Shown here one piece after another: positions 1 to 64,000 of a stretch of DNA of 64,000 nt (its first letter is position 1; every line of letters starts with the position of its first letter). A program made the position numbers and the translations under genes. Origin of the DNA: Verrucomicrobiaceae bacterium. GTDB lineage: Bacteria > Verrucomicrobiota > Verrucomicrobiia > Verrucomicrobiales > Verrucomicrobiaceae. Below the pieces are notes generated by a model, which saw only the letters and a list, made by a program, of their open reading frames with translations, searched no databases and was not told the origin of the DNA. The DNA is taken from contig JAEUHK010000019.1 of the NCBI GenBank assembly GCA_016795465.1, positions 1-64,000 on the forward strand. Reading direction: 5' to 3'.

Positions 1-156
1 CTGAATAACGCCGAGCTAAACATGCTGAGCCAAAGCAGCGCGAACAGCAATGGCGTGAACACGCTGGGCCTCACGGCGGATGGCACTTACAGCGCGAGCC
101 AGATGCAGGACCTCATCAACAAAGTGGATGAGCTGATCAACGCACTGCGACGGTGA
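1..156 (+). CDS. C-terminal end of an unidentified protein (partial)
   Basis: The window opens inside a reading frame (frame 1) that runs for 51 codons to a TGA at 154-156. The visible tail is rich in Asn, Ser, Leu and Ala and ends in an amphipathic, helix-like stretch (QMQDLINKVDELINALRR). There is no domain signature in what remains, so no function can be assigned. The long run without a stop, ending just before a repeat-rich spacer, supports it being the 3' end of a real gene rather than a chance frame. The start lies outside the window. Confidence 0.55.
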   Translation: MNNAELNMLSQSSANSNGVNTLGLTADGTYSASQMQDLINKVDELINALRR

Positions 157-579
157 GGCGGAGTGCGGCCACACTTTGAGAAGAGGAGACGTGGAGAGGG
201 GGAGTGGTGGGAATGTTGCCTTGTTGCTGTGCAACAAGCGCGGCCTTGTTCCGCAGGAACAAGGCAACCTTGGGGCGCTGGGCGTTTTTGAACCGCAGAG
301 TTGGGAATAGATGGCCTCTGTGAACCTCCGTGACCTCTGTGGTGAATCGGAATCGGTTTTCTTGGAACACGAATGGGCCGTGAAGCTGGCTTAGGAGGTT
401 CTTTTTCAACCACAGAGGTCACGGAGGTGCACAGAGGTTTGAGTGAATGACCTCTGCGGACCTCCGCGGTCTCTGCGGTGAACTTGAACGGCTGCTTCAC
501 GGCCAAGCGGGTGCGATGCCTGCCTTTTCCTGCCCGGAAATGTGCTTGCCAAGGAGGTCGGTTGCGCCTGCGTCTGCTC
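157..579. other. Gene-free spacer with dispersed repeats
   Basis: No credible gene is seen here on either strand. The stretch holds one copy of an 86-nt composite repeat (215-300) and three copies of a degenerate element built on the core CACAGAGG / CCTCTGTG (about 315-345, 408-437 and 451-484). Short open frames across it are made of these repeats and are not taken as genes. Confidence 0.7.
215..300. repeat. 86-nt composite repeat, copy 1 (double hairpin plus CAGAG tail)
   Basis: The first 54 nt (215-268) form two adjacent hairpins: CTTGTTGC-TGT-GCAACAAG, then CCTTGTTCC-GCA-GGAACAAGG. The outermost arms GTTGCC and GGCAAC are also complementary, so a cloverleaf-like fold is possible. The next ~32 nt, ending GAACCGCAGAG, also match copy 2 at 1039-1124. 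The structure is REP-like and lies about 60 nt after a stop codon. Confidence 0.7.
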
Positions 580-1023
580 ATGAACGAATCCCAACGCTAT
601 CTCCAACCCGAACGCGGCAATCCTCGCCTCCAGCGCCTCGTGCTGCGGGTGATCGGGGCGGTGTCGTTCATCGCGCTGCCGGCGATCCTCGTGCCGCGGC
701 TGGCGGTGGAGAAGTTTTCGGCGGTGCTGGGCTTGGGGAAGCCGGAGGCGTCGCCGCTGCTGATCTACATGATGGCGGGGGCGTCGTGCGTGTATGTGGC
801 GCAAGGCTTGCTGATGTGGCTGATGGCCCGCGATGTGGTGCGCTACCGTCCGCTGATCGTTTTCTGCGCCTGGGCGTTTCTGGCCTTCAGCCCGCTGTTT
901 CTGTGGATCGACCTCCACGCCGGCATGCCCGCCTTTCAAGTCGCCGCCGACTCGCTGAGCTGCCTGCTCGCGGGTGCGGCGCTGCTGGTCGCCTGCTATC
1001 GCGGTGGGGCGAACGGGGCGTGA
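580..1023 (+). CDS. Small multi-pass membrane protein, unknown function
   Basis: A 147-aa protein with about four hydrophobic segments (roughly residues 21-42, 58-80, 90-106 and 115-139) and few charged residues between them, so an inner-membrane location is expected. I do not recognise the family. The ATG at 580 gives a hydrophilic N-terminus (MNESQRYLQPERGNPRLQRL) before the first membrane segment. An AAGGAGGT motif at 551-558 is a perfect Shine-Dalgarno but sits 21 nt upstream, so an unusual in-frame start (TTG 562 or CTG 568) cannot be excluded. The gene stands alone, followed after 15 nt by the second copy of the 86-nt repeat. Confidence 0.65.
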   Translation: MNESQRYLQPERGNPRLQRLVLRVIGAVSFIALPAILVPRLAVEKFSAVLGLGKPEASPLLIYMMAGASCVYVAQGLLMWLMARDVVRYRPLIVFCAWAFLAFSPLFLWIDLHAGMPAFQVAADSLSCLLAGAALLVACYRGGANGA

Positions 1024-1408
1024 AGCATCGGTGGGAAGGTTGCCTTGTTGCGGTGCAACAAGCGCGGCCTTGTTCCGCAGGAACAAGGCAACTTTAGGCG
1101 CTGGGCGTTCTGTGAACCGCAGAGGTCGCGGAGAGCGCAGAAGGGGAGAATGATCTTCTGAATCCTTTTGCCGGACATCATTTTACCAATCGGCTTGGGA
1201 GGCAGCGTTGGTTTGACCACAGAGGGCACAGAGAGGCACAGAGTTCGGAATGGATTACCTCTGTGAACCTCCGTGACCTCTGTGGTGGATTTGAAAGGTG
1301 TTTCTTGGGGGCGGTGAGGGCGCTCGTTGTGCTTTGGTGCGCTTGGTTTGCGGGCGTGTATTTCGGGGCTTGCCCGCGGGCGGAGTGTCGTGGCAGACTG
1401 TGACTGCT
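1024..1408. other. Gene-free spacer with dispersed repeats
   Basis: No gene is supported here. It contains the second 86-nt composite repeat (1039-1124) and further CACAGAGG-family elements at about 1115-1140, 1216-1243 and 1258-1287. The remainder up to 1408 is GC-rich with no recognisable motif. Confidence 0.65.
1039..1124. repeat. 86-nt composite repeat, copy 2
   Basis: Nearly identical to 215-300: the same two hairpins (1039-1092), the same following sequence around GCGCTGGGCGTT, and the same GAACCGCAGAG end. It starts 15 nt after the stop codon of the preceding membrane-protein gene, a typical position for REP-type palindromes. The single change in the first loop (GTT-GCTGTGC to GTT-GCGGTGC) leaves the stem intact. 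Confidence 0.7.
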
Positions 1409-1666
1409 ATGAACTCCTCCATTTGCCGCACGCTCAGCACGATCTGTTTCCAGGCGGGAATCTTCTCGATCCTGCTCTCCATCTGGATCTGGTGGATCCA
1501 CAGCGGGGACGGGCCTGAAGAGCAGGCGCATGCGGAGCGCTTTGGCATCTTTGTGGGCTTGTGGGCACCGACGCTGCTGATCCTCTCGAACCGTTTCGAC
1601 CGCTATGCGGACAAGGCGAAGGAGCTGCCGGGCATGAAGGTGGCCGATGATGCTGAGCCATCTTAA
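1409..1666 (+). CDS. Small membrane protein with two hydrophobic segments
   Basis: 85 aa. The ATG at 1409 puts a short N-terminus (MNSSICRTLS) before a first membrane segment (about residues 10-28), a polar loop with an acidic/His stretch (GDGPEEQAHAER) and a second hydrophobic segment (GIFVGLWAPTLLILS, about 46-60). The charged tail is predicted cytoplasmic. Small proteins with this AERFGIFVGLWAPT-like core are, from memory, a conserved uncharacterised family in Bacteroidetes and Verrucomicrobia; this was not checked. An upstream in-frame ATG at 1298 would add 37 residues of no obvious character. It converges on argG, with a shared hairpin terminator in between. Confidence 0.65.
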   Translation: MNSSICRTLSTICFQAGIFSILLSIWIWWIHSGDGPEEQAHAERFGIFVGLWAPTLLILSNRFDRYADKAKELPGMKVADDAEPS

Positions 1667-1673
1667 AATAAAA

Positions 1674-1701
1674 AACACAGAGGCCTCTCGACCTCTGTGT
1701 T
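1674..1701 (-). terminator. Rho-independent terminator for argG, possibly bidirectional
   Basis: A 10-bp perfect stem (AACACAGAGG at 1674-1683, CCTCTGTGTT at 1692-1701) with an 8-nt loop. Read on the minus strand it is followed by a T-rich tail (TTTTATTTTA), as expected of an intrinsic terminator 28 nt beyond the argG stop. The stem arms carry the CACAGAGG core of the dispersed repeat family found upstream. Confidence 0.8.
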
Positions 1702-1728
1702 CTTCGTGAAGAGAAGGCAGCTGCCGGA

Positions 1729-2961
1729 CTACTTCTTCTTGTCGCGAATGGCTCCGGTGCGGAGGCGCAGGCCGTTGAGGCGGATGAAGCCGGTGGCGTC
1801 GTCTTGGTTGTATGCCTTGGTGGGGTCGGCCTCCATGGTGGCGATCTGCGGGTTGTAGAGGCTGTAGGGGCTCTTGCGGCCAGCGGCGATGATGTTGCCC
1901 TTGTAGAGCTTCACGCGGACGGTGCCGCTGACCTTCTTCTGGCTCTCGGTGACAAGGGCCTGGAGGGCGAGACGCTCTGGGGCATACCAGAAGCCGTTGT
2001 ACACGAGCTGAGCATACTTCGGGATGAGGCTGTCACGCAGGTGCATGACCTCGCGGTCCATGGTGATGGACTCGATCTGGCGATGGGCGAAGTGCAGGAT
2101 GCTGCCGCCGGGCGTTTCATAGACGCCGCGGCTCTTCATGCCGACGAAGCGGTTCTCCACCATGTCCACGCGGCCAACGCCGTGCTTGCCGCCGAGCTTG
2201 TTGAGGAGCTTCATGACGCCGAGCGGGCTGAGCACCTTGCCGTTCACGGCGATGCAGTTGCCCTTGTCGAACTCGAGGATGACGGTCTCGGCCTTGTCGG
2301 GAGCCTGCTCGGGGAAAACGGAGAGGACGTTGAAGTAGTCTTTATACTTGGGATCGCTGGCGTCGAACCACGGGTCTTCGAGGATGCCGGCCTCGTAGCT
2401 GATGTGGAGGAGGTTGCGGTCCATGGAGAAGGGCTTCTTCGCGCTGGCCTGCACGGGGATCTTCTTTTCCTCGCAGTAGGCGATCATCTCGGCGCGGCCG
2501 GGGAAGTCATTGCGGAAACGCTCGTCACGCCACGGGGCGATGATTTCGATGTCAGGAGCGAGGGCGGCGGCGGTGAGCTCGAAGCGGACCTGGTCGTTGC
2601 CTTTGCCAGTCGCGCCGTGGGCGATGGCGGTGGCTCCTTCGGCCTTGGCGATCTCCACCATGCGCTTCGCGATGAGCGGGCGGGCGATGGAGGTGCCGAG
2701 GAAGTATTGGCCTTCATAGATGGCTCCGGCCTGGATCATCGGATAGATGAAATCGCGGGCGAACTCCTCTTGGAGGTCGTCGATGTAGATTTTCGAGGCA
2801 CCGGTCTTTTTGGCCTTGGCGTTGAGGCCCTTCAATTCGTCGTCCTGGCCCACGTTGGCGCAGAAGGCGATGACTTCAGCCTGGTAGGTGTCTTTGATCC
2901 AGGAAAGGAGGACGGAGGTGTCGAGACCACCGGAATAGGCGAGGACGATTTTCTTGCTCAT
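1729..2961 (-). CDS. argG: Argininosuccinate synthase
   Basis: A 410-aa protein catalysing ATP-dependent joining of citrulline and aspartate to argininosuccinate, the penultimate step of arginine synthesis, in the cytoplasm. The N-terminal ATP pyrophosphatase loop ([10 protein letters not shown], residues 8-17) is intact. Downstream are the family motifs [15 protein letters not shown] and WRDERF and the tetramer-forming C-terminal region with the ESITMDRE segment. Length matches the usual ~400 aa. The ATG at 2961 directly precedes the conserved [11 protein letters not shown] start. It is monocistronic here, facing the small membrane gene and ending at a hairpin terminator. No anomaly is visible. 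Confidence 0.98.
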
Positions 2962-3195
2962 GAGGGGTAGGGAAGGGGGCGCGAGAATAGGGGCGAATGG
3001 TGGGGTGTCGAGGGCTTTTCAGGCGCGGGAGAGAGGTCGCTGCACTCGGTGAAAAGCTGACAGGGCTGACATGGTCGTGAAACGGGTCACAAAGGCCTTA
3101 CACCCTTCGGCTTTCACGTATGGAAATTACTATTGATACTGTTCTAACGCCTGAGTGGCGGAAATTGAAACTTCAATAAAGCAAAAAGCATAAAA

Positions 3196-5145
3196 ATGAG
3201 AATCAAATCTGCCCTTCGACTCATGCTTGGCGGCCTCGCGGTGCTCTCCGCGACATCTCCCTTGCGAGCGGAACTCGTCCCCAATCTCTCGACCCTCATC
3301 TCTTCGTTGCTTTCCGCGACGTCACCTTTGGCTCCGAAACCAACTGCGGAGCCCCCGCCGAAGCCTGAATCCCTCCGCCAAAGAAAAGTGCCGGAGCCTT
3401 CGAACCTGAAAGACTTCATCAAGGACAAGCAGGCGGCCATCGTGCTGGGCAAGGCCTTGTTCTGGGACATGCAGGTGGGCAGTGACAGCCTGACGTCTTG
3501 TGCTTCCTGCCATTTCCATGCTGGAGCGGACAACCGGGCGAAAAACCAGGTGAGCCCCGGATTGCTGATCGTGGATGCGAAGGGCAATCCAACACCCGAT
3601 TTCACCTTCCAGGTGCGCAAGCCGAACGGCACGCTGCAGAAGGGCGATTTCCCCTTCCACAAGCTCTCCAATGTGAACGACCGCAAATCGAAGGTGATCT
3701 CTGATGCGAACGACGTGGCTTCCTCCCAAGGTGTGATTTTGGAGCAGTTCCAGAGCCTGACGATGGGTGGCCTGTTCGAGAACCGCACGGTGGTGCCGGA
3801 CGGCGTTTTCAATGTGAAGGGCATCAACACCCGCCGGGTGGAGCCGCGCAACACGCCGACGGTGATCAATGCGGTCTTCAATCTGCGGAACTTCTGGGAT
3901 GGCCGTGCGCAGGATCGCTTCAATGGTGTGAATCCCTTTGGTCTGCGTGACCAGGGCGCGAAGGTCTGGAGGGCCTCCAAGCCGCTCGATCTCAAGCAGG
4001 TGGCGATCAACCTGGACAATGCCAGCCTCGCCTCGCAGGCGGTGGGACCGACTCTGAGCGATTTTGAGATGTCCGCCATGGGCCGCACCTTCCCGGATCT
4101 CGGCCGCAAGATGCTGAATCGTCGTCCGCTGGCTCTTCAGCGTGTTCATAAAGACGACAGCGTCCTGGGCAGCCGCAGCCTGAGCCCGCAGCCGGGCCTC
4201 AGCACGGCCACCTACGCGGAGCTGGTCCGCGCTGCCTTCAAGCCGGAGTGGTGGCAGGGGGCCCTCATGATCAAAAACTACTCGCACATGGAGACGAATT
4301 TCAGCCTCTACTTCGGTCTCGCCATCCAGCTTTATGAAGCCACGCTGGTGTCCGACCAGACGCCGTTTGATGACTATGCCGAGGGCAAGACGAACGCTTT
4401 GACCGCCCAGCAGAAGCGTGGTCTGGACCTGTTCTTTGGCAGCGCCAAATGCGCGAACTGCCACGGCGGTGCGGAATTCACCAAGGCATCCGTGCATCAC
4501 ATCAAGAAGGAGCGTCTTGAAAACATGATCATGGGGGATGGAGGCAAAGCCTTCTATGACAGCGGCTTCTACAATATCGGCGTGCGGCCCTCGCTGGAGG
4601 ACCTCGGCGTGGGTGGCAAAGATCCGTTTGGATTCCCGCTCTTGGAGTCGCGTCTGGCTCGTGATTTCGGCGACAAGGCCTTTAAAAAGCTCATCGGTGT
4701 GGACCCGAACGAGAAGCCCAAGTCCAAGGATCGTGTGGCGGCCAACGGAGCCTTCAAAACGCCGGGCCTGCGCAATATCGAACTCACGGCACCCTACTTC
4801 CACAACGGCGGCCAGCGCACGCTGCGTGAGGTGGTGGACTTCTACAACCGCGGCGGGGACTTCCACGAGCAGAACATCGCCGATCTGGACCCCGATGTGG
4901 AGCGTCTCGGCCTCTCGGACGCAGACAAAGACGCCCTCGTGGCCTTCCTGAAGTCGCTCACGGATGAGCGGGTGCGCCGCCGCTGCGCTCCGTTTGATCA
5001 TCCGGAGCTTTACATCCCGAACGGCCACCTCGGGAACGAGTCCACGGTTTACAACGATGGCTTCGGACGTGCCCGGGAGTCGCTGATGCTCCTGCCGGCC
5101 ACTGGCAAGAATGGCAGCACACCGCTGAAGAACTTCCTCGAGTAG
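3196..5145 (+). CDS. Di-heme cytochrome c peroxidase-like (CCP/MauG family) secreted protein
   Basis: 649 aa with a Sec signal peptide (about residues 1-25, ending SATSPLRA), so periplasmic or extracytoplasmic. Two c-type heme motifs are seen: CASCH at residues 102-106 and CANCH at 419-423, the spacing of the two-domain bacterial peroxidase/MauG family that handles H2O2 or protein-bound radicals. Other family traits are the NTPTVINAVFN segment after the first heme and the GAFKTPGLRNIELTAPYFHNG segment near residue 520 (a histidine-bearing stretch typical of the second domain). It is much longer than a classical CCP (~340 aa), with extra sequence between the hemes and a ~60-aa C-terminal extension. 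Substrate unknown. It is closed by a strong terminator, so not obviously co-transcribed with the giant gene downstream. Confidence 0.85.
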   Translation: MRIKSALRLMLGGLAVLSATSPLRAELVPNLSTLISSLLSATSPLAPKPTAEPPPKPESLRQRKVPEPSNLKDFIKDKQAAIVLGKALFWDMQVGSDSLTSCASCHFHAGADNRAKNQVSPGLLIVDAKGNPTPDFTFQVRKPNGTLQKGDFPFHKLSNVNDRKSKVISDANDVASSQGVILEQFQSLTMGGLFENRTVVPDGVFNVKGINTRRVEPRNTPTVINAVFNLRNFWDGRAQDRFNGVNPFGLRDQGAKVWRASKPLDLKQVAINLDNASLASQAVGPTLSDFEMSAMGRTFPDLGRKMLNRRPLALQRVHKDDSVLGSRSLSPQPGLSTATYAELVRAAFKPEWWQGALMIKNYSHMETNFSLYFGLAIQLYEATLVSDQTPFDDYAEGKTNALTAQQKRGLDLFFGSAKCANCHGGAEFTKASVHHIKKERLENMIMGDGGKAFYDSGFYNIGVRPSLEDLGVGGKDPFGFPLLESRLARDFGDKAFKKLIGVDPNEKPKSKDRVAANGAFKTPGLRNIELTAPYFHNGGQRTLREVVDFYNRGGDFHEQNIADLDPDVERLGLSDADKDALVAFLKSLTDERVRRRCAPFDHPELYIPNGHLGNESTVYNDGFGRARESLMLLPATGKNGSTPLKNFLE

Positions 5146-5171
5146 TCCGAAACAGCACCCAACCCGCTACA

Positions 5172-5205
5172 AAGGGCACCGGCATCCCCGGTGCCCTTCT
5201 TTTTT
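5172..5205 (+). terminator. Rho-independent terminator after the cytochrome gene
   Basis: An 11-bp perfect stem (AAGGGCACCGG at 5172-5182, CCGGTGCCCTT at 5188-5198), 5-nt loop and a CTTTTTT tail, 27 nt after the stop codon. It is a textbook intrinsic terminator on the plus strand and should separate the cytochrome transcript from the giant gene. Confidence 0.88.
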
Positions 5206-5230
5206 GGCGTGGGAGAAAAGGCCAGCGACT

Positions 5231-5240
5231 GGGGGGGGGG
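5231..5240. repeat. G10 homopolymer tract upstream of the giant gene
   Basis: Ten consecutive G residues lie between the upstream terminator and the giant gene start, 120 nt before the ATG at 5360. Homopolymer tracts of this size are prone to slippage. Here the tract is intergenic, so any effect would be on promoter geometry or transcript leader, not reading frame. It is also a place where sequencing errors are common. Confidence 0.75.
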
Positions 5241-5318
5241 CCGCCAAAACGACCAAAATCACCGTCAAATCCCAATTATTTAAGAAAAGCTGACTATTTC
5301 GACACTTTATATTGAAAT

Positions 5319-5324
5319 TATAAT
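5319..5324 (+). promoter_or_regulatory. Candidate -10 box of the giant gene
   Basis: A perfect TATAAT hexamer lies in an AT-rich island (about 5276-5330) in otherwise GC-rich DNA, 35 nt before the ATG at 5360. No convincing -35 box is present at 16-18 nt; the nearest TTGACA-like string is too far upstream. The call rests on the hexamer and AT-richness only. Confidence 0.3.
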
Positions 5325-5359
5325 CAGTATGGCTAGACTCGCTTTAATCCCAAAATTTG

Positions 5360-8300
5360 ATGGAATCCCTTCCAGCACACAGCAGTCCCGATTTTCCGCC
5401 TTCCGAGGCACGAAACGGACCTGCAATGAGTGCCCGCGCGGCTGCGTGGGCGGGCGGGATTTTGCGTCTGGGCCGGAAAGCGGTCATGGCGCTGGGAGCC
5501 TTGATTTTACTGGGTTCAGCGAGTGCGCATAACCTGAATCAGCGGGCGGATTACATCGGCTTTGATGATGCCACGCTGGCGCGGATGAAGGCTCGCCAGG
5601 CAGCTGGTCAGGCATTGATTCAGACGGGGGACATTGTGGGGCTCATCATGAAGGCCACGCCGTCGGTAGGCACCCCGACAGGGGCGGGTGGCTACTCGAC
5701 TTTCTTCGTTCCGGTCGGCACGCAGGTGGTCGGAGCACAATACGGCCGCATCGACGGCACCGGAAAGTTCGTTCCGATTGCCATGAAAGGGCAGTCGCTG
5801 CTGGCCCTCGGGGATGGCTCGGTGGGTGCGAAGGCTCAAACGGGTCTCAAAGGTCTCGAACTGGGGCCGAACATCATCGGCCAAAAGGGCTTCGCGGTGG
5901 ATTCGAGCAGCGGATTGATGCGCGGCACGATGGCGGGTGTGTATTCGGACACGGGCATCTTCTATTCCACCGACCCGAAAACGGCTTGGCAGAGCTGGAC
6001 GACCACCGGCGGCCTTGATGGCAACACGGGCACGGCAGACAATGTGCTTCAAAACAATTCCGGTGACAACATCACCCCTACTACCCGTTGGGACGCGGAG
6101 CAGTTGATTGGCTTTGGCATCAAATCGCCCATCGCGCCGATTCTTGATCCCGATGGCCGCGGCAACACGCCTTGGGGCATGGGCAGCGGCGTGGCGGGGC
6201 CGGAAAGCGGTTACGCGTGGCACTTTGACTACACCTACTGGCGGGCGAATGCCAGTGACCCGGCCCGCATGCGCAATGCGTCGCGGAACGTGGGCCCGTG
6301 GAAGCGCATTCGTTATCCGGGCAGCATGATCGCGAAGGACCAGGCGGGCCTCCGCAGCACGGCGCTCGGGCTGGTCGGAGTGGATGCGAGCCAGATCGGC
6401 TGGGATTTGAGCCCCACGAACCCGCTGCCGGCCACCACGAGCTGGACGGACAGCACCAGCCCGAAAGCCATCCGCATGGCCTGGGGGAACATCGAACTCT
6501 TCCGCCCGGAATACGCCCGCGTGCAGCTCAAGATCAACGTGGGCCCCGGTCAGCCAAACTCGCCTTTCGATAGCCAGGGCTTCCTGCAAAGCTACGCGGA
6601 CACCTTCGGCGGTGACGCCGGCGGCGAATACACCAACAAAGACCACCTCTGGCGCTACTACGAGAACACCACTTCCTCGCTTACGAGCAAGCCGATGGTC
6701 TTCAAGCAGGCCTCTCGCGGCCTGGTGCAGCCCGGTGAAGTCTTCACCTACACGATTTGGTTCACCACGTTTGGCAACAGCGCCCTCACGAATGTCGTGC
6801 TGGAAGACACGCTGCCCTCCGGCATTCAATATATCAGCGCCACGCCTGCGCCGAATACCACCAGCCCGCTGCGCTGGAACATCGGCACCATGCAGCCCAA
6901 CACCGTGCGCAGCATCACGATGACGGTGCGTGCCACCGGCAGCGGCGTGAAGACCAACACCATCTGCGCCACCTCCGACCAGGCGCCGAAGTCCTGCAAC
7001 ACGGATACCATCGAGGTGGGCACGAACGCGCTGCTTTATCCCGACAAGACCGTCTCCCCATCCCTCGCGAATCCCGGTGATCTCGTCACTTACACGCTGA
7101 CGATGCTCAATGATGGCCCCTGCCCGAACGCCATCCCGCTCGTCATCACGGAGAACCTGCCCACCGGCTTCACCTACGACAGTCTCGTGTCCGCCAAGAT
7201 CGGTGGCTCGCCCACCTCGGCGGTGACCATTAATTCAAGCAACACCGCGAAGCCCGTCTTCACCGTTCGTGCGGGCATTGATTCCGGCAAAACGCTGGCG
7301 ATCACCTTCAAATGCCGCATCAGCAGCTCGCAGCCCGCGGGCACCTACACCAACCAGTTCACTTATGAAAACAGCGGCAAGGTGATGTCCACCGGAGCGC
7401 TGGCTCCCGTGACCGTCGGCAGCGCCCGCATCGGCGATCTGGTATTCCGCGATTGGGATGGTGACGGCGTGATGGAGGCCGTGGATGATCCGCTCCCCGG
7501 TGTGCAGGTGCAGCTTTATGCCAGCAACGGCACCACGCTGCTCAGAACCACCACGACCGGATCGGACGGCAAATACGACTTTGCCGGGCTTCAAGGTGGT
7601 ACCTATATCGTGCGGGTCACAGCGCCTTCCGGTCACACGGCGACTTATGACCTCGATGGCATCGCATCGGCCCATCAGGCCACGGTGACGCTTTCCAACA
7701 ACGAGCAGAAGCTCAATGTCGATTTCGGTTACCGCCCCGGCGGCACCGGCAGCATCGGCGACCAGCTTTTCAAGGATGTGAATGGTGACGGCGTGCTCAA
7801 TGGCACGGACACGGGCATCGCCGCCGTGACCTTGAAGCTTTATGAAGACAGCGATGCGGATGGCGTGATCGACACAGGGGACGCGCAGATCGGCACCACC
7901 ACCTCGAATGCCAGCGGCAACTATTCCTTCACCGGCCTGGCCACCGGCTTGAGCTACATCGTCGATGCCGATGAGGCCGATGCCGATTTGACCGCCGCTT
8001 TCACGCCGGACAGCTTCACGCCCACGACTCCTGTGCTTCGTTCGGTGGTTAATCTCACCGGTGCAGTCACCTCCGCCGACTTTGGCTACCGGGCAAACAT
8101 TCCGCTGAAGATTGGCGATCTGGTCTTCATGGATGCGAACCGCAACGGCACCTATCAGGCCGGCACGGACGCACCACTGGCGCGGATCAGCATGGAGCTC
8201 TACCGCATCGACGCCCGCGGAGCCACCCTCGTCACCACCACGACGACCGATGCCCAGGGCCTCTATTACTTCACCAATCTGGCTCCCGGTGACTACCGCG

Positions 8301-11300
8301 TCGATGTGGACGAAAGCGATCCCGATCTGCCCGGCGGCAGCGTCACCGCCGATCCGCAGCGGCTCATCACTCTCACGACCGCGGACAACCTGACGGCGGA
8401 TTTCCCCTTCACCGAGCAGGAACTGCTCTCCAAAGTCGTGAACAAGGCCACCGCGGCGGCCGGGGAAGTGCTGACTTACACGATGAGCACCGCCTATCCG
8501 GACAACGCCGAGCTGATCAATGTGAAGGTGCAGGACCCGATTCCGGCGGGCACCACCTATGTGGCCAGCAGCGCCAACGCGGGCGGCACGCTCTCCGCGG
8601 GCAAGGTCACCTGGAATCTTGGCAGCACGGCGGCGGGCGTGCCCGGCAGCAACAGCGGCACCGGCACGCAGAACGTGACCTTGGGTGCTATGGCGGACTC
8701 GGAAATCTGGAGCAAGGACCCGGCAAAGAATTATGGCAGCACGGCCACCACCTGGACTGGCGGCCTCAATGACGTGGACCATGCGATCTTCCAGTTCGAC
8801 CTTTCCAGCATTCCCGCCGGGGCGATCATCAATTCGGCGCAGCTCAGCCTCCAGCGCAAATCAGGCAAGGGCGGCACGGTGGCGGCTCATCGCCTAACCC
8901 AGAGCTGGAATGAAACGCAGGTCACCTGGAACAACCGCAGCACCGGCGTGGCCTGGACGACGCCCGGGGGCACCTATGCCTCGCCTGCCGACGCCGTCGT
9001 CACGGTGCCAAACACGAACACCCGTTACACTTGGAACATCACCAGCATGACGCAGGCCTGGATCAGCGGCACCCAGCCGAACTACGGCGTGCTGCTGAAG
9101 GAGAACAACGAGACCGTCACCGCCGACAACGAATTCTACACCCGCAACGAGGTGGATTCGACACGTCGCCCGCAGTTGATCATCAACTACACCATCCCGG
9201 CGCTCACCAGCAGCCTCAACATCTCCCGCTCGCTGCTGACCACGGGCGAGCAGGTCACCGTCACCATGACGCTCACCTCAGGCACCAGCCTCACCGGCGT
9301 CACGCCGCCCACGAATCTCACCATCGCGGGCACCAATGGCGTGAGCGCCACCCGCGTGAGCGGCCCCACACCCGCCAGCGCAACCGTCGGCACGGCCGGC
9401 ACCACCTTCACCTGGCTTTACACGACCACCGGCTCGGCCATCGGCACGCTCGGCTTCAGCGGGAATGCCACCAATGGCACCTCCACCTGGCCCACCGCAC
9501 AGTCGCCCAAGGCTATCGTCACTCCCCCGCTGAGCTTCCAGGTTTCGGTGAACAGCCCCAATCCGGGCGTCAATGTGGTCACCAATACTGCCAGCCTCTA
9601 TGAAGGCATCGACCTGCTCGATACGGACACGGCGCTGACCATCCTCACCGGCTGCGTGGGTGATCTGGTGTGGGCAGATGCGAATGCAAACGGCACCCGC
9701 GAAGCCTCCGAGCAAGGTGTCAGCGGCGTGCGTGTCTTTGCGGATGTGGATGGCGACGGCTTCTACGACGCTGGCGAGCCCTTTGCCACCACCGACAGCT
9801 TTGGCGCCTACCGCATCACCGGGCTCAATGCCAATGGTGGAGTCGCCTGGAAGATCACCATCGACCTGACGACGCTGCCCGCGAACTGGGTGACCACCAC
9901 GCCGCCAATGCTTCAGCGCATTCTGGCCACGAATGGCACCCAGATCACCGACGCGGACTTTGGCGTGAACGCCCCGCCGCCCTCCACCGCCACGCTCGGC
10001 GGCTTTGTTTACACGGACGCGGACGAAAATGGCGTGTTCAGCGGAGATGAAACACCCCTGCAAAACGTCACCGTGCGTATTTACCGCGATCTGAACACCA
10101 GCGGCACGCTCGACGCGGGCGATCTGCTGGTGCGCAGCGCCACCACCGGCTCGAACGGCCTCTACCTGTTCGACAGCCTCAGCGCAGGTGCCTACCTCGT
10201 CGATGTCGTTGAGAGCTCGGTGCCTGCCGGCATGGATTTTGTGAGCGGTGGAGCCGCCGTGCGGGCGGCGACGCTTGTCGCGCTGCAAACCCTCACGGAT
10301 GTGAACTACGGCTTCAACCATACCGGCAGCATCGGTGACCTCGTTTACTACGACACGGATGCCGATGGCGTGAAGGATGCCGGCGAGAGCGGCGTGCCGG
10401 ATGTGCGGGTGAGTGTTTATCTCGATGAAAACAACAACAACGAGGTCGATGCGGCGGAATCCGAGATCGGCGTGGCCTTCACGAATGCCAGCGGCATCTA
10501 CACCGTGGGAAATCTGCCCGCGGGCGAGTATGTGGTGCGTGTCGATGAGCAGCATGTGCCGGCTCCGGCGGGCAGTTCGAATGCCGGGCTGTTCAACACC
10601 ATGCTACCGACGAATGGCGAGGAGATCGCCGTGACGCTCACAGCGGGTCAGAGCATCACCACGGCAGATTTTGGCTTTGCCGAGTTGGGCGAGCTGGAAG
10701 GCTTCGTCTTCAATGACGCCAACTACAGCACCGTGCGTGACACGACGGAGGCAGGCATCCCGAACATCAGCGTGAGCCTCAGCGGCACCGTCACTCGCAC
10801 TACAGTGACGAATGCCGCAGGCGAGTACAGTTTCCTCGTGCCCGCCGGCACCTACACGATCACCTTCAACACCAGCGATCCGGACTTCCCCGCTGGCATG
10901 ACGCAGAACACCACGGCGACTACGCTCGACGCGGTGATCCAGGGCGGCTGGGAACTGGCGAACCTCAATTTCGGCCGCGCCTATGCGGGAGCACTCGGCG
11001 GCGCTGTTTTCGCGGATTCGAATGGCAATGGCGGTCGCGATGGGGGTGAAGGCCCGGTGCTCGGAGCCGTGGTGGAGCTGTTTGACTCGACGGGTGTCAC
11101 CTTCCTCGACAGCCGCACCGTCGGTGCGGATGGCCTCTACCGCTTCAGCGGCCTCGCGAACGGCACTTACGTCCTCAAAATCAACAACGCGTCACTGACC
11201 ACCATGGTCGGTGCCACCGTCACGGCTGACCCGCAGGCTCCGCTGGATGGCATCGCCAGCAGCACGATCACGAACGGCTCGCAAAACCTCAATTTGAACT

Positions 11301-14300
11301 TCGGTTACCTAGCCAGCGTCATTCCGCCGGTCAGCGCCATCTGCCCGAGCACTCGCAGTCTCACGCTGGGCTCGCTGTATTCGGTGACCCGCATCGGCAA
11401 GGATGTTCTCGGCGGCCAGGGCTTTAGCCAGGCGCAGTGCATCATGAACATGTCGCCGAACGGCCGCTGGATCACCGGCGTGCGTTTTGGCACCACGACT
11501 CGCGGTTTCGTGATGAACACGCTCACGAATGTGTTCACGGACATCACAAAGGTCACCCCGACCAATCCGTATGCGATGGGCAATGACGTGAGCGATGATG
11601 GAAACGTCGTCGGTCATGAAAAATGGACCAGCGGAGCCAACGCGAACGTCATCGCCTGGTATCACAATCGTGCCGCGGGCACCACGCAGCGCCTGCAGAC
11701 GCCTTTCGATGCCAATCCGAGCATCAGCGCCACGCCCACCGCCATCACCGGTGACAATCTGTATGCCTTTGGCACCGTCGATCCCGATGGTCCGGCAGGT
11801 GCCACGAGCGCACAGGGTGGTTATTGGACGCTGAGCAGCCGCACCTGGACAGTCATCACCGGCCTGCGTGAGGTGCTGGATGCCTCCGAGGATGGCACGG
11901 TGCTGCTGGTGATCAATTCGAGCGGTCAGGGCCAGATCCGCCGCGGCAATGTGCAGGATGGCTGGAGCACCGTGGTGGCCACTTTCACCGGCAGGCTCAA
12001 AGGCGGCAAAGTGAGCCCGAACGGCCGCTACATCGGTTCCGCCGAGACGACGGCCGGTGTGCCAGTTCCGTTCGTTTATGACACGCTGACCAATACGCGG
12101 CAAAACCTGCCTCGTGCCGCCGCGGACACGCTCGGCGGCATCGTCGGAGCCATTGCTGACACGGGTCGCGTGATTGGAACGATTTACAACAGCACCGCCA
12201 GCTTTGCCGTGATGTGGGAGTCACCCGCGGCGAACTACGTCACGATGATGAACGTGCTGCGCAACGACGGTCATGTGGCCACGGACATCAACTACGCCGG
12301 CTGGAATCTCTACAATGGTGGTGACGGCATCTCTGCGGACGGCCTTTCGATTGGTGTGTATGGCAACAACCCGTTTGGCTTCGAGGACAGCCTGCTTTTC
12401 CAAACCCTGCCGCCGACGAGTGAGCGTCTCTGCCTGGGTAATGCCGTGTGGAATGATGTGAACGCCAACGGCCTCAAGGAAGTGGGCGAGTCCGGTGTGA
12501 GCGGCGTGGTGCTGCGTCTTTACAATACGGGCGCGGACGGCGAGATCGGCGGCACCGGCGATGATGCTGACTTTGAAACGATGCCCAGCATCACCACGAC
12601 GAGCGCTGGCAGCTATGTCTTCAGCCCGCTGGCCGATGGCAAATACTACATCACGGCCACACCGACCGGTGCGCTGCCGCTGACCTCCGGTGCGCCGAAC
12701 CTCAACGACGACGGCGTGAACAATGACAACAACGGTCGCCAGCCCGGCGGTGCCGGCACGCTGATCTACAGCCCGGTTTTGACCCTGAAGACCGGAACCG
12801 AGCCCATCGATGATGGTGACACGGATGCGAACACCGAGTTCTCCGTGGACTTCGGCCTCACCACCGGCCTCGCCGTGGGTGATGTGGTGTGGAACGATCT
12901 CGACAACGATGGCCGCTATGACGTCGCAACGGGTGAGCTTGGCGTCGGTGGCGTCCAGGTGGAACTTCTCAATGCCACGACGGGTGCTGTGGTGATGACG
13001 ACGCAGACCGATGACAACGGCGCTTACATCTTCGGCCTCGGAAACGCCTCCGGTAACTATCGCGTGCGCATTCCTTTCCCGCCAGGCAGCACCTCGCTGG
13101 CCTCAGGCATCACGTTCACGCTTGATGACGGCACGGACAATGACAACAACGGCTCGCAGCCCGGGATGAAGGGCACTGCGGTGAGCTCGATCCAGTTTGG
13201 ATTGAATGCCGGCACGGAGCCGGGTACGAGCGGCGGCAGCAGCTACGAGAAGACGATCGACTTTGGTCTGCGTGACTGCCCTTCGATCACCATTTCGCCG
13301 ACGACGCTGCCCGCTGGCATGCAGGACGCGGCCTACTCGCAGACGCTCACGGCCTCCGGCGGCACCGCGCCGTATGTGTGGAGCCTCGCGAATGGTCTGC
13401 TGCCGGATGGCATGAGCCTCAGCAGCGGTGGTGTGCTCAGCGGCACGCCGGTCGAGGTGGGTGTGTTTACCTTCACGGCGCAGGTGGTGGATGCCAAAGG
13501 CTGCGCCGGGATGCAAAACTACACGCTCACCTTGCAGTGCCCGGTGCTCACGCTGAGCCCGACGTCACTGTCGAACGGCACGGTGGGCACGAGCTACTCG
13601 CAGACGCTGAGTGTGACCGGAGGTCGTGCTCCTTATCTTTATGCGGTGACTACGGGCACACTGCCTTCCGGTCTCACACTGACCTCGAATGGCGTGCTGA
13701 GCGGCCTGCCGACCTCGAACGCGGCGACCACCTTCACCATTGGCGTGACGGATTTGAATGGCTGCTCGGCCTCCCGCAGCTACACGGTGACGCCGGTCTG
13801 CCCGACGGTCACGATCACGAATGTGCTGCTCGCCACCGGATTGGCAGGCACGAGCTACTCGCAGACGCTCACCGCCACCGGCGGCACGGCTCCGCGCACC
13901 TTCAGCATCGCCAGCGGCACGCTGCCCGCTGGTTTGACGCTGAATGGCACCACGGGCGTCATCAGTGGCACGCCGACCACAGGCAATGGAGCGGGCGTGA
14001 ACGTCACCTTCCGTGCCACGGATACCTATGGCTGCTCCGGCACGAAGGTGCTGAACGTGAAAATCTGCCCCGTGGTGTCGCTTTCGGCCATCTCGACATC
14101 GATCACCGTCGGCACGGCCTACTCGCAGACGATCAGCGGCTCGAATGGTGTGGCACCGTATGTGTTCGGCATCGCCTCCGGCACACTCCCGGCCGGTCTC
14201 AGCCTGAACACGAGCACCGGCGTGCTTTCCGGCACGCCCACGAGCACGACTAGCCGCACCTTCGCCATCTCCGCCACGGATGCGAATGGCTGCTCCGCCA

Positions 14301-17300
14301 CTCGCAGCTACACGCTGGCTCCGCTTTGCCCGGCGATCACGGTGAACCCCACGTCGCTGGCCAATGGCACGGTGGGCATCGCCTACTCGCAGACGCTCAG
14401 CGGCGCCGGTGGCACGTCGCCTTACACCTTCGCGATCACTTCGGGGACCTTGCCCGCAGGCCTGACATTGACGACGGCAGGTGTGATCGGCGGTACGCCG
14501 ACGACGGCGAACGGCTCCGGCACGCCGGTGACCATCACCGCCACGGACACCTATGGCTGCCAGGCACCGCGTGCTTACACGATCAAGATCTGCCCGCTGA
14601 TCTCACTGCCTGCGATCACCACGACGGGCACTGTCGGCACGGCCTTCTCACAAACCGCCACCGCATCGGGTGGCGTGGCTCCATACACCTATGCGGTGAC
14701 GAGCGGCACGCTGCCTGGCGGCCTCACGCTCAACACAAGCACCGGTGCCATCACCGGCACGCCGAACGTGGAAATCAGCGCCACGATCACTCTGACCGCC
14801 ACGGATGCGAATGGCTGCCCCGGCTCCCGCACCTACACGCTGGCCATGAGCTGCCCGCCGATCACGATCAATCCGGCTTCGCTCTCGAATGGTCTCGTGG
14901 GCACGGCCTACACGAGCACCACATTCACGGCCACGGGCGGCACCGCGCCTTATCAGTTCAGTGTGATCAGCGGCACGCTGCCCGCTGGATTGACGCTGAC
15001 GACCGCCGGAGTGCTCAGCGGCACGCCGACGGCCTCGAATGGGGCCGGCTCGGCCATCACGGTGCAGGCTCTCGATGCCTTCAACTGCCCCGGCACGCGG
15101 GCTTACACGATCAAGATCTGCCCGGTGATCACGCTCCCGGCCATCTCGACCTCGGTCACTGTCGGCACCAGCTACTCGGCGAGCGTGGCGGCCACCGGTG
15201 GTGCGTCTCCGTATGTGTATTCGGTGAGCTCGGGAGTGCTTCCAGCCGGTCTCAGCCTCAACACGGCCACGGGCAGCATCAATGGATCGCCGACGAACAC
15301 GACGAGCCGCACCTTCAGCATCACTGCCACGGATGCGAACGCTTGCTCCACGGTGCGCAGCTACACTCTGACGCCTGTCTGCCCGACGATTACGATCACG
15401 CCTGCCAGCCTCACGCGTGGCACGGTGGGTGTTGCCTACTCGCAGACACTCACGGCGAACGGCGGCACCTCGCCATACACGTTTGCCATCACGGCCGGAA
15501 CGCTGCCCGCTGGACTCACGATGAGCACGGCAGGTGTCATCAGCGGCACGCCGACCGCCGCCGCCTCGCCGGCCACGAGCCTCACGATTCGTGCGACGGA
15601 TAATTTTGGCTGCCAGGGCACGCAGGTGGTCTCGCTCCAAATCTGCCCGGTGATCTCGCTCACCACGCTGAACTCCACGCTGACGGTGAGCACAGCCTAT
15701 TCATCGAGCTCGGCGGCCTCGGGCGGCACCGCGCCTTACACCTACGCGGTGACGAGCGGTGTGCTGCCGAATGGTCTGAGCCTCAACACGACCACCGGAG
15801 CCGTCACCGGCACGCCGACGAGCACGGCGAGCCAGACCTTCACCATCACTGCCACGGATGCGAACGGCTGCACAGGCGCACGCGCCTCCACCCTCACGCC
15901 GAGCTGCCCGGTGATGACCTTGAACCCGGCCACGATGCCGTTTGGCACTGTCGGTGTGGCCTATTCGCAAACGCTCACGACCACCGGCGGCATCACGCCG
16001 TATGTCTATTCGGTGAGCTCCGGCACACTGCCGGCCGGTTTGAGCCTGAACTCGAGCACGGGAGTGCTTTCCGGCACGCCGACGACAGCGAACGGTGCGG
16101 GCGTCTCGATCACTTTCCGTGTGGTCGATAACAACGGCTGCTCCGCCACCCGCGTGATCATCATCCGCATCTGCCCGGTGGTCTCGCTTCCCGCTTTGAC
16201 GGCCACGACGCCAGCCGTGGGCAGCAGCTACAATCAAAGCGTGGCCGCCAGCGGCGGCGTTTCTCCTTACACCTATGCGCTGACCACCGGCACGCTGCCG
16301 GCTGGTTTGACGCTCAACACGACCACCGGTGCCATCACCGGCTCGCCGACGAGTGTGACCTCGCAGACCTTCACGGTGACCGCCACGGATGCGAATGGCT
16401 GCCCAGGCACCCGCAGCTACACGATCACACCGACCTGCCCGGTGATCACGATTTCGCCGACGACACTTCCAGTCGGTCTGGTGGGCTCGTCCTACTCGCA
16501 GACCTTCACCGCGAGCGGCGGCATTGCTCCTTACAGCGCCTGGACGATCACCAGCGGCACGCTGCCGACCGGGTTGACGTTGAATGCGACCACAGGGCTG
16601 CTTTCCGGCACGCCTACGGCCTCCGCCTCGCCCGCCACGCCGCTCGCGGTGCGTGTGACGGATGCGAATGGCTGCACGGGCACGCTGAATGTCTCGCTGC
16701 AGATCTGCCCGGTGCTCACGCTGCAAGCGATCAGCTCCCCAGCAACGATCGGATCGGCCTTCAGTGCTCCGCTGGCTCCTGCGGCAGGGCAGGCACCGTA
16801 TGTCTTCAGCCTCACCGGCGGCACGCTGCCGACTGGTTTGACGCTGAATACCTCCACCGGGGTCATCAGCGGCACGCCGGTGAACACCGCCTCGCAGAGT
16901 TTCACAGTCAATGTGGTCGATGCGAATGGTTGCACGGGTGTTCGCGGCTACACGCTGGCTCCGGTGTGTCCCACGATCACCGTGAATCCGGCCACGCTGG
17001 CGGTTGGCACCGTCGGAACGGCTTACTCGCAGACGGTTTCGGCCAGTGGTGGTTCCTCGCCTTACACTTACACTGTGACGGCCGGCACGCTGCCTGCAGG
17101 TTTGAGCCTCAACAGCACCACGGGCGTCATCAGCGGCACGCCGACGACCGCGAATGGAAGCGGCACCAGCATCACGATCACGGCGACGGACAGCTATGGC
17201 TGCACAGGGACACGCATCTATCCGATCAAGATCTGCCCGGTGGTGAATCTGGCGGCGATCACACTCACCGGCACGGTGGGCACGCCTTACTCGCAGTCCG

Positions 17301-20300
17301 TGACGGCCAGCGGTGGCACCGGCCCCTACACCTATGCGCTCACGACCGGCACACTGCCGGGCGGCCTCACCCTGAACGGCACCACAGGTGCGATCAGCGG
17401 CACGCCGAATGTCGAGATCAGCTCCACGGTCACCATCACCGCCACGGATGCCAACGGCTGCCCGGGCACGCGGAATTACACGCTGGGCATGAGTTGCCCG
17501 CCGATCACCGTCTCCCCCGCGAGCCTCGCGGTCGGCCAGGTGGGCGTGGCTTATCCTTCGACGACCTTTACGGCTGCTGGTGGCAATGGACCGTATCAGT
17601 TCACCATCATCAGCGGCACGCTGCCTGCCGGATTGACGCTGACGACCGCAGGAGTGCTCAGCGGCACGCCGACAGCCTCCAACGGCGCAGGAACAAGCAT
17701 CACCGTGCAGGCTCGTGATGTCTTCAACTGCCTCGGCATCCGCTCTTACAACCTGCGCATCTGTCCGGTGATCACTCTGCCCGGCTTCGTGGCGAATCCG
17801 GTCGTCGGTCAGAGCTACAGTGCCAGTGTGGCGGCCACGGGTGGTGCGTCACCGTATGTTTACTCGATCACCGCGGGCACGCTGCCGGCTGGTTTGAGCC
17901 TGAACACGAGCACTGGAGCCATCAATGGCACCGCCACCTCGCTCATCTCCCAAACCGTGACCATCATGGCCACGGATGCGAATGCCTGCGTGGGCTCACG
18001 CAGCTACACCATCGCGCCAAACTGCCCCACGCTGGCGATTTCTCCGGCGACGATGCCGCAGGCGGTGGTGGGCAGCGCCTACTCGCAGAGTGTCATGGTC
18101 ACCGGTGGCACCGCGCCTTACTCGTGGACGCTGCTTTCCGGCACACTGCCCGCCGGGCTCACGTTGAGCAGCGGCGGTGTCATCAGCGGCACGCCGACGA
18201 CGAAGAACGACACCGGTGTGACCATCACGGTGCGTGTGACCGACCAGTTCGGCTGCCAGGCCAGCGCCGATGTGCTGATGCAGGTCTGCCCGGCGATGTC
18301 GATCACGCCTGCCACGCTGCCAGCACCGGTGGTGGGAACAGCCTACACGCAGGCCATCACCGCCAGCGGCGGCACGGCACCCTATTTCTATGAATGGGTC
18401 AGCGGCACGCTGCCGGCCGGTCTCAGCTATGATCCGGATGCCTCGGTGATCAGCGGCACTGCCACGAACACGACCGGCACCACCTTCACGGTGCGTGCCA
18501 CGGATGCAAATGGCTGCCCGATCACGAAGACATACACCCTCACTCCCGTTTGCCCCACGATCACGGTGAATCCGGCCACGCTGACTCGCGGAACGGTTGG
18601 CACAGCCTATTCGCAAACCTTCACCGCCAGCGGTGGAAACACGCCATACACCTTTGCGGTGACGAGCGGTGCGCTGCCCGCGGGCCTTTCGATGACCAGC
18701 GGAGGTGTGCTGAGCGGCACGCCCACGACGGCGGAGAATGCCAGCTTTACCATCACGGCCACGGACAAGTATGGCTGCACCGGCTCGCGTGCCTACACGC
18801 TGCGCATCTGCCCGGTGATCACGCTCTCGCCGACGACCCTTCCGAATGCGCCGCCGGCCACCGCCTACTCGCAGACCATCACTGCGAGCGGTGGTGTGTC
18901 ACCTTATGCTTACACAGTGAGCAGCGGCACGCTGCCAGCGGGCATCACACTGACCACGGGTGGCATTTTGAGCGGCACGCCGACGGTGGCGGGCGTTTAC
19001 AGCTTCACGATCACCGCCACGGATGCGAATGCCTGCCCCGGCGTGCGCTCCTACACACTGCGTGTCTGCCCGGTGATCGCGATTTCGCCCGCCACGCTCT
19101 CGAACTTCCTCGTCGGCACGAACTACTCGCAGACGCTGACCGCCGCGAATGGCACCGCGCCCTACACCTGGACCCTGCAAAGCGGCTCGCTCCCCGCCGG
19201 GCTGAGCCTGAGCACCGGCGGAGCCATCACTGGCATCGCCACGAACACGGACATCACCACGCCGACGATCCGCGTGACCGATGCAAACGGCTGCTTTGCC
19301 ACCGTGACCTACACAATGGAGCCCGGCTGCCCTGTCATCAGCATCTCGCCCTCCACGGCTCCTACGGCGTATCAAAACGTGGCCTACTCGCAGACCTTCA
19401 CGGCGAGCAATGGCAATGCGCCGTATGTGTTCAGCCTCGTCAGCGGCACCTTGCCGCCCGGTTTGAGCTTCACCAGCGGCGGCGTGCTCAGCGGCACGCC
19501 CACCACGCTCGGCAGCTACAGTTTCACCATCAAGGCCACGGACGTTTATAGCTGCGAGAGCAATAATCTGCCCATCACGATGGCGGTGAAGACCCTTTGT
19601 ATTGGCAACATGGTCTTCGTGGACATCAACAACGACGGCCTGCGCCAGAGCACCGAGAGCGGCGTGCCTGCCCTGCGCATCCAGCTTTGGAAACCGGGTA
19701 ACAATGGCGTGATGGAAAACGGCGGCGGTGATGACGTGCAGCAGGGCTCCGACATGCTGACGGACTCCAACGGCATGTACCTCTTCACAAACCTGCTGCC
19801 GGGAGTCTATTACGTCCGCATTCCCGCCCCGCCGGCCTTCTATCAAGCTGTCAGCACGAATGTCGTGGCTCTCGACAACGGCGTGAACAACGACAACAAC
19901 GGCATCCAGTCCGCCTCGGGTGCTCCGGTGGTCTCGCCGCTCATCACGCTCACACCCGGCGGCGAGCCCGGCACTGGCGTGGATGGCGATGACACGGACT
20001 GCGACAGCACGATCGACTTCGGCTTTGCCAACACCGATCCCTGCTACAGCAACAACCTCATCGACAACCCCAGCTTTGAGTTCCAGGGCCTGCCAAACCT
20101 CACCGGCACCGCCGTGAGCGTGCTCGGCTACAACGGCACGAGCACCAGCTTCGGCACCGGCATCAATGCCTACCGCTGGACCGGTGGCACAAACGGCACC
20201 AGCGGCCTCGGCGAGCCCATTCAGCGTGTGCAGGTGCTCGCCGGCACGAACGGATCAAAGGTCTCATGGGTGGAAAGCCTCAAGAGCCGCCACGGCCGCC

Positions 20301-23300
20301 GCATGCTCTTGCTCGAAGGCACGAACTCCTGCGTGAGCCTGCGCCCCGCAGGTGGTGGTGCGTGGAGCTCCGTGCTGCTTCCAGGCAAAGAATATGAGCT
20401 GAGCGTGTGGGCCGCGAACGCCTCCGCGGCGAATGCGTCGATCCTTTGGGACCTCGGTGCCAATGCGCAGATCATCCAGGTCATCACCGGCCCCACGCCC
20501 GGCTTTTACCAGTATTACTCGGTCACGCAAAACGAGCTCACCGGCACACCGACACCTGCGTTTGGCTCCGCCGACTACAATGGCTGGACGGAAGCCACCG
20601 CAAGCACCAACCAGCCGGTGTGGAAGCAGTACACCTACCGTTTCCGCCTCGCCAGCGGCGCCACAGCCTCGCAGATCGACACGCTGTCATTCGTGCTCTC
20701 CGGCGGCAGCAGCTCCGGCCCTGTGGTGGCGGACTATGTGTATCTCTGCCAGGTCAGCTCCTCGGCCACTCTCACGCTCGGAAACCTCATTTGGAATGAC
20801 TCGAACAAGAACGGCGTGCGTGACACCGGCGCCTACAGCGAGATCGGCGTCTCCGGCGTGACGGTGAATCTTTACTCGACGCTCAATGACACCGCCGGTG
20901 ACGCGGATGACGCGTTCCTGGCCACCACCACGAGCACCTCGACCGGCGCTTACAACTTCACCGGCCTCGCCGCGGGCAAGTATGTCGTGCGTGTCACGCC
21001 TCCGGGAAGCATCCCCGCCACCGGCGGTAATGTCGTCACGCTCGACAACGGCGTGAACAATGACAACAACGGCTCGCAGCCCGGCGGGCCAGGCACCTTC
21101 ATCTACAGCCCGGTCATCACGCTCACCATCGGCGGCGAGCCAGTGAATGATGGTGACACAAACCCGGACACCGAGCTCAGCGTGGACTTCGGCCTCTTCA
21201 CCGGCATCGCGCTGGGCAACCAGCTCTTCGTCGATGCGAACAACGATGGTGTCTGGTCCAGCGGCACGGAGAGCGCCATCGGCTCCGGTGTGGGCGTGGA
21301 ACTGCTCGACGCCTCGAACAACATCGTCACCTCCACCACCACGAACAGCAGCGGTGTTTACGGTTTCACGATCTACACAGCCGGCCAGTATCGTGTGCGC
21401 ATCCCGACGCCGCCGGGCCTTTATCCGCTCGTCTCCGGCCTCGGCGACATCGCGGACAATGGTGAGGACAATGATTCCAATGCCATCCAGAGCGGCGGTG
21501 TGGGCACCGCGGTCATTTCACCGCTGATCACGCTCACCGCCGGTGGCGAGCCGGGCTCCACGGGCCTTACCAACAGCGAAAACACCATCGACTTCGGCTT
21601 CCGCACCTGCCCGACGATCACTCTCTCGCCCGGCACGCTGGGCCTCGCCACGCAGTATGTGGCCTACACGCCGCTCACGCTGAACTCCGCCGGCGGGGCA
21701 GGGGGCTACACCTACTCGATTACAAGCGGCACGCTGCCCTCCGGCATGACCTTGAGCACGGCTGGTGTGCTCAGCGGCACGCCTGGAGCCTCTGCCGCGC
21801 CGGGGAACTATACCTTCACCATTCGCAGCACGGACAGCCTCGGCTGCTCCGGCTCGCAGAACTACACGCTCACCCTCGTGTGTGCCACGGTGGTGGTGAA
21901 TCCGAGCACAGTGCCGCCTGCCACGCAGTTCGCCGCTTACTCGCAGTCCCTTCTCGCCAGTGGTGGCACGGCTCCCTACACCTGGACGGCGGGTCCCACA
22001 CCGCTGACCGGTGCGGTGGCCTGGTGGCCTGGTGAAGGCAGCTCGAGCGAGATGATGCTCGGCAACACAGGTGCGCAGATGAATGGCACCACCTTCGCCG
22101 CGGGCAAAATCGGCTCCGCCTTCCTCTTCGACGGCGTCGATGACTATGTGCAGGTGGCTGACCAGTCCTCGATGCGCCCGACGAACCTCAGCGTGGAAAT
22201 GTGGATCAGGCCCACGAATGGCTCCACGAGCGGAAATCGCGTCATCTTTGCCAAATCGACTGACGTGACCACTCCTGCCAATGGTTACGGCTTTGTGCAA
22301 AACAGCGGCACAAACGTCGTGCGCTTCTATTTGAACGCCAGCAGCTCCACCGCGACCTCCGAGTTCGTCGAGGCCCCGCTCACGATCAGCGCCTGGAGTC
22401 ATGTGGTGGCCACTTATGATCGTGCGAACCTCCGTTTGTATGTGAACGGCACGCAGGTGGCCTCGAAGGCCTTCACCGCCGCCATCTCGCACAGCACCGC
22501 GCCGCTGGTGATGGGCGGCAGCGCCATCGCAGGCTCCAACTGGATCGGTTCCATCGACGAACCGACTCTTTACAGCCGTGCGGTCACCGCCGCGGAGGTG
22601 CTTGGGCGTTACAACATCACCAACACCGGCAACAACGGCGTGCCTGCGGGCATCACGCTGAATCCCACCACCGGCGTCCTGGCCGGCACGCCCACCTCCG
22701 TGCCTGCCGCCTACTCCTTCACTGCCCGGGCGAGCGATGCCTATGGATGCATCGGCGTGCGCAGTTACACGCTCACGGTGAACTGCCCCGGCATCGCCAT
22801 CTCCCCCGCCACGCTTTCCAATGCCACTCAGTATGCGGCCTACACGACGACAAACTTCAGCGCCACCGGCGGCACCGGCCCGTATCTGTGGGACATCACC
22901 ACCGGAGCGCTGCCCACCGGCATGAGCTTCACCACCGCCGGGGTGCTCAGCGGCACGCCGGGCTCCGCACCAGGTGCCTACAGCTTCACGGTGCGTGCCC
23001 GTGATTCGAACAACTGCTTCACCACGCTGCCGATGACGCTCACCGTCGTGTGCCCCACGATCACGCTCACACCGGCCACGCTTGGCAATGCGCAGCAGTT
23101 CCAGGCTTACACACCGGTCTCGCTCGATGGCAGCGGTGGCAGCGCACCTTACACCTTTGCCATCACCAGCGGTTCTCTTCCCGCCGGCATGAGCCTGAGC
23201 AGCGCCGGCGTCATCAGCGGCACGCCCACCGCCGTTCCGGGAAGCTACAACTTCACCGTCCGCGCCACGGATAGTGTGAACTGCTCCGGCACACGTGCTT

Positions 23301-26300
23301 ACACGCTTACTGTCACCTGCCCGATCATCTCGATCTCGCCGGCCACGCTTTCCAATGGTGTCCAATACGCTGCCTACAGCGCCACCTTGAGCGCCAGTGG
23401 GGGCAATCCGGCCTACACCTGGTCTCTCGAAAGCGGCACGCTGCCCGCAGGTCTCACGCTGAGCACCGGCGGCATCATCAGCGGCACGCCCACCGTGGCT
23501 CCGGGCACCTACAGCTTCCGCGTGAAAGCCACCGACAGCCAAGGATGCACGGCCTCGCGTGACTTGAGCATCACCTTCACCTGCCCGGTCGTCGTCATCA
23601 CGCCCGCCACGCTGCCGAATGCCACTGCCACTTCCGCCTACAATCAGCAGCTCTCTGCCGCGGGCGGCACCGGTCCGTATGCATGGTCGCTCGCCTCCGG
23701 TGCGCTGCCTTCTGGCATCACCCTCAGCGGTGGTGGCCTGCTCAGCGGCTCCACCAATGCCGTCGGAGCGTTCAACTTCTCCGTGCGTGCCACCGATGTG
23801 AACGGCTGCTCTGCCATCATGCCGCTGGTGCTCGCCGCGGACTGCCCGCCGATCTCCATCACGCCTGCCACCATCCCGGTGGGCATCGTCGGCACGGCTT
23901 ATAATCAACAGCTCACCGCCACCGGCGGCGTGGGCAGCTACACCTGGGCACGCACGGGTGGTGCCTTCCCCACCGGCATGTCCATCTCCACCAGCGGCCT
24001 CATCAGCGGCACGCCGACGAGCACGCCTGGCAATTACAGCGTCACCATCACGGCCACGGACTCGAACAACTGCCCCGCGAGCATCACCTATGTGCTCTCG
24101 CTTGTCTGCCCCACGATCACGATTTCGCCGACGACACCCGCTGGCGGCACCGTGGGCGTTTCCTACAGCGTGAACCTGAACGCCAGCGGCGGCACCGCGC
24201 CTTACACCTGGAGTGTTCCGACTGGTTCGCCCCCAGCTGGCCTGGCGCTGAGCCCGTCTGGCACGCTGAGCGGCACACCGCTGGCGGCTGGTACCTTCAC
24301 CTTCACCGCACAGGCACGTGATGCCTACACCTGCACCGGCAGCGCTACCATCACCGTGACCGTGACCTGCCCCACGCTGGTGCTTTCACCTGAAGAACTG
24401 CCCTGGGGAGTCAAAGGCGTGGCCTACAGCCGTCAGGTGACCTCCACGGGCGGTGTCGGCCCTTACACCTACAATGTCACCGCCGGCACGCTGCCACCCG
24501 GTTTGAGCCTGAACACCGCCAACGGCACCATCTCCGGCACGCCCACCACCACTGGCAGCTATGCCTTCACCATGCGCTCGCAGGACACCGCAGGCTGTTC
24601 CGGCACGCGTGACTACATCATCGACATCTACGGCATCAAGATCGGTGACACCGTGTGGAACGACATCAACCAGGACGGTGTCATCGATGTGGGCGAGCCG
24701 GGCATTCCCAATATCACGCTTCAGCTCTTCTCCACCGCGGACTCCGTCGTGAACAATGGCGACGACGTCTCCATCACCACGCAGACCACGAACGCGAACG
24801 GCAACTACCTCTTCACCGATCTCGCGCCCGGCAAATACTACGTCAAGATCACACCGCCGACCGTGCTGCCCTACTCCTCCGGTCCGCAGGTGAACGCGGA
24901 CAACCGCGTCGATGCCGACAACAACGGCATCCAGCCCTCCGGCAAGAACACCAGCACCTACAGCCCCATCATCACGCTCGCCGTGCCGACGATGCCTGCA
25001 TCTTCGGTGGCCTCGAACAAGCTCGCCGCCTCCAACAGCGTGGCCTCGAACAACCTCGCACCGGCTCCTTCCGGCAGCGGTGCCATCCTGCCGCCCACCG
25101 ATCTCGGTGACAACCTCACCATCGACTTCGGCTACCGCGAGGTGCCGAACCAGATCAACAACATCCTCGAATACGATCTCAACACGCCCTCCGGCGGCCT
25201 TCCTGCTCCACCGAGCTTCAAGAACCCCTGCGTGGTCAACGCGGCCAAATTGCAGATCGAGGATGATATGAACGGCCTCACGGACATCAGCGAGCCTGCG
25301 ACGAACGGCCCCATCCGCGGTGGTTCGCTCTCCCGCCGCATGCGTGAATGGGATGCCAGCTACGACACCGCCTACGATGGCGTCCCCACCGATCTCATCC
25401 AGCGTCGTGACAGCTTGTGGACACGCTTCTACATGGACCCGACCGCCACGGGCAACATCGGCAAGCTCGTCTTCGACGTCTTCCGCGTGGGCTCCACCTC
25501 GCCTGTGAGCGGCAAGGCCTTCCTCTCATGGAATGACGGCGGCACGGTGCGCACCGCCACCACCAGCACCTTCCAGCTCACTGCCACCGGCTCGTGGTAT
25601 TCCATGAATCTCACCTGGAACAACTTCATCAATGGCGCCACCGCCCTGCCCACCGGCTCGCAGCTCGCGTCGAAGTCCTTCCTCCTCGAAATCTACCTCT
25701 GGGGCGGTGACGGCACTGGCTTCATCGACCTCGACAACATCCTCCTCGAAGGAAACGCCACCTGTGCTCCACCCACGCTTTCCATCGGTGACTACGTCTT
25801 CGCGGATACCAACTGCAACGGCATCAAAAATCCCCGTGAGCCCGGCCTGCCCGGCCTCACCGTTGAACTGTGGCGTCCGGGTGCGGACAACCTTCCTGAC
25901 ACGGGTGACGACCAGCCCGTGAGCACGACACAGACGGACGCGAACGGCTATTACCTCTTCTTCGGCCTCCCGGCGGGCCAGTATTACGTCAAGATACCGA
26001 CACCGAGCTCCGAGTGGCCGTATGCCACCACGGCGGTGAATCTCGACAACGGCGTCGATAACGACAGCAACGGCATCCAGAGCGGTGGCATGGGCGGTCC
26101 GGTGCGCAGTCCGGTCATCACACTCACGCTGAATGCCGAGCCGGGGAATCTCGCCACCGGCGGCACGAACCAGGAGATGAGCATCGACTTCGGCTTCTGC
26201 GCCTCGCTCGTGCTCGGAAACCTCGTCTTCAGCGATTTGAACAACAACGGCATCTTCAATGCCGGTGAAACGGGTGTCGAAGGTGCGCAGGTCGAGCTCT

Positions 26301-29300
26301 TCCGTTCCACCAACAGCACCGTGAACGACGCCGATGATGTCAAAGTGGGCACCACCTTCACCACCGGTGCCGATGGTCTCTACAGCTTCGCCGGCCTGTC
26401 CGCGGGCCGCTACTACATCAAGCTCACCCCGCCCATCACTCATCCGCGCCGCAGCTCCACCAGCAGCAATGCGGACAACGGCATCGACAACGATAACAAC
26501 GGCGTGAGCCAGTCCGCCACCTTTGCGCCGATCTACTCTCCGATGATCACGCTCTCGGCCCTCACGGAGCCCGGGAACCTCGTGGCCCCCTTCGGCGGCA
26601 ACACGGACAACACCCTCGACTTCGGCCTGCGCCCCACCTTCAACAGCATCGGCAACCTCGTTTACAAGGATGCGAACGCCAACGGCCGCTATGACAGCGG
26701 CGAGGGCATCGGCGGCGTGCGTGTGGAGCTCTACAACAGCAGCGGCGTCTTCGTCACCAGCACCACCACGAGCACCAGCAGCTCCACTCGCGGTCGTTAC
26801 ATCTTCTCGAATGTGCTTCCGGGCGGCTACTACGTCCGCATTCCCGCCTCCGAGTTTGGCGTGGGCAAGGCGTTGGTGAACACGATCTCCATTTCACCTG
26901 CTCTCCCGGTCGATGACGGCCTCGATGACAACGTCGATGGCAATGACAACGGCATCGACAATGCCCAGCCATCCCTCAACGGCATCACCAGCGCCCTCAT
27001 CACGGTCTCTGACTCCGCCGAGCCTCTCAACGCGGGCTCTGAAACTGGTGCCTTCAACACCCTCGACGACGCGGATGACAACAACGGGGACATGACGGTC
27101 GATTTCGGCTTCAAGGCCAGCGGCCCGAGCGCCACGGGTTGCTACAACTTCGTCATCGCAGACACCGACCTGGATGGTGCGCTGCTCCCCGCCGTGGCCG
27201 ACTGGACACCTGACCAGCCTTACGACTTCAACTACGCGGCGAACATCGCGCACGTCAGCAACTTCGATCTCACCTATGACGCCGCTTTGAGCCGCCTGAA
27301 GCTCGATGCCACCTTCCAGCAGATGTCCGGCAAGAAGGTGGACAGCTTCTGTCTGCTCGTGAGCACGGGCCCGAACCCGCGTGATGGCAACCACGCCATT
27401 CTCTACTTCGACGGCTTCAATCGCGCCGCGCCGCAGATCACGCTTTACCGTTTCGATACCACGCTGGGCGGCGGAAGCTGGCAGACGGCCTCGAACATCC
27501 TCCTCTCCACCGCGCCTGGCAGCACCACCGCCGCCGATGTGCTGCAAATGAGCGTGAGCGAGTCCGGTGTGCCCGTGCGCTTCCAGTTCACCATCGACAT
27601 GAGCCGCGTGAACAATGGCGCGAACTGGACCGGCATCGGCGTGGACCAGCTCCTGTGGGAAGGCATGCTCTTCGGTGACAATGCCGGCATCAGCCTGCGC
27701 ACCGTGGATCTCGACTCCGCACCCGCTTACAATGCCTCCGGTGCTCTCACCGCCTACTCCTACACGCCATCGAGCGCCACGGAGGGCAGCTTCGACACCG
27801 ATCCATCCGGCGTCTTCGTCATCGTCACGCAGTCCTGCCCCATCTCGCCATGGGTGAGCATCGGCAACCTCGTGTGGGCTGACACCGACCTCGACGGCAT
27901 CAAGGATGCAAGCGAGGCCGGCATCCCGAACATGACGGTGCAGCTCTTCAATCCGGGCAGTGACAATGCCATCGGCGGCACCGGCAGCGCCGCGGATACG
28001 CAGGTGGGAGCCTCCATCCTCACCTCGAGCACTGGTGCGTATCAGTTCCCGAACCTCGTGCCCGGGAAGTACTTCGTCCGTGTCACTCCAAATGCCACCT
28101 ACCCGGCCACTGGCGGCAATGTCGTCACCAGCGACAACGGCATCGACAACGACAACAACGGCTCGCAGCCCGGCGGTGTGAACACGAGCATCAACAGCCC
28201 CGTCATCGACCTCGCGGTGAATTCGGAACCTGATGCGCTGGTGGATGGTGATGGTCGCAGTGCAGACTCCACCGTCGATTTCGGCCTCTTCACCGGCTTC
28301 ACCGTAGGTGACGTCGTCTGGAATGATGCCAACAACAACGGCCTGCGTGACAGCGGCACGGAGCAGACCAGCGGCGGCATCACCGGGGTGCAGGTCGAGC
28401 TCATGAATCCAGGCGCGGACAATGCTGTCGGCGGCTCCGCGGCGAATGCGGACAGCATCCTGCAAACCACCTCCACCGCCTCCGGCGGGGCTTACAGCTT
28501 CCGCGTTTACACGCCGGGCAATTATTACGTCCGCATCACGCCGACCACCTCTTTCCCGCTCGTCTCCGGCACCGTGGTGACGACGGACAATGGCGTGAAC
28601 AACGACAACAACGGCTCGCAGCCCAACGGCGCGGGCACCGATGTGCATTCGATGGTCTTTACCCTCACGCCCGCGAACGAGCCGGGCTCCACGGGCACCT
28701 CCAACAGCGAAACAACCATCGACTTCGGCCTCCGCGCCTGCCCGGTGATCACCATTTCGCCCGCCACGCTGGCCGATGGCATGCGCGGCACCAGTTACAG
28801 CGCCACCTTCACCGCCCTCGGCGGGAACTCGCCCTACACCTGGAGCATCGTGAGCGGCACGCTGCCCACGGGCCTGAGCCTCAGCACTGCCGGAGTGCTC
28901 AGCGGCACGCTGAATGACACACCGGGTGTTTACAGCTTCACCGTGCGTGCGCGTGACTCCTCCAATTGCTCCGCCACGCAGGCCATGACGCTGCGTATCA
29001 CCTGCCCGGTGCTCTCGCTCTCACCCACGTCGCTCACGGCCACGCAGCAGGGCAGCGTGTTCTCGCAGACCTTCACCGCCAGCGGCGGCACCGCGCCTTA
29101 CACCTACTCGCGTCCGAGCGGAGCCTTCCCGGCTGGTTTGACCCTCAGCACCGGCGGCGTGCTCAGCGGCACCATCACCGGAGTCCCGGCCACCTATGTC
29201 TTCACCATCCGCGCCACCGATGTGAATGGCTGCGTGGTCGATCAGGCTTTCAACTGGCCCATCACCTGCCCCACGGTGACCATCGGCCCGGCAAGCATCC

Positions 29301-32300
29301 CGGCGGCCACGCAATACAGCGCCTATGCCGCGCAGACCTTCACCGCCAGCGGAGCGAATGTGCCCGTGACATGGAGCTACACCGGCACGCTGCCCGCAGG
29401 CATGACCTTCAGCGCTGGCGGCATCCTCAGCGGCACGCCGACGAGTTCGCCGGGCACTTACAACATCACCGTCACCGCCACGGACAACGCGGGCTGCGTG
29501 AACACCAAGGTGGTGCCCATCGTGGTGAACTGCCCGTCCATCGCCATCACGGCCCCGGTCTTCCCCGCCGGCACCAAGAACGTGCTCTATCCCTCGCAGC
29601 AGCTCTCCGCCACTGGCGGCACCGCGCCATATCAGTGGACGATTGCCAGTGGCTCACTGCCTCCAGGCCTCAGCCTGAGCAACAGCGGCCTGATCAGCGG
29701 CACCATCACTGCCGCGCCCGCCACTTATAGCTTCACCGTGCGTGCCACCGATGCCGTGAACTGCTCCTCCACGAGTGCTTTGAGTATCACCGTGGCCTGC
29801 GCCGCCATGACCATCGGACCCGCATCGCTGCCGAATGCCACTCAGTATGCCGCCTACAGTCAAAACCTCTCCGTCAGCGGTGGCACCGCGCCTTACACCT
29901 GGACAGTGGCCTCCGGTCTGCTGCCTGGCGGTCTCACCCTGAGCAGCGGCGGCATCATCAGCGGCACGCCGCTCGGCCTCGGCAGCGCCACGGTGGACAT
30001 CCGGGCAACCGATGCGGACGGCTGCGCCAAAGTGCAGCGCTACACGCTCGCGGTAGATTGCCCGCCGATCACCATCACGCCGAGCACGCTGACGAACGCG
30101 GCGCGGAACACGCCTTACTCGACGCAGCTCATCGCCAGCGGCGGCACGCCGGGCTATCGCTTCAATGTGCAAAGCGGCTCGCTGCCCACAGGCCTCACGC
30201 TTTCCACCGGCGGTCTGCTCAGCGGCACCATCACCGCCGCGCCGGGCAGCTACTCCTTCACCATCCGTGCGCTCGATTTGAATGACTGCCCCGGCACGCA
30301 GCCCTTCACCCTGCTGGTTATCTGCCCCGGCATGAGCATCACGCCGCCCTCCCTCACGAATGCCACGGTGGGCACCGCCTACTCGCAGGCCCTCAGCGCC
30401 AGCGGCGGCACGGCACCGTATGTTTGGAGCGTGATCACCGGTGCCTTGCCAAATGGCCTCTCGCTCAGCACCAATGGCATCCTCAGCGGCACGCCCACGC
30501 AGGCAACCACCGCCACCTTCACCATCGAGGCGCGTGATGCCTTCAACTGCGCCGTCACCCAGCTCTACTCGCTCGTGGTGAACTGCCCTGCCATCACCGT
30601 CACACCTGCCACGCTGCCAAACGGCTATCTCTCCGCCGCTTACAGCCAGCAGCTCACGGCCACTGGCGGCACTGGCCCCTACACGTGGCAGATCATCGCC
30701 GGTTCGCCGCCTGCGGGCCTCTCGATGAACTCCAGCGGCCTCATCTCCGGCACGCCCGCCGCTTACGGCACCGGGAACTTCACCGTCCGCGTCACGGATG
30801 CCTACAACTGCACGGCGAACCAGAGCTACTCCATCCTCATCAAGGGCCTCAGCCTCGGTGACATGGTCTTCGACGATGCGAACTACAACGGCTACCACGA
30901 CAACGACGAGCCCGGCGTCAAAGACGTGACCGTGGAGCTTTGGGACCCCGGTGCGGACAACGCCGTCGGCGGCAGCGGTCCGAATTCGGACCTCCTCATC
31001 ACCTCGATGACCACCGGTGCGCTCGGCCAGTATCACTTCAACAACCTCCAGCCCGGCCATTATTACGTCCGCGTGCTCCCGCCGACGAATCTGCGCATCC
31101 AGGGTGCGAATCCTGTGAACGCCGACAACGGCACCGATCGCGACAACAACGGCGTTTCCCAGCCAGGCGGACCTGGAACGGTCATTTACACCCCGGTGGT
31201 GCAGCTCACCACCAGTGGCGAGACCACCGCCGAGGACGGTGACAACGACACGGACTTCACGCTCGATGTGGGTCTCTTCCGCGGCATGACGCTGGGCAAT
31301 CTCGTGTGGCAGGACACGGACGACGACGGCATCAAGGACGCTGGCGAGACTGGCCTCAACGCTGTGGCCGTGGAAGTCTGGAATGCCGGTGCGGATGGCA
31401 AGGTCGGCGGCACGGATGATGTGCTGCTGCAAAGCACCACGACAGCCTCCGGCGGCTTGTACTCCTTCAATGACCTGCCGCCGGTCACCGTGTATGTGCG
31501 CCTCCCTGCTCCTCCGGCCGCCGCGCCGCTCTCCAGCAGCGCCACCAACTTGAGCGACAACGGTGTCGATAACGACGACAACGGCATCCAGATCAGCGGT
31601 GGGGCCATTTACAGCCCGATTGTGACTCTCTCGCCTGCGAACGAGCCCGGCACCGGCGGTGGAACGTATGTCGAAAACACCATCGACTTCGGTCTTCAGC
31701 CCATCACGCCCACGATCTACGTCTCAGCCACGCAGGATGACAGCATCCAGGTCTTCGATTCCGCCTCCGGTCTCTACAAGGGCAACCTCGTGAACACCTT
31801 CGGCAGCAGTCACAGCCAGGGCAATGGTGACTGGGGTGATGTGCCTTACTGCATCGAGCTCGGCCCGGATGGAAACTGGTATGCCGCGCACTATGGCGCC
31901 AGCAACCTGCGCAAAATCTCCCCTTCCGGCACGGATCTAGGCACCGTGCTGAACAACAGCGTGGCCTCCGTCTCTTGGATCGCCACCTTTGCCATCGGCC
32001 CCGATGGAAACTTCTACGTCGTCGATGTGAATGGAAACCGCGTTGTGCGCTTCCAGGGCCCCGGTGGAGCCTCGCCCGGCTCTCCGATGGGCATCGCGCC
32101 TTACACCTTCATCAGCCAGACGGGCATCCTCGACATCAATTTCGGCCCGGATGGCAACATCTACCTGGTTGTCCAGACCGGCGGCACGCGTGAGATCCGC
32201 CGCCACAGCGCCACCACAGGAGCCTTCATCAATTCCATCGTCACCGACAACCAGATCGTCTCCATGGTGCCCGGCGGCCAGCCCATCGCCCTCATCTCGG

Positions 32301-35300
32301 GCATCGACATCCACGATTCCACTCTCTACGGCGTGAACCGTGCGGACGGCGAAATCTTCCGCATTGACCTCGCCGATCCTGCCGCTCCTGGCCTGCCGGA
32401 ACTCGTCGCCACCATTTCCAGTGCTGGCAAAGGCTTCGTCGAGACCTCCGATGTCACCTTCAACCCGGGTGACGGCCGTCTTTACATCTCCGGCTTCAAT
32501 TGGGGCAAGCCGGTCGTCGGCGGCGGCACCTTCACCAGCGGCTCGCTCGTGCGTGTGAACCCCGCCGGGGCACCGAACGGCACCGTCGATGTCTTTGAAG
32601 TGCCCATTCCGACACCTCCTGGTCCGAACAATGAAATCTGGCCCGGACCGCGTGATGTGGCCATCGGCAAGCCGCTGGCTCCGCTCGCCAACTCCGTGGC
32701 CATCGGCTCCGTCGTCTGGAATGACACGGACGCGGACGGCATCCAGGACGCTGATGAGGCCGGCATCCCCGGTGTGAAGGTCGAGCTCTGGCGTGATGCC
32801 AATGGCATCAGCGGAGATGGTGCCGAGGCGCTCATTGGCTGGACCTTCACGAACTCTGGCGGCTTCTACTACTTCTCAGGCCAGGCACCGGGCGTTTACC
32901 AGGTGAAGATTCCCGTGTCGAACTTTGCCACCGGCCAGCCGCTCGCCGGCAGTGGCAACAGCAGCCCCATCACCGTCAACACGGACAATCAAACCGATGG
33001 TGATGACAACGGCAGCCAGCCCAGCGGCAGCAAGACCGTCGTCTTCAGCCCGCTCATCACCCTCTCGCCTGGCACCGAGCCCACAGGCAACGGCACCTCC
33101 GGCACGGAACTGCGCCTCGGCGGCGAGCTCGATGATTACACCGTGGATGCGAATGGGGACATGACTGTCGATTTCGGCTTTGTGGAGCCCGGGAACATGG
33201 CCATCGGCAACCTTGTCTTCAATGACGCGAACGGAAACGGCCGCTTCGACAACGGTGAAGGCGTGAGCGATGCCACTGTCGAGCTCTACCAATGGGGTGC
33301 GGTGCCCGGCACGGACCTGCCGTATGCCAGCACGGTCACTGATGGCGGCGGCCGCTACCTCTTCTCGAACCTCTTCCAAGGCCCCTACTTCGTGCACCTG
33401 CCCGCTTCGCAGTTCACGAATCTCGGAGACCTGCGCGGCCTCTACTCCCTGCCTGGCACCTCCGCGGGCGATGACAACGTGGGTGAGGATGGCGTGGACA
33501 GCACCACCCCATGGGTCACCGGCATCTCCTCCGGCCGTGTGAGCCTCGTGCGCAACAACGCCCCGCTGAACTCGGGCATCGAGACCGGCTTTGAATACAC
33601 CACGGACGACGCCGATGACAAGAACACGGACCTCACCGTGGACCTCGGCCTCTTCCGCCCTGTCGCCGTGGGCAACCTCGTCTTTGGTGATGCGAACTCG
33701 AACGGCACCTACGATGCGGGCGAGGGCATCAGCGGCGTGCGTGTCGAGCTCTACAAAGATACTCAGGTCCCCGGCGTGGATGCTCCGCAGACTTATGCCA
33801 CCACCGATGCCGCCGGCCGCTACTTCTTCGACTACCTGCTCGCGGGCAATTTCATCCTGCACATTCCCAAGTCCCAGTTCCTCAACAACAAGCCTCTCTT
33901 CCAGCGCATCTCGATCAACGAAGGTCTCTCCGGTGACGATGATGTGGGCGAGGACGGCATCAACGACGGTGATCCTTCCCTCAATGGTGTGTCCTCCCTC
34001 GTCGTCTCGCTCTATCCGGGCTCCTCTCCCACCTCGGACACAGGTGAGACGGGCTATGAGGCCTCCACGGATGATCAAAACGATGCTGCCATCGACCTCA
34101 CCGTGGACTTCGGCTTCCAGACACCCGTCGGCCTGGGCAACCTCGTTTACTTTGACTCGAATGGAAACGGCACCGCCGATCCCGGCGAGGGCGTCGATGG
34201 CGTGACTGTGGAGCTTTACCGCTCCGATCAGACGCCGGGCAGCGCCGTGCCGATCTTCACGCAGACCACCGCGGGTGGCGGCCGATACTTCTTCGATGCC
34301 CTGGCGGCGGGTGAATACATCGTTCACGTTCCGAAGGCCATGTTCGAGCCTGCCGGGCCGCTCGCCGGGCTGCAATCCGTCGTCGGAGCCTCTTCCTCCT
34401 CCATTGATGACAACACCTCCGGCAATGACAACGGCATCGATTCTGGTGCTCCGCAGCTCGAAGGCATCAGCTCCGCGGTCGTGGTGCTCGCCGTGAACGC
34501 TGAACCGAAGGAGAACGGCGGTGAGACCGGCACGGACAAGGACATGGATGCCTATGACGATGACAACTTCGACCTCACGATCGACTTTGGCTTCACCACC
34601 GCGAATCCGAACGCCGTGGGCCTCGGCAACCTCGTGTGGCGTGATCTCAACGGCAGCGGCGGCTATGACGCGGGTGAAGGTGTGGACGGTGTGACCGTGC
34701 AGCTCTTCCCCGGTGCCGCTGATCCGCTGGCCTCCTCCCCGCTCGCGCAGACGGTCACCAGCGGCGGCGGCGTGTACTACTTCGCGAACCTCTCGGAAGG
34801 CTCCTACAAGGTCTTCATCCCGGCCTCGCAGTTCGCCGCCGGCAAGCCGCTCGCAGGCTGGACCTCGATGCCGGGTGATGGAGCGGACAATCAAAGTGAT
34901 GACAACACCTTCGGCGGTGGTGACAACGGCATCGACGGCGCTGATCCGGCCTCCTTTGGCGTCGCTTCTGTGGCCATCGACCTGCTGCCAGGTGATGAAC
35001 CTCTCAACTCCTTCGCGGAGACCGGAGCCTTCGCCTGGTATGATGACTTCAACGACGACAACGCCGACCTGACGGTGGACTTTGGCTTCTACCGCTCCGT
35101 GGCCGTGGGGAACGTGATCTTCAAGGACGCCAACTACAATGGCATCTTTGACGCTGGTGAAGGCGTGACCGAGCCGGTCACCGTCGAGCTCTACGAATCC
35201 ACCGCCGTGCTGCCCTTTGATGCGCCGGTGGCGACGGTCGAGACCGGCGAGGCCGGCTCCTATCTCTTCAGCGGGCTGAACCCCGGCAGCTACTACATCC

Positions 35301-38300
35301 GCGTGGCTCCTATCAACTTCGAGCCCGGCATGCCGCTCTACAACCACGCCAGCGTCAGTGGAGTGCAGACGGGTGATGACAACCTCGGCGAGGACGGCAT
35401 CGACCACGGCAATCCGCTCTCCGATGGCATCGTCAGCGGCATCTTCACCCTCTCACCCGTCAGCAGCCCCGTGGGCAGCCAGGAGGCCGGTTTCCTCGGC
35501 AGCAGCGATGACACGCAGGACGCCGCGGTAAATCTGACCATCGACTTCGGCTTCGTGCCGCGTGTGACCATCGGCAACCTCGTCTTTGACGACGCGAACA
35601 ATGACGGCCTCTTTGATCCCAACGTCGAAGCAGGCATCGAGGGCGTCACCGTCGAGCTTTGGACCAATGCGACGAACGCCACCGCGCCTGCCGCCACCAC
35701 CACCACGCTCTACAACGGCACCTACAGCTTCTCCGTGGCCCCGGGCGGTTACTACATCAAGATCCCCGCATCGGAATTCGCCGAGGGCATGCCTCTGGCC
35801 AACCGCGTGCCGTCGAAGCCCTTCAGCGGTTACATGCCTGAAAACACCAATGGTGATGACGATGCCTCCCAGGATGCCTACACCAGCGGCACCGTGTTCA
35901 CCGATGGCGCACGCACGCCGCTCTTCACGATCCTGAAGGACACCGCGCCCACCACCACCTCTGGTGAGACGGGCTATCTGTCCGAGGGAGATGACTTCGA
36001 TGATGCCAATGCGGACCTCACCGTGGACCTCGGCTTCTCGCCGAAGCCGCTCACGGTGGGCAATCTCGTCTTCCGTGACCTCGATGGTGACGCGAAATAC
36101 ACCGCCGCGGACTACGGCGTGCCAAACGTGGTCGTGAAGCTCTACAAGACCGGTGACGATCCCAACAACGCCTCCACACAGCCCGTTGCGCAGACCACCA
36201 CGGCCGCGGACGGCTCCTTCCAGATCAATGCTTACGAGGTTGGCACCTACTTCCTCCATGTGCCGAAGAGTGAATTCGTCACCGGCAAGCCGCTCTTTGG
36301 AACCAGCCCGCTGTCCGGCGCAGGCGGTGACGACGGCGTCGATGACTCCACCGGCCAAAACGGCCTCTTCACCACCAATGCGATCAATGCGGGTGTCTCC
36401 ACCGCCACCTTTGATCTCGACTACGGCACCGAGCCCACCACCACCGAGTCCGGTTTCCTCGGCTCCAGCGATGATGCCACGGATGCCGATGCCGACCTCA
36501 CCATCGACTTCGGCTTCTCCGGCGGCACCACCCTCCAGCTCATGAGCATCGGCAATCTCGTCTTCAACGACGCGAACCATAACCTCGTCGCCGATGCCGG
36601 TGAGGGCGTGGCAGACGTCTGGATGCTGCTCCACCTGAACGAGGAGTCCCCCAACGGAAACGTGAACTACATCCGCTCCACCTACACGGATGCGAACGGC
36701 CGCTACAGCTTCAACAACCTCAACCCCGGCGAGTACATCGTCCACGTCGCCGCGGACAACTTCAAAGCCTCCGCTCCGCACATGGGTGGTGCTCCCGGCC
36801 CGCTCTACCGCAAGCTCTCCCTCCGCCATAGCTCCATCGGCGATGATAACACCGGTGAGGACGGCCTCGATGACGAGCAGCCCGAGCTCCGCGGCATCAG
36901 CTCCGGTCCGGTGCTTCTTGTCTCAGGCAATGCCCCTGGCGGAGCTGCGGAGTCCGGCTTCCAGGGAACCTCCGACGATGGCGTGAACGAGCCGATGACC
37001 AATCTCACCATCGACTTCGGCTTCGACACCCGCATCGCTGCTGGCAACCTCGTCTTCCGTGACAACAACGCGGACGGCAAATACGTCGCCGGCACGGACA
37101 CACCGCTCCCAGGCATCCTCGTCTATCTCCGCCATGTGGACACCACCACCGGCGTCCACACCACCATCGCCAAATCCACCACCGGCACGGATGGCTCCTA
37201 CCTCGTCGTCGGTCCGCCTGCCCTCGCGCCGCACCGTTACTACATCCACATTCCTGCCATGCAGTTCGCGGCGGGAGGTCCGCTGGAGTTCCTCACGCCC
37301 ACCAGCTTCACGACCTTTGGTGATGACGACAATCAGAACCAAAACCTGCTCCCCTCCGCGAATCCTGAGGTGAACGGTGCCTCGACGGAAGTCAGCGATG
37401 TGGACATCCTGCCCGGACAGATGCCCACCGATGCCGCCGGTGAGGAAACCGGCTTCAACAAGACCTCCGACAACGACGACGACGCCAACATCGACCTCAC
37501 CGTGGACCTCGGCCTCAAGCCGAAGGCCATGATGGTCGGCAACCTCGTCTTCCGTGATGTGAACGGAAACAACATCTTCGACTCTGGCATCGACCTCCCG
37601 ATGCCCGGCGTCGCCGTGCGCCTCTTCCAGGCGAGCCAGCCCATCACCGCCACACCGGTCTCCGAGACCATCACCGGTCCAAACGGCACCTACACGCTCT
37701 ACGCGAGCGCCTCCGCCGCTTACTACGTTCACATTCCCGGCGCCATGTTCCAGGCCGGAGCACCGCTCGCAGGGCTGACCTCCATCACCGGCAACGGCGG
37801 AACGGGTTCCAATGCGAACACCCTTCTCGATGACCTCTACGACGAAAACGGTCTCGATAACTCCAACCTGCCCGTCGATGGCATCCGCACCGGGAACTTC
37901 ACCCTCGCCTACGGCAGCATGCCGCTGAACAGCACCACCACGCAGACTTTTGGCGAGAATGGCTACGAGTCGCAGATGGATGACCTCGCCGATGCCTCCG
38001 GCCTCATGACAATCGATTTCGGCTTCAAGCTGCTCAATGCACCGCCGCTCTCCAATGCCGTCAGCAATGACCTTTCCGCCGTCGGAGCCTCCGCGCCTGC
38101 CTCACCCGCCAATACCTTCGCCGCCTGGAATACGCGGAACCTCGATCCTCTCGCCGATGCCGACTCTGACGGCCTCTCGAACCTCCTCGAATACGCCCTC
38201 GGCACTCCGGCGGGTCATGGTCACCACGCCAGCCGCTTCCAGCTCGTGCAAAACAGCACCACCGGGCTCATCGACGCCGTCTTCAGCCGTGCCGCTACCA

Positions 38301-39346: not shown

Positions 39347-39348
39347 TC

Positions 39349-39714
39349 ATGCTCTTCAAAAACCTCCGCCAGGACCTTCGCATCGCCGATGCCTCACTTG
39401 AGGCCTCAGGTGCCCAGCGCAGCGCTGAAAAAGCCCATGGAAGACTCGAGCGTCTCGACGACCGCCTCAGCCACCTCGCCATGGTCACCGAGGCCCTCTG
39501 GCATCTGCTCAAGAGCAAAACCGGCTGGACGGACGAGATGCTGATGCAGGAACTCCAGCACATCGATGCCGCTGACGGCACCATCGACCAGCGTCGCACG
39601 CCACGCGCCATCAAATGCCACGCCTGCAATCGCAACCTCCCTGCCGATGGCCGCGACTGCATCTACTGCGGCGCACCTCCAGTGATGAGCTCGCCCTTCA
39701 GCAAGGCGTGGTAA
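39349..39714 (+). CDS. Small zinc-ribbon protein encoded directly after the giant gene
   Basis: 121 aa, no signal peptide, so expected cytoplasmic. The N-terminal half (about residues 5-55) is charged and helix-like (RSAEKAHGRLERLDDRL), possibly a short coiled coil. The C-terminus holds a four-Cys zinc ribbon, CHAC at 90-93 and CIYC at 104-107. The ATG lies 2 nt after the giant gene's TGA (TGATCATG), so the two are almost certainly co-transcribed and probably translationally coupled. Function unknown; a role in regulation or biogenesis of the giant protein is only suggested by linkage. It converges with the FAD oxidoreductase gene, their stop codons abutting at 39714/39715. Confidence 0.75.
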   Translation: MLFKNLRQDLRIADASLEASGAQRSAEKAHGRLERLDDRLSHLAMVTEALWHLLKSKTGWTDEMLMQELQHIDAADGTIDQRRTPRAIKCHACNRNLPADGRDCIYCGAPPVMSSPFSKAW

Positions 39715-40920
39715 TCACAACGCCGCCGCCAACTTGCCCGCGGCCTCACCAGTGGCCAGTGCCGTGCCCATGACCCGCGTGCTCGCCTGCGCACGATGCG
39801 TCGTCGAGAGGCAACGCCCGGCGACGAATACATTCGCGAGGTCTCGCGCCTGCAAGCAACCCGCGGGTATGCCGCAAGGGTTCAGCTCACGCGGGAAGAG
39901 CAGTTTGGGACCTTTCGCTGTTTCTCGGAGTTCCATCGGCCAGGTGGCAAAGGCCACGTCATCAGCACCGCGTCGGCTCGAAAGCAAATCTTCCTCCGTC
40001 AGCACCGCTTTGCCAATCCATCGACGGCTCTCACGCACGCCCGCACGGGCTGGCAGCGCCGCGATCCATGCCTCGCAAAAGGCCGCGTGCGCACCCCGCA
40101 AGTGATCCACGATCGCAAAGGCCAGCGCACGCCCTTTGACCTCCACAGCGGTCAAACTCACCGCCGAGGTGCTGTCGTAACTTTCATCGCCAGGAAGGTC
40201 GAGCGTCAAAAATACCTGCCCGCCTTCAATCGCGCGGAATTGAGCTCCAGCGGCCTCACGCGGCAGATGACCGCTTTGGATCGCCCGCACGACCACCGCG
40301 GCCAGTTCCAGCGGCGAGACCTCGCTCACGCCCGCGATGCCCGCACAGTAAGCCGGCCGCAGCAGCTCATGGCTGGGCGCGAGCTCAAACGCATGCCCGG
40401 TGAGAGCCGCAAGCACGGCATCACCGCTCGCATCGACCACCGCTTTCGCCTTCACCTGCATCGAGGAGCCGCGGCAATGCAGCGTCACCTCGCTCACGCG
40501 ACCGTTTTCCACCGCAGCGGCGATCACCGAGGTATGCAGCAGCACTTGCAGCCGCTCCTCCGCCTCACACCAGCGATCATAAAACGCCGCTAGACGCTGC
40601 GGCGAATGCATCAGCACATCCACACGCCCCATCCGCCGCCGCTCGCCGATGCCTTCCTCGATCAAGCGGCGCTCCAGCTCCTCCGGCAGACCCGCGTTCG
40701 CGAGCTTCAGCGGCTCCGCCTCGCTCTCGCGCAGTTCATACAGCCCGCAAAACGAATGCACCAGCGCCGCCGTGCCAGCGCCACCGAGGCATCCACCGCT
40801 TTCCACCAGCAAAACCTGCGCACCCGCCCGCGCCGCCGCGATGCCCGCGGCCACGCCAGCACTGCCGCCCCCGATGATCAGGACGTCGGGTTGGGCTTCA
40901 GGCATGGAAAAAGCAGCCAT
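39715..40920 (-). CDS. FAD-dependent oxidoreductase
   Basis: 401 aa of the FAD-dependent oxidoreductase group with an N-terminal Rossmann fold: DVLIIGGGSAGVAAGIAAAR (about residues 13-32), then VLLVESGGCLGGAGT. A C-terminal FAD segment is also seen (NVFVAGRCLSTTHRAQASTR, then MGTALATGEAAG). Proteins of this layout (FAD_oxidored family) are abundant in Planctomycetes and Verrucomicrobia and mostly lack assigned substrates. ATG 40920 is used; ATG 40905 (MPEAQPDV) is an equally possible start. No signal peptide is visible. It is divergently oriented from the cupredoxin gene across 77 nt. Confidence 0.85.
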   Translation of the reverse strand: MAAFSMPEAQPDVLIIGGGSAGVAAGIAAARAGAQVLLVESGGCLGGAGTAALVHSFCGLYELRESEAEPLKLANAGLPEELERRLIEEGIGERRRMGRVDVLMHSPQRLAAFYDRWCEAEERLQVLLHTSVIAAAVENGRVSEVTLHCRGSSMQVKAKAVVDASGDAVLAALTGHAFELAPSHELLRPAYCAGIAGVSEVSPLELAAVVVRAIQSGHLPREAAGAQFRAIEGGQVFLTLDLPGDESYDSTSAVSLTAVEVKGRALAFAIVDHLRGAHAAFCEAWIAALPARAGVRESRRWIGKAVLTEEDLLSSRRGADDVAFATWPMELRETAKGPKLLFPRELNPCGIPAGCLQARDLANVFVAGRCLSTTHRAQASTRVMGTALATGEAAGKLAAAL

Positions 40921-40945
40921 CAGGCACGGTTTGCCCCGTCAGGCT

Positions 40946-40983
40946 CATTTTCCAATTTTCATTTTCCAGTTTTCACTTTTCAC
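40946..40983. repeat. TTTTCCA/TTTTCAC degenerate repeat
   Basis: A run of imperfect 7-9-nt units (CATTTTCCAATTTTC, then ATTTTCCAGTTTTCAC) lies in the divergent spacer just before the cupredoxin start codon. It is one of several degenerate repeat families sitting in intergenic spacers of this window. Confidence 0.6.
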
Positions 40984-40997
40984 TCCGTTCCTTCACC

Positions 40998-41573
40998 ATG
41001 CGCCTCCTGCTCGCCCTCAGCCTCCTCGCCTCCGCCGCCCTCGCCCAGCAACCCGCCGGTCATGAACACGGCAGTGCCGAGATCCCCGGCCTGAAGAAAG
41101 AGCTCTTCGCCGGCATCACCGAGGCCGATTTCATGAAGCTCGGCGACAAGCCGAAGACCGTGAAGCTCGTGCTCATCGCCACCTTCAATGCCGCGAATTA
41201 CGGCATGAACTTCAACGGCCACGCCCACGGCAAGGCCATCTTCACCGTGCCCACCGGCTGGAACGTCGAGGTCACCTTCATCAATCCCAGCCCCATCCCG
41301 CACAGCCTGCTCGTCGTGGAAAAAGACATGCTCAAGAAGCCGCAGATGGGCGCACCCTACTTCGATGGTGCCGGCGTGCCAAAGCCCGAGCAAGGCATGG
41401 CCTTCGCCAAAGCCGATTTTGCCTTCACCGCCGATGAGGCCGGCGAATACGCCCTCGCCTGCGGCTTCCCCGCCCACGCCGCGAACGGCCATTGGGTCGC
41501 CTTCAACGTGAGCGACGAAGCCAAAACCCCCACTCTTCAGCTCGGTGATGCTCCGGTGAAGGAGATCAAGTAA
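40998..41573 (+). CDS. Sulfocyanin-like cupredoxin with altered axial position
   Basis: 191 aa with a signal peptide (about residues 1-16, ending SAALA-QQ), so periplasmic. The body resembles sulfocyanin-type blue copper proteins: VKLVLIATFNAANYGMNFNG, then NVEVTFINPSPIPHSLLVVE with a His at 102, and a C-terminal copper loop ACGFPAHAANGHW with Cys155 and His160. In typical family members the loop ends in GMW, giving the axial Met. Here the position is His165, so the copper site may be unusual or the protein may not be a standard electron carrier. It likely handles electron transfer or metal. It heads a plus-strand cluster of redox-stress genes. Confidence 0.75.
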   Translation: MRLLLALSLLASAALAQQPAGHEHGSAEIPGLKKELFAGITEADFMKLGDKPKTVKLVLIATFNAANYGMNFNGHAHGKAIFTVPTGWNVEVTFINPSPIPHSLLVVEKDMLKKPQMGAPYFDGAGVPKPEQGMAFAKADFAFTADEAGEYALACGFPAHAANGHWVAFNVSDEAKTPTLQLGDAPVKEIK

Positions 41574-41672
41574 GGGAAACAGGTTGCAGTCAGGCTCATT
41601 ACCTGGCGGCATGAACTTCCTTCCGCATCGGCATTGGCTGAACTCGCGCTGATGAAGAAGTATCGTGTCGTC

Positions 41673-42461
41673 ATGAAAACCAAACGACGCCAGTTCATCG
41701 CCCAGGCAGCGCTCGCGCTGCCAGTGGCAGGCTGTGTGTCCACCAACTCCTCGCAAACCATGAAACTCACCCTTCGCAAATCCAACGAACGCGGCCACGC
41801 CGACCATGGCTGGCTCGACACCTACCACAGCTTCAGCTTCGCCGATTATTACGATCCGGCGCACATGGGCTTCCGCAGCCTGCGAGTGATCAATCAGGAC
41901 GTCATCGCTCCCGGCGCGGGCTTTCCCACGCATCCGCACGCGGACATGGAGATCTTCAGCTACATCCTCTGGGGTGCGCTGGCACATAAAGACAGCATGG
42001 GCAATGGCCGCACGCTCCTGCCCGGCCAGATCCAGCTCATGAGCGCCGGTCGCGGCGTGACGCACAGCGAATTCAATCCCTCGAAGACCGAAGGCGCGTC
42101 GCTGCTGCAAATCTGGATCCGTCCGCGTCAGCGTGGCCTCACGCCCAGCTACACTGAGTGGCATCCCGATCCGGCGAAGGAAAACGAGCCGAAAGTGCTC
42201 GTCATCTCGCCCGATGGCCGCGAAGGCAGCGCCACCATCCATCAGGACGCCGACATCTACCGCGTGCGCCTTCCGAAGGGCCAGAGCATCACCCACGAGG
42301 TCAAAACCGGCCGCGGCGTGTGGTTCCAGCTCATCAAAGGCAGCATCACAGCGCACGGCAGCACGCTGCATCCCGGCGATGCCTTCTCCACCGAAGACAC
42401 CGGCACGCTCACCCTCACCGCCTCCGATGACGCCGAGGCCCTCCTCTTCGATCTCGCTTAA
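41673..42461 (+). CDS. Pirin family protein (exported lipoprotein form)
   Basis: 262 aa, a cupin-fold pirin/YhhW-type protein. The metal-binding residues are in place: His87 and His89 (THPHADMEIF), His131 and Glu133 (GVTHSEFN). Bacterial pirins of this type can have quercetin 2,3-dioxygenase activity. Unusually, the N-terminus is an export signal: twin arginine followed by a hydrophobic run (KRRQFIAQAALALPVAGC) with a lipobox Cys at 21, suggesting a Tat-exported lipoprotein. This favours ATG 41673 over upstream TTG 41634 or ATG 41652. It precedes a DoxX-like gene by 37 nt. Confidence 0.85.
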   Translation: MKTKRRQFIAQAALALPVAGCVSTNSSQTMKLTLRKSNERGHADHGWLDTYHSFSFADYYDPAHMGFRSLRVINQDVIAPGAGFPTHPHADMEIFSYILWGALAHKDSMGNGRTLLPGQIQLMSAGRGVTHSEFNPSKTEGASLLQIWIRPRQRGLTPSYTEWHPDPAKENEPKVLVISPDGREGSATIHQDADIYRVRLPKGQSITHEVKTGRGVWFQLIKGSITAHGSTLHPGDAFSTEDTGTLTLTASDDAEALLFDLA

Positions 42462-42465
42462 TCCA

Positions 42466-42498
42466 ACCAACACACCCCAACTCCAACACTCCACCCTC
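42466..42498. repeat. CACTCCA degenerate repeat
   Basis: Imperfect repeats of AACACTCCA type fill the gap between the pirin stop and the DoxX-like start. A related string (CACTCCAAAACTCCACCACT) precedes the ene-reductase start at about 43881-43902. Confidence 0.55.
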
Positions 42499-42888
42499 AT
42501 GAAACACGCACCCACAATCGCCTCCGTCCTCCTCGGTCTCGCCTTCATCACCTTTGGCGCGAACTTCTTCCTCAACTTCATCCCGATGCCCGCCGATCCA
42601 TCGCCCGCTGACGCGCCGCACAAGCTCTTCATGGCCGCGATGTTCCCCACCGGCTACCTCGCCTTCGTGAAGGTGCTGGAGATCCTCGGCGGCCTGCTCG
42701 TTGCTCTGCCAAAAACTCGTAACATCGGCCTCCTGGTGCTCGGGCCCATCATCGTGAACATCCTCGCCTTCCACGTCTTCCTCACCAAAGGCGCCGGCCT
42801 CACCGATCCACCCATCCTCGTCATCTCGATCCTCTCCGCCTTCCTCCTCTTCACCGAGCGCAAAGCCTGGCTCGGCCTCGTGAAGTAA
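42499..42888 (+). CDS. DoxX-like membrane protein
   Basis: 129 aa with four hydrophobic segments (about 8-27, 45-69, 75-95 and 104-121). The arrangement, with FGANFFLNFIP after the first segment and KVLEILGGLLVALPKTRNIGL in the middle, matches small DoxX-like proteins. They sit in the inner membrane and are often found next to pirin and YceI genes; their biochemical role is poorly defined. ATG 42499 starts a clean N-terminal membrane segment. The gene is 37 nt from pirin and 32 nt from the next gene, consistent with one operon. Confidence 0.8.
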   Translation: MKHAPTIASVLLGLAFITFGANFFLNFIPMPADPSPADAPHKLFMAAMFPTGYLAFVKVLEILGGLLVALPKTRNIGLLVLGPIIVNILAFHVFLTKGAGLTDPPILVISILSAFLLFTERKAWLGLVK

Positions 42889-42920
42889 TTCATCACACAA
42901 ACACCACCACCTCCTCCATC

Positions 42921-43817
42921 ATGACCGCTCACGAGCTCCAAACCCTTCTGTCCTCCGCGGATGCGCCGTTGCTCGTGCAAGTCCTGCCGGAGGAGGTTTT
43001 CGCCGCGAGGCGCATACCAGGCTCCAAGCAGGCCTGCGTGTATGAAGTGGCCTTTTTCGATCAAGTCGCGGCTCTCACCACCGACAAAGCCCGCGCCATC
43101 ATCGTGTATGGCGCGGGCATGGGCTCGCTCGATGCCAAAGTGGCGGCCGAAAAGCTCGCCACCGCTGGTTTCACGAACGTGACGGCCTTCGAGGGCGGTC
43201 TCGATGCCTGGAGCGCTGCTGGATTGTCTCTGGAAGGCGAGGGCACACTGCCCGCCGCGCCTTCGCTCAGCGGCACCTTCCGTGCAGACACCGAGCAGAG
43301 CCTCATCCGCTGGACCGGTCGCAATCTCTTCAACCATCACAGTGGCATCGTGCGCCTCGCCGACGGCGAGATCACGCTGCGCGACAACGCGCTCGTGGTC
43401 GCCCGTTTTCGCATCGCGATGGACAGCATCGCGTGCGAAGACATCAGCGACTCCGCGATGAACCAGATGCTCATCGCGCATCTGCACAGCGACGACTTTT
43501 TCGATGTCGCGCATCATCCCGTGGCTGAATTCGTCGCCGAGAGCATCACGCCACTCGCCACCTGCACCGATGGCACACCGAATTACCTCCTGCGCGGCCA
43601 GTTCACCCTGCGCGGCATCACTCGCGAGATCGAGTTTCCCATCCTCGCCGCCACCGCCGATGGAAAACGCCTCACCGCGCAGGGCGTGCTTGATCTCGAC
43701 CGCACCCAGTTCGGCAGCGTTTACGGCTCCGGCCGACTCTTCCGCTTCCTCGGCAAACACATCGTCAACGACCACATCCACCTGCACATCAAGCTCCACG
43801 CCGAACTCCAATCGTGA
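42921..43817 (+). CDS. Rhodanese-YceI fusion protein, rhodanese catalytic Cys missing
   Basis: 298 aa. Residues 1 to about 110 are a rhodanese-like domain (YEVAFFDQVAALTTDK, then AIIVYGAGMGSLDAKVAAEK, ending AFEGGLDAWSAAGL). Where active rhodaneses have the catalytic Cys after the VY strand, this protein has Gly64 (VYGAGMGS), so sulfur transfer is unlikely and the domain is probably structural or regulatory. Residues about 118-298 form a YceI lipocalin-like domain: LIRWTGRNLFNHHSG at its start and LRGQFTLRGITREIEFPI further on. YceI proteins bind isoprenoid quinone-like lipids. There is no signal peptide, so unlike many YceI proteins this one is predicted cytoplasmic. Confidence 0.85.
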   Translation: MTAHELQTLLSSADAPLLVQVLPEEVFAARRIPGSKQACVYEVAFFDQVAALTTDKARAIIVYGAGMGSLDAKVAAEKLATAGFTNVTAFEGGLDAWSAAGLSLEGEGTLPAAPSLSGTFRADTEQSLIRWTGRNLFNHHSGIVRLADGEITLRDNALVVARFRIAMDSIACEDISDSAMNQMLIAHLHSDDFFDVAHHPVAEFVAESITPLATCTDGTPNYLLRGQFTLRGITREIEFPILAATADGKRLTAQGVLDLDRTQFGSVYGSGRLFRFLGKHIVNDHIHLHIKLHAELQS

Positions 43818-43866
43818 CACAGACACTCCTGTCTGTGCCCATTCAAAAACAGGCAAGAGTGCCTGT
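43818..43866. repeat. Paired short hairpins, CAGGCA/CAGAC family
   Basis: Two small perfect hairpins in tandem: CACAGAC-ACTCCT-GTCTGTG at 43818-43837 and ACAGGCA-AGAG-TGCCTGT at 43849-43866, starting directly after the YceI stop codon. No T tract follows, so an intrinsic terminator is unlikely. The arms are related in sequence and look like a dispersed element. Confidence 0.65.
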
Positions 43867-43902
43867 CTCACTTTTTCCATCACTCCAAAACTCCACCACT
43901 CC

Positions 43903-44967
43903 ATGAAACTCCTCTCCGCACTCACCGTCGGCGCTTTCCAGCTCAAAAACCGCGTCCTCATGGCCCCGCTCACGCGTTGCCGTGCGGATGCCGATCACAA
44001 TCCCACGCCGCTCATGGCCGAATACTACGCGCAGCGAGCCAGCGCCGGTTTGATCATCGCCGAGGCCACGATGGTCATGGAGGGCAATTCCTCCTTCTGG
44101 ATGGAGCCCGGCATCTACTCCGACGCTCAAGTCAAAGGCTGGAAAGTCGTGACCGATGCTGTGCATGCGAAGGGCGGCCAAATCGTGCTCCAGCTCTGGC
44201 ACGGCGGTCGTGCCTGCCATCCGTTGCTCAATGGCGGAGCCCAACCCGTCGCTCCGAGCGCCATTCCGATCACCGGCGATGAAGTCCACACGCCCGAAGG
44301 CAAGAAACCCTACGTCACGCCGCGTGAACTCCGCGACGACGAGATCCCCGGCATCGTCGCCGGATTCAAAAAAGCTGCCGAGAACGCCAAAGCGGCCGGT
44401 TTTGACGGCGTCGAGGTCCACGGAGCCAATGGCTACCTGCTCGACGAATTTCTCCGCGATGGTGCCAACAAGCGCAGCGGCCCCTACGGCGGCTCCATCG
44501 AAAATCGCGCCCGTTTGATGCTCGAAGTGCTCGATGCCGCCATCAGCGTCTGGGGCGCGGATCGCGTCGGCTTGCGCATCTCGCCGCTGAACAGCTACAA
44601 CAGCATGATCGACAGCGATCCCGTCGCCATCACCACCTACATCGCGCAACAATGCAGCACGCGCGGCATCGCCTACCTGCATGTCATGCGCAGCGACTTC
44701 TTCCAGGCGCAGCAAGGCGATGTCCTCACGCCTGCGCGACAGCATTTCAAAGGCGTGCTCATCACCAACATGGGCTACACCGCCGATGAGGCCGAACAAG
44801 CCATCAGCGAAGGCAAACTCGACGCCGTCGCCTTCGGCACCAGCTTCCTCGCCAATCCCGACCTGCCCGCCCGCATCGCCGCGAAGGTCCCGCTCAATGC
44901 GCCGAACCCCGCGAAGTTCTACTCGCCCGGCCCCGAGGGCTACACGGACTATCCCGCCATGTCATGA
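43903..44967 (+). CDS. Old Yellow Enzyme family ene-reductase
   Basis: 354 aa, an FMN-dependent alkene reductase of the NemA/OYE class, reducing activated C=C bonds of enones, nitro compounds or quinones with NAD(P)H. Signatures: NRVLMAPLTRCRAD near the N-terminus, GGQIVLQLWHGGRACHP, the active-site block GVEVHGANGYLLDEFLRDG (His and Asn as in yeast OYE1), then NKRSGPYGGSIENRAR, and AFGTSFLANPDLPARI at the phosphate-binding end. ATG 43903 matches the usual family N-terminus. It overlaps the next gene by 4 nt (ATGA), which implies coupled translation. Confidence 0.95.
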   Translation: MKLLSALTVGAFQLKNRVLMAPLTRCRADADHNPTPLMAEYYAQRASAGLIIAEATMVMEGNSSFWMEPGIYSDAQVKGWKVVTDAVHAKGGQIVLQLWHGGRACHPLLNGGAQPVAPSAIPITGDEVHTPEGKKPYVTPRELRDDEIPGIVAGFKKAAENAKAAGFDGVEVHGANGYLLDEFLRDGANKRSGPYGGSIENRARLMLEVLDAAISVWGADRVGLRISPLNSYNSMIDSDPVAITTYIAQQCSTRGIAYLHVMRSDFFQAQQGDVLTPARQHFKGVLITNMGYTADEAEQAISEGKLDAVAFGTSFLANPDLPARIAAKVPLNAPNPAKFYSPGPEGYTDYPAMS

Positions 44968-45443
44968 GCGCTCCCATCCATCCCGGCGTCCGCATCGGCC
45001 ACGTTCACCTGAAGGTGGCCGATCTCGAGCGCTCGCTCGCCTTTTACTGCGGCGTGCTCGGCTTTCAGCTCACCCAGCGCTACGGACCCGGCGCGGCCTT
45101 CGTGTCCGCAGGCGGTTATCATCATCACATCGGCCTCAACACCTGGGAAAGCCGCGGCGGCAAGCCACCGCCCCGCGGCGCCACCGGCCTCTACCACGTC
45201 GCCCTCCTCTACCCGGATCGCCAATCGCTCGCCGATGCCCTGCGACGCCTCATCGAGCATCAAATCCCGCTCGAAGGCGCCGCCGACCACGGCGTCAGCG
45301 AAGCGATCTACCTCCAAGACCCCGACGGCAACGGCCTCGAACTCTACGTAGACCGCGATCCCGCCGATTGGCCTCGCGATGCAAAAGGCGAGCTCGAGAT
45401 GACGACTGCGCCGCTTGATCTGGAGGCGCTGCTGGAGCTTTAG
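44964..45443 (+). CDS. VOC family protein, CatE/YfiE-like
   Basis: 159 aa with the two-half vicinal-oxygen-chelate fold: IGHVHLKVADLERSLAFY in the first half; GLYHVALLYPDR, VSEAIYLQDPDGNGLELYVD in the second. The second half closely follows the Bacillus CatE/YfiE catechol 2,3-dioxygenase-like group, with the DPDGNGLE motif carrying the metal-ligand Glu. Substrate is not deducible. It is coupled to the ene-reductase by an ATGA overlap, so the pair may act on the same aromatic or quinone-type compounds. Its stop overlaps that of the convergent response-regulator gene by 4 nt. Confidence 0.88.
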   Translation: MSAPIHPGVRIGHVHLKVADLERSLAFYCGVLGFQLTQRYGPGAAFVSAGGYHHHIGLNTWESRGGKPPPRGATGLYHVALLYPDRQSLADALRRLIEHQIPLEGAADHGVSEAIYLQDPDGNGLELYVDRDPADWPRDAKGELEMTTAPLDLEALLEL

Positions 45444-46066
45444 CGCTTCAAATACTTCACGACGGCTTCGGTGCGGCTTTGGACATGGAGTTTGCCGTAG
45501 ATGGTGTGGAGGTGGGCGCGGACGGTGCTGGTGCTGATGGTGAGCTGGTCGGCGATTTCTTTGTATTGGAGGCCGTCGGCGAGGTGCTTGAGGATTTCGT
45601 GCTCGCGGGCGGTGAGGGATTCGAGTTCGGGGCTGCCGGGCTTCGGCGGGGCCTGGAAGTAGGTGACGACTTTGCGGGCGATGCTGGCGGACATGGGCGA
45701 GCCACCTTCGTGCACGTCTTTGATGGCGGCGATGAGTTCGGGGCCGCGGGTGCGCTTGAGCAAGTAGCCGCCGGCACCGGCGCGGAGGCTGTCGAAGATG
45801 GCGTCGGGGTTGTCGTAGGTGGTGAGCATGAGCACCTGCATCTGCGGGAGCTGAGCTTTGAGCTGGGCGACGGCTTCGATGCCGCTTTTACCTGGCAAAT
45901 TGATGTCCACGAGGAGCACATCGGGCACACGGGCGGGCACGGCGCTGATGGCGCTCTCGGCATCGGGGTAGGTGGCGAGCACCTGGATGCCTTTGGCGAG
46001 CGATAGAAGCTCGGCGAGGCTTTCGCGAGTGAGCGGGTCATCTTCGACGATGGAGACGCGGATCAT
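45440..46066 (-). CDS. NarL/FixJ-type response regulator
   Basis: 208 aa. Receiver domain at residues 1 to about 120 with the acidic pocket ED (VEDDPLTRE), phosphoacceptor Asp54 in LLVDINLPG, and Lys104 in GYLLKR. A LuxR-type helix-turn-helix follows (about 143-205: LTAREHEILKHLADG, KEIADQL, STVRAHLHTIYGKL). It is a DNA-binding transcription factor expected to be phosphorylated by the sensor kinase encoded 21 nt upstream. ATG 46066. It is the last gene of a minus-strand operon with the kinase and a GH79-like hydrolase. Confidence 0.95.
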   Translation of the reverse strand: MIRVSIVEDDPLTRESLAELLSLAKGIQVLATYPDAESAISAVPARVPDVLLVDINLPGKSGIEAVAQLKAQLPQMQVLMLTTYDNPDAIFDSLRAGAGGYLLKRTRGPELIAAIKDVHEGGSPMSASIARKVVTYFQAPPKPGSPELESLTAREHEILKHLADGLQYKEIADQLTISTSTVRAHLHTIYGKLHVQSRTEAVVKYLKR

Positions 46067-46067
46067 T

Positions 46068-46095
46068 GATGATTTACGACTTATGATTTATGATT
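46068..46095. repeat. GATTTATGA degenerate repeat spanning a stop codon
   Basis: Imperfect copies of GATTTATGA/GATTTACGA fill the 21-nt gap between kinase and regulator and run into the kinase gene, providing its last Ser codon and TAA stop (minus strand TCATAA). Confidence 0.6.
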
Positions 46096-49021
46096 GGGGC
46101 CACGGGACCGTGACGGTGATGCGGGTGCCGGTGGTGCTTTCGATTTCGAGGGTGCCGTGGAGTTCTTGGGTGCGGGTGCGCATGTTGGTAAGGCCGTTGC
46201 CTTTGCGGGTCGTTGGATCGAAGCCGGTGCCGTTGTCGGTGATTTCGATGAAGAGGTGTGTGGCGGAAGGTGTGAGGCGGAGTTTGAGTTCGGTGGCGCG
46301 GGCGTGCTTGATGATGTTGTTGACGGCTTCGCGGATGATGAGGAAGAGCTGATGACGGAAGGCGGCGGGGAGATGGCGGGGCTCAGTTTGCTCTGGAAAG
46401 TCGAGGCGGCAGCGGAGGTTGGCGGCTTGCGCGAGATCGGTGATTTGCGGGGCGAGGTAGGCGAGGAGGCTGTCGAGGCGGTCTTGTTTGGGATCGACGG
46501 CCCAGACGATCTCGTCGAGGGCGGTGACGGCTTCGCGGGCGGTTTCGGCGAGGCGATTGAGCTGCGGGATGTCGCTGCCTTGCGCGAGGGCGATATCGGA
46601 GAGGAGGCTGATCTGAGTGAGGCTGGCGCCGACTTGATCATGCATGTCGCGAGCGATGCGGGTGCGCTCGGTTTCAATGGCGGCCTGACGGCGCAGGGAC
46701 TCGGTGCGGCGTCGATAGCGGGCGCGGGCGATGCGGTAGCCGATGAAAATGATGAGCGCGGCAGCAGCGCAAAGCGTGAGGGCGCGGAACCAAGTGGTCT
46801 CATGGTAGAAGGGGGCGACACGAAGGCTCAAAACGGTGTCGCGGGTGCTCCAGAGGCCGTCGTTGTTGGCGGCGCCGACGCGGAAGGTGTAGTCGCCGGG
46901 CGGGATGCGGCCATAGACGGCACGGCGGTCGGCATCGGCGATGCGGGGCTCTGGGTCGATGCCGATGAGTTGATAGCGGAAGCGGACGCTTTCAGGCGCG
47001 ACGAAGCTGCTGGAGCCGAACTCGAAGGCGAGGGTTTGGATGCCTGGCTCCAGATGCATTCGCGTCGATGAAGCGCTGAAGATTGAATCGGCGTCGGACT
47101 GTGGAGGTGCTCCGATGAGCTGGCCGAGCAAGACGGGGGCTTCATCATTCACGTGGATCGATTCGATGCTGGCGCTCGGTGGCACGATGTTTTGGCCGAC
47201 TTGGCGGGTGTCGATGCGAGCGAGGCCGCTGCGGGTGGAACACCAAAAGGTGCCGTCGGGCTCGATGAGGGCTCCGGGGAAGCTGGCGTTGGCTTGCAGA
47301 CCGCTGAGGCCTTCGCTGCGGCCAAAAAGGGTAACGTGAAGGCTTTCGGCGCGGCCTTCGCTGATGGCGATGATTTGCTCGTAAGGGACCATGAAGAGTC
47401 CGGCATCGCCTCCGGCCCAAAGACGGCCCTGGGGATCGAGGGCGAGCTGCGAGATGTTTCGATGCGGGAGGCCGTGGGTCTTGGTGATGAGGTGGCAGCG
47501 GCCTTTGGCGTAGCGGGCGATGCCGATGCCGTTGGCGGCGATGAGCAGGGCACCATCGGGCATGACGAGCAGGCTGCGGATGGCTGTGCAGTCGAGTTCG
47601 TCAGCGGCGATTCGGATGAAGCGGTCGCCTTCGAGGCGCAGGAGGAAGCCGCGATTGCTGCCGGCGTAGAGGTTGCCCTCGCGATCTTCGGCGAAGGTGA
47701 AGACCTCGCCACTTTCGGCGACGAGCGGGATGTTTTGCCACTGGCTGCCGCGATGCCGCCACGCGCTGTAACCACGGCCGATCCAGAGGTCGCCAGTGGT
47801 GGATTCGAAGATGGAGACGATGCCTGCTTTGGCGGGATCGTCGGGTGGTGTGAGCGGCTCAAAGATGCTGCCGTTCCAATGCAGCACGTTGCCTTCGCTG
47901 GTGCCGAGCCAGACATCGCCATGGTTGCCGGAGCAGAGGCGGTTGATCTTTTTGCCGGGAGAAAGCTCCTGCCACTGGCCGCTGCGGCGGGTGAAAACGC
48001 GGGCGTTTTGCGTGGCCACCCAGAGATCGCCCTGACCATCGGTGCAAAGCGCCCGCGCGACATCGCCGCGAGGTCCGGCGGGATCATCGAGCAACGTGAG
48101 CACGCGTGGACGGATGCGGCACACGCCACCGCCGCCGGTGGAGGCCCAGAGGCTGCCTTCGCGGTCTTCGGTGAGCCACCAGACGTCGTTGTTCGGTAGT
48201 GCGATGGATTGAAAACGATGCTCGTGAAACAACCACAGGCCGCTGCCGAAGGTGCCGAGCCAGAGGCGACCGGCGTGATCCTCATGCATGGTGCTGATGC
48301 GGGCGTTTGCGGGGGCTTCGGTGATCTCGGCGATGGTTTGCAATCCGCCCTTTTCGGTGTGGCGGAGCAATTGGCGGCCTGCGCCGATCCAAACGCCACC
48401 TGCGGCGGCACGGGTGATCATGCAGCGATCTTTGGGAAGCTCGGCCACGGGCTCGAAACGGTCGTTTTGCCACTTCGCGAGCACTCGCGGCCCGGTGGCC
48501 CAGATTTGGCCCTGAGCATCCATCGCAGCGCAGGAGGCAAAAGTGGGCGAGAGGTCGTCGGCGGTGCGGATTTGCTCGATGTGATCGCCCTGGATGCGGT
48601 GGAAGCGCCCGCCTTCGTAGCAGAGCCAATGGATGCCCTGAGTGTCGGTGAAGAAGGCGGTCTCGCGTGAGCCGGGTAGCTCGAGCACGGGCATGTTCAG
48701 CACCGTTTCACTGCCGTCGGCCGTTTGACGCACGATGACGCCCTGAGTCACGGCCCAAAGCTCGGCGGAGGTGGAGAGCAAGGCGCTGACTCCGCCGCCG
48801 CGCGAGGCTTTCAGCGGCAGCTCGCGAAAACGCAGCCCATCGAAGCGGGCGAGACCGCCGCGTGTGGCAAAGAGCATGGCTCCATCGCGGTTTTGGGTGA
48901 CGCAGGGCACGTCGTTGTTCGGCAGGCCATCGTCCGTGACCCAAGTGCGCACCTGCCACGCGGGTTCCGCCGCGAGGAGCGGAAGGGCGAGGAGCACGAG
49001 GATGACGAAAAGGCGTGGCAT
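46088..49021 (-). CDS. Reg_prop/Y_Y_Y sensor histidine kinase
   Basis: 977 aa. Signal peptide or anchor at the N-terminus (MPRLFVILVLLALPLLAAEP), then two seven-bladed Reg_prop propellers (DGLPNNDVPCVTQNRDGAM; MHEDHAGRLWLGTFGSGLWL; LALDPQGRLWAGGDAGLFM). A Y_Y_Y domain (RFRYQLIGIDPEPRI ... PPGDYTFRVGAANNDGLW) and one membrane span (about residues 744-767) lead to a HisKA_3 dimerisation helix with His794 (ARDMHDQVGASLTQ) and an HATPase with N-box EAVNNIIKHA and DNGTGFD. The long periplasmic sensor resembles those of Bacteroidetes polysaccharide-sensing hybrid kinases, but the receiver and HTH are a separate protein. ATG 49021 is used; a TTG at 49039 would add 6 residues. Confidence 0.95.
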   Translation of the reverse strand: MPRLFVILVLLALPLLAAEPAWQVRTWVTDDGLPNNDVPCVTQNRDGAMLFATRGGLARFDGLRFRELPLKASRGGGVSALLSTSAELWAVTQGVIVRQTADGSETVLNMPVLELPGSRETAFFTDTQGIHWLCYEGGRFHRIQGDHIEQIRTADDLSPTFASCAAMDAQGQIWATGPRVLAKWQNDRFEPVAELPKDRCMITRAAAGGVWIGAGRQLLRHTEKGGLQTIAEITEAPANARISTMHEDHAGRLWLGTFGSGLWLFHEHRFQSIALPNNDVWWLTEDREGSLWASTGGGGVCRIRPRVLTLLDDPAGPRGDVARALCTDGQGDLWVATQNARVFTRRSGQWQELSPGKKINRLCSGNHGDVWLGTSEGNVLHWNGSIFEPLTPPDDPAKAGIVSIFESTTGDLWIGRGYSAWRHRGSQWQNIPLVAESGEVFTFAEDREGNLYAGSNRGFLLRLEGDRFIRIAADELDCTAIRSLLVMPDGALLIAANGIGIARYAKGRCHLITKTHGLPHRNISQLALDPQGRLWAGGDAGLFMVPYEQIIAISEGRAESLHVTLFGRSEGLSGLQANASFPGALIEPDGTFWCSTRSGLARIDTRQVGQNIVPPSASIESIHVNDEAPVLLGQLIGAPPQSDADSIFSASSTRMHLEPGIQTLAFEFGSSSFVAPESVRFRYQLIGIDPEPRIADADRRAVYGRIPPGDYTFRVGAANNDGLWSTRDTVLSLRVAPFYHETTWFRALTLCAAAALIIFIGYRIARARYRRRTESLRRQAAIETERTRIARDMHDQVGASLTQISLLSDIALAQGSDIPQLNRLAETAREAVTALDEIVWAVDPKQDRLDSLLAYLAPQITDLAQAANLRCRLDFPEQTEPRHLPAAFRHQLFLIIREAVNNIIKHARATELKLRLTPSATHLFIEITDNGTGFDPTTRKGNGLTNMRTRTQELHGTLEIESTTGTRITVTVPWPQS

Positions 49022-49059
49022 GGGATGGGAAAGCTTCAAAGCATGAGATGAGCGGCATC

Positions 49060-50454
49060 TTACTCCATTGTGATGAGAGCGGCGCTGATGGCTGGAAGGC
49101 TGAGTTGCGTGCTGTTGTTTTGGATTGCGGGGTGTTCGAGGGTGACTTTGCCGACGGGGTGGCCGTCGGTGGAGCCGTCGAAGGTCTGGCCGCCGAGGCG
49201 GAGGCCATCGGTGGCATCGAGGGACGGCGCGGTGAGGCGTTTGAGCGTGAGGCGGGATGCGCCGCCGGTGCGGAGTTGAAGCGTGACGGGGTGGTCGAGG
49301 TGTTTGTTGATGATGAGCAGGCGGCGTGTGCCTTTTTCATCGAGCGTGGCCCAGAGGCGGAGTTTTTCATCTGCGCCGTGCTCGACGGGGATGAAGCGGG
49401 CACGATGCCCGGCGGCCTCGGCAAAGAGCAGCAGGCCGTAGTAGGAGGGCTTGGCGATGATGGTCCGAGTGACGAACTTTTTGTCGTCGCTGTCGTCCTG
49501 AATGGGTGAGTAGTGGCCTTTGCCACCGCCGTGGAAGTTCACGCCATCGAGCCCGGCCTCGGCGAGTGACATGCAGAAGTCCATGATCCAGAGAGCCGAG
49601 GCAAAGGAGTCGCTCACACCGGCGATGCCGCCGCCCCAGGCGCTGCCGCATTCACCGAGACGAAAGGGCAGCCCGGCCTGATGCGCGGCCTGGATGCCGG
49701 GCGTGAGGAAAGTCACCGTTTTCGGCACCACATCGGCGACGAGCAGTTTTTCGGGATGCGGGCCGATTTTGGGCGAGCAGGAGTAAGCATGGCCGGTGAG
49801 CATGGAGAGCGCCCCGGGGTTCTTTTGCAGCATGACGGCGGCGATGTCCGGTGGCAGTCCATGCGCCCACGCTGGGCCGATGACGTGTGGGATCTCGCCC
49901 GGCACCAACGCGGCACGCATGGTGGCAAACTCATCGAAGTAGGTCTCCCACTTGTAGTCCTTTGGCCGGTGACGGCCAAACCATCCATCTGGCTCGTTCC
50001 CGAGTTCAAATCCGGCAATGGCCCCGGCAGGCAGATGCTCCTTCGCGCGTTGAATGAAGTCTTTGCAGAGCTGCACATCCCCTCGCGCGAGATTCAGGGT
50101 GATGATGAGCGGCGTGCGTGTCACGGCCTGGACTTGGGCGATCTGACGCCAGCGGTTTGCATCCGGCACTTCCTTGATGCCATCCGCGCTCGCTCCACCG
50201 ATGCGGATGCTGAGCGCCTGCTCATTAAAGGCGCAGAGATTGCGCAGCAGCTGCAGATACGCTGGATGAACGGTCTCGGGCTTGCCCGCCTCCGCATACG
50301 GAAAGCGTCGCCACTCGCGTGAGAGCCCGGCGAAAGACGTGGGAATCGGTCGGCCAGGCTGCGTAGCGTCGATTTGGACAGAAACAGCTCCAGGTGGAGA
50401 GGTTTGGGCCGAGACGGTGGAGGCGAGAAGGCCGAAAAGCAGGGGGCGAAGCAT
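49060..50454 (-). CDS. Glycoside hydrolase, GH79 (heparanase/beta-glucuronidase)-like
   Basis: 464 aa with a signal peptide (MLRPLLFGLLASTVSA-Q), so secreted. A TIM-barrel hydrolase with a putative acid/base Glu154 in FELGNEPDGW and a nucleophile Glu268 in PFRLGECGSAWGGG, the clan GH-A arrangement seen in GH79 heparanase-like enzymes (compare their GNEP and GE motifs). A C-terminal beta-domain ends the protein. The likely substrate is a uronic-acid-containing glycan, but specificity cannot be read from sequence. ATG 50454 gives a clean signal peptide; a GTG at 50487 would add 11 residues. First gene of the operon with the Reg_prop kinase (38 nt downstream) and regulator. Confidence 0.82.
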   Translation of the reverse strand: MLRPLLFGLLASTVSAQTSPPGAVSVQIDATQPGRPIPTSFAGLSREWRRFPYAEAGKPETVHPAYLQLLRNLCAFNEQALSIRIGGASADGIKEVPDANRWRQIAQVQAVTRTPLIITLNLARGDVQLCKDFIQRAKEHLPAGAIAGFELGNEPDGWFGRHRPKDYKWETYFDEFATMRAALVPGEIPHVIGPAWAHGLPPDIAAVMLQKNPGALSMLTGHAYSCSPKIGPHPEKLLVADVVPKTVTFLTPGIQAAHQAGLPFRLGECGSAWGGGIAGVSDSFASALWIMDFCMSLAEAGLDGVNFHGGGKGHYSPIQDDSDDKKFVTRTIIAKPSYYGLLLFAEAAGHRARFIPVEHGADEKLRLWATLDEKGTRRLLIINKHLDHPVTLQLRTGGASRLTLKRLTAPSLDATDGLRLGGQTFDGSTDGHPVGKVTLEHPAIQNNSTQLSLPAISAALITME

Positions 50455-50512
50455 GAGGAGAATGATGGAAGAGCCTGTTTTATACACCCATGACCGCGTG
50501 GTCGCCGACCGG

Positions 50513-50526
50513 ATGTTCTAGAACAT
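50513..50526. promoter_or_regulatory. 14-bp perfect palindrome between divergent genes
   Basis: ATGTTCTAGAACAT reads the same on both strands, and the flanking bases are nearly symmetric too (GG left, TC right). It lies 59 nt before the GH79-like ATG and 77 nt before the large secreted-esterase-like ATG, in a 148-nt divergent spacer. Position and symmetry suggest an operator for a dimeric regulator, possibly the NarL-type protein of the same locus. Binding is inferred only. Confidence 0.4.
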
Positions 50527-50602
50527 TCGTTCAATAGATAATCAGGCGGGATTTCGGCAGCATGGGAAGGCTCCAACCCATTTTAAAGCCACCTCCAACC
50601 TC

Positions 50603-53600
50603 ATGAACCGGCCTTTTCGTTTTGTTTTCGCTTTGCTGTCCCTGTCTGCCTCCGCCTGGGCGGTGGACGGCACGTTTGTCGGCCAGGGCAACGGCACCGC
50701 CACCACGGCGAACTACAGCGACACCACGAAATGGTCCGGCGGCACGGTGGCGAGTGGCACGGGCGCGACGGCGACGATCAGTCTAAACGGCACCACAGGC
50801 GCAGGTGCCACGGCGATCACGATGACGGCACCGGTGACGCTGGGGAACCTCGTGCTCAGCGGTAGTAGCAGCGGGCAGAACTTCAGCCTCACGGGCAATG
50901 GCACGGCCGCGAACTCGACGATCACCTGGGCCACCTCCAGCGGCACGCCGACGATCAACCTCGCGACGTGGTTCAGCAAAAGCTATGGCTTTGGCGGCGG
51001 TGGCCTGACGTTTGCGGGCACGCAGGGACTGCGAGTCATTACGGGTTCGAACATTTTCTCGCCCACCAGCGGCGGGCTGTCGTGGACGGGCTTTTCCGGC
51101 ACGCTGACGGTGACGACGAGCGGTGGTGAGAATGGCGTGATCGATCCGGCCACGGGCGGCACTTTGCCTGCCACGCGCCTCTCGCTGGTGCAAGGAACGG
51201 GGACGAGCACGATCACGCTGGGCATGTTTGGTGGGCGCAATCAGACCATCGGCGGCTTTGACGGCACGGCGCAGACGTATGTGCGCAACAACAGCACCTC
51301 CGTCTTCAGCACGCTGACGCTGGGCACGAACAACGAGAGCGGGAACTTCCAGGGCTTCTTTGGCAAGAACCCGGGCGCGGCCAGCACGGACTTCCGCTCA
51401 AACATCGCCATCACGAAGAACGGCAGCGGCACGCAGACCTTCAGCGGCACGAGTTACGGTGCCGGAACGACGACGATCAACGCGGGCACCTTTCTCATGA
51501 ATGGCTCGCACATCGCCACGATCACGACGACGGGCAATCTGGCGGCCACCACGGGCACGGCGGGCTCTTACGCGGTGAAGAACACCGCCACGCTGGGCGG
51601 CACGGGCACGATCAAGCCCTTCGACACGGCGGGCGGCGGTGTGATGATCACCATCGAGTCCGGCGGCAAGCTGGCTCCTGGTGATCCCGCGACGAGCAGC
51701 GGCGTGGGCACGCTGACGATTGATCAAACGGTCTCCAATCGCACCAATCTCTTCTTTGCCACCGGTGGCACGGCGAGCTTTGACCTGAGCACGACTGGCA
51801 ATGACAAGGTGGCCTTCGTCGGACACGCCACGGTCGGTGAGGCGATCTTCAACAGCACGGTGCTGAACTTTACCGATCTCTCCGCCGGGTTGCTGGCCAG
51901 CGGGCAGTATGTGCTCTTTCAGGGCGATGCGAACACGAACTACAGCGGCCTCACCACCGATGGCAGCGGCTTCATCACCGCCGGGCTCAGCATCGGCAGC
52001 GGACTCTCGTCTTACACGAGCACGAGCCTGCAGGTGGTGGGCAATAGCATCGCGCTGAACCTCACGAACCCGAACGCACCGGTGCCGGTGGCGCTGAGCT
52101 TCAATGTCAAAGGCAGCGCCAACACCGGCATGTCATCGGGCGATCTCGCCGGAGCCAGTGGTGCTCGTTTTGCGAACTGGAACAACCTCAACGTCACGAG
52201 CGGCAGCGGCTCGATGACGAATCTGGTCGATAGCAATGGTGCGCAGGTGACCGGCGTGTCGGTGAGCCTCGGCGGTGGCAATGGCGGCACGGCTTTCAAT
52301 CGCGGCATCGCGAGCCCGTCGAACGACACGCGCTTGTTCGACACGGTGTATGACAAGTTCGACGGCACGGCGACGACCATCACCGTCACGGGCATCCCGT
52401 ATGGTGCCTACGATGTGTATTTCTACATGGCGGATGATGGCGCGGCACGCGGCGGCAGCTTCACGGTGGGCAGCACGACGTATTACCTGCGCGGTGGTGC
52501 AGGCACGCCGACGAGCAGCGGCACCGGCTATGTGCAGAGCACGGACACCACCTTCAACAGCGGCGCGGACATGCAGGCGAACTATGTGAAGTTCACCGGC
52601 CTGACCGGCACGCTCACCGCCACCTTCACCGCGGTGAACCAAGGCGACAGCGTGCAGCGTCTGAAGTTCCCCGGCTTCCAAATCGTGGGCACGGCAGCGC
52701 CTGCGAACACCGCACCGGTAACACCGAGTGGTGTCACCATCACGGCGAACAGCACCACGAGCTACACCATCGCGTGGACTGCGGTGAATGGGGCCACGAG
52801 CTACCAAATCTTCCGCAGCACCACCTCGGGCAGTTTCAATTTCGGCAGCCCGCTCGCCACCGTGACTGCGCCCGCGCTGAGCTACACGGACACGACCGCT
52901 GTCGCTGGCACGACTTACTTCTATGTCGTGCGTGCCGTGAATGGCGTTGGCAGCAGCGCCAGCTCGTCGGAAGTCACGAATCCGCCGCCGGATCTGTCGT
53001 CCGTTGTTGCCTCATCACCCGTCATCTGGCCCGGCGGCAGCAGCACGCTGAGCTGGGCTCTTCCGAATGCGGATTCGCTCACCATCGACAGCGGCAGCGG
53101 TCCGCAGAGCTACGCCACCACGGGCTCGCTCGTCGTCACGCCAAGTGTCACGACGAACTACGTCTTCAGCGCCACGAACGGTCAGGGCACCACCAACAAA
53201 ACGGTGACCATCACCCTCACGCCAAAGCCGAACCACAAAGACGATCTCTGGCAGTGGTCCGTGCCGATCACCGGCCTCATCTCCTCCGAGACGAACGGGA
53301 ATCCGCGTGCTTTCCTCTACATCCCGCCGGGCGTCACCACCGTGCGAGGCGTCATTCTCGGCCAGGACAATCTTTTGGAAAAAGCCCTGCTGGAGCATCC
53401 CGCCACACGCCAGGGCATGGCCGATGCCGGCATGGGCGCGATCTTCATCTCGCCGAACCTCGATGCGCAGTTCAATTTCACCGCGCGGCCCAACTCCCCG
53501 GTTTATTTCCAGCAGATGATGGACGCCCTCGCCGCAGACTCCGGCTACAGCGAGCTGAGCAAGACGCCCGTCGTGTGGATCGGCCACTCCGCCATGGCCA

Positions 53601-55351
53601 GCGCTCCGTATCACTTCGCCGCGTGGGACAAACAATACGCCACCGCCAACGGCACCCAGCGCCGCTGCGCCGCCGCCATCTCCATCAAAGGCCAGATCCC
53701 ACAGTATCGCGATGCGAACAGCCCCACCTTTGCCGACAGCGACCTCGCCGGCACGCCGCTCATGTTCATCAATGGTGAATACGAAGACGCCATGGGCCGC
53801 GCCACGAACTCGCTCACCTTCAAAAACAACACCGCCGGAGCCATCATGTCGATGTTTGCCGACAATGGCCGCGGCCACTTCGACTACAGCGACCGCGTCT
53901 GCGAATACCTCGGCATGTATCTGCGCAAAATTGGCCAGTATCGCCTGCCCGCCAGCGCTGCGGCCGATGGCACCGCCGTGCTCCAGACCATTGACCCGAG
54001 CACGCAGGGCTGGCTCGCCGATCGCTGGCGCAAAGGGCTCAGCCCCACCGCCAGTCCCGCGCCGGTCGCCAGCTACAGTGGCAATGCCAGCGAGGCCTTT
54101 TGGTTCTTCGATCAAGAGCACGCCGAGACCACGCACAACAACTACCTGCCCGTCAAAACGACGTATCAACTCGTCGGCTACACGCAGAACGGTTCGCTCG
54201 TCGCCATGGATAACTCGCACGCCGCCGTGAACCTCTCGTGGTCGCCCGATGCCAGCGGAGACGGACGCACCTTCCGGCTCGGCAGCACCTTCCTCGACAT
54301 CGTGCCACCGCAGGGCGTGAACGCCTCCGGCCTCCCCGCCGGCTCCGCCATCGGCCACGCCAGCTCCGGCAGCCCCGTCTTGATCCACGGCATCACCGGC
54401 CCCTTTGAGCAGCTCTCGCCAGATACCTTCCGCATCGCCTTCAACCGCATCGGCACCGAAAATCTCGCCGCAGGCCGGTCGAAGAGCATCTGGTTCCAGG
54501 CCACGCATCCTGGCGATGCCACCTACGTCAGCGCCGTGCAGCAGGCCGTGCTCGGCTTCACCTTGCCCCTCACCAGCGGCACCGCACAGACCATCACCTT
54601 CACGCAACCCGCGGACCAGTTGAATGGCGTCGCCTCGCTCAATCTCAGCGCCAGCACCACCGGCACCGCCACCTATGCCGGAGCCACCGTGGACTTCTAC
54701 GTCCGCGAAGGTCCCGCGAAGGTCAGCGGCAATACGTTGACCTTCACCACGCTGCCACCGCGCACGAAATTCCCTGTCAAAGTCACCGTCGTCGCCACTC
54801 AATACGGCCGCACCATCGCCCCACTGCTGCAAACGGCCACGCCCGTCACACGCACCTTCTGGATTCACAAGAATGCCCTCGAAAAATGGCGCTACGAGAC
54901 CATGGGCAGCGTCACGATCGGCTCCAACGGCGAGCCGCAATTCACCATCAACGCAACCACCGCCTCCAACACCGGCGACAACGATGGCGATGGCGTCAGC
55001 AACCTCGTCGAGTTCGCCTTCGGCATGAATCCCGCCGCCAACAGCACCGGCACCTTTGCCATCAGCGGCAGTGTGCTCACCCAGACCGGCATGCCCGCCG
55101 CCAACGTCGAAACACTGCCGGGCATCGTCAACTACACCGCCCGCTTCGTCCGCCGCAAAACCCACGCCAGCGACGGCCTCATCTACACCCCGCAATTCAG
55201 CGCCGACCTCACCACCTGGCAAAACAGCACCGCCACACCCACCGTCGTCGCCAGCGATGCCACCCACGACGTCGTCGAAGTCACCTATCCCTTCTTCATC
55301 GGCGGCAAAAAAGCCCGCTTCTTCCGCATCGCCGTCAGCACGTCTCCGTGA
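50603..55351 (+). CDS. Large secreted protein: autotransporter-type repeats, FN3, alpha/beta-hydrolase
   Basis: 1,582 aa with a signal peptide (about 1-20, ending SASAWA-V). Residues to ~490 are Gly/Thr/Ser-rich beta-helix with autotransporter-associated strands (TLGGTGTIKP; SGGKLAPGDPATSSGVGTL). Then a unique beta domain (about 490-690), an FN3-like domain (about 700-790: SYTIAWTAVNGATSYQIFRS) and an Ig-like linker. An alpha/beta-hydrolase domain (about 890-1150) has nucleophile Ser996 in WIGHSAMAS and a candidate catalytic His1092 in GRGHFDYSD; the acid is probably in FINGEYEDAMGR. The C-terminus carries a calcium-type motif (DNDGDGVSNLVEFAFG). It lacks an outer-membrane barrel. A polysaccharide esterase role would fit the divergent GH79-like gene, but this is inference. 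Confidence 0.85.
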   Translation: MNRPFRFVFALLSLSASAWAVDGTFVGQGNGTATTANYSDTTKWSGGTVASGTGATATISLNGTTGAGATAITMTAPVTLGNLVLSGSSSGQNFSLTGNGTAANSTITWATSSGTPTINLATWFSKSYGFGGGGLTFAGTQGLRVITGSNIFSPTSGGLSWTGFSGTLTVTTSGGENGVIDPATGGTLPATRLSLVQGTGTSTITLGMFGGRNQTIGGFDGTAQTYVRNNSTSVFSTLTLGTNNESGNFQGFFGKNPGAASTDFRSNIAITKNGSGTQTFSGTSYGAGTTTINAGTFLMNGSHIATITTTGNLAATTGTAGSYAVKNTATLGGTGTIKPFDTAGGGVMITIESGGKLAPGDPATSSGVGTLTIDQTVSNRTNLFFATGGTASFDLSTTGNDKVAFVGHATVGEAIFNSTVLNFTDLSAGLLASGQYVLFQGDANTNYSGLTTDGSGFITAGLSIGSGLSSYTSTSLQVVGNSIALNLTNPNAPVPVALSFNVKGSANTGMSSGDLAGASGARFANWNNLNVTSGSGSMTNLVDSNGAQVTGVSVSLGGGNGGTAFNRGIASPSNDTRLFDTVYDKFDGTATTITVTGIPYGAYDVYFYMADDGAARGGSFTVGSTTYYLRGGAGTPTSSGTGYVQSTDTTFNSGADMQANYVKFTGLTGTLTATFTAVNQGDSVQRLKFPGFQIVGTAAPANTAPVTPSGVTITANSTTSYTIAWTAVNGATSYQIFRSTTSGSFNFGSPLATVTAPALSYTDTTAVAGTTYFYVVRAVNGVGSSASSSEVTNPPPDLSSVVASSPVIWPGGSSTLSWALPNADSLTIDSGSGPQSYATTGSLVVTPSVTTNYVFSATNGQGTTNKTVTITLTPKPNHKDDLWQWSVPITGLISSETNGNPRAFLYIPPGVTTVRGVILGQDNLLEKALLEHPATRQGMADAGMGAIFISPNLDAQFNFTARPNSPVYFQQMMDALAADSGYSELSKTPVVWIGHSAMASAPYHFAAWDKQYATANGTQRRCAAAISIKGQIPQYRDANSPTFADSDLAGTPLMFINGEYEDAMGRATNSLTFKNNTAGAIMSMFADNGRGHFDYSDRVCEYLGMYLRKIGQYRLPASAAADGTAVLQTIDPSTQGWLADRWRKGLSPTASPAPVASYSGNASEAFWFFDQEHAETTHNNYLPVKTTYQLVGYTQNGSLVAMDNSHAAVNLSWSPDASGDGRTFRLGSTFLDIVPPQGVNASGLPAGSAIGHASSGSPVLIHGITGPFEQLSPDTFRIAFNRIGTENLAAGRSKSIWFQATHPGDATYVSAVQQAVLGFTLPLTSGTAQTITFTQPADQLNGVASLNLSASTTGTATYAGATVDFYVREGPAKVSGNTLTFTTLPPRTKFPVKVTVVATQYGRTIAPLLQTATPVTRTFWIHKNALEKWRYETMGSVTIGSNGEPQFTINATTASNTGDNDGDGVSNLVEFAFGMNPAANSTGTFAISGSVLTQTGMPAANVETLPGIVNYTARFVRRKTHASDGLIYTPQFSADLTTWQNSTATPTVVASDATHDVVEVTYPFFIGGKKARFFRIAVSTSP

Positions 55352-55354
55352 CCG

Positions 55355-55388
55355 GAAATGACGAAATCCGAATCCCGAATGCCGAAAC
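55355..55388. repeat. ATGACGAAAT/CCGAAT degenerate repeat (reverse of TTCGTCATTC)
   Basis: A string of imperfect GAAATGACGAA / CCGAAT units directly after the stop codon of the large secreted-protein gene and before the PEP-CTERM start. It is the reverse orientation of the TTCGTCATTC family at 55462, 57395 and 59672. Confidence 0.6.
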
Positions 55389-55398
55389 TTCACACGCC

Positions 55399-56058
55399 AT
55401 GAATCGCAAGCCTTCTCTCACTTTAACCCAACCTATGGCCTCCTGGCTGCTGACCGTGACGTTCGTCATTCTGTCATTCGCCATTCGTCCTTCCGCGAAC
55501 GCGGCCGTCATCTACAGCGGCGTCCAAAACATCGCCATCCCGACCACCTTCGACGGCGTGTATCTCGACATCGATACCGTCACCACCAGCACCTCCGTCA
55601 TCACCGGCTGGGACATCAATCCCTTCTTCGGCGGCTTCGCCCTCGGCAACAGTGCCGCTTTTCAACCCGTGCGCATCGGCACCGGCAACTCCGACACCAT
55701 CCTCAATCTCGCCTACGGCACCCTCGTGGACAGCCTGCTCAACTACGCCACAGGCGAAGCCGGGAGCAGCGACCACATCGGCGGCGGCGCGAATCAATTC
55801 ACCGACGGTGCCTCAGGTTATCTCGGCTTCAAATTCACCACCAACAGCAACGCCGGCCCCTTCTACGGCTGGATGCACCTCACCCTCACCGCCAACACCA
55901 GCGGCGCCACCATCCATGAATGGGCCTACGACAACACCGGCTCCGGCATCTACATCGGCTCCCTCACCGCCGTCCCCGAGCCCTCGCGAGCCATGCTGCT
56001 TCTCATTGGCCTCACTTCGGCCTTCTTTCGTCGTCAACGCCACCGGACTGCCGCATGA
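55399..56058 (+). CDS. PEP-CTERM sorting domain protein
   Basis: 219 aa. An N-terminal signal peptide ends near residue 36 (RPSANA-AV). The body is beta-rich (IPTTFDGVYLDIDTVTTS; GYLGFKFTTNSNAGPFYGWM), a pattern common in secreted PEP-CTERM proteins. The tail is a classic PEP-CTERM signal: VPEPS at about 192-196, a hydrophobic stretch (AMLLLIGLTSAFF) and a basic end (RRQRHR). Such proteins are processed by an exosortase and linked to exopolysaccharide; no exosortase gene is in this window. ATG 55399. It overlaps the next small gene by 4 nt. Part of the signal peptide is encoded by a dispersed repeat. Confidence 0.85.
   Translation: MNRKPSLTLTQPMASWLLTVTFVILSFAIRPSANAAVIYSGVQNIAIPTTFDGVYLDIDTVTTSTSVITGWDINPFFGGFALGNSAAFQPVRIGTGNSDTILNLAYGTLVDSLLNYATGEAGSSDHIGGGANQFTDGASGYLGFKFTTNSNAGPFYGWMHLTLTANTSGATIHEWAYDNTGSGIYIGSLTAVPEPSRAMLLLIGLTSAFFRRQRHRTAA
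55462..55492. repeat. TTCGTCATTC repeat inside the PEP-CTERM signal-peptide region
   Basis: The repeat units TTCGTCATTCTGTCATTCGC and CATTCGTCCTT lie in frame within the PEP-CTERM gene and encode residues 22-32 (FVILSFAIRPS), the hydrophobic core of its signal peptide. The same family occupies intergenic spacers at 57395-57428 and 59672-59703. Confidence 0.65.
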
Positions 56059-56171
56059 CTCGTCACACGCTGATCAGCCTCCGCGAGCTCATCCTCCGCC
56101 TCGCGGGCATTTTGGGCATGGTGGCCGTTTTTGTCCTCCTCTCTTGGGGTATCTGCCGCCTCGTCGGGTGA
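56055..56171 (+). CDS. Very small single-span membrane protein
   Basis: 38 aa: a basic N-terminus (MTRHTLISLRELILR) followed by one hydrophobic span (LAGILGMVAVFVLLSWGICRLV). The start codon overlaps the PEP-CTERM stop (ATGA at 56055-56058), so translation is probably coupled. The overlap, the inside-positive arrangement and the membrane-like span argue for a real gene despite its size. I do not recognise a family; it might assist the PEP-CTERM protein it is coupled to, which is speculation. Confidence 0.5.
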   Translation: MTRHTLISLRELILRLAGILGMVAVFVLLSWGICRLVG

Positions 56172-56318
56172 GCCTTTTCCTCCGTCGGTGCTCATCCCCG
56201 ATGAATCTGGCATCCGTTTGATCGAGTGATCACCTCTGGTTTGCCAGCAAGCACCGGCGGAGGGAGCCGCCACCTTCCGCGGCTTGAGATTTGTCTTTGG
56301 GTGCCTATGCTCGCAGGC

Positions 56319-56489
56319 ATGAAAACGACACTTCTCTTCCTTGTCGGTGCCCTTCTCGTCCTGACATCCTGCCGTAATGGCCGCGGAGGTCCGGTGGAAC
56401 GGGCAGGCCGCAGCGTGGACAATGCGGTGGATTGGGCGGGCTATGGCGTCCGCCGTGCAGGTGAGGGTATTCAGCGAGCGGCGCGGTGA
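56319..56489 (+). CDS. Small entericidin-like lipoprotein
   Basis: 56 aa. Signal sequence with a lipobox (LLVLTSC, Cys18) predicts a short lipid-anchored peptide. The mature part (NGRGGPVERAGRSVDNAVDW, then RRAGEGIQRAAR) resembles entericidin-like small lipoproteins, which commonly have an amphipathic helix with a GRxVDxA-type stretch. ATG 56319 is chosen because it gives a standard signal length; ATG 56307 is 4 codons upstream. It lies 15 nt before miaA and may share its transcript. Confidence 0.65.
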   Translation: MKTTLLFLVGALLVLTSCRNGRGGPVERAGRSVDNAVDWAGYGVRRAGEGIQRAAR

Positions 56490-56504
56490 TTTGGAACACC
56501 GCGC

Positions 56505-57407
56505 ATGCTGCCTGAATCCACGATCTTCATCGCCGGACCCACCGCGTCTGGTAAATCGGCCCTCGCGTTGGAGCTGGCCTCGCGGCTGGATGGGGAAATC
56601 GTGAACGCGGATGCCTTTCAGCTCTATGCGGGGCTCGATGTGATCACGGCGAAGCCCTCCGCGGCCGATTTGGCCCGTGTGCCGCATCATCTTTACGGTG
56701 TGCTGCCGCTCACGGAGGCCTGCGATGCGCAGCGCTATCATGATCTCGCCAGGCCGGTGATTGAAGACATCGCCTCGCGTGGCAAAACGCCGCTCGTGGT
56801 TGGCGGGTCCGGTTTGTATCTCAAAGCCCTCACCCACGGCCTGGCGCCGCTTCCGCAAGGTGACGCGGCGATGCGTGAAAAGCTCCGCGAGAGGTCGCTG
56901 GAGGACAAAGTAGCCGAATTGCTCGCTCTCGATCCCGCCGCGGCCACGACGGTCAACCTGCGCAATCCGCGTTACGTCGAGCGAGCCCTCGAAATCTGTC
57001 TCCTCACTGGCAAACCGCAGTCCGAGCTGCGCCAGAGCTTCCAAAACGCCCGGCCGAAGGTGCGCGGCATTGTTTTGAGCTGGGAACGCGAGGCCCTCTG
57101 CCACCGCATCGAGGCACGCACGCGGCAAATGCTCGCCAGCGGAGCCCTCGAAGAGGTCGCGGCCCTTGGCGAAGTCTCCCTCACGGCCTGCAAAGCCATC
57201 GGCATCCGCGAGATCCGCGATCACCTCACCGGCAAACTCCCCCTGGAGCAAACCATCGAGGCCATCGCCATTGCCACCCGGCAGTATGCGAAGCGTCAGG
57301 CCACCTGGTTCCGGCGCGAGACGTGCTACCAAACGATTTGCCTCGATTCCTCATCCACCGCACAGTCCGCCGTCGAATCCGCCCTGCGCTTGATTTCGTC
57401 ATTCTGA
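56505..57407 (+). CDS. miaA: tRNA dimethylallyltransferase
   Basis: 300 aa enzyme transferring dimethylallyl from DMAPP to A37 of tRNAs reading UNN codons, the first step of i6A/ms2i6A modification. P-loop GPTASGKSAL at residues 11-20, the substrate Asp/Gln region NADAFQLYAGLDVITAKPS (family NADSxQxYxxxxIgTAKP), VGGSGLYLKAL near 100, and NPRYVERALEI. The C-terminal RQYAKRQATWFR motif is also present. Length is typical. The last codons and stop (ISSF-TGA) fall inside a TTCGTCATTC-type dispersed repeat. aroB starts 22 nt downstream. Confidence 0.97.
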   Translation: MLPESTIFIAGPTASGKSALALELASRLDGEIVNADAFQLYAGLDVITAKPSAADLARVPHHLYGVLPLTEACDAQRYHDLARPVIEDIASRGKTPLVVGGSGLYLKALTHGLAPLPQGDAAMREKLRERSLEDKVAELLALDPAAATTVNLRNPRYVERALEICLLTGKPQSELRQSFQNARPKVRGIVLSWEREALCHRIEARTRQMLASGALEEVAALGEVSLTACKAIGIREIRDHLTGKLPLEQTIEAIAIATRQYAKRQATWFRRETCYQTICLDSSSTAQSAVESALRLISSF

Positions 57408-57428
57408 ATTCGTCCTTCGTCATTTCCC
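57395..57428. repeat. TTCGTCATTC degenerate repeat across the miaA stop
   Basis: Units TTCGTCATTC, TTCGTCC and TTCGTCATTT run from the end of miaA, including its TGA stop, to the aroB start codon. So the entire intergenic gap plus the last codons of miaA are repeat-derived. Confidence 0.65.
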
Positions 57429-57429
57429 C

Positions 57430-58533
57430 ATGCCCCCGCCCCCCGCCATCCGTCCCGTTTTCGTCAATCTCGGCCCACGCAGCTACGTCGTGCAGGTCGG
57501 CAAGGGGCTGCTCGCCACCGCGGGCGAGGAAGTGAATAAAAAACTCGCTGACCGCACCCGCTGCGCCGTCATCACCGATTCGAATGTCGGCCCGCTTTAC
57601 GCGGAGAAGGTCCTGCAAAGCCTGCGGGATGCCGGGAAGGAGCCCCACCTCATCACCGTGCCCGCTGGCGAGGCCTCGAAGTCCCTGCTCAGCAGCGAGA
57701 CCGTGCTCAGCGAGATGGCCAGGGCCGGCCTGGATCGCAAAAGCTTCGTCGTCGCCCTCGGCGGCGGGGTCATCGGCGACCTCGGCGGCTTCTGCGCGGC
57801 CATTTACCAGCGAGGCATTCCGTATGTGCAAATCCCCACCACCGTGCTTTCACAGGTGGACAGCTCCGTCGGCGGCAAAACCGGCGTGAACCTGCCCGAC
57901 GCAAAAAACATGGTCGGAGCCTTCCACCAGCCTGTGTTGGTCATCGCGGACATCGACACGCTCTCCTCGCTGCCGAAACGCGAGTGGAATGAAGGCTTTG
58001 CCGAGATCATCAAGCATGCCGCGATCAAAGATTCGAGCCTCTACGCCCAGATCGACGCCATCGCCGAGGGCAAAGGCGACCTCGTCGCGGTCATTCGTCG
58101 CAACATTTCGATCAAAGCCGCCATCGTCGAGGCCGATGAGTTCGAGACCATCGGCACGCGTGCCCTTCTGAACTTCGGCCACACCCTCGGCCATGCTATC
58201 GAAGCCGCCGCTGGCTATGGCAAACTCCTCCACGGCGAGGCCATCTCTCTCGGCCTGCGGGCCGCTGCGTGGCTCTCCACGCAGATGAGCGGCCTCAATT
58301 CGCAAGAGCACGACCGCATCGTGAATCTGCTGAAACGCTTCGAACTGCCCGTCACCCTCGGCGAGGAGTTCTCGACCGATGAAATCATGCGCATCGCCCG
58401 CATGGACAAGAAGTTCGAGAAAGGCCGCATCCGCTTTGTCCTGCTCAAAAAGGCCGGTGATGCCTATGTGAGCAAAGACGTCCTCGAAGGCCACCTCATC
58501 AATGCGATCGACGAGATTCGGAAGCCGGTGTGA
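57430..58533 (+). CDS. aroB: 3-dehydroquinate synthase
   Basis: 367 aa NAD- and metal-dependent enzyme converting DAHP to 3-dehydroquinate, second step of the shikimate pathway. The NAD/substrate block is intact (LGGGVIGDLGGFCAAIYQRG near 120; PTTVLSQVDSSVGGKTGVNL near 145), as are EWNEGFAEIIKHAAIKD, the metal ligand region NFGHTLGHAIEAAAGYGKLLHGEA and the final DKK motif (RMDKKFEKGRI). Full length. The ATG at 57430 begins a short Pro-rich N-terminus. It follows miaA closely and precedes a sugar-isomerase-like gene. Confidence 0.97.
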   Translation: MPPPPAIRPVFVNLGPRSYVVQVGKGLLATAGEEVNKKLADRTRCAVITDSNVGPLYAEKVLQSLRDAGKEPHLITVPAGEASKSLLSSETVLSEMARAGLDRKSFVVALGGGVIGDLGGFCAAIYQRGIPYVQIPTTVLSQVDSSVGGKTGVNLPDAKNMVGAFHQPVLVIADIDTLSSLPKREWNEGFAEIIKHAAIKDSSLYAQIDAIAEGKGDLVAVIRRNISIKAAIVEADEFETIGTRALLNFGHTLGHAIEAAAGYGKLLHGEAISLGLRAAAWLSTQMSGLNSQEHDRIVNLLKRFELPVTLGEEFSTDEIMRIARMDKKFEKGRIRFVLLKKAGDAYVSKDVLEGHLINAIDEIRKPV

Positions 58534-58578
58534 TTTGATTCGTGACAAAGCGGCGTCGTGCCGCGTATTCCACGCACC

Positions 58579-59472
58579 ATGTCCAACCGCCGCCGCTTCC
58601 TCCGCTCTCTTTCCGCCACCACGCTTGCCGCTGCCACCGGCAGTCTTTTGCCCGCTCAAGAAGCCAAACCCGTCCGCAAGCTTCGCAAGGCCATCATGGG
58701 CGGCACGCTTGGTCTGAAGGGCACGCTCATCGAAAAGTATAGGGCGGCCAAGGAAGCCGGTTACGAAGGCGTGGAGCCTCAGGGTGGCCTGAACCAGCAG
58801 GAGGTCATCGACGCCCTCGGCCAGTCCGGCTTGCAAGCGGCCAGCGTTTGCTGCCACACGCACTGGAAACAGACGCTCACGCATCCCGATGAAAAGATCC
58901 GCGAGGAAGGCCTGCAGGGCGTTCTTCAAACCCTCCGCGATGCGAAGGCCTATGGCGCGGATTCCATTCTCGTCGTTCCAGGCACCGTTGGCGATGACGT
59001 GACCTATCAGCAGGCCTGGGACCGCTCCATCGCCCAGATCAAGAAGGCCGTGCCGCTCGCCAAAGAGCTCGGCGTGAAGATCTCCATCGAGAACGTCTGG
59101 AACAACTTCATCCTCAGCCCCATCGAAGCCGTGAAATTCCTCGACGAGATCGGCGATCCGATTGTCGGCTGGCATTTCGACATCGGCAACGTGCTGCGCT
59201 ACGGCTGGCCGGAGCATTGGATCCCCGTGCTCGGCAAGCGCATCAACCGCATCCACGTCAAAGAATACTCCACGAAGAAGATGAAGGACGAGGGCGTGTG
59301 GAAAGGCTTCGACTGCGATCTCACCGAAGGCACCAACAACTGGCCCGCGATTATGAAAGCCCTCGACAGCATCGGCTACACCGGCTGGGCCATCAGCGAG
59401 CAACGCGGCGGCATCAACCCCAACGGCCTCCGCATGCTCGTCGAGCGCATGGACAAGATTTTTGCGATGTGA
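58579..59472 (+). CDS. Tat-exported sugar phosphate isomerase/epimerase-like TIM barrel protein
   Basis: 297 aa. Twin-arginine signal (NRRRFLRSLSATTLAAATGS, then LLPAQEA) predicts folded export. The body is a xylose-isomerase-like TIM barrel (AP endonuclease family 2): EAGYEGVEPQGG, LGVKISIENVWNNF with a likely metal Glu, IVGWHFDIGNVLRYG and INRIHVKEYS with metal His residues, ending GWAISEQRGG. Such proteins act on sugars or inositol-like substrates and are abundant in Planctomycetes and Verrucomicrobia; substrate unknown. ATG 58579 places the Tat motif at the N-terminus (GTG 58558 would add 7 residues). A terminator follows. Confidence 0.88.
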   Translation: MSNRRRFLRSLSATTLAAATGSLLPAQEAKPVRKLRKAIMGGTLGLKGTLIEKYRAAKEAGYEGVEPQGGLNQQEVIDALGQSGLQAASVCCHTHWKQTLTHPDEKIREEGLQGVLQTLRDAKAYGADSILVVPGTVGDDVTYQQAWDRSIAQIKKAVPLAKELGVKISIENVWNNFILSPIEAVKFLDEIGDPIVGWHFDIGNVLRYGWPEHWIPVLGKRINRIHVKEYSTKKMKDEGVWKGFDCDLTEGTNNWPAIMKALDSIGYTGWAISEQRGGINPNGLRMLVERMDKIFAM

Positions 59473-59494
59473 GGTAATCCGGCCTCCTCCTTCG

Positions 59495-59530
59495 AAAAGC
59501 CTCCTAGCAGCCATGCCGGGAGGCTTTTTT
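59495..59530 (+). terminator. Rho-independent terminator after the isomerase-like gene
   Basis: A 10-bp stem (AAAAGCCTCC at 59495-59504, GGAGGCTTTT at 59519-59528) with a 14-nt loop and a T run, 22 nt past the stop codon. It would end transcripts of the miaA-aroB-isomerase group. Confidence 0.8.
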
Positions 59531-59671
59531 GTGCCTGCCACATGCCCCGAAGCCACCCCACGCCCACTTTCCCGCCGTCCCGGCACAGCAAGTGCTCATT
59601 ATGGCTTTGAAACGGCCCTTTCACCATCCATCTACTTGCCCTTCCGCCATCGCTCGCCCCTCGTCTTCCCC

Positions 59672-59703
59672 TTCGTCATTCTGATTTCGTCATTCGTCAT
59701 TCC
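59672..59703. repeat. TTCGTCATTC degenerate repeat before glgP
   Basis: Three imperfect units (TTCGTCATTCTGA, TTTCGTCATTC, GTCATTCC) end 2 nt before the glgP ATG, so the presumed ribosome-binding region is repeat-derived. No Shine-Dalgarno is visible in it. Confidence 0.65.
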
Positions 59704-59705
59704 AA

Positions 59706-62174
59706 ATGGAATCCCCGCTCAACTGCCCGCCGTCCGACTCCACCGAGTCGCTGAAAGTCTCGATCACCAACCACCTGCGCTTCACCCTCGGGGCCTATGT
59801 GCAGTCCGCCTCCGAGAATGACTGGTGGGTGGCCACCTGCCTGGCCGTGCGTGACCGTGTGATGGACATGTCCACGAAGTCCCGCTCGCTGCATCGTCAG
59901 GAAGGCGTTCGCCGAGTGCATTACCTCTCGCTGGAGTATCTCATGGGCCGCCTGTTGGAGAACAATCTCCGCAACTCCGGCCTCTACGAGCACACGAAGG
60001 AAGCCCTCGCAGCCTGCGGCAAAGATCTCGACTCCCTGCTTCAACGCGAGCCCGACATGGGCCTCGGCAATGGCGGCCTCGGCCGTCTCGCCGCGTGCTT
60101 CATGGATTCGCTCAGCACGCTGAACCTGCCCGCCATCGGCTACGGCATCCATTATGAGTTCGGCCTCTTCAAACAGGAGTTCGTGAATGGCAAGCAGGTC
60201 GAGCATCCCGATGCGTGGATGCGCGATGGCAGCCCATGGAAGATCGCCCGCCCGTCCTACCGGCAAAAGATTCATCTCTATGGCCGCAGCGTGCAGAAGT
60301 TCGACGACCTCGGCAATCCGCACTACGAATGGGTCGATACGAAGTGCCTTCTCGGCCTGCCGTGGGACATTCCGATCGTCGGTTATGAATCGCACACCGT
60401 GAACGTGCTGCGCCTCTGGCAGGCGCAGGCGGATGAGGACCTCAATCTGCAAATCTTCAACGAAGGCGGCTACATCGACGCCATCCGCGAGAAGGCGATG
60501 GCCGAGACCGTGTCGAAGGTGCTCTACCCGAACGACAGCACGGAGAGCGGCAAGGAATTGCGCCTCGTGCAGCAGTATTTCTTCGTCGCCTGCTCGCTCG
60601 CCGACATCATCCGCCGCTTCAAAAACGGCTACAACCTCCCCTGGAGCGAATTCCCCTCCAAGGCCGCCATCCAGCTCAACGACACGCATCCCGCCGTCGC
60701 CATCCCCGAGCTCATGCGCATCCTCGTAGATGAAGAGAAGCTCGATTGGGCGCAGGCCTGGAGCATTTGCCAGCAAACTTTTGGCTACACGAATCACACG
60801 CTGCTGCCCGAGGCACTCGAAACGTGGTCCACCGGCCTCTTTGAGCGCGTGCTGCCGCGCCACCTCCAGATCATCTATCAGATCAACCACCTCTTCCTCA
60901 CGAACGAAGTCGAGGCCAAATGGCCCGGCGACAACGAGAAGAAGCGCGTCCTTTCGCTCATCGAGGAACGCGGCGGCCACAAAGCCGTGCGCATGGCCCA
61001 CATGAGCGTGCTCGGCTCCCACGCCACGAACGGCGTCGCCGCGCTGCACACGCGTTTGCTTTGCGAGCGGCTCTTCCCCGAGTTCCACGAGCTGTATCCC
61101 GAGCGCTTCCTCAATCTCACCAATGGCGTCACCTTCCGCCGCTGGCTCGACGTGTGCAATCCGGAGCTCTCCGCGCTCATCACCGAGTCCATCGGCTCCG
61201 GCTGGCTCAAGGATGCGTCGAAACTCCGCGGCCTCGAAAAATTCGCCACAGACAGCTCCTTCCAGCAGCGCTTCCACGACATCAAACGCGGCCACAAAGT
61301 GCGCCTCGCCAAGATTATCCAGGATTCCTGCGGCGTGTGCGTGAGCCCCGATGCGCTCTTCGACGTGCAGATCAAGCGACTGCACGAGTACAAGCGCCAG
61401 CACCTCAACCTGCTGCACATCGTCAGCCTTTACCGCCAGCTCCTCGACAATCCGAACCTCGACATCGCCCCGCGTGTCTTCGTTTTCGGAGCCAAGGCCG
61501 CTCCCGGCTACTACCTCGCCAAAAACATCATCCACGCCATCAACGCCCTCGCCGCGAAGGTGAACCATGATCCGCGCATCGGCGGCAAGCTGAAGGTCGT
61601 CTTCATCCCGAACTACGGCGTCTCCATCGCCGAGCGCATCATTCCGGCGGCCGATCTGAGCGAGCAAATCTCCACCGCCGGCAAGGAAGCCTCCGGCACG
61701 GGCAACATGAAGCTCGCCCTCAACGGTGCCCTCACCATCGGCACGCTCGACGGCGCCAACGTCGAGATCCTTGAGGAAGTCGGCGACGACAACATCTTCA
61801 TCTTCGGCCTCACCGTCGAGGAAGTCACTGAACTCCGCGCCAAGGGCTACAACCCCATGGACTACTACTGGGCCAGCGAGGAACTGCGCCTCAGCCTCGA
61901 CTGGCTCACCAGCGATGCCTTCACCGGCAACGCCAACGAGTTCAAACCCCTCCGCGACAGCCTCCTCCACCACGGCGACCCCTTTCTCGTCATGGCCGAC
62001 TACGACAGCTACGCCGCCGCCCAGGCCAAAGTCGGCTGGGCCTACCAAAACGTCCCCGAGTGGACCCGCAAAGCCATCCTCAACACCGCGAGAGTCGGCA
62101 AATTCAGCAGCGACCGCACCATCCTCGAATACGCCGAGAAAGTGTGGAAGCTCCCGCAGGTCTCGGTGCCGTAA
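59706..62174 (+). CDS. glgP: Glycogen/starch/alpha-glucan phosphorylase
   Basis: 822 aa GT35 enzyme releasing glucose-1-phosphate from alpha-1,4-glucans in the cytoplasm. Family blocks: [17 protein letters not shown] near residue 80, [48 protein letters not shown], and the pyridoxal phosphate site [20 protein letters not shown] with the Schiff-base Lys669. Length agrees with the usual ~815 aa. The ATG at 59706 is at the end of a dispersed repeat. It appears monocistronic: a terminator lies upstream and a 120-nt spacer downstream. Confidence 0.97.
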
Positions 62175-62212
62175 GGCACCGCCATCGTCCTCGTCCTCGA
62201 TCGAGGCGTGTT

Positions 62213-62234
62213 GTTTCACGTTCCAAGTTTCACG
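62213..62234. repeat. TTTCACGTTCCAAG degenerate repeat
   Basis: Two imperfect units (GTTTCACG, AGTTTCACG) separated by TTCCA lie in the spacer after glgP, near a 12-bp palindrome CCTCGATCGAGG (62195-62206). This is a further, shorter intergenic repeat family. Confidence 0.45.
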
Positions 62235-62294
62235 ACGCTGCCGCGAATCAAAACACGCCTTGCCTGAATCCATGTTTCGAGGTCCAATCGAGCT

Positions 62295-62588
62295 ATGGAA
62301 GACCCGGCCATCATGCCTCCGCAGCCCGACAACGGGAAAGCCTGGCTGCTTTGGTGCATTGCCACGCTCGTCCTTCCAGCGATTGCCGGTGCCATTTGTT
62401 TCATGGGGGAAGCTGGTCCTGGCGTGGCATTGGTCTTGGGCATCGTAGCCTTCTTCATGCATCTGGCGGCAAGCATGAAGTTGGACGGAATGAGCGGCTG
62501 TGCTGTTTTCTTTCTCTATATCGGCGGCTGGGCTTTGATGGTTGCCACATTCTTTGTGGGCTGTGTCGTGTCTTTCCCCAAAATCTAA
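62295..62588 (+). CDS. Small membrane protein, tandem paralogue 1
   Basis: 97 aa. A short Pro-rich cytoplasmic-type N-terminus (MEDPAIMPPQPDNGKAW) is followed by three hydrophobic segments (about 17-38, 42-59 and 70-92). Shared features with the next two proteins: LxxWCIATLVLPAIAG, FFMHLAASMKLD and YIGGWALM near the end, then GC. Family not recognised. It is followed after 6 nt by paralogue 2, indicating co-transcription. Confidence 0.7.
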   Translation: MEDPAIMPPQPDNGKAWLLWCIATLVLPAIAGAICFMGEAGPGVALVLGIVAFFMHLAASMKLDGMSGCAVFFLYIGGWALMVATFFVGCVVSFPKI

Positions 62589-62594
62589 AGCAAG

Positions 62595-62879
62595 ATGGAT
62601 CCGACAGATCAAAACACAGCTCCACCTCCGGTTTCAGGCCCCTGGTCGTTCATCTGGATAGCCTCCATCAGTCTTGTTCCGGTTTGCCGGATGGTCGGCA
62701 AGATGAATAGCTTTGCTTCGATTTTGCTTTTCGGGGGTTGCGTGGCCATGCACTTCATCGCCAGCCGCAAAATGGCAGAACAAAGCGGCTGCATGACGTT
62801 GATTTGTTATCTGGTCGGAGGTTGGCTGCTGATGTTGCTCGTCATGGGCGCTGGGTGCAGTTCGCCTTACGGGCGATAA
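62595..62879 (+). CDS. Small membrane protein, tandem paralogue 2
   Basis: 94 aa. Same layout as its neighbours: Pro-rich start (MDPTDQNTAPPPVSGPW), IWIASISLVPVC, CVAMHFIASRKM, SGCMTLICYLVGGWLLMLLV and a terminal GC. It has lost the LPAIAG core of paralogues 1 and 3. Three hydrophobic segments. No function is known to me. Confidence 0.7.
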   Translation: MDPTDQNTAPPPVSGPWSFIWIASISLVPVCRMVGKMNSFASILLFGGCVAMHFIASRKMAEQSGCMTLICYLVGGWLLMLLVMGAGCSSPYGR

Positions 62880-62925
62880 AGTCCGCCATGCTCCTCAAAA
62901 ACACGCCCTCCAACCTCATTCACTG

Positions 62926-63279
62926 ATGAGCGAAACGCCCCGTAAGCCTGAGATGACTAAACCTGCCGCGCCCAAACCTCCGGGTTACAGAGCACCGGTT
63001 CCAGACGCGAACAAGACATGGATGTTTTGGATCGCTTCGACGGTTGTTCTACCAGCTATCGCGGGATCATTGGTGTTAACCAATAACACCGGCAAAATTG
63101 CATCGGCAGCGCTTTGTATCCTGGCGGCATTTTTACATCTCATCATCAGCGACAAGCTGAGTGATTACCTTGCTGCGAAGTCAGGCAATTCGGGCATCAT
63201 GATTCAAGTGGGTGGCTGGGTTTTGATCGTTGGTTCATACTTTATTGGTTGTATGTCGGAACTGTCCTCCAGACTGTAG
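62926..63279 (+). CDS. Small membrane protein, tandem paralogue 3
   Basis: 117 aa. Longer hydrophilic, Pro/Lys-rich N-terminus (about 30 residues), then WMFWIASTVVLPAIAGSL, FLHLIISDKLSDYL and IQVGGWVLIVGSYFIGC, matching paralogue 1 closely. Starts 46 nt after paralogue 2. The radical SAM gene begins 5 nt downstream, so the four genes may form one operon. Confidence 0.7.
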   Translation: MSETPRKPEMTKPAAPKPPGYRAPVPDANKTWMFWIASTVVLPAIAGSLVLTNNTGKIASAALCILAAFLHLIISDKLSDYLAAKSGNSGIMIQVGGWVLIVGSYFIGCMSELSSRL

Positions 63280-63284
63280 CTTTC

Positions 63285-64000
63285 ATGCCCGCCGAACTCC
63301 TCAAACGCACCACCTCGCGCTGTCCGCGTTGTTTGAAGGCCTGTCCGGCGACCGTCGAGAAGGAAAATGGGCAGGTATTTCTCAAGCGGCGCTGTGTGGA
63401 GCATGGCGAAGCCTCGGTGTGCATCGCGAGTGATGCGCGGTTTTACTGGCTGGCGACCGGGAAGGAGGAAAACCGCTGCTGTGCGGGTGGTGCGTGCTGC
63501 GATGCGGAAGGCAAGGCTGCGGGAACACTCGGCAAAAACGCGAGCGGGCGCGGCACGAATCCGCTCGAAACGCTGTCCACCTGCCTCGCGCTGATTGAGA
63601 TCGTAAACTCGTGCAATCTGGCCTGTCCGACGTGCTACGCGGATTCGCCGGTCGGAACGGGCGCGAAGCTCGACTTTGTGCCGATGGAGGATGTGCAGAA
63701 GCGCGTGGACGACGTCATCGCACGCAAAGGCAAGATCGAGATCCTCCAACTCTCCGGCGGCGAACCGACGCTGCACCCGCAACTGGCTGATTTGTGCCGT
63801 TGGGCGAAGAAACATGCTCAAATCGACTTCCTGTTGCTCAACACGAACGGCGTGCGTTTTGCCAAGGAACCTGAGTTATGCCGCGAACTCGGCGAAATCT
63901 TCCGCGATGGCGGTTTGCAGGTCTATTTACAGTTCGACGGCACGCAGGCCGAAGGCCAGCAGGAACTGCGCGGAGGCGATTTGCGCGAGTTGAAGGCCAA
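63285..64000 (+). CDS. Radical SAM protein with N-terminal Cys-rich domain (partial, C-terminus beyond window)
   Basis: The first 238 codons are visible, open to the window end. The N-terminus is a metal-binding-like segment: RTTSRCPRCLKACPATV with Cys13, 16 and 20, then Cys37 and His40 (RCVEHGEAS). A further Cys cluster (CC at 65-66 and 71-72) precedes the radical SAM motif NSCNLACPTCYADS (Cys110, 114 and 117) and a SAM-binding LSGGEPTLHPQL. The RTxSxCPxCL...CxEHG start followed by a radical SAM core resembles the COG1964/MJ0619 group, which includes archaeal tetraether lipid synthase. That is recalled, not computed, and many relatives have other roles. Co-directional with the three membrane-protein genes. 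Confidence 0.82.
   Translation, partial: MPAELLKRTTSRCPRCLKACPATVEKENGQVFLKRRCVEHGEASVCIASDARFYWLATGKEENRCCAGGACCDAEGKAAGTLGKNASGRGTNPLETLSTCLALIEIVNSCNLACPTCYADSPVGTGAKLDFVPMEDVQKRVDDVIARKGKIEILQLSGGEPTLHPQLADLCRWAKKHAQIDFLLLNTNGVRFAKEPELCRELGEIFRDGGLQVYLQFDGTQAEGQQELRGGDLRELKA

Follow-up and report, generated by a model that had tools for sequence, protein, structure and literature searches.

Repeat DNA can be translated in real proteins, as happens with the Rickettsia palindromic elements, which lie at varied places in them. The repeat described here, found in a 64,000-nt stretch of a Verrucomicrobiaceae genome (the window, that is, the whole stretch analysed), is likewise translated within real proteins, but the Rickettsia elements do not occupy signal peptides as a class. 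Their occurrence within ORFs is also named in a paper on GTAG- and CGTC-tagged REPs (PMC3733652), which describes hundreds of dispersed copies, mostly intergenic and often arranged as inverted dimers, with some copies in ORFs, a number of them N-terminal, and voices doubt that many of these N-terminal cases truly code. The tagged REPs resemble the present repeat in being dispersed, mostly intergenic, organised in inverted pairs and sometimes located in ORFs at N-termini; they differ in being single palindromes, whereas here the unit is non-palindromic, the frame is fixed by homologues and the site is the signal peptide. Within a signal peptide, the small mobile sequence RU-2 has been described in one predicted case, Yersinia pestis YPO1552, whose homologues have unrelated signal peptides (Delihas 2007, PMC2759123). 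RU-2 is a 168-bp MITE-like unit known from single cases, in contrast to the array of 7-nt units found here in many genes, with its de-charging and abutting palindrome. Signal peptides are gained and lost in Enterobacterales and change quickly between orthologues (PMC5952966); the change is similarly fast here, but that study concerns gain and loss, whereas in the present case the signal persists and a repeat family supplies new DNA for it. RU-2 and the N-terminal REPs being precedents, the principle of a repeat-coded signal peptide is already known. In the literature searched, neither this repeat nor recurrent repeat-coded signal peptides came up, and it likewise contained nothing on the features reported below: the number of genes involved, the bias towards sulfatases, the loss of charge and the junction palindrome.

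The locus comprises the following features.

50603..55351, + strand: upstream gene, whose end also precedes the homologues at the relatives' loci.
55356..55386, - strand: inverted partner array, after the upstream gene's stop; the start codon of the next gene sits between both arms.
55399..56058, + strand: gene for a PEP-CTERM protein of 219 aa with a TIGR02595 domain; alternative start ATG 55435.
55462..55493, + strand: right-arm array, in frame as FVILSFAIRP(S), the hydrophobic core of the signal peptide (from the sequence, the repeat matches and the synonymous null).
55493..55504, + strand: palindrome CCGCGAACGCGG, seen in the sequence directly 3' of the array and translated as S-A-N-A where cleavage is presumed.
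55972..56040, + strand: PEP-CTERM sorting domain, residues 192-214 (TIGR02595 profile match).
57395..57425, + strand: intergenic copy just before ATG 57430 of the next-but-one gene (17-mer and array matches in the window).
59672..59702, + strand: further copy, not within any gene called in the survey.

The TIGR02595 profile scores 21.1 bits against a curated cut-off of 16, which makes this a PEP-CTERM protein; Pfam gave no match for the 219-aa protein at E 0.01. Read from ATG 55399, residues 22-32 (FVILSFAIRPS) are coded by 55462-55494, within which 55462-55493 is a 32-nt repeat stretch. The start is ambiguous (ATG 55399 or 55435), and the array falls within the signal peptide under both. Synonymous recoding of the peptide matched the repeat equally well in 1/4000 draws with genomic codons and in 0/4000 with N-terminal codons, so the repeat match is no by-product of the peptide. 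The predicted RNA fold of 55346-55505, which spans both arms, was equalled by 1/200 shuffles. As a separate observation, the window copy at 57395-57425 ends five bases ahead of ATG 57430, the start of a gene that resembles aroB by eye; such a position suggests that arrays may influence translation starts.

The dispersed repeat is an array of TTCGTCA-type 7-nt units with arms of some 31 nt, often present as inverted pairs; TTCGTCATTCGTCATTCTGCATTCGTCATTC is its 31-nt consensus, from 112 arms of the own genome. In this genome, the source of the window (G000; 6.76 Mb in 132 contigs, 95% complete with 7.5% contamination), the 17-mer TTCGTCATTCGTCATTC has 245 sites with at most 2 mismatches (127 + 118 by strand) and its reversed control has 1. 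Within the window, TTCGTCATTC has 15 matches at no more than 1 mismatch (100 shuffles: mean 3.9, maximum 10). The 17-mer was present in all 34 other searched genomes of the genus, with 1 to 427 sites each, and had 0 to 12 sites in each of 21 genomes from other genera of the order. A gene caller placed 97 of 113 arms between genes in 62 stretches of the own genome (60 surrounding listed repeat matches, one further locus and the window), and 31 of the 37 neighbouring arm pairs less than 200 nt apart were oriented head to head. A sample of 864 kb, made up of the window and 800 kb of long contigs, had 21 longer arrays, of which 19 were intergenic and the remaining two lay at sense 5' gene ends, in the window PEP-CTERM gene and in a sulfatase; five scrambled units used as a control gave 0 to 4 arrays each, and no gene 5' end had one. 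Read one way, a pure array is open in every frame (FVIRHSS); the opposite strand has a TGA in each unit, so that only one array orientation can survive within a gene. The consensus is not self-complementary and CGTC lies inside the units instead of tagging an end, which sets the family apart from REPs defined by stem-loop and tag; in the wide sense (many copies, mostly intergenic, often in inverted pairs) it is REP/BIME-like. A RAYT-driven REP family was rejected: loci were read for 8 of the 12 Y1_Tnp matches, and none has a repeat closer than about 1.5 kb. The repeat was not seen to be accompanied by any mobile enzyme, and Rfam returned no family at gathering score over window positions 55000-60000.

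We then compared the window gene with its homologues. A protein search over 56 genomes, the own included, gave ten homologues with a full-length start to read, one being the own-genome paralogue L061; the partial match L040 and further copies lacking a fetched locus were left out. The upstream gene's end precedes all ten by inspection (a crude motif test matched 5/10). Nine are repeat-free (best 17-mer at 6-8 mismatches; reversed control 5-8), and the same nine bear clear but different, normal-looking signal peptides (e.g. MKPNRTLLATALLLFAFCLPARA in G021 and MKRLFLALILVLPGFSPAVNA in G023). They include G049 and G050, whose whole genomes are without any repeat match. This distribution indicates that the signal peptide predates the repeat, whose arrival rewrote its core; judged from these sequences, the window gene thus appears to carry a pre-existing signal peptide rewritten by the repeat, not a newly made one. 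The tenth homologue, G003, has TTCGTCATTCCTTATTC at the corresponding place, a 17-nt stretch with 2 mismatches to the repeat, so the rewriting event may predate this species; the protein tree could not place G003 and left undecided whether it shares one event with G000.

These results bear on the initial annotation, which had proposed that repeat DNA, otherwise intergenic, writes residues 22-32 and that its insertion could create an export signal. The coding claim is confirmed by the in-frame array, the 245 sites against 1 in the control and the synonymous null, and the use of repeat DNA as coding sequence for a signal-peptide core is supported. 'Otherwise intergenic' is nearly right: it describes 19 of the 21 arrays in the 864-kb sample and misses the two at sense 5' gene ends. 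The inverted partner at 55356-55386 goes unmentioned in that annotation. Conservation of the peptide in relatives lacking the repeat family, named there as evidence against the proposal, was not seen in the repeat-free homologues, G049 and G050 included. The creation of an export signal is what found no support. That insertion conferred such a signal on a previously unexported protein is highly improbable: the array does supply the hydrophobic core in the window gene, but nine of the ten homologues have a signal peptide without it, and repeat-free orthologues of two repeat-coded sulfatases, described below, bear one as well.

The initial annotation had also suggested looking for similar strings in other signal peptides, and the outcome was strongly positive in sulfatases, in other proteins and in stretches from GTDB genomes. 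The own genome has 94 sulfatase-domain matches, 76 with their 5' region in the fetched sequence and 18 without. In 17 of the 76, the signal peptide contains the repeat with at most 3 mismatches (five at 1, eleven at 2, one at 3); of the other 59, 57 have 6-9 and the last two 4 and 5, and the reversed control gave none below 4. All 17 are read in the same frame and follow a common, somewhat variable layout, typically M[KR]..LL..SSFxIL[HV]SSF[SA]A..PN; by eye the build may be Sec-like, with basic start, hydrophobic core and small residues (e.g. MKHLLLALSSFLILHSSFSAQPN). The repeat-written peptides may act as ordinary Sec signals. The commonest coding form elsewhere is de-charged and in another frame, SSFxILHSSF and not FVIRHSS; the window array uses a frame other than that of the sulfatase copies and retains one Arg. 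Beyond sulfatases, the same layout was found in L124 (no known family), in L127 (a PF12893 match, with LPAC after the array) and in the histidine kinase L077, the start being unsure in the last two. An RND-pump-like start at L108 (FSSFFITRPIFAG) was excluded from the count because it resembles what we take to be the native starts of that family.

Prepilin-like genes were kept out of the repeat-coded count, as their start codons are unsure. Among them, in-frame arrays precede prepilin-like cleavage sites at L074 (two genes), L100 and L109, e.g. HSPSG-FTLVEIIIALTIV; N_methyl, T2SSK and GspI-type matches point to pseudopilins, and the repeat may thus write leader peptides as well. Some signal peptides (L313:1455-1540; L319, L320, L322, L234, L237) contain another dispersed sequence, about 70 nt long, inside the heptad array, translated for example as SSF-xxASLRSLLRSSTRFAVLAVSLxSAL-VSSFAAE. 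It has matches in 26 of 56 genomes, the own included; no such signal peptide was seen at the fetched copy L321.

An exact 35-nt layout-pattern scan of GTDB species genomes gave 33 stretches, 29 with a Met at most 20 codons before the array and most resembling sulfatase starts by eye; L260, L271 and L273 are unconvincing and the start of L248 is unclear. The matches are labelled Prosthecobacter, Verrucomicrobiaceae, Verrucomicrobiales and Akkermansia muciniphila MAGs, plus one Pirellulales and one Verrucomicrobiota; the host is accordingly described as Prosthecobacter-like. The same signal-peptide layout is thus found in other Verrucomicrobiaceae. The 35-nt matches of L273 (a Pirellulales MAG; contig labelled planctomycete) and L271 do not resemble signal peptides.

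Hydrophobic signal peptides written in TTC, GTC, ATT and TCG codons might resemble the repeat by chance. We redrew the synonymous codons of 20 repeat-coded peptides 4000 times with genomic use and 4000 times with N-terminal use: for 18 peptides, at most 23/4000 draws matched the repeat equally well, and two were weak, C131:14538 (101 and 140 /4000) and C105:16989 (30 and 55 /4000). Although these two lend chance some room, the null excludes it for the other 18, and the gap in the sulfatase mismatch distribution with its reversed control stands against it too, as does the overuse of TCA, which makes up 5% of serine codons and yet occupies the second position in 30 of 35 SSF-type motifs. Chance coding is accordingly rejected for the set, and as a general explanation its probability is close to nil.

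The coding copies carry a mark of selection on the peptide. In the signal-peptide frame, a charged residue or stop occurs in 1 of 16 sulfatase arrays vs 55 of 110 other arms (Fisher 0.0008), and the sixth codon encodes Arg in 1 of 16 vs 45 of 110; this count picked up 16 of the 17 sulfatase arrays, and a few of the 110 other arms are coding.

We next considered how the arrays are distributed among the sulfatases. A quick tree was built from 72 of the 76 domains, two fragments of one gene and two low-scoring matches having been dropped. The 17 array-positives need 13 changes on it, where shuffled labels average 15.6 and are as low in 20/500; starred branches force at least 9 changes, and one starred clade of four is wholly positive. 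Thus, the array is gained and lost, yet partly inherited. At a distance of about 0.02 changes per column, one sulfatase (C89:1521) carries the array and its neighbour on the tree (C75:814) has an ordinary signal peptide; the regions upstream of the two cannot be aligned. The orthologues of C54:37820, 74-89% identical in congeners, have the array in G011 (1 mismatch) and G017 (2), look decayed or partial in G010 (4) and G007 (5), and are without it in G016 (4, at another place) and in G005, G014, G025 and G006 (6-8), as are those from other genera, G047 and G043 (8). For C21:189304, the 95%-identical G016 orthologue retains the array (3 mismatches), G031 has an interrupted form (4), G004 a possible remnant (5) and G047 none (8). 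Across 35 congeners, the repeat count correlates with the count of a signal-peptide-end pattern that shares only about five bases with the repeat pattern (Spearman 0.59; 0.56 without G000). The end pattern is impure, arrays with at most 3 mismatches being present at 16 of the 30 loci examined, which makes the correlation noisy. G013 has 288 repeat matches and zero matches to the end pattern, and hence the family can abound without recruitment.

A repeat-coded signal peptide that arose once, long ago, and spread by duplication of sulfatases or by transfer from gene to gene, with the intergenic copies as its relics, would account for the identical frame and layout in 17/17 sulfatases and for the partial clustering, including the clade of four that is all positive. 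The tree, with its 13 changes of which at least 9 are forced, rejects single inheritance through duplication while keeping some clustering, and the wider idea has further facts against it: 19 of 21 arrays in 864 kb are intergenic, G013 abounds in repeats and has no signal-peptide-end match, and the PEP-CTERM protein, the kinase and other carriers are not sulfatases. We judge it improbable. The uniform frame and layout could nonetheless reflect gene-to-gene exchange instead of separate insertions. Our favoured reading, which we hold to be likely, is that a mostly intergenic repeat repeatedly lands in frame over the signal peptides of exported proteins and replaces the existing core, the window gene being one case. 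Arrays would reach gene starts by insertion or by recombination between copies; an array would then replace the old hydrophobic core and supply a working one, after which selection would keep units in which CGT has become CTG or CTT and Arg is lost, so that SSFxILHSSF with small residues behind it results.

The junction at the array's 3' end has a structure of its own. A perfect 6-bp stem with a 3-nt loop abuts it in 14 of the 17 repeat-coded sulfatases, vs stems of at least 6 bp in 2 of 55 others, and synonymous choice alone would yield 0.45 stems in 17. The palindrome codes [SA]-A-x-P or similar, and the stems differ by gene yet pair (TTCGGC/GCCGAA, CGCGGC/GCCGCG, CTCGGC/GCCGAG, CGCTGC/GCAGCG, GGCCGC/GCGGCC). 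Most loops read GNA on one strand, a very stable type of DNA mini-hairpin. A 6-bp junction stem is present in 21 of the 33 GTDB copies, where the search pattern fixes most of the 5' arm and not the 3' arm. In the own genome, 17 of 112 arms are followed by a stem of at least 5 bp, and 13 of those are sulfatase copies. Two array-free sulfatases also have a junction palindrome, G000:C75:814-1773 (7 bp), the near-twin of the array-bearing C89, and G000:C52:32913-33872 (8 bp).

The element might then be kept mainly for a role in DNA or RNA, as a 5' message hairpin or a recombination site, with the peptide a tolerated by-product. We find this doubtful, though the excess of stems over synonymous expectation despite their differing sequences, their recurrence in the GTDB copies and the pairing of the arms that flank the window start codon all speak for it; the de-charging of the sulfatase copies indicates that the peptide is under selection too, and most arms outside the sulfatases are without a stem. 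A proposal that we put forward tentatively, as possible, is that the repeat constitutes an exchangeable signal-peptide cassette: shared arrays would let 5' ends, that is, the upstream region with the signal peptide, swap between exported enzymes, and the junction triloop palindrome would be kept by selection or by template switching on DNA or RNA.

Since almost any hydrophobic sequence is tolerated in signal peptides, it is plausible that non-coding repeats turn into protein there. For these bacteria the finding carries a warning, as repeat masking or start-site trimming may delete real N-termini. It also turns the genus into a replicated natural experiment, with many genes, repeat-bearing beside repeat-free orthologues and a measurable signature of selection, in which the replacement of signal peptides becomes directly testable.
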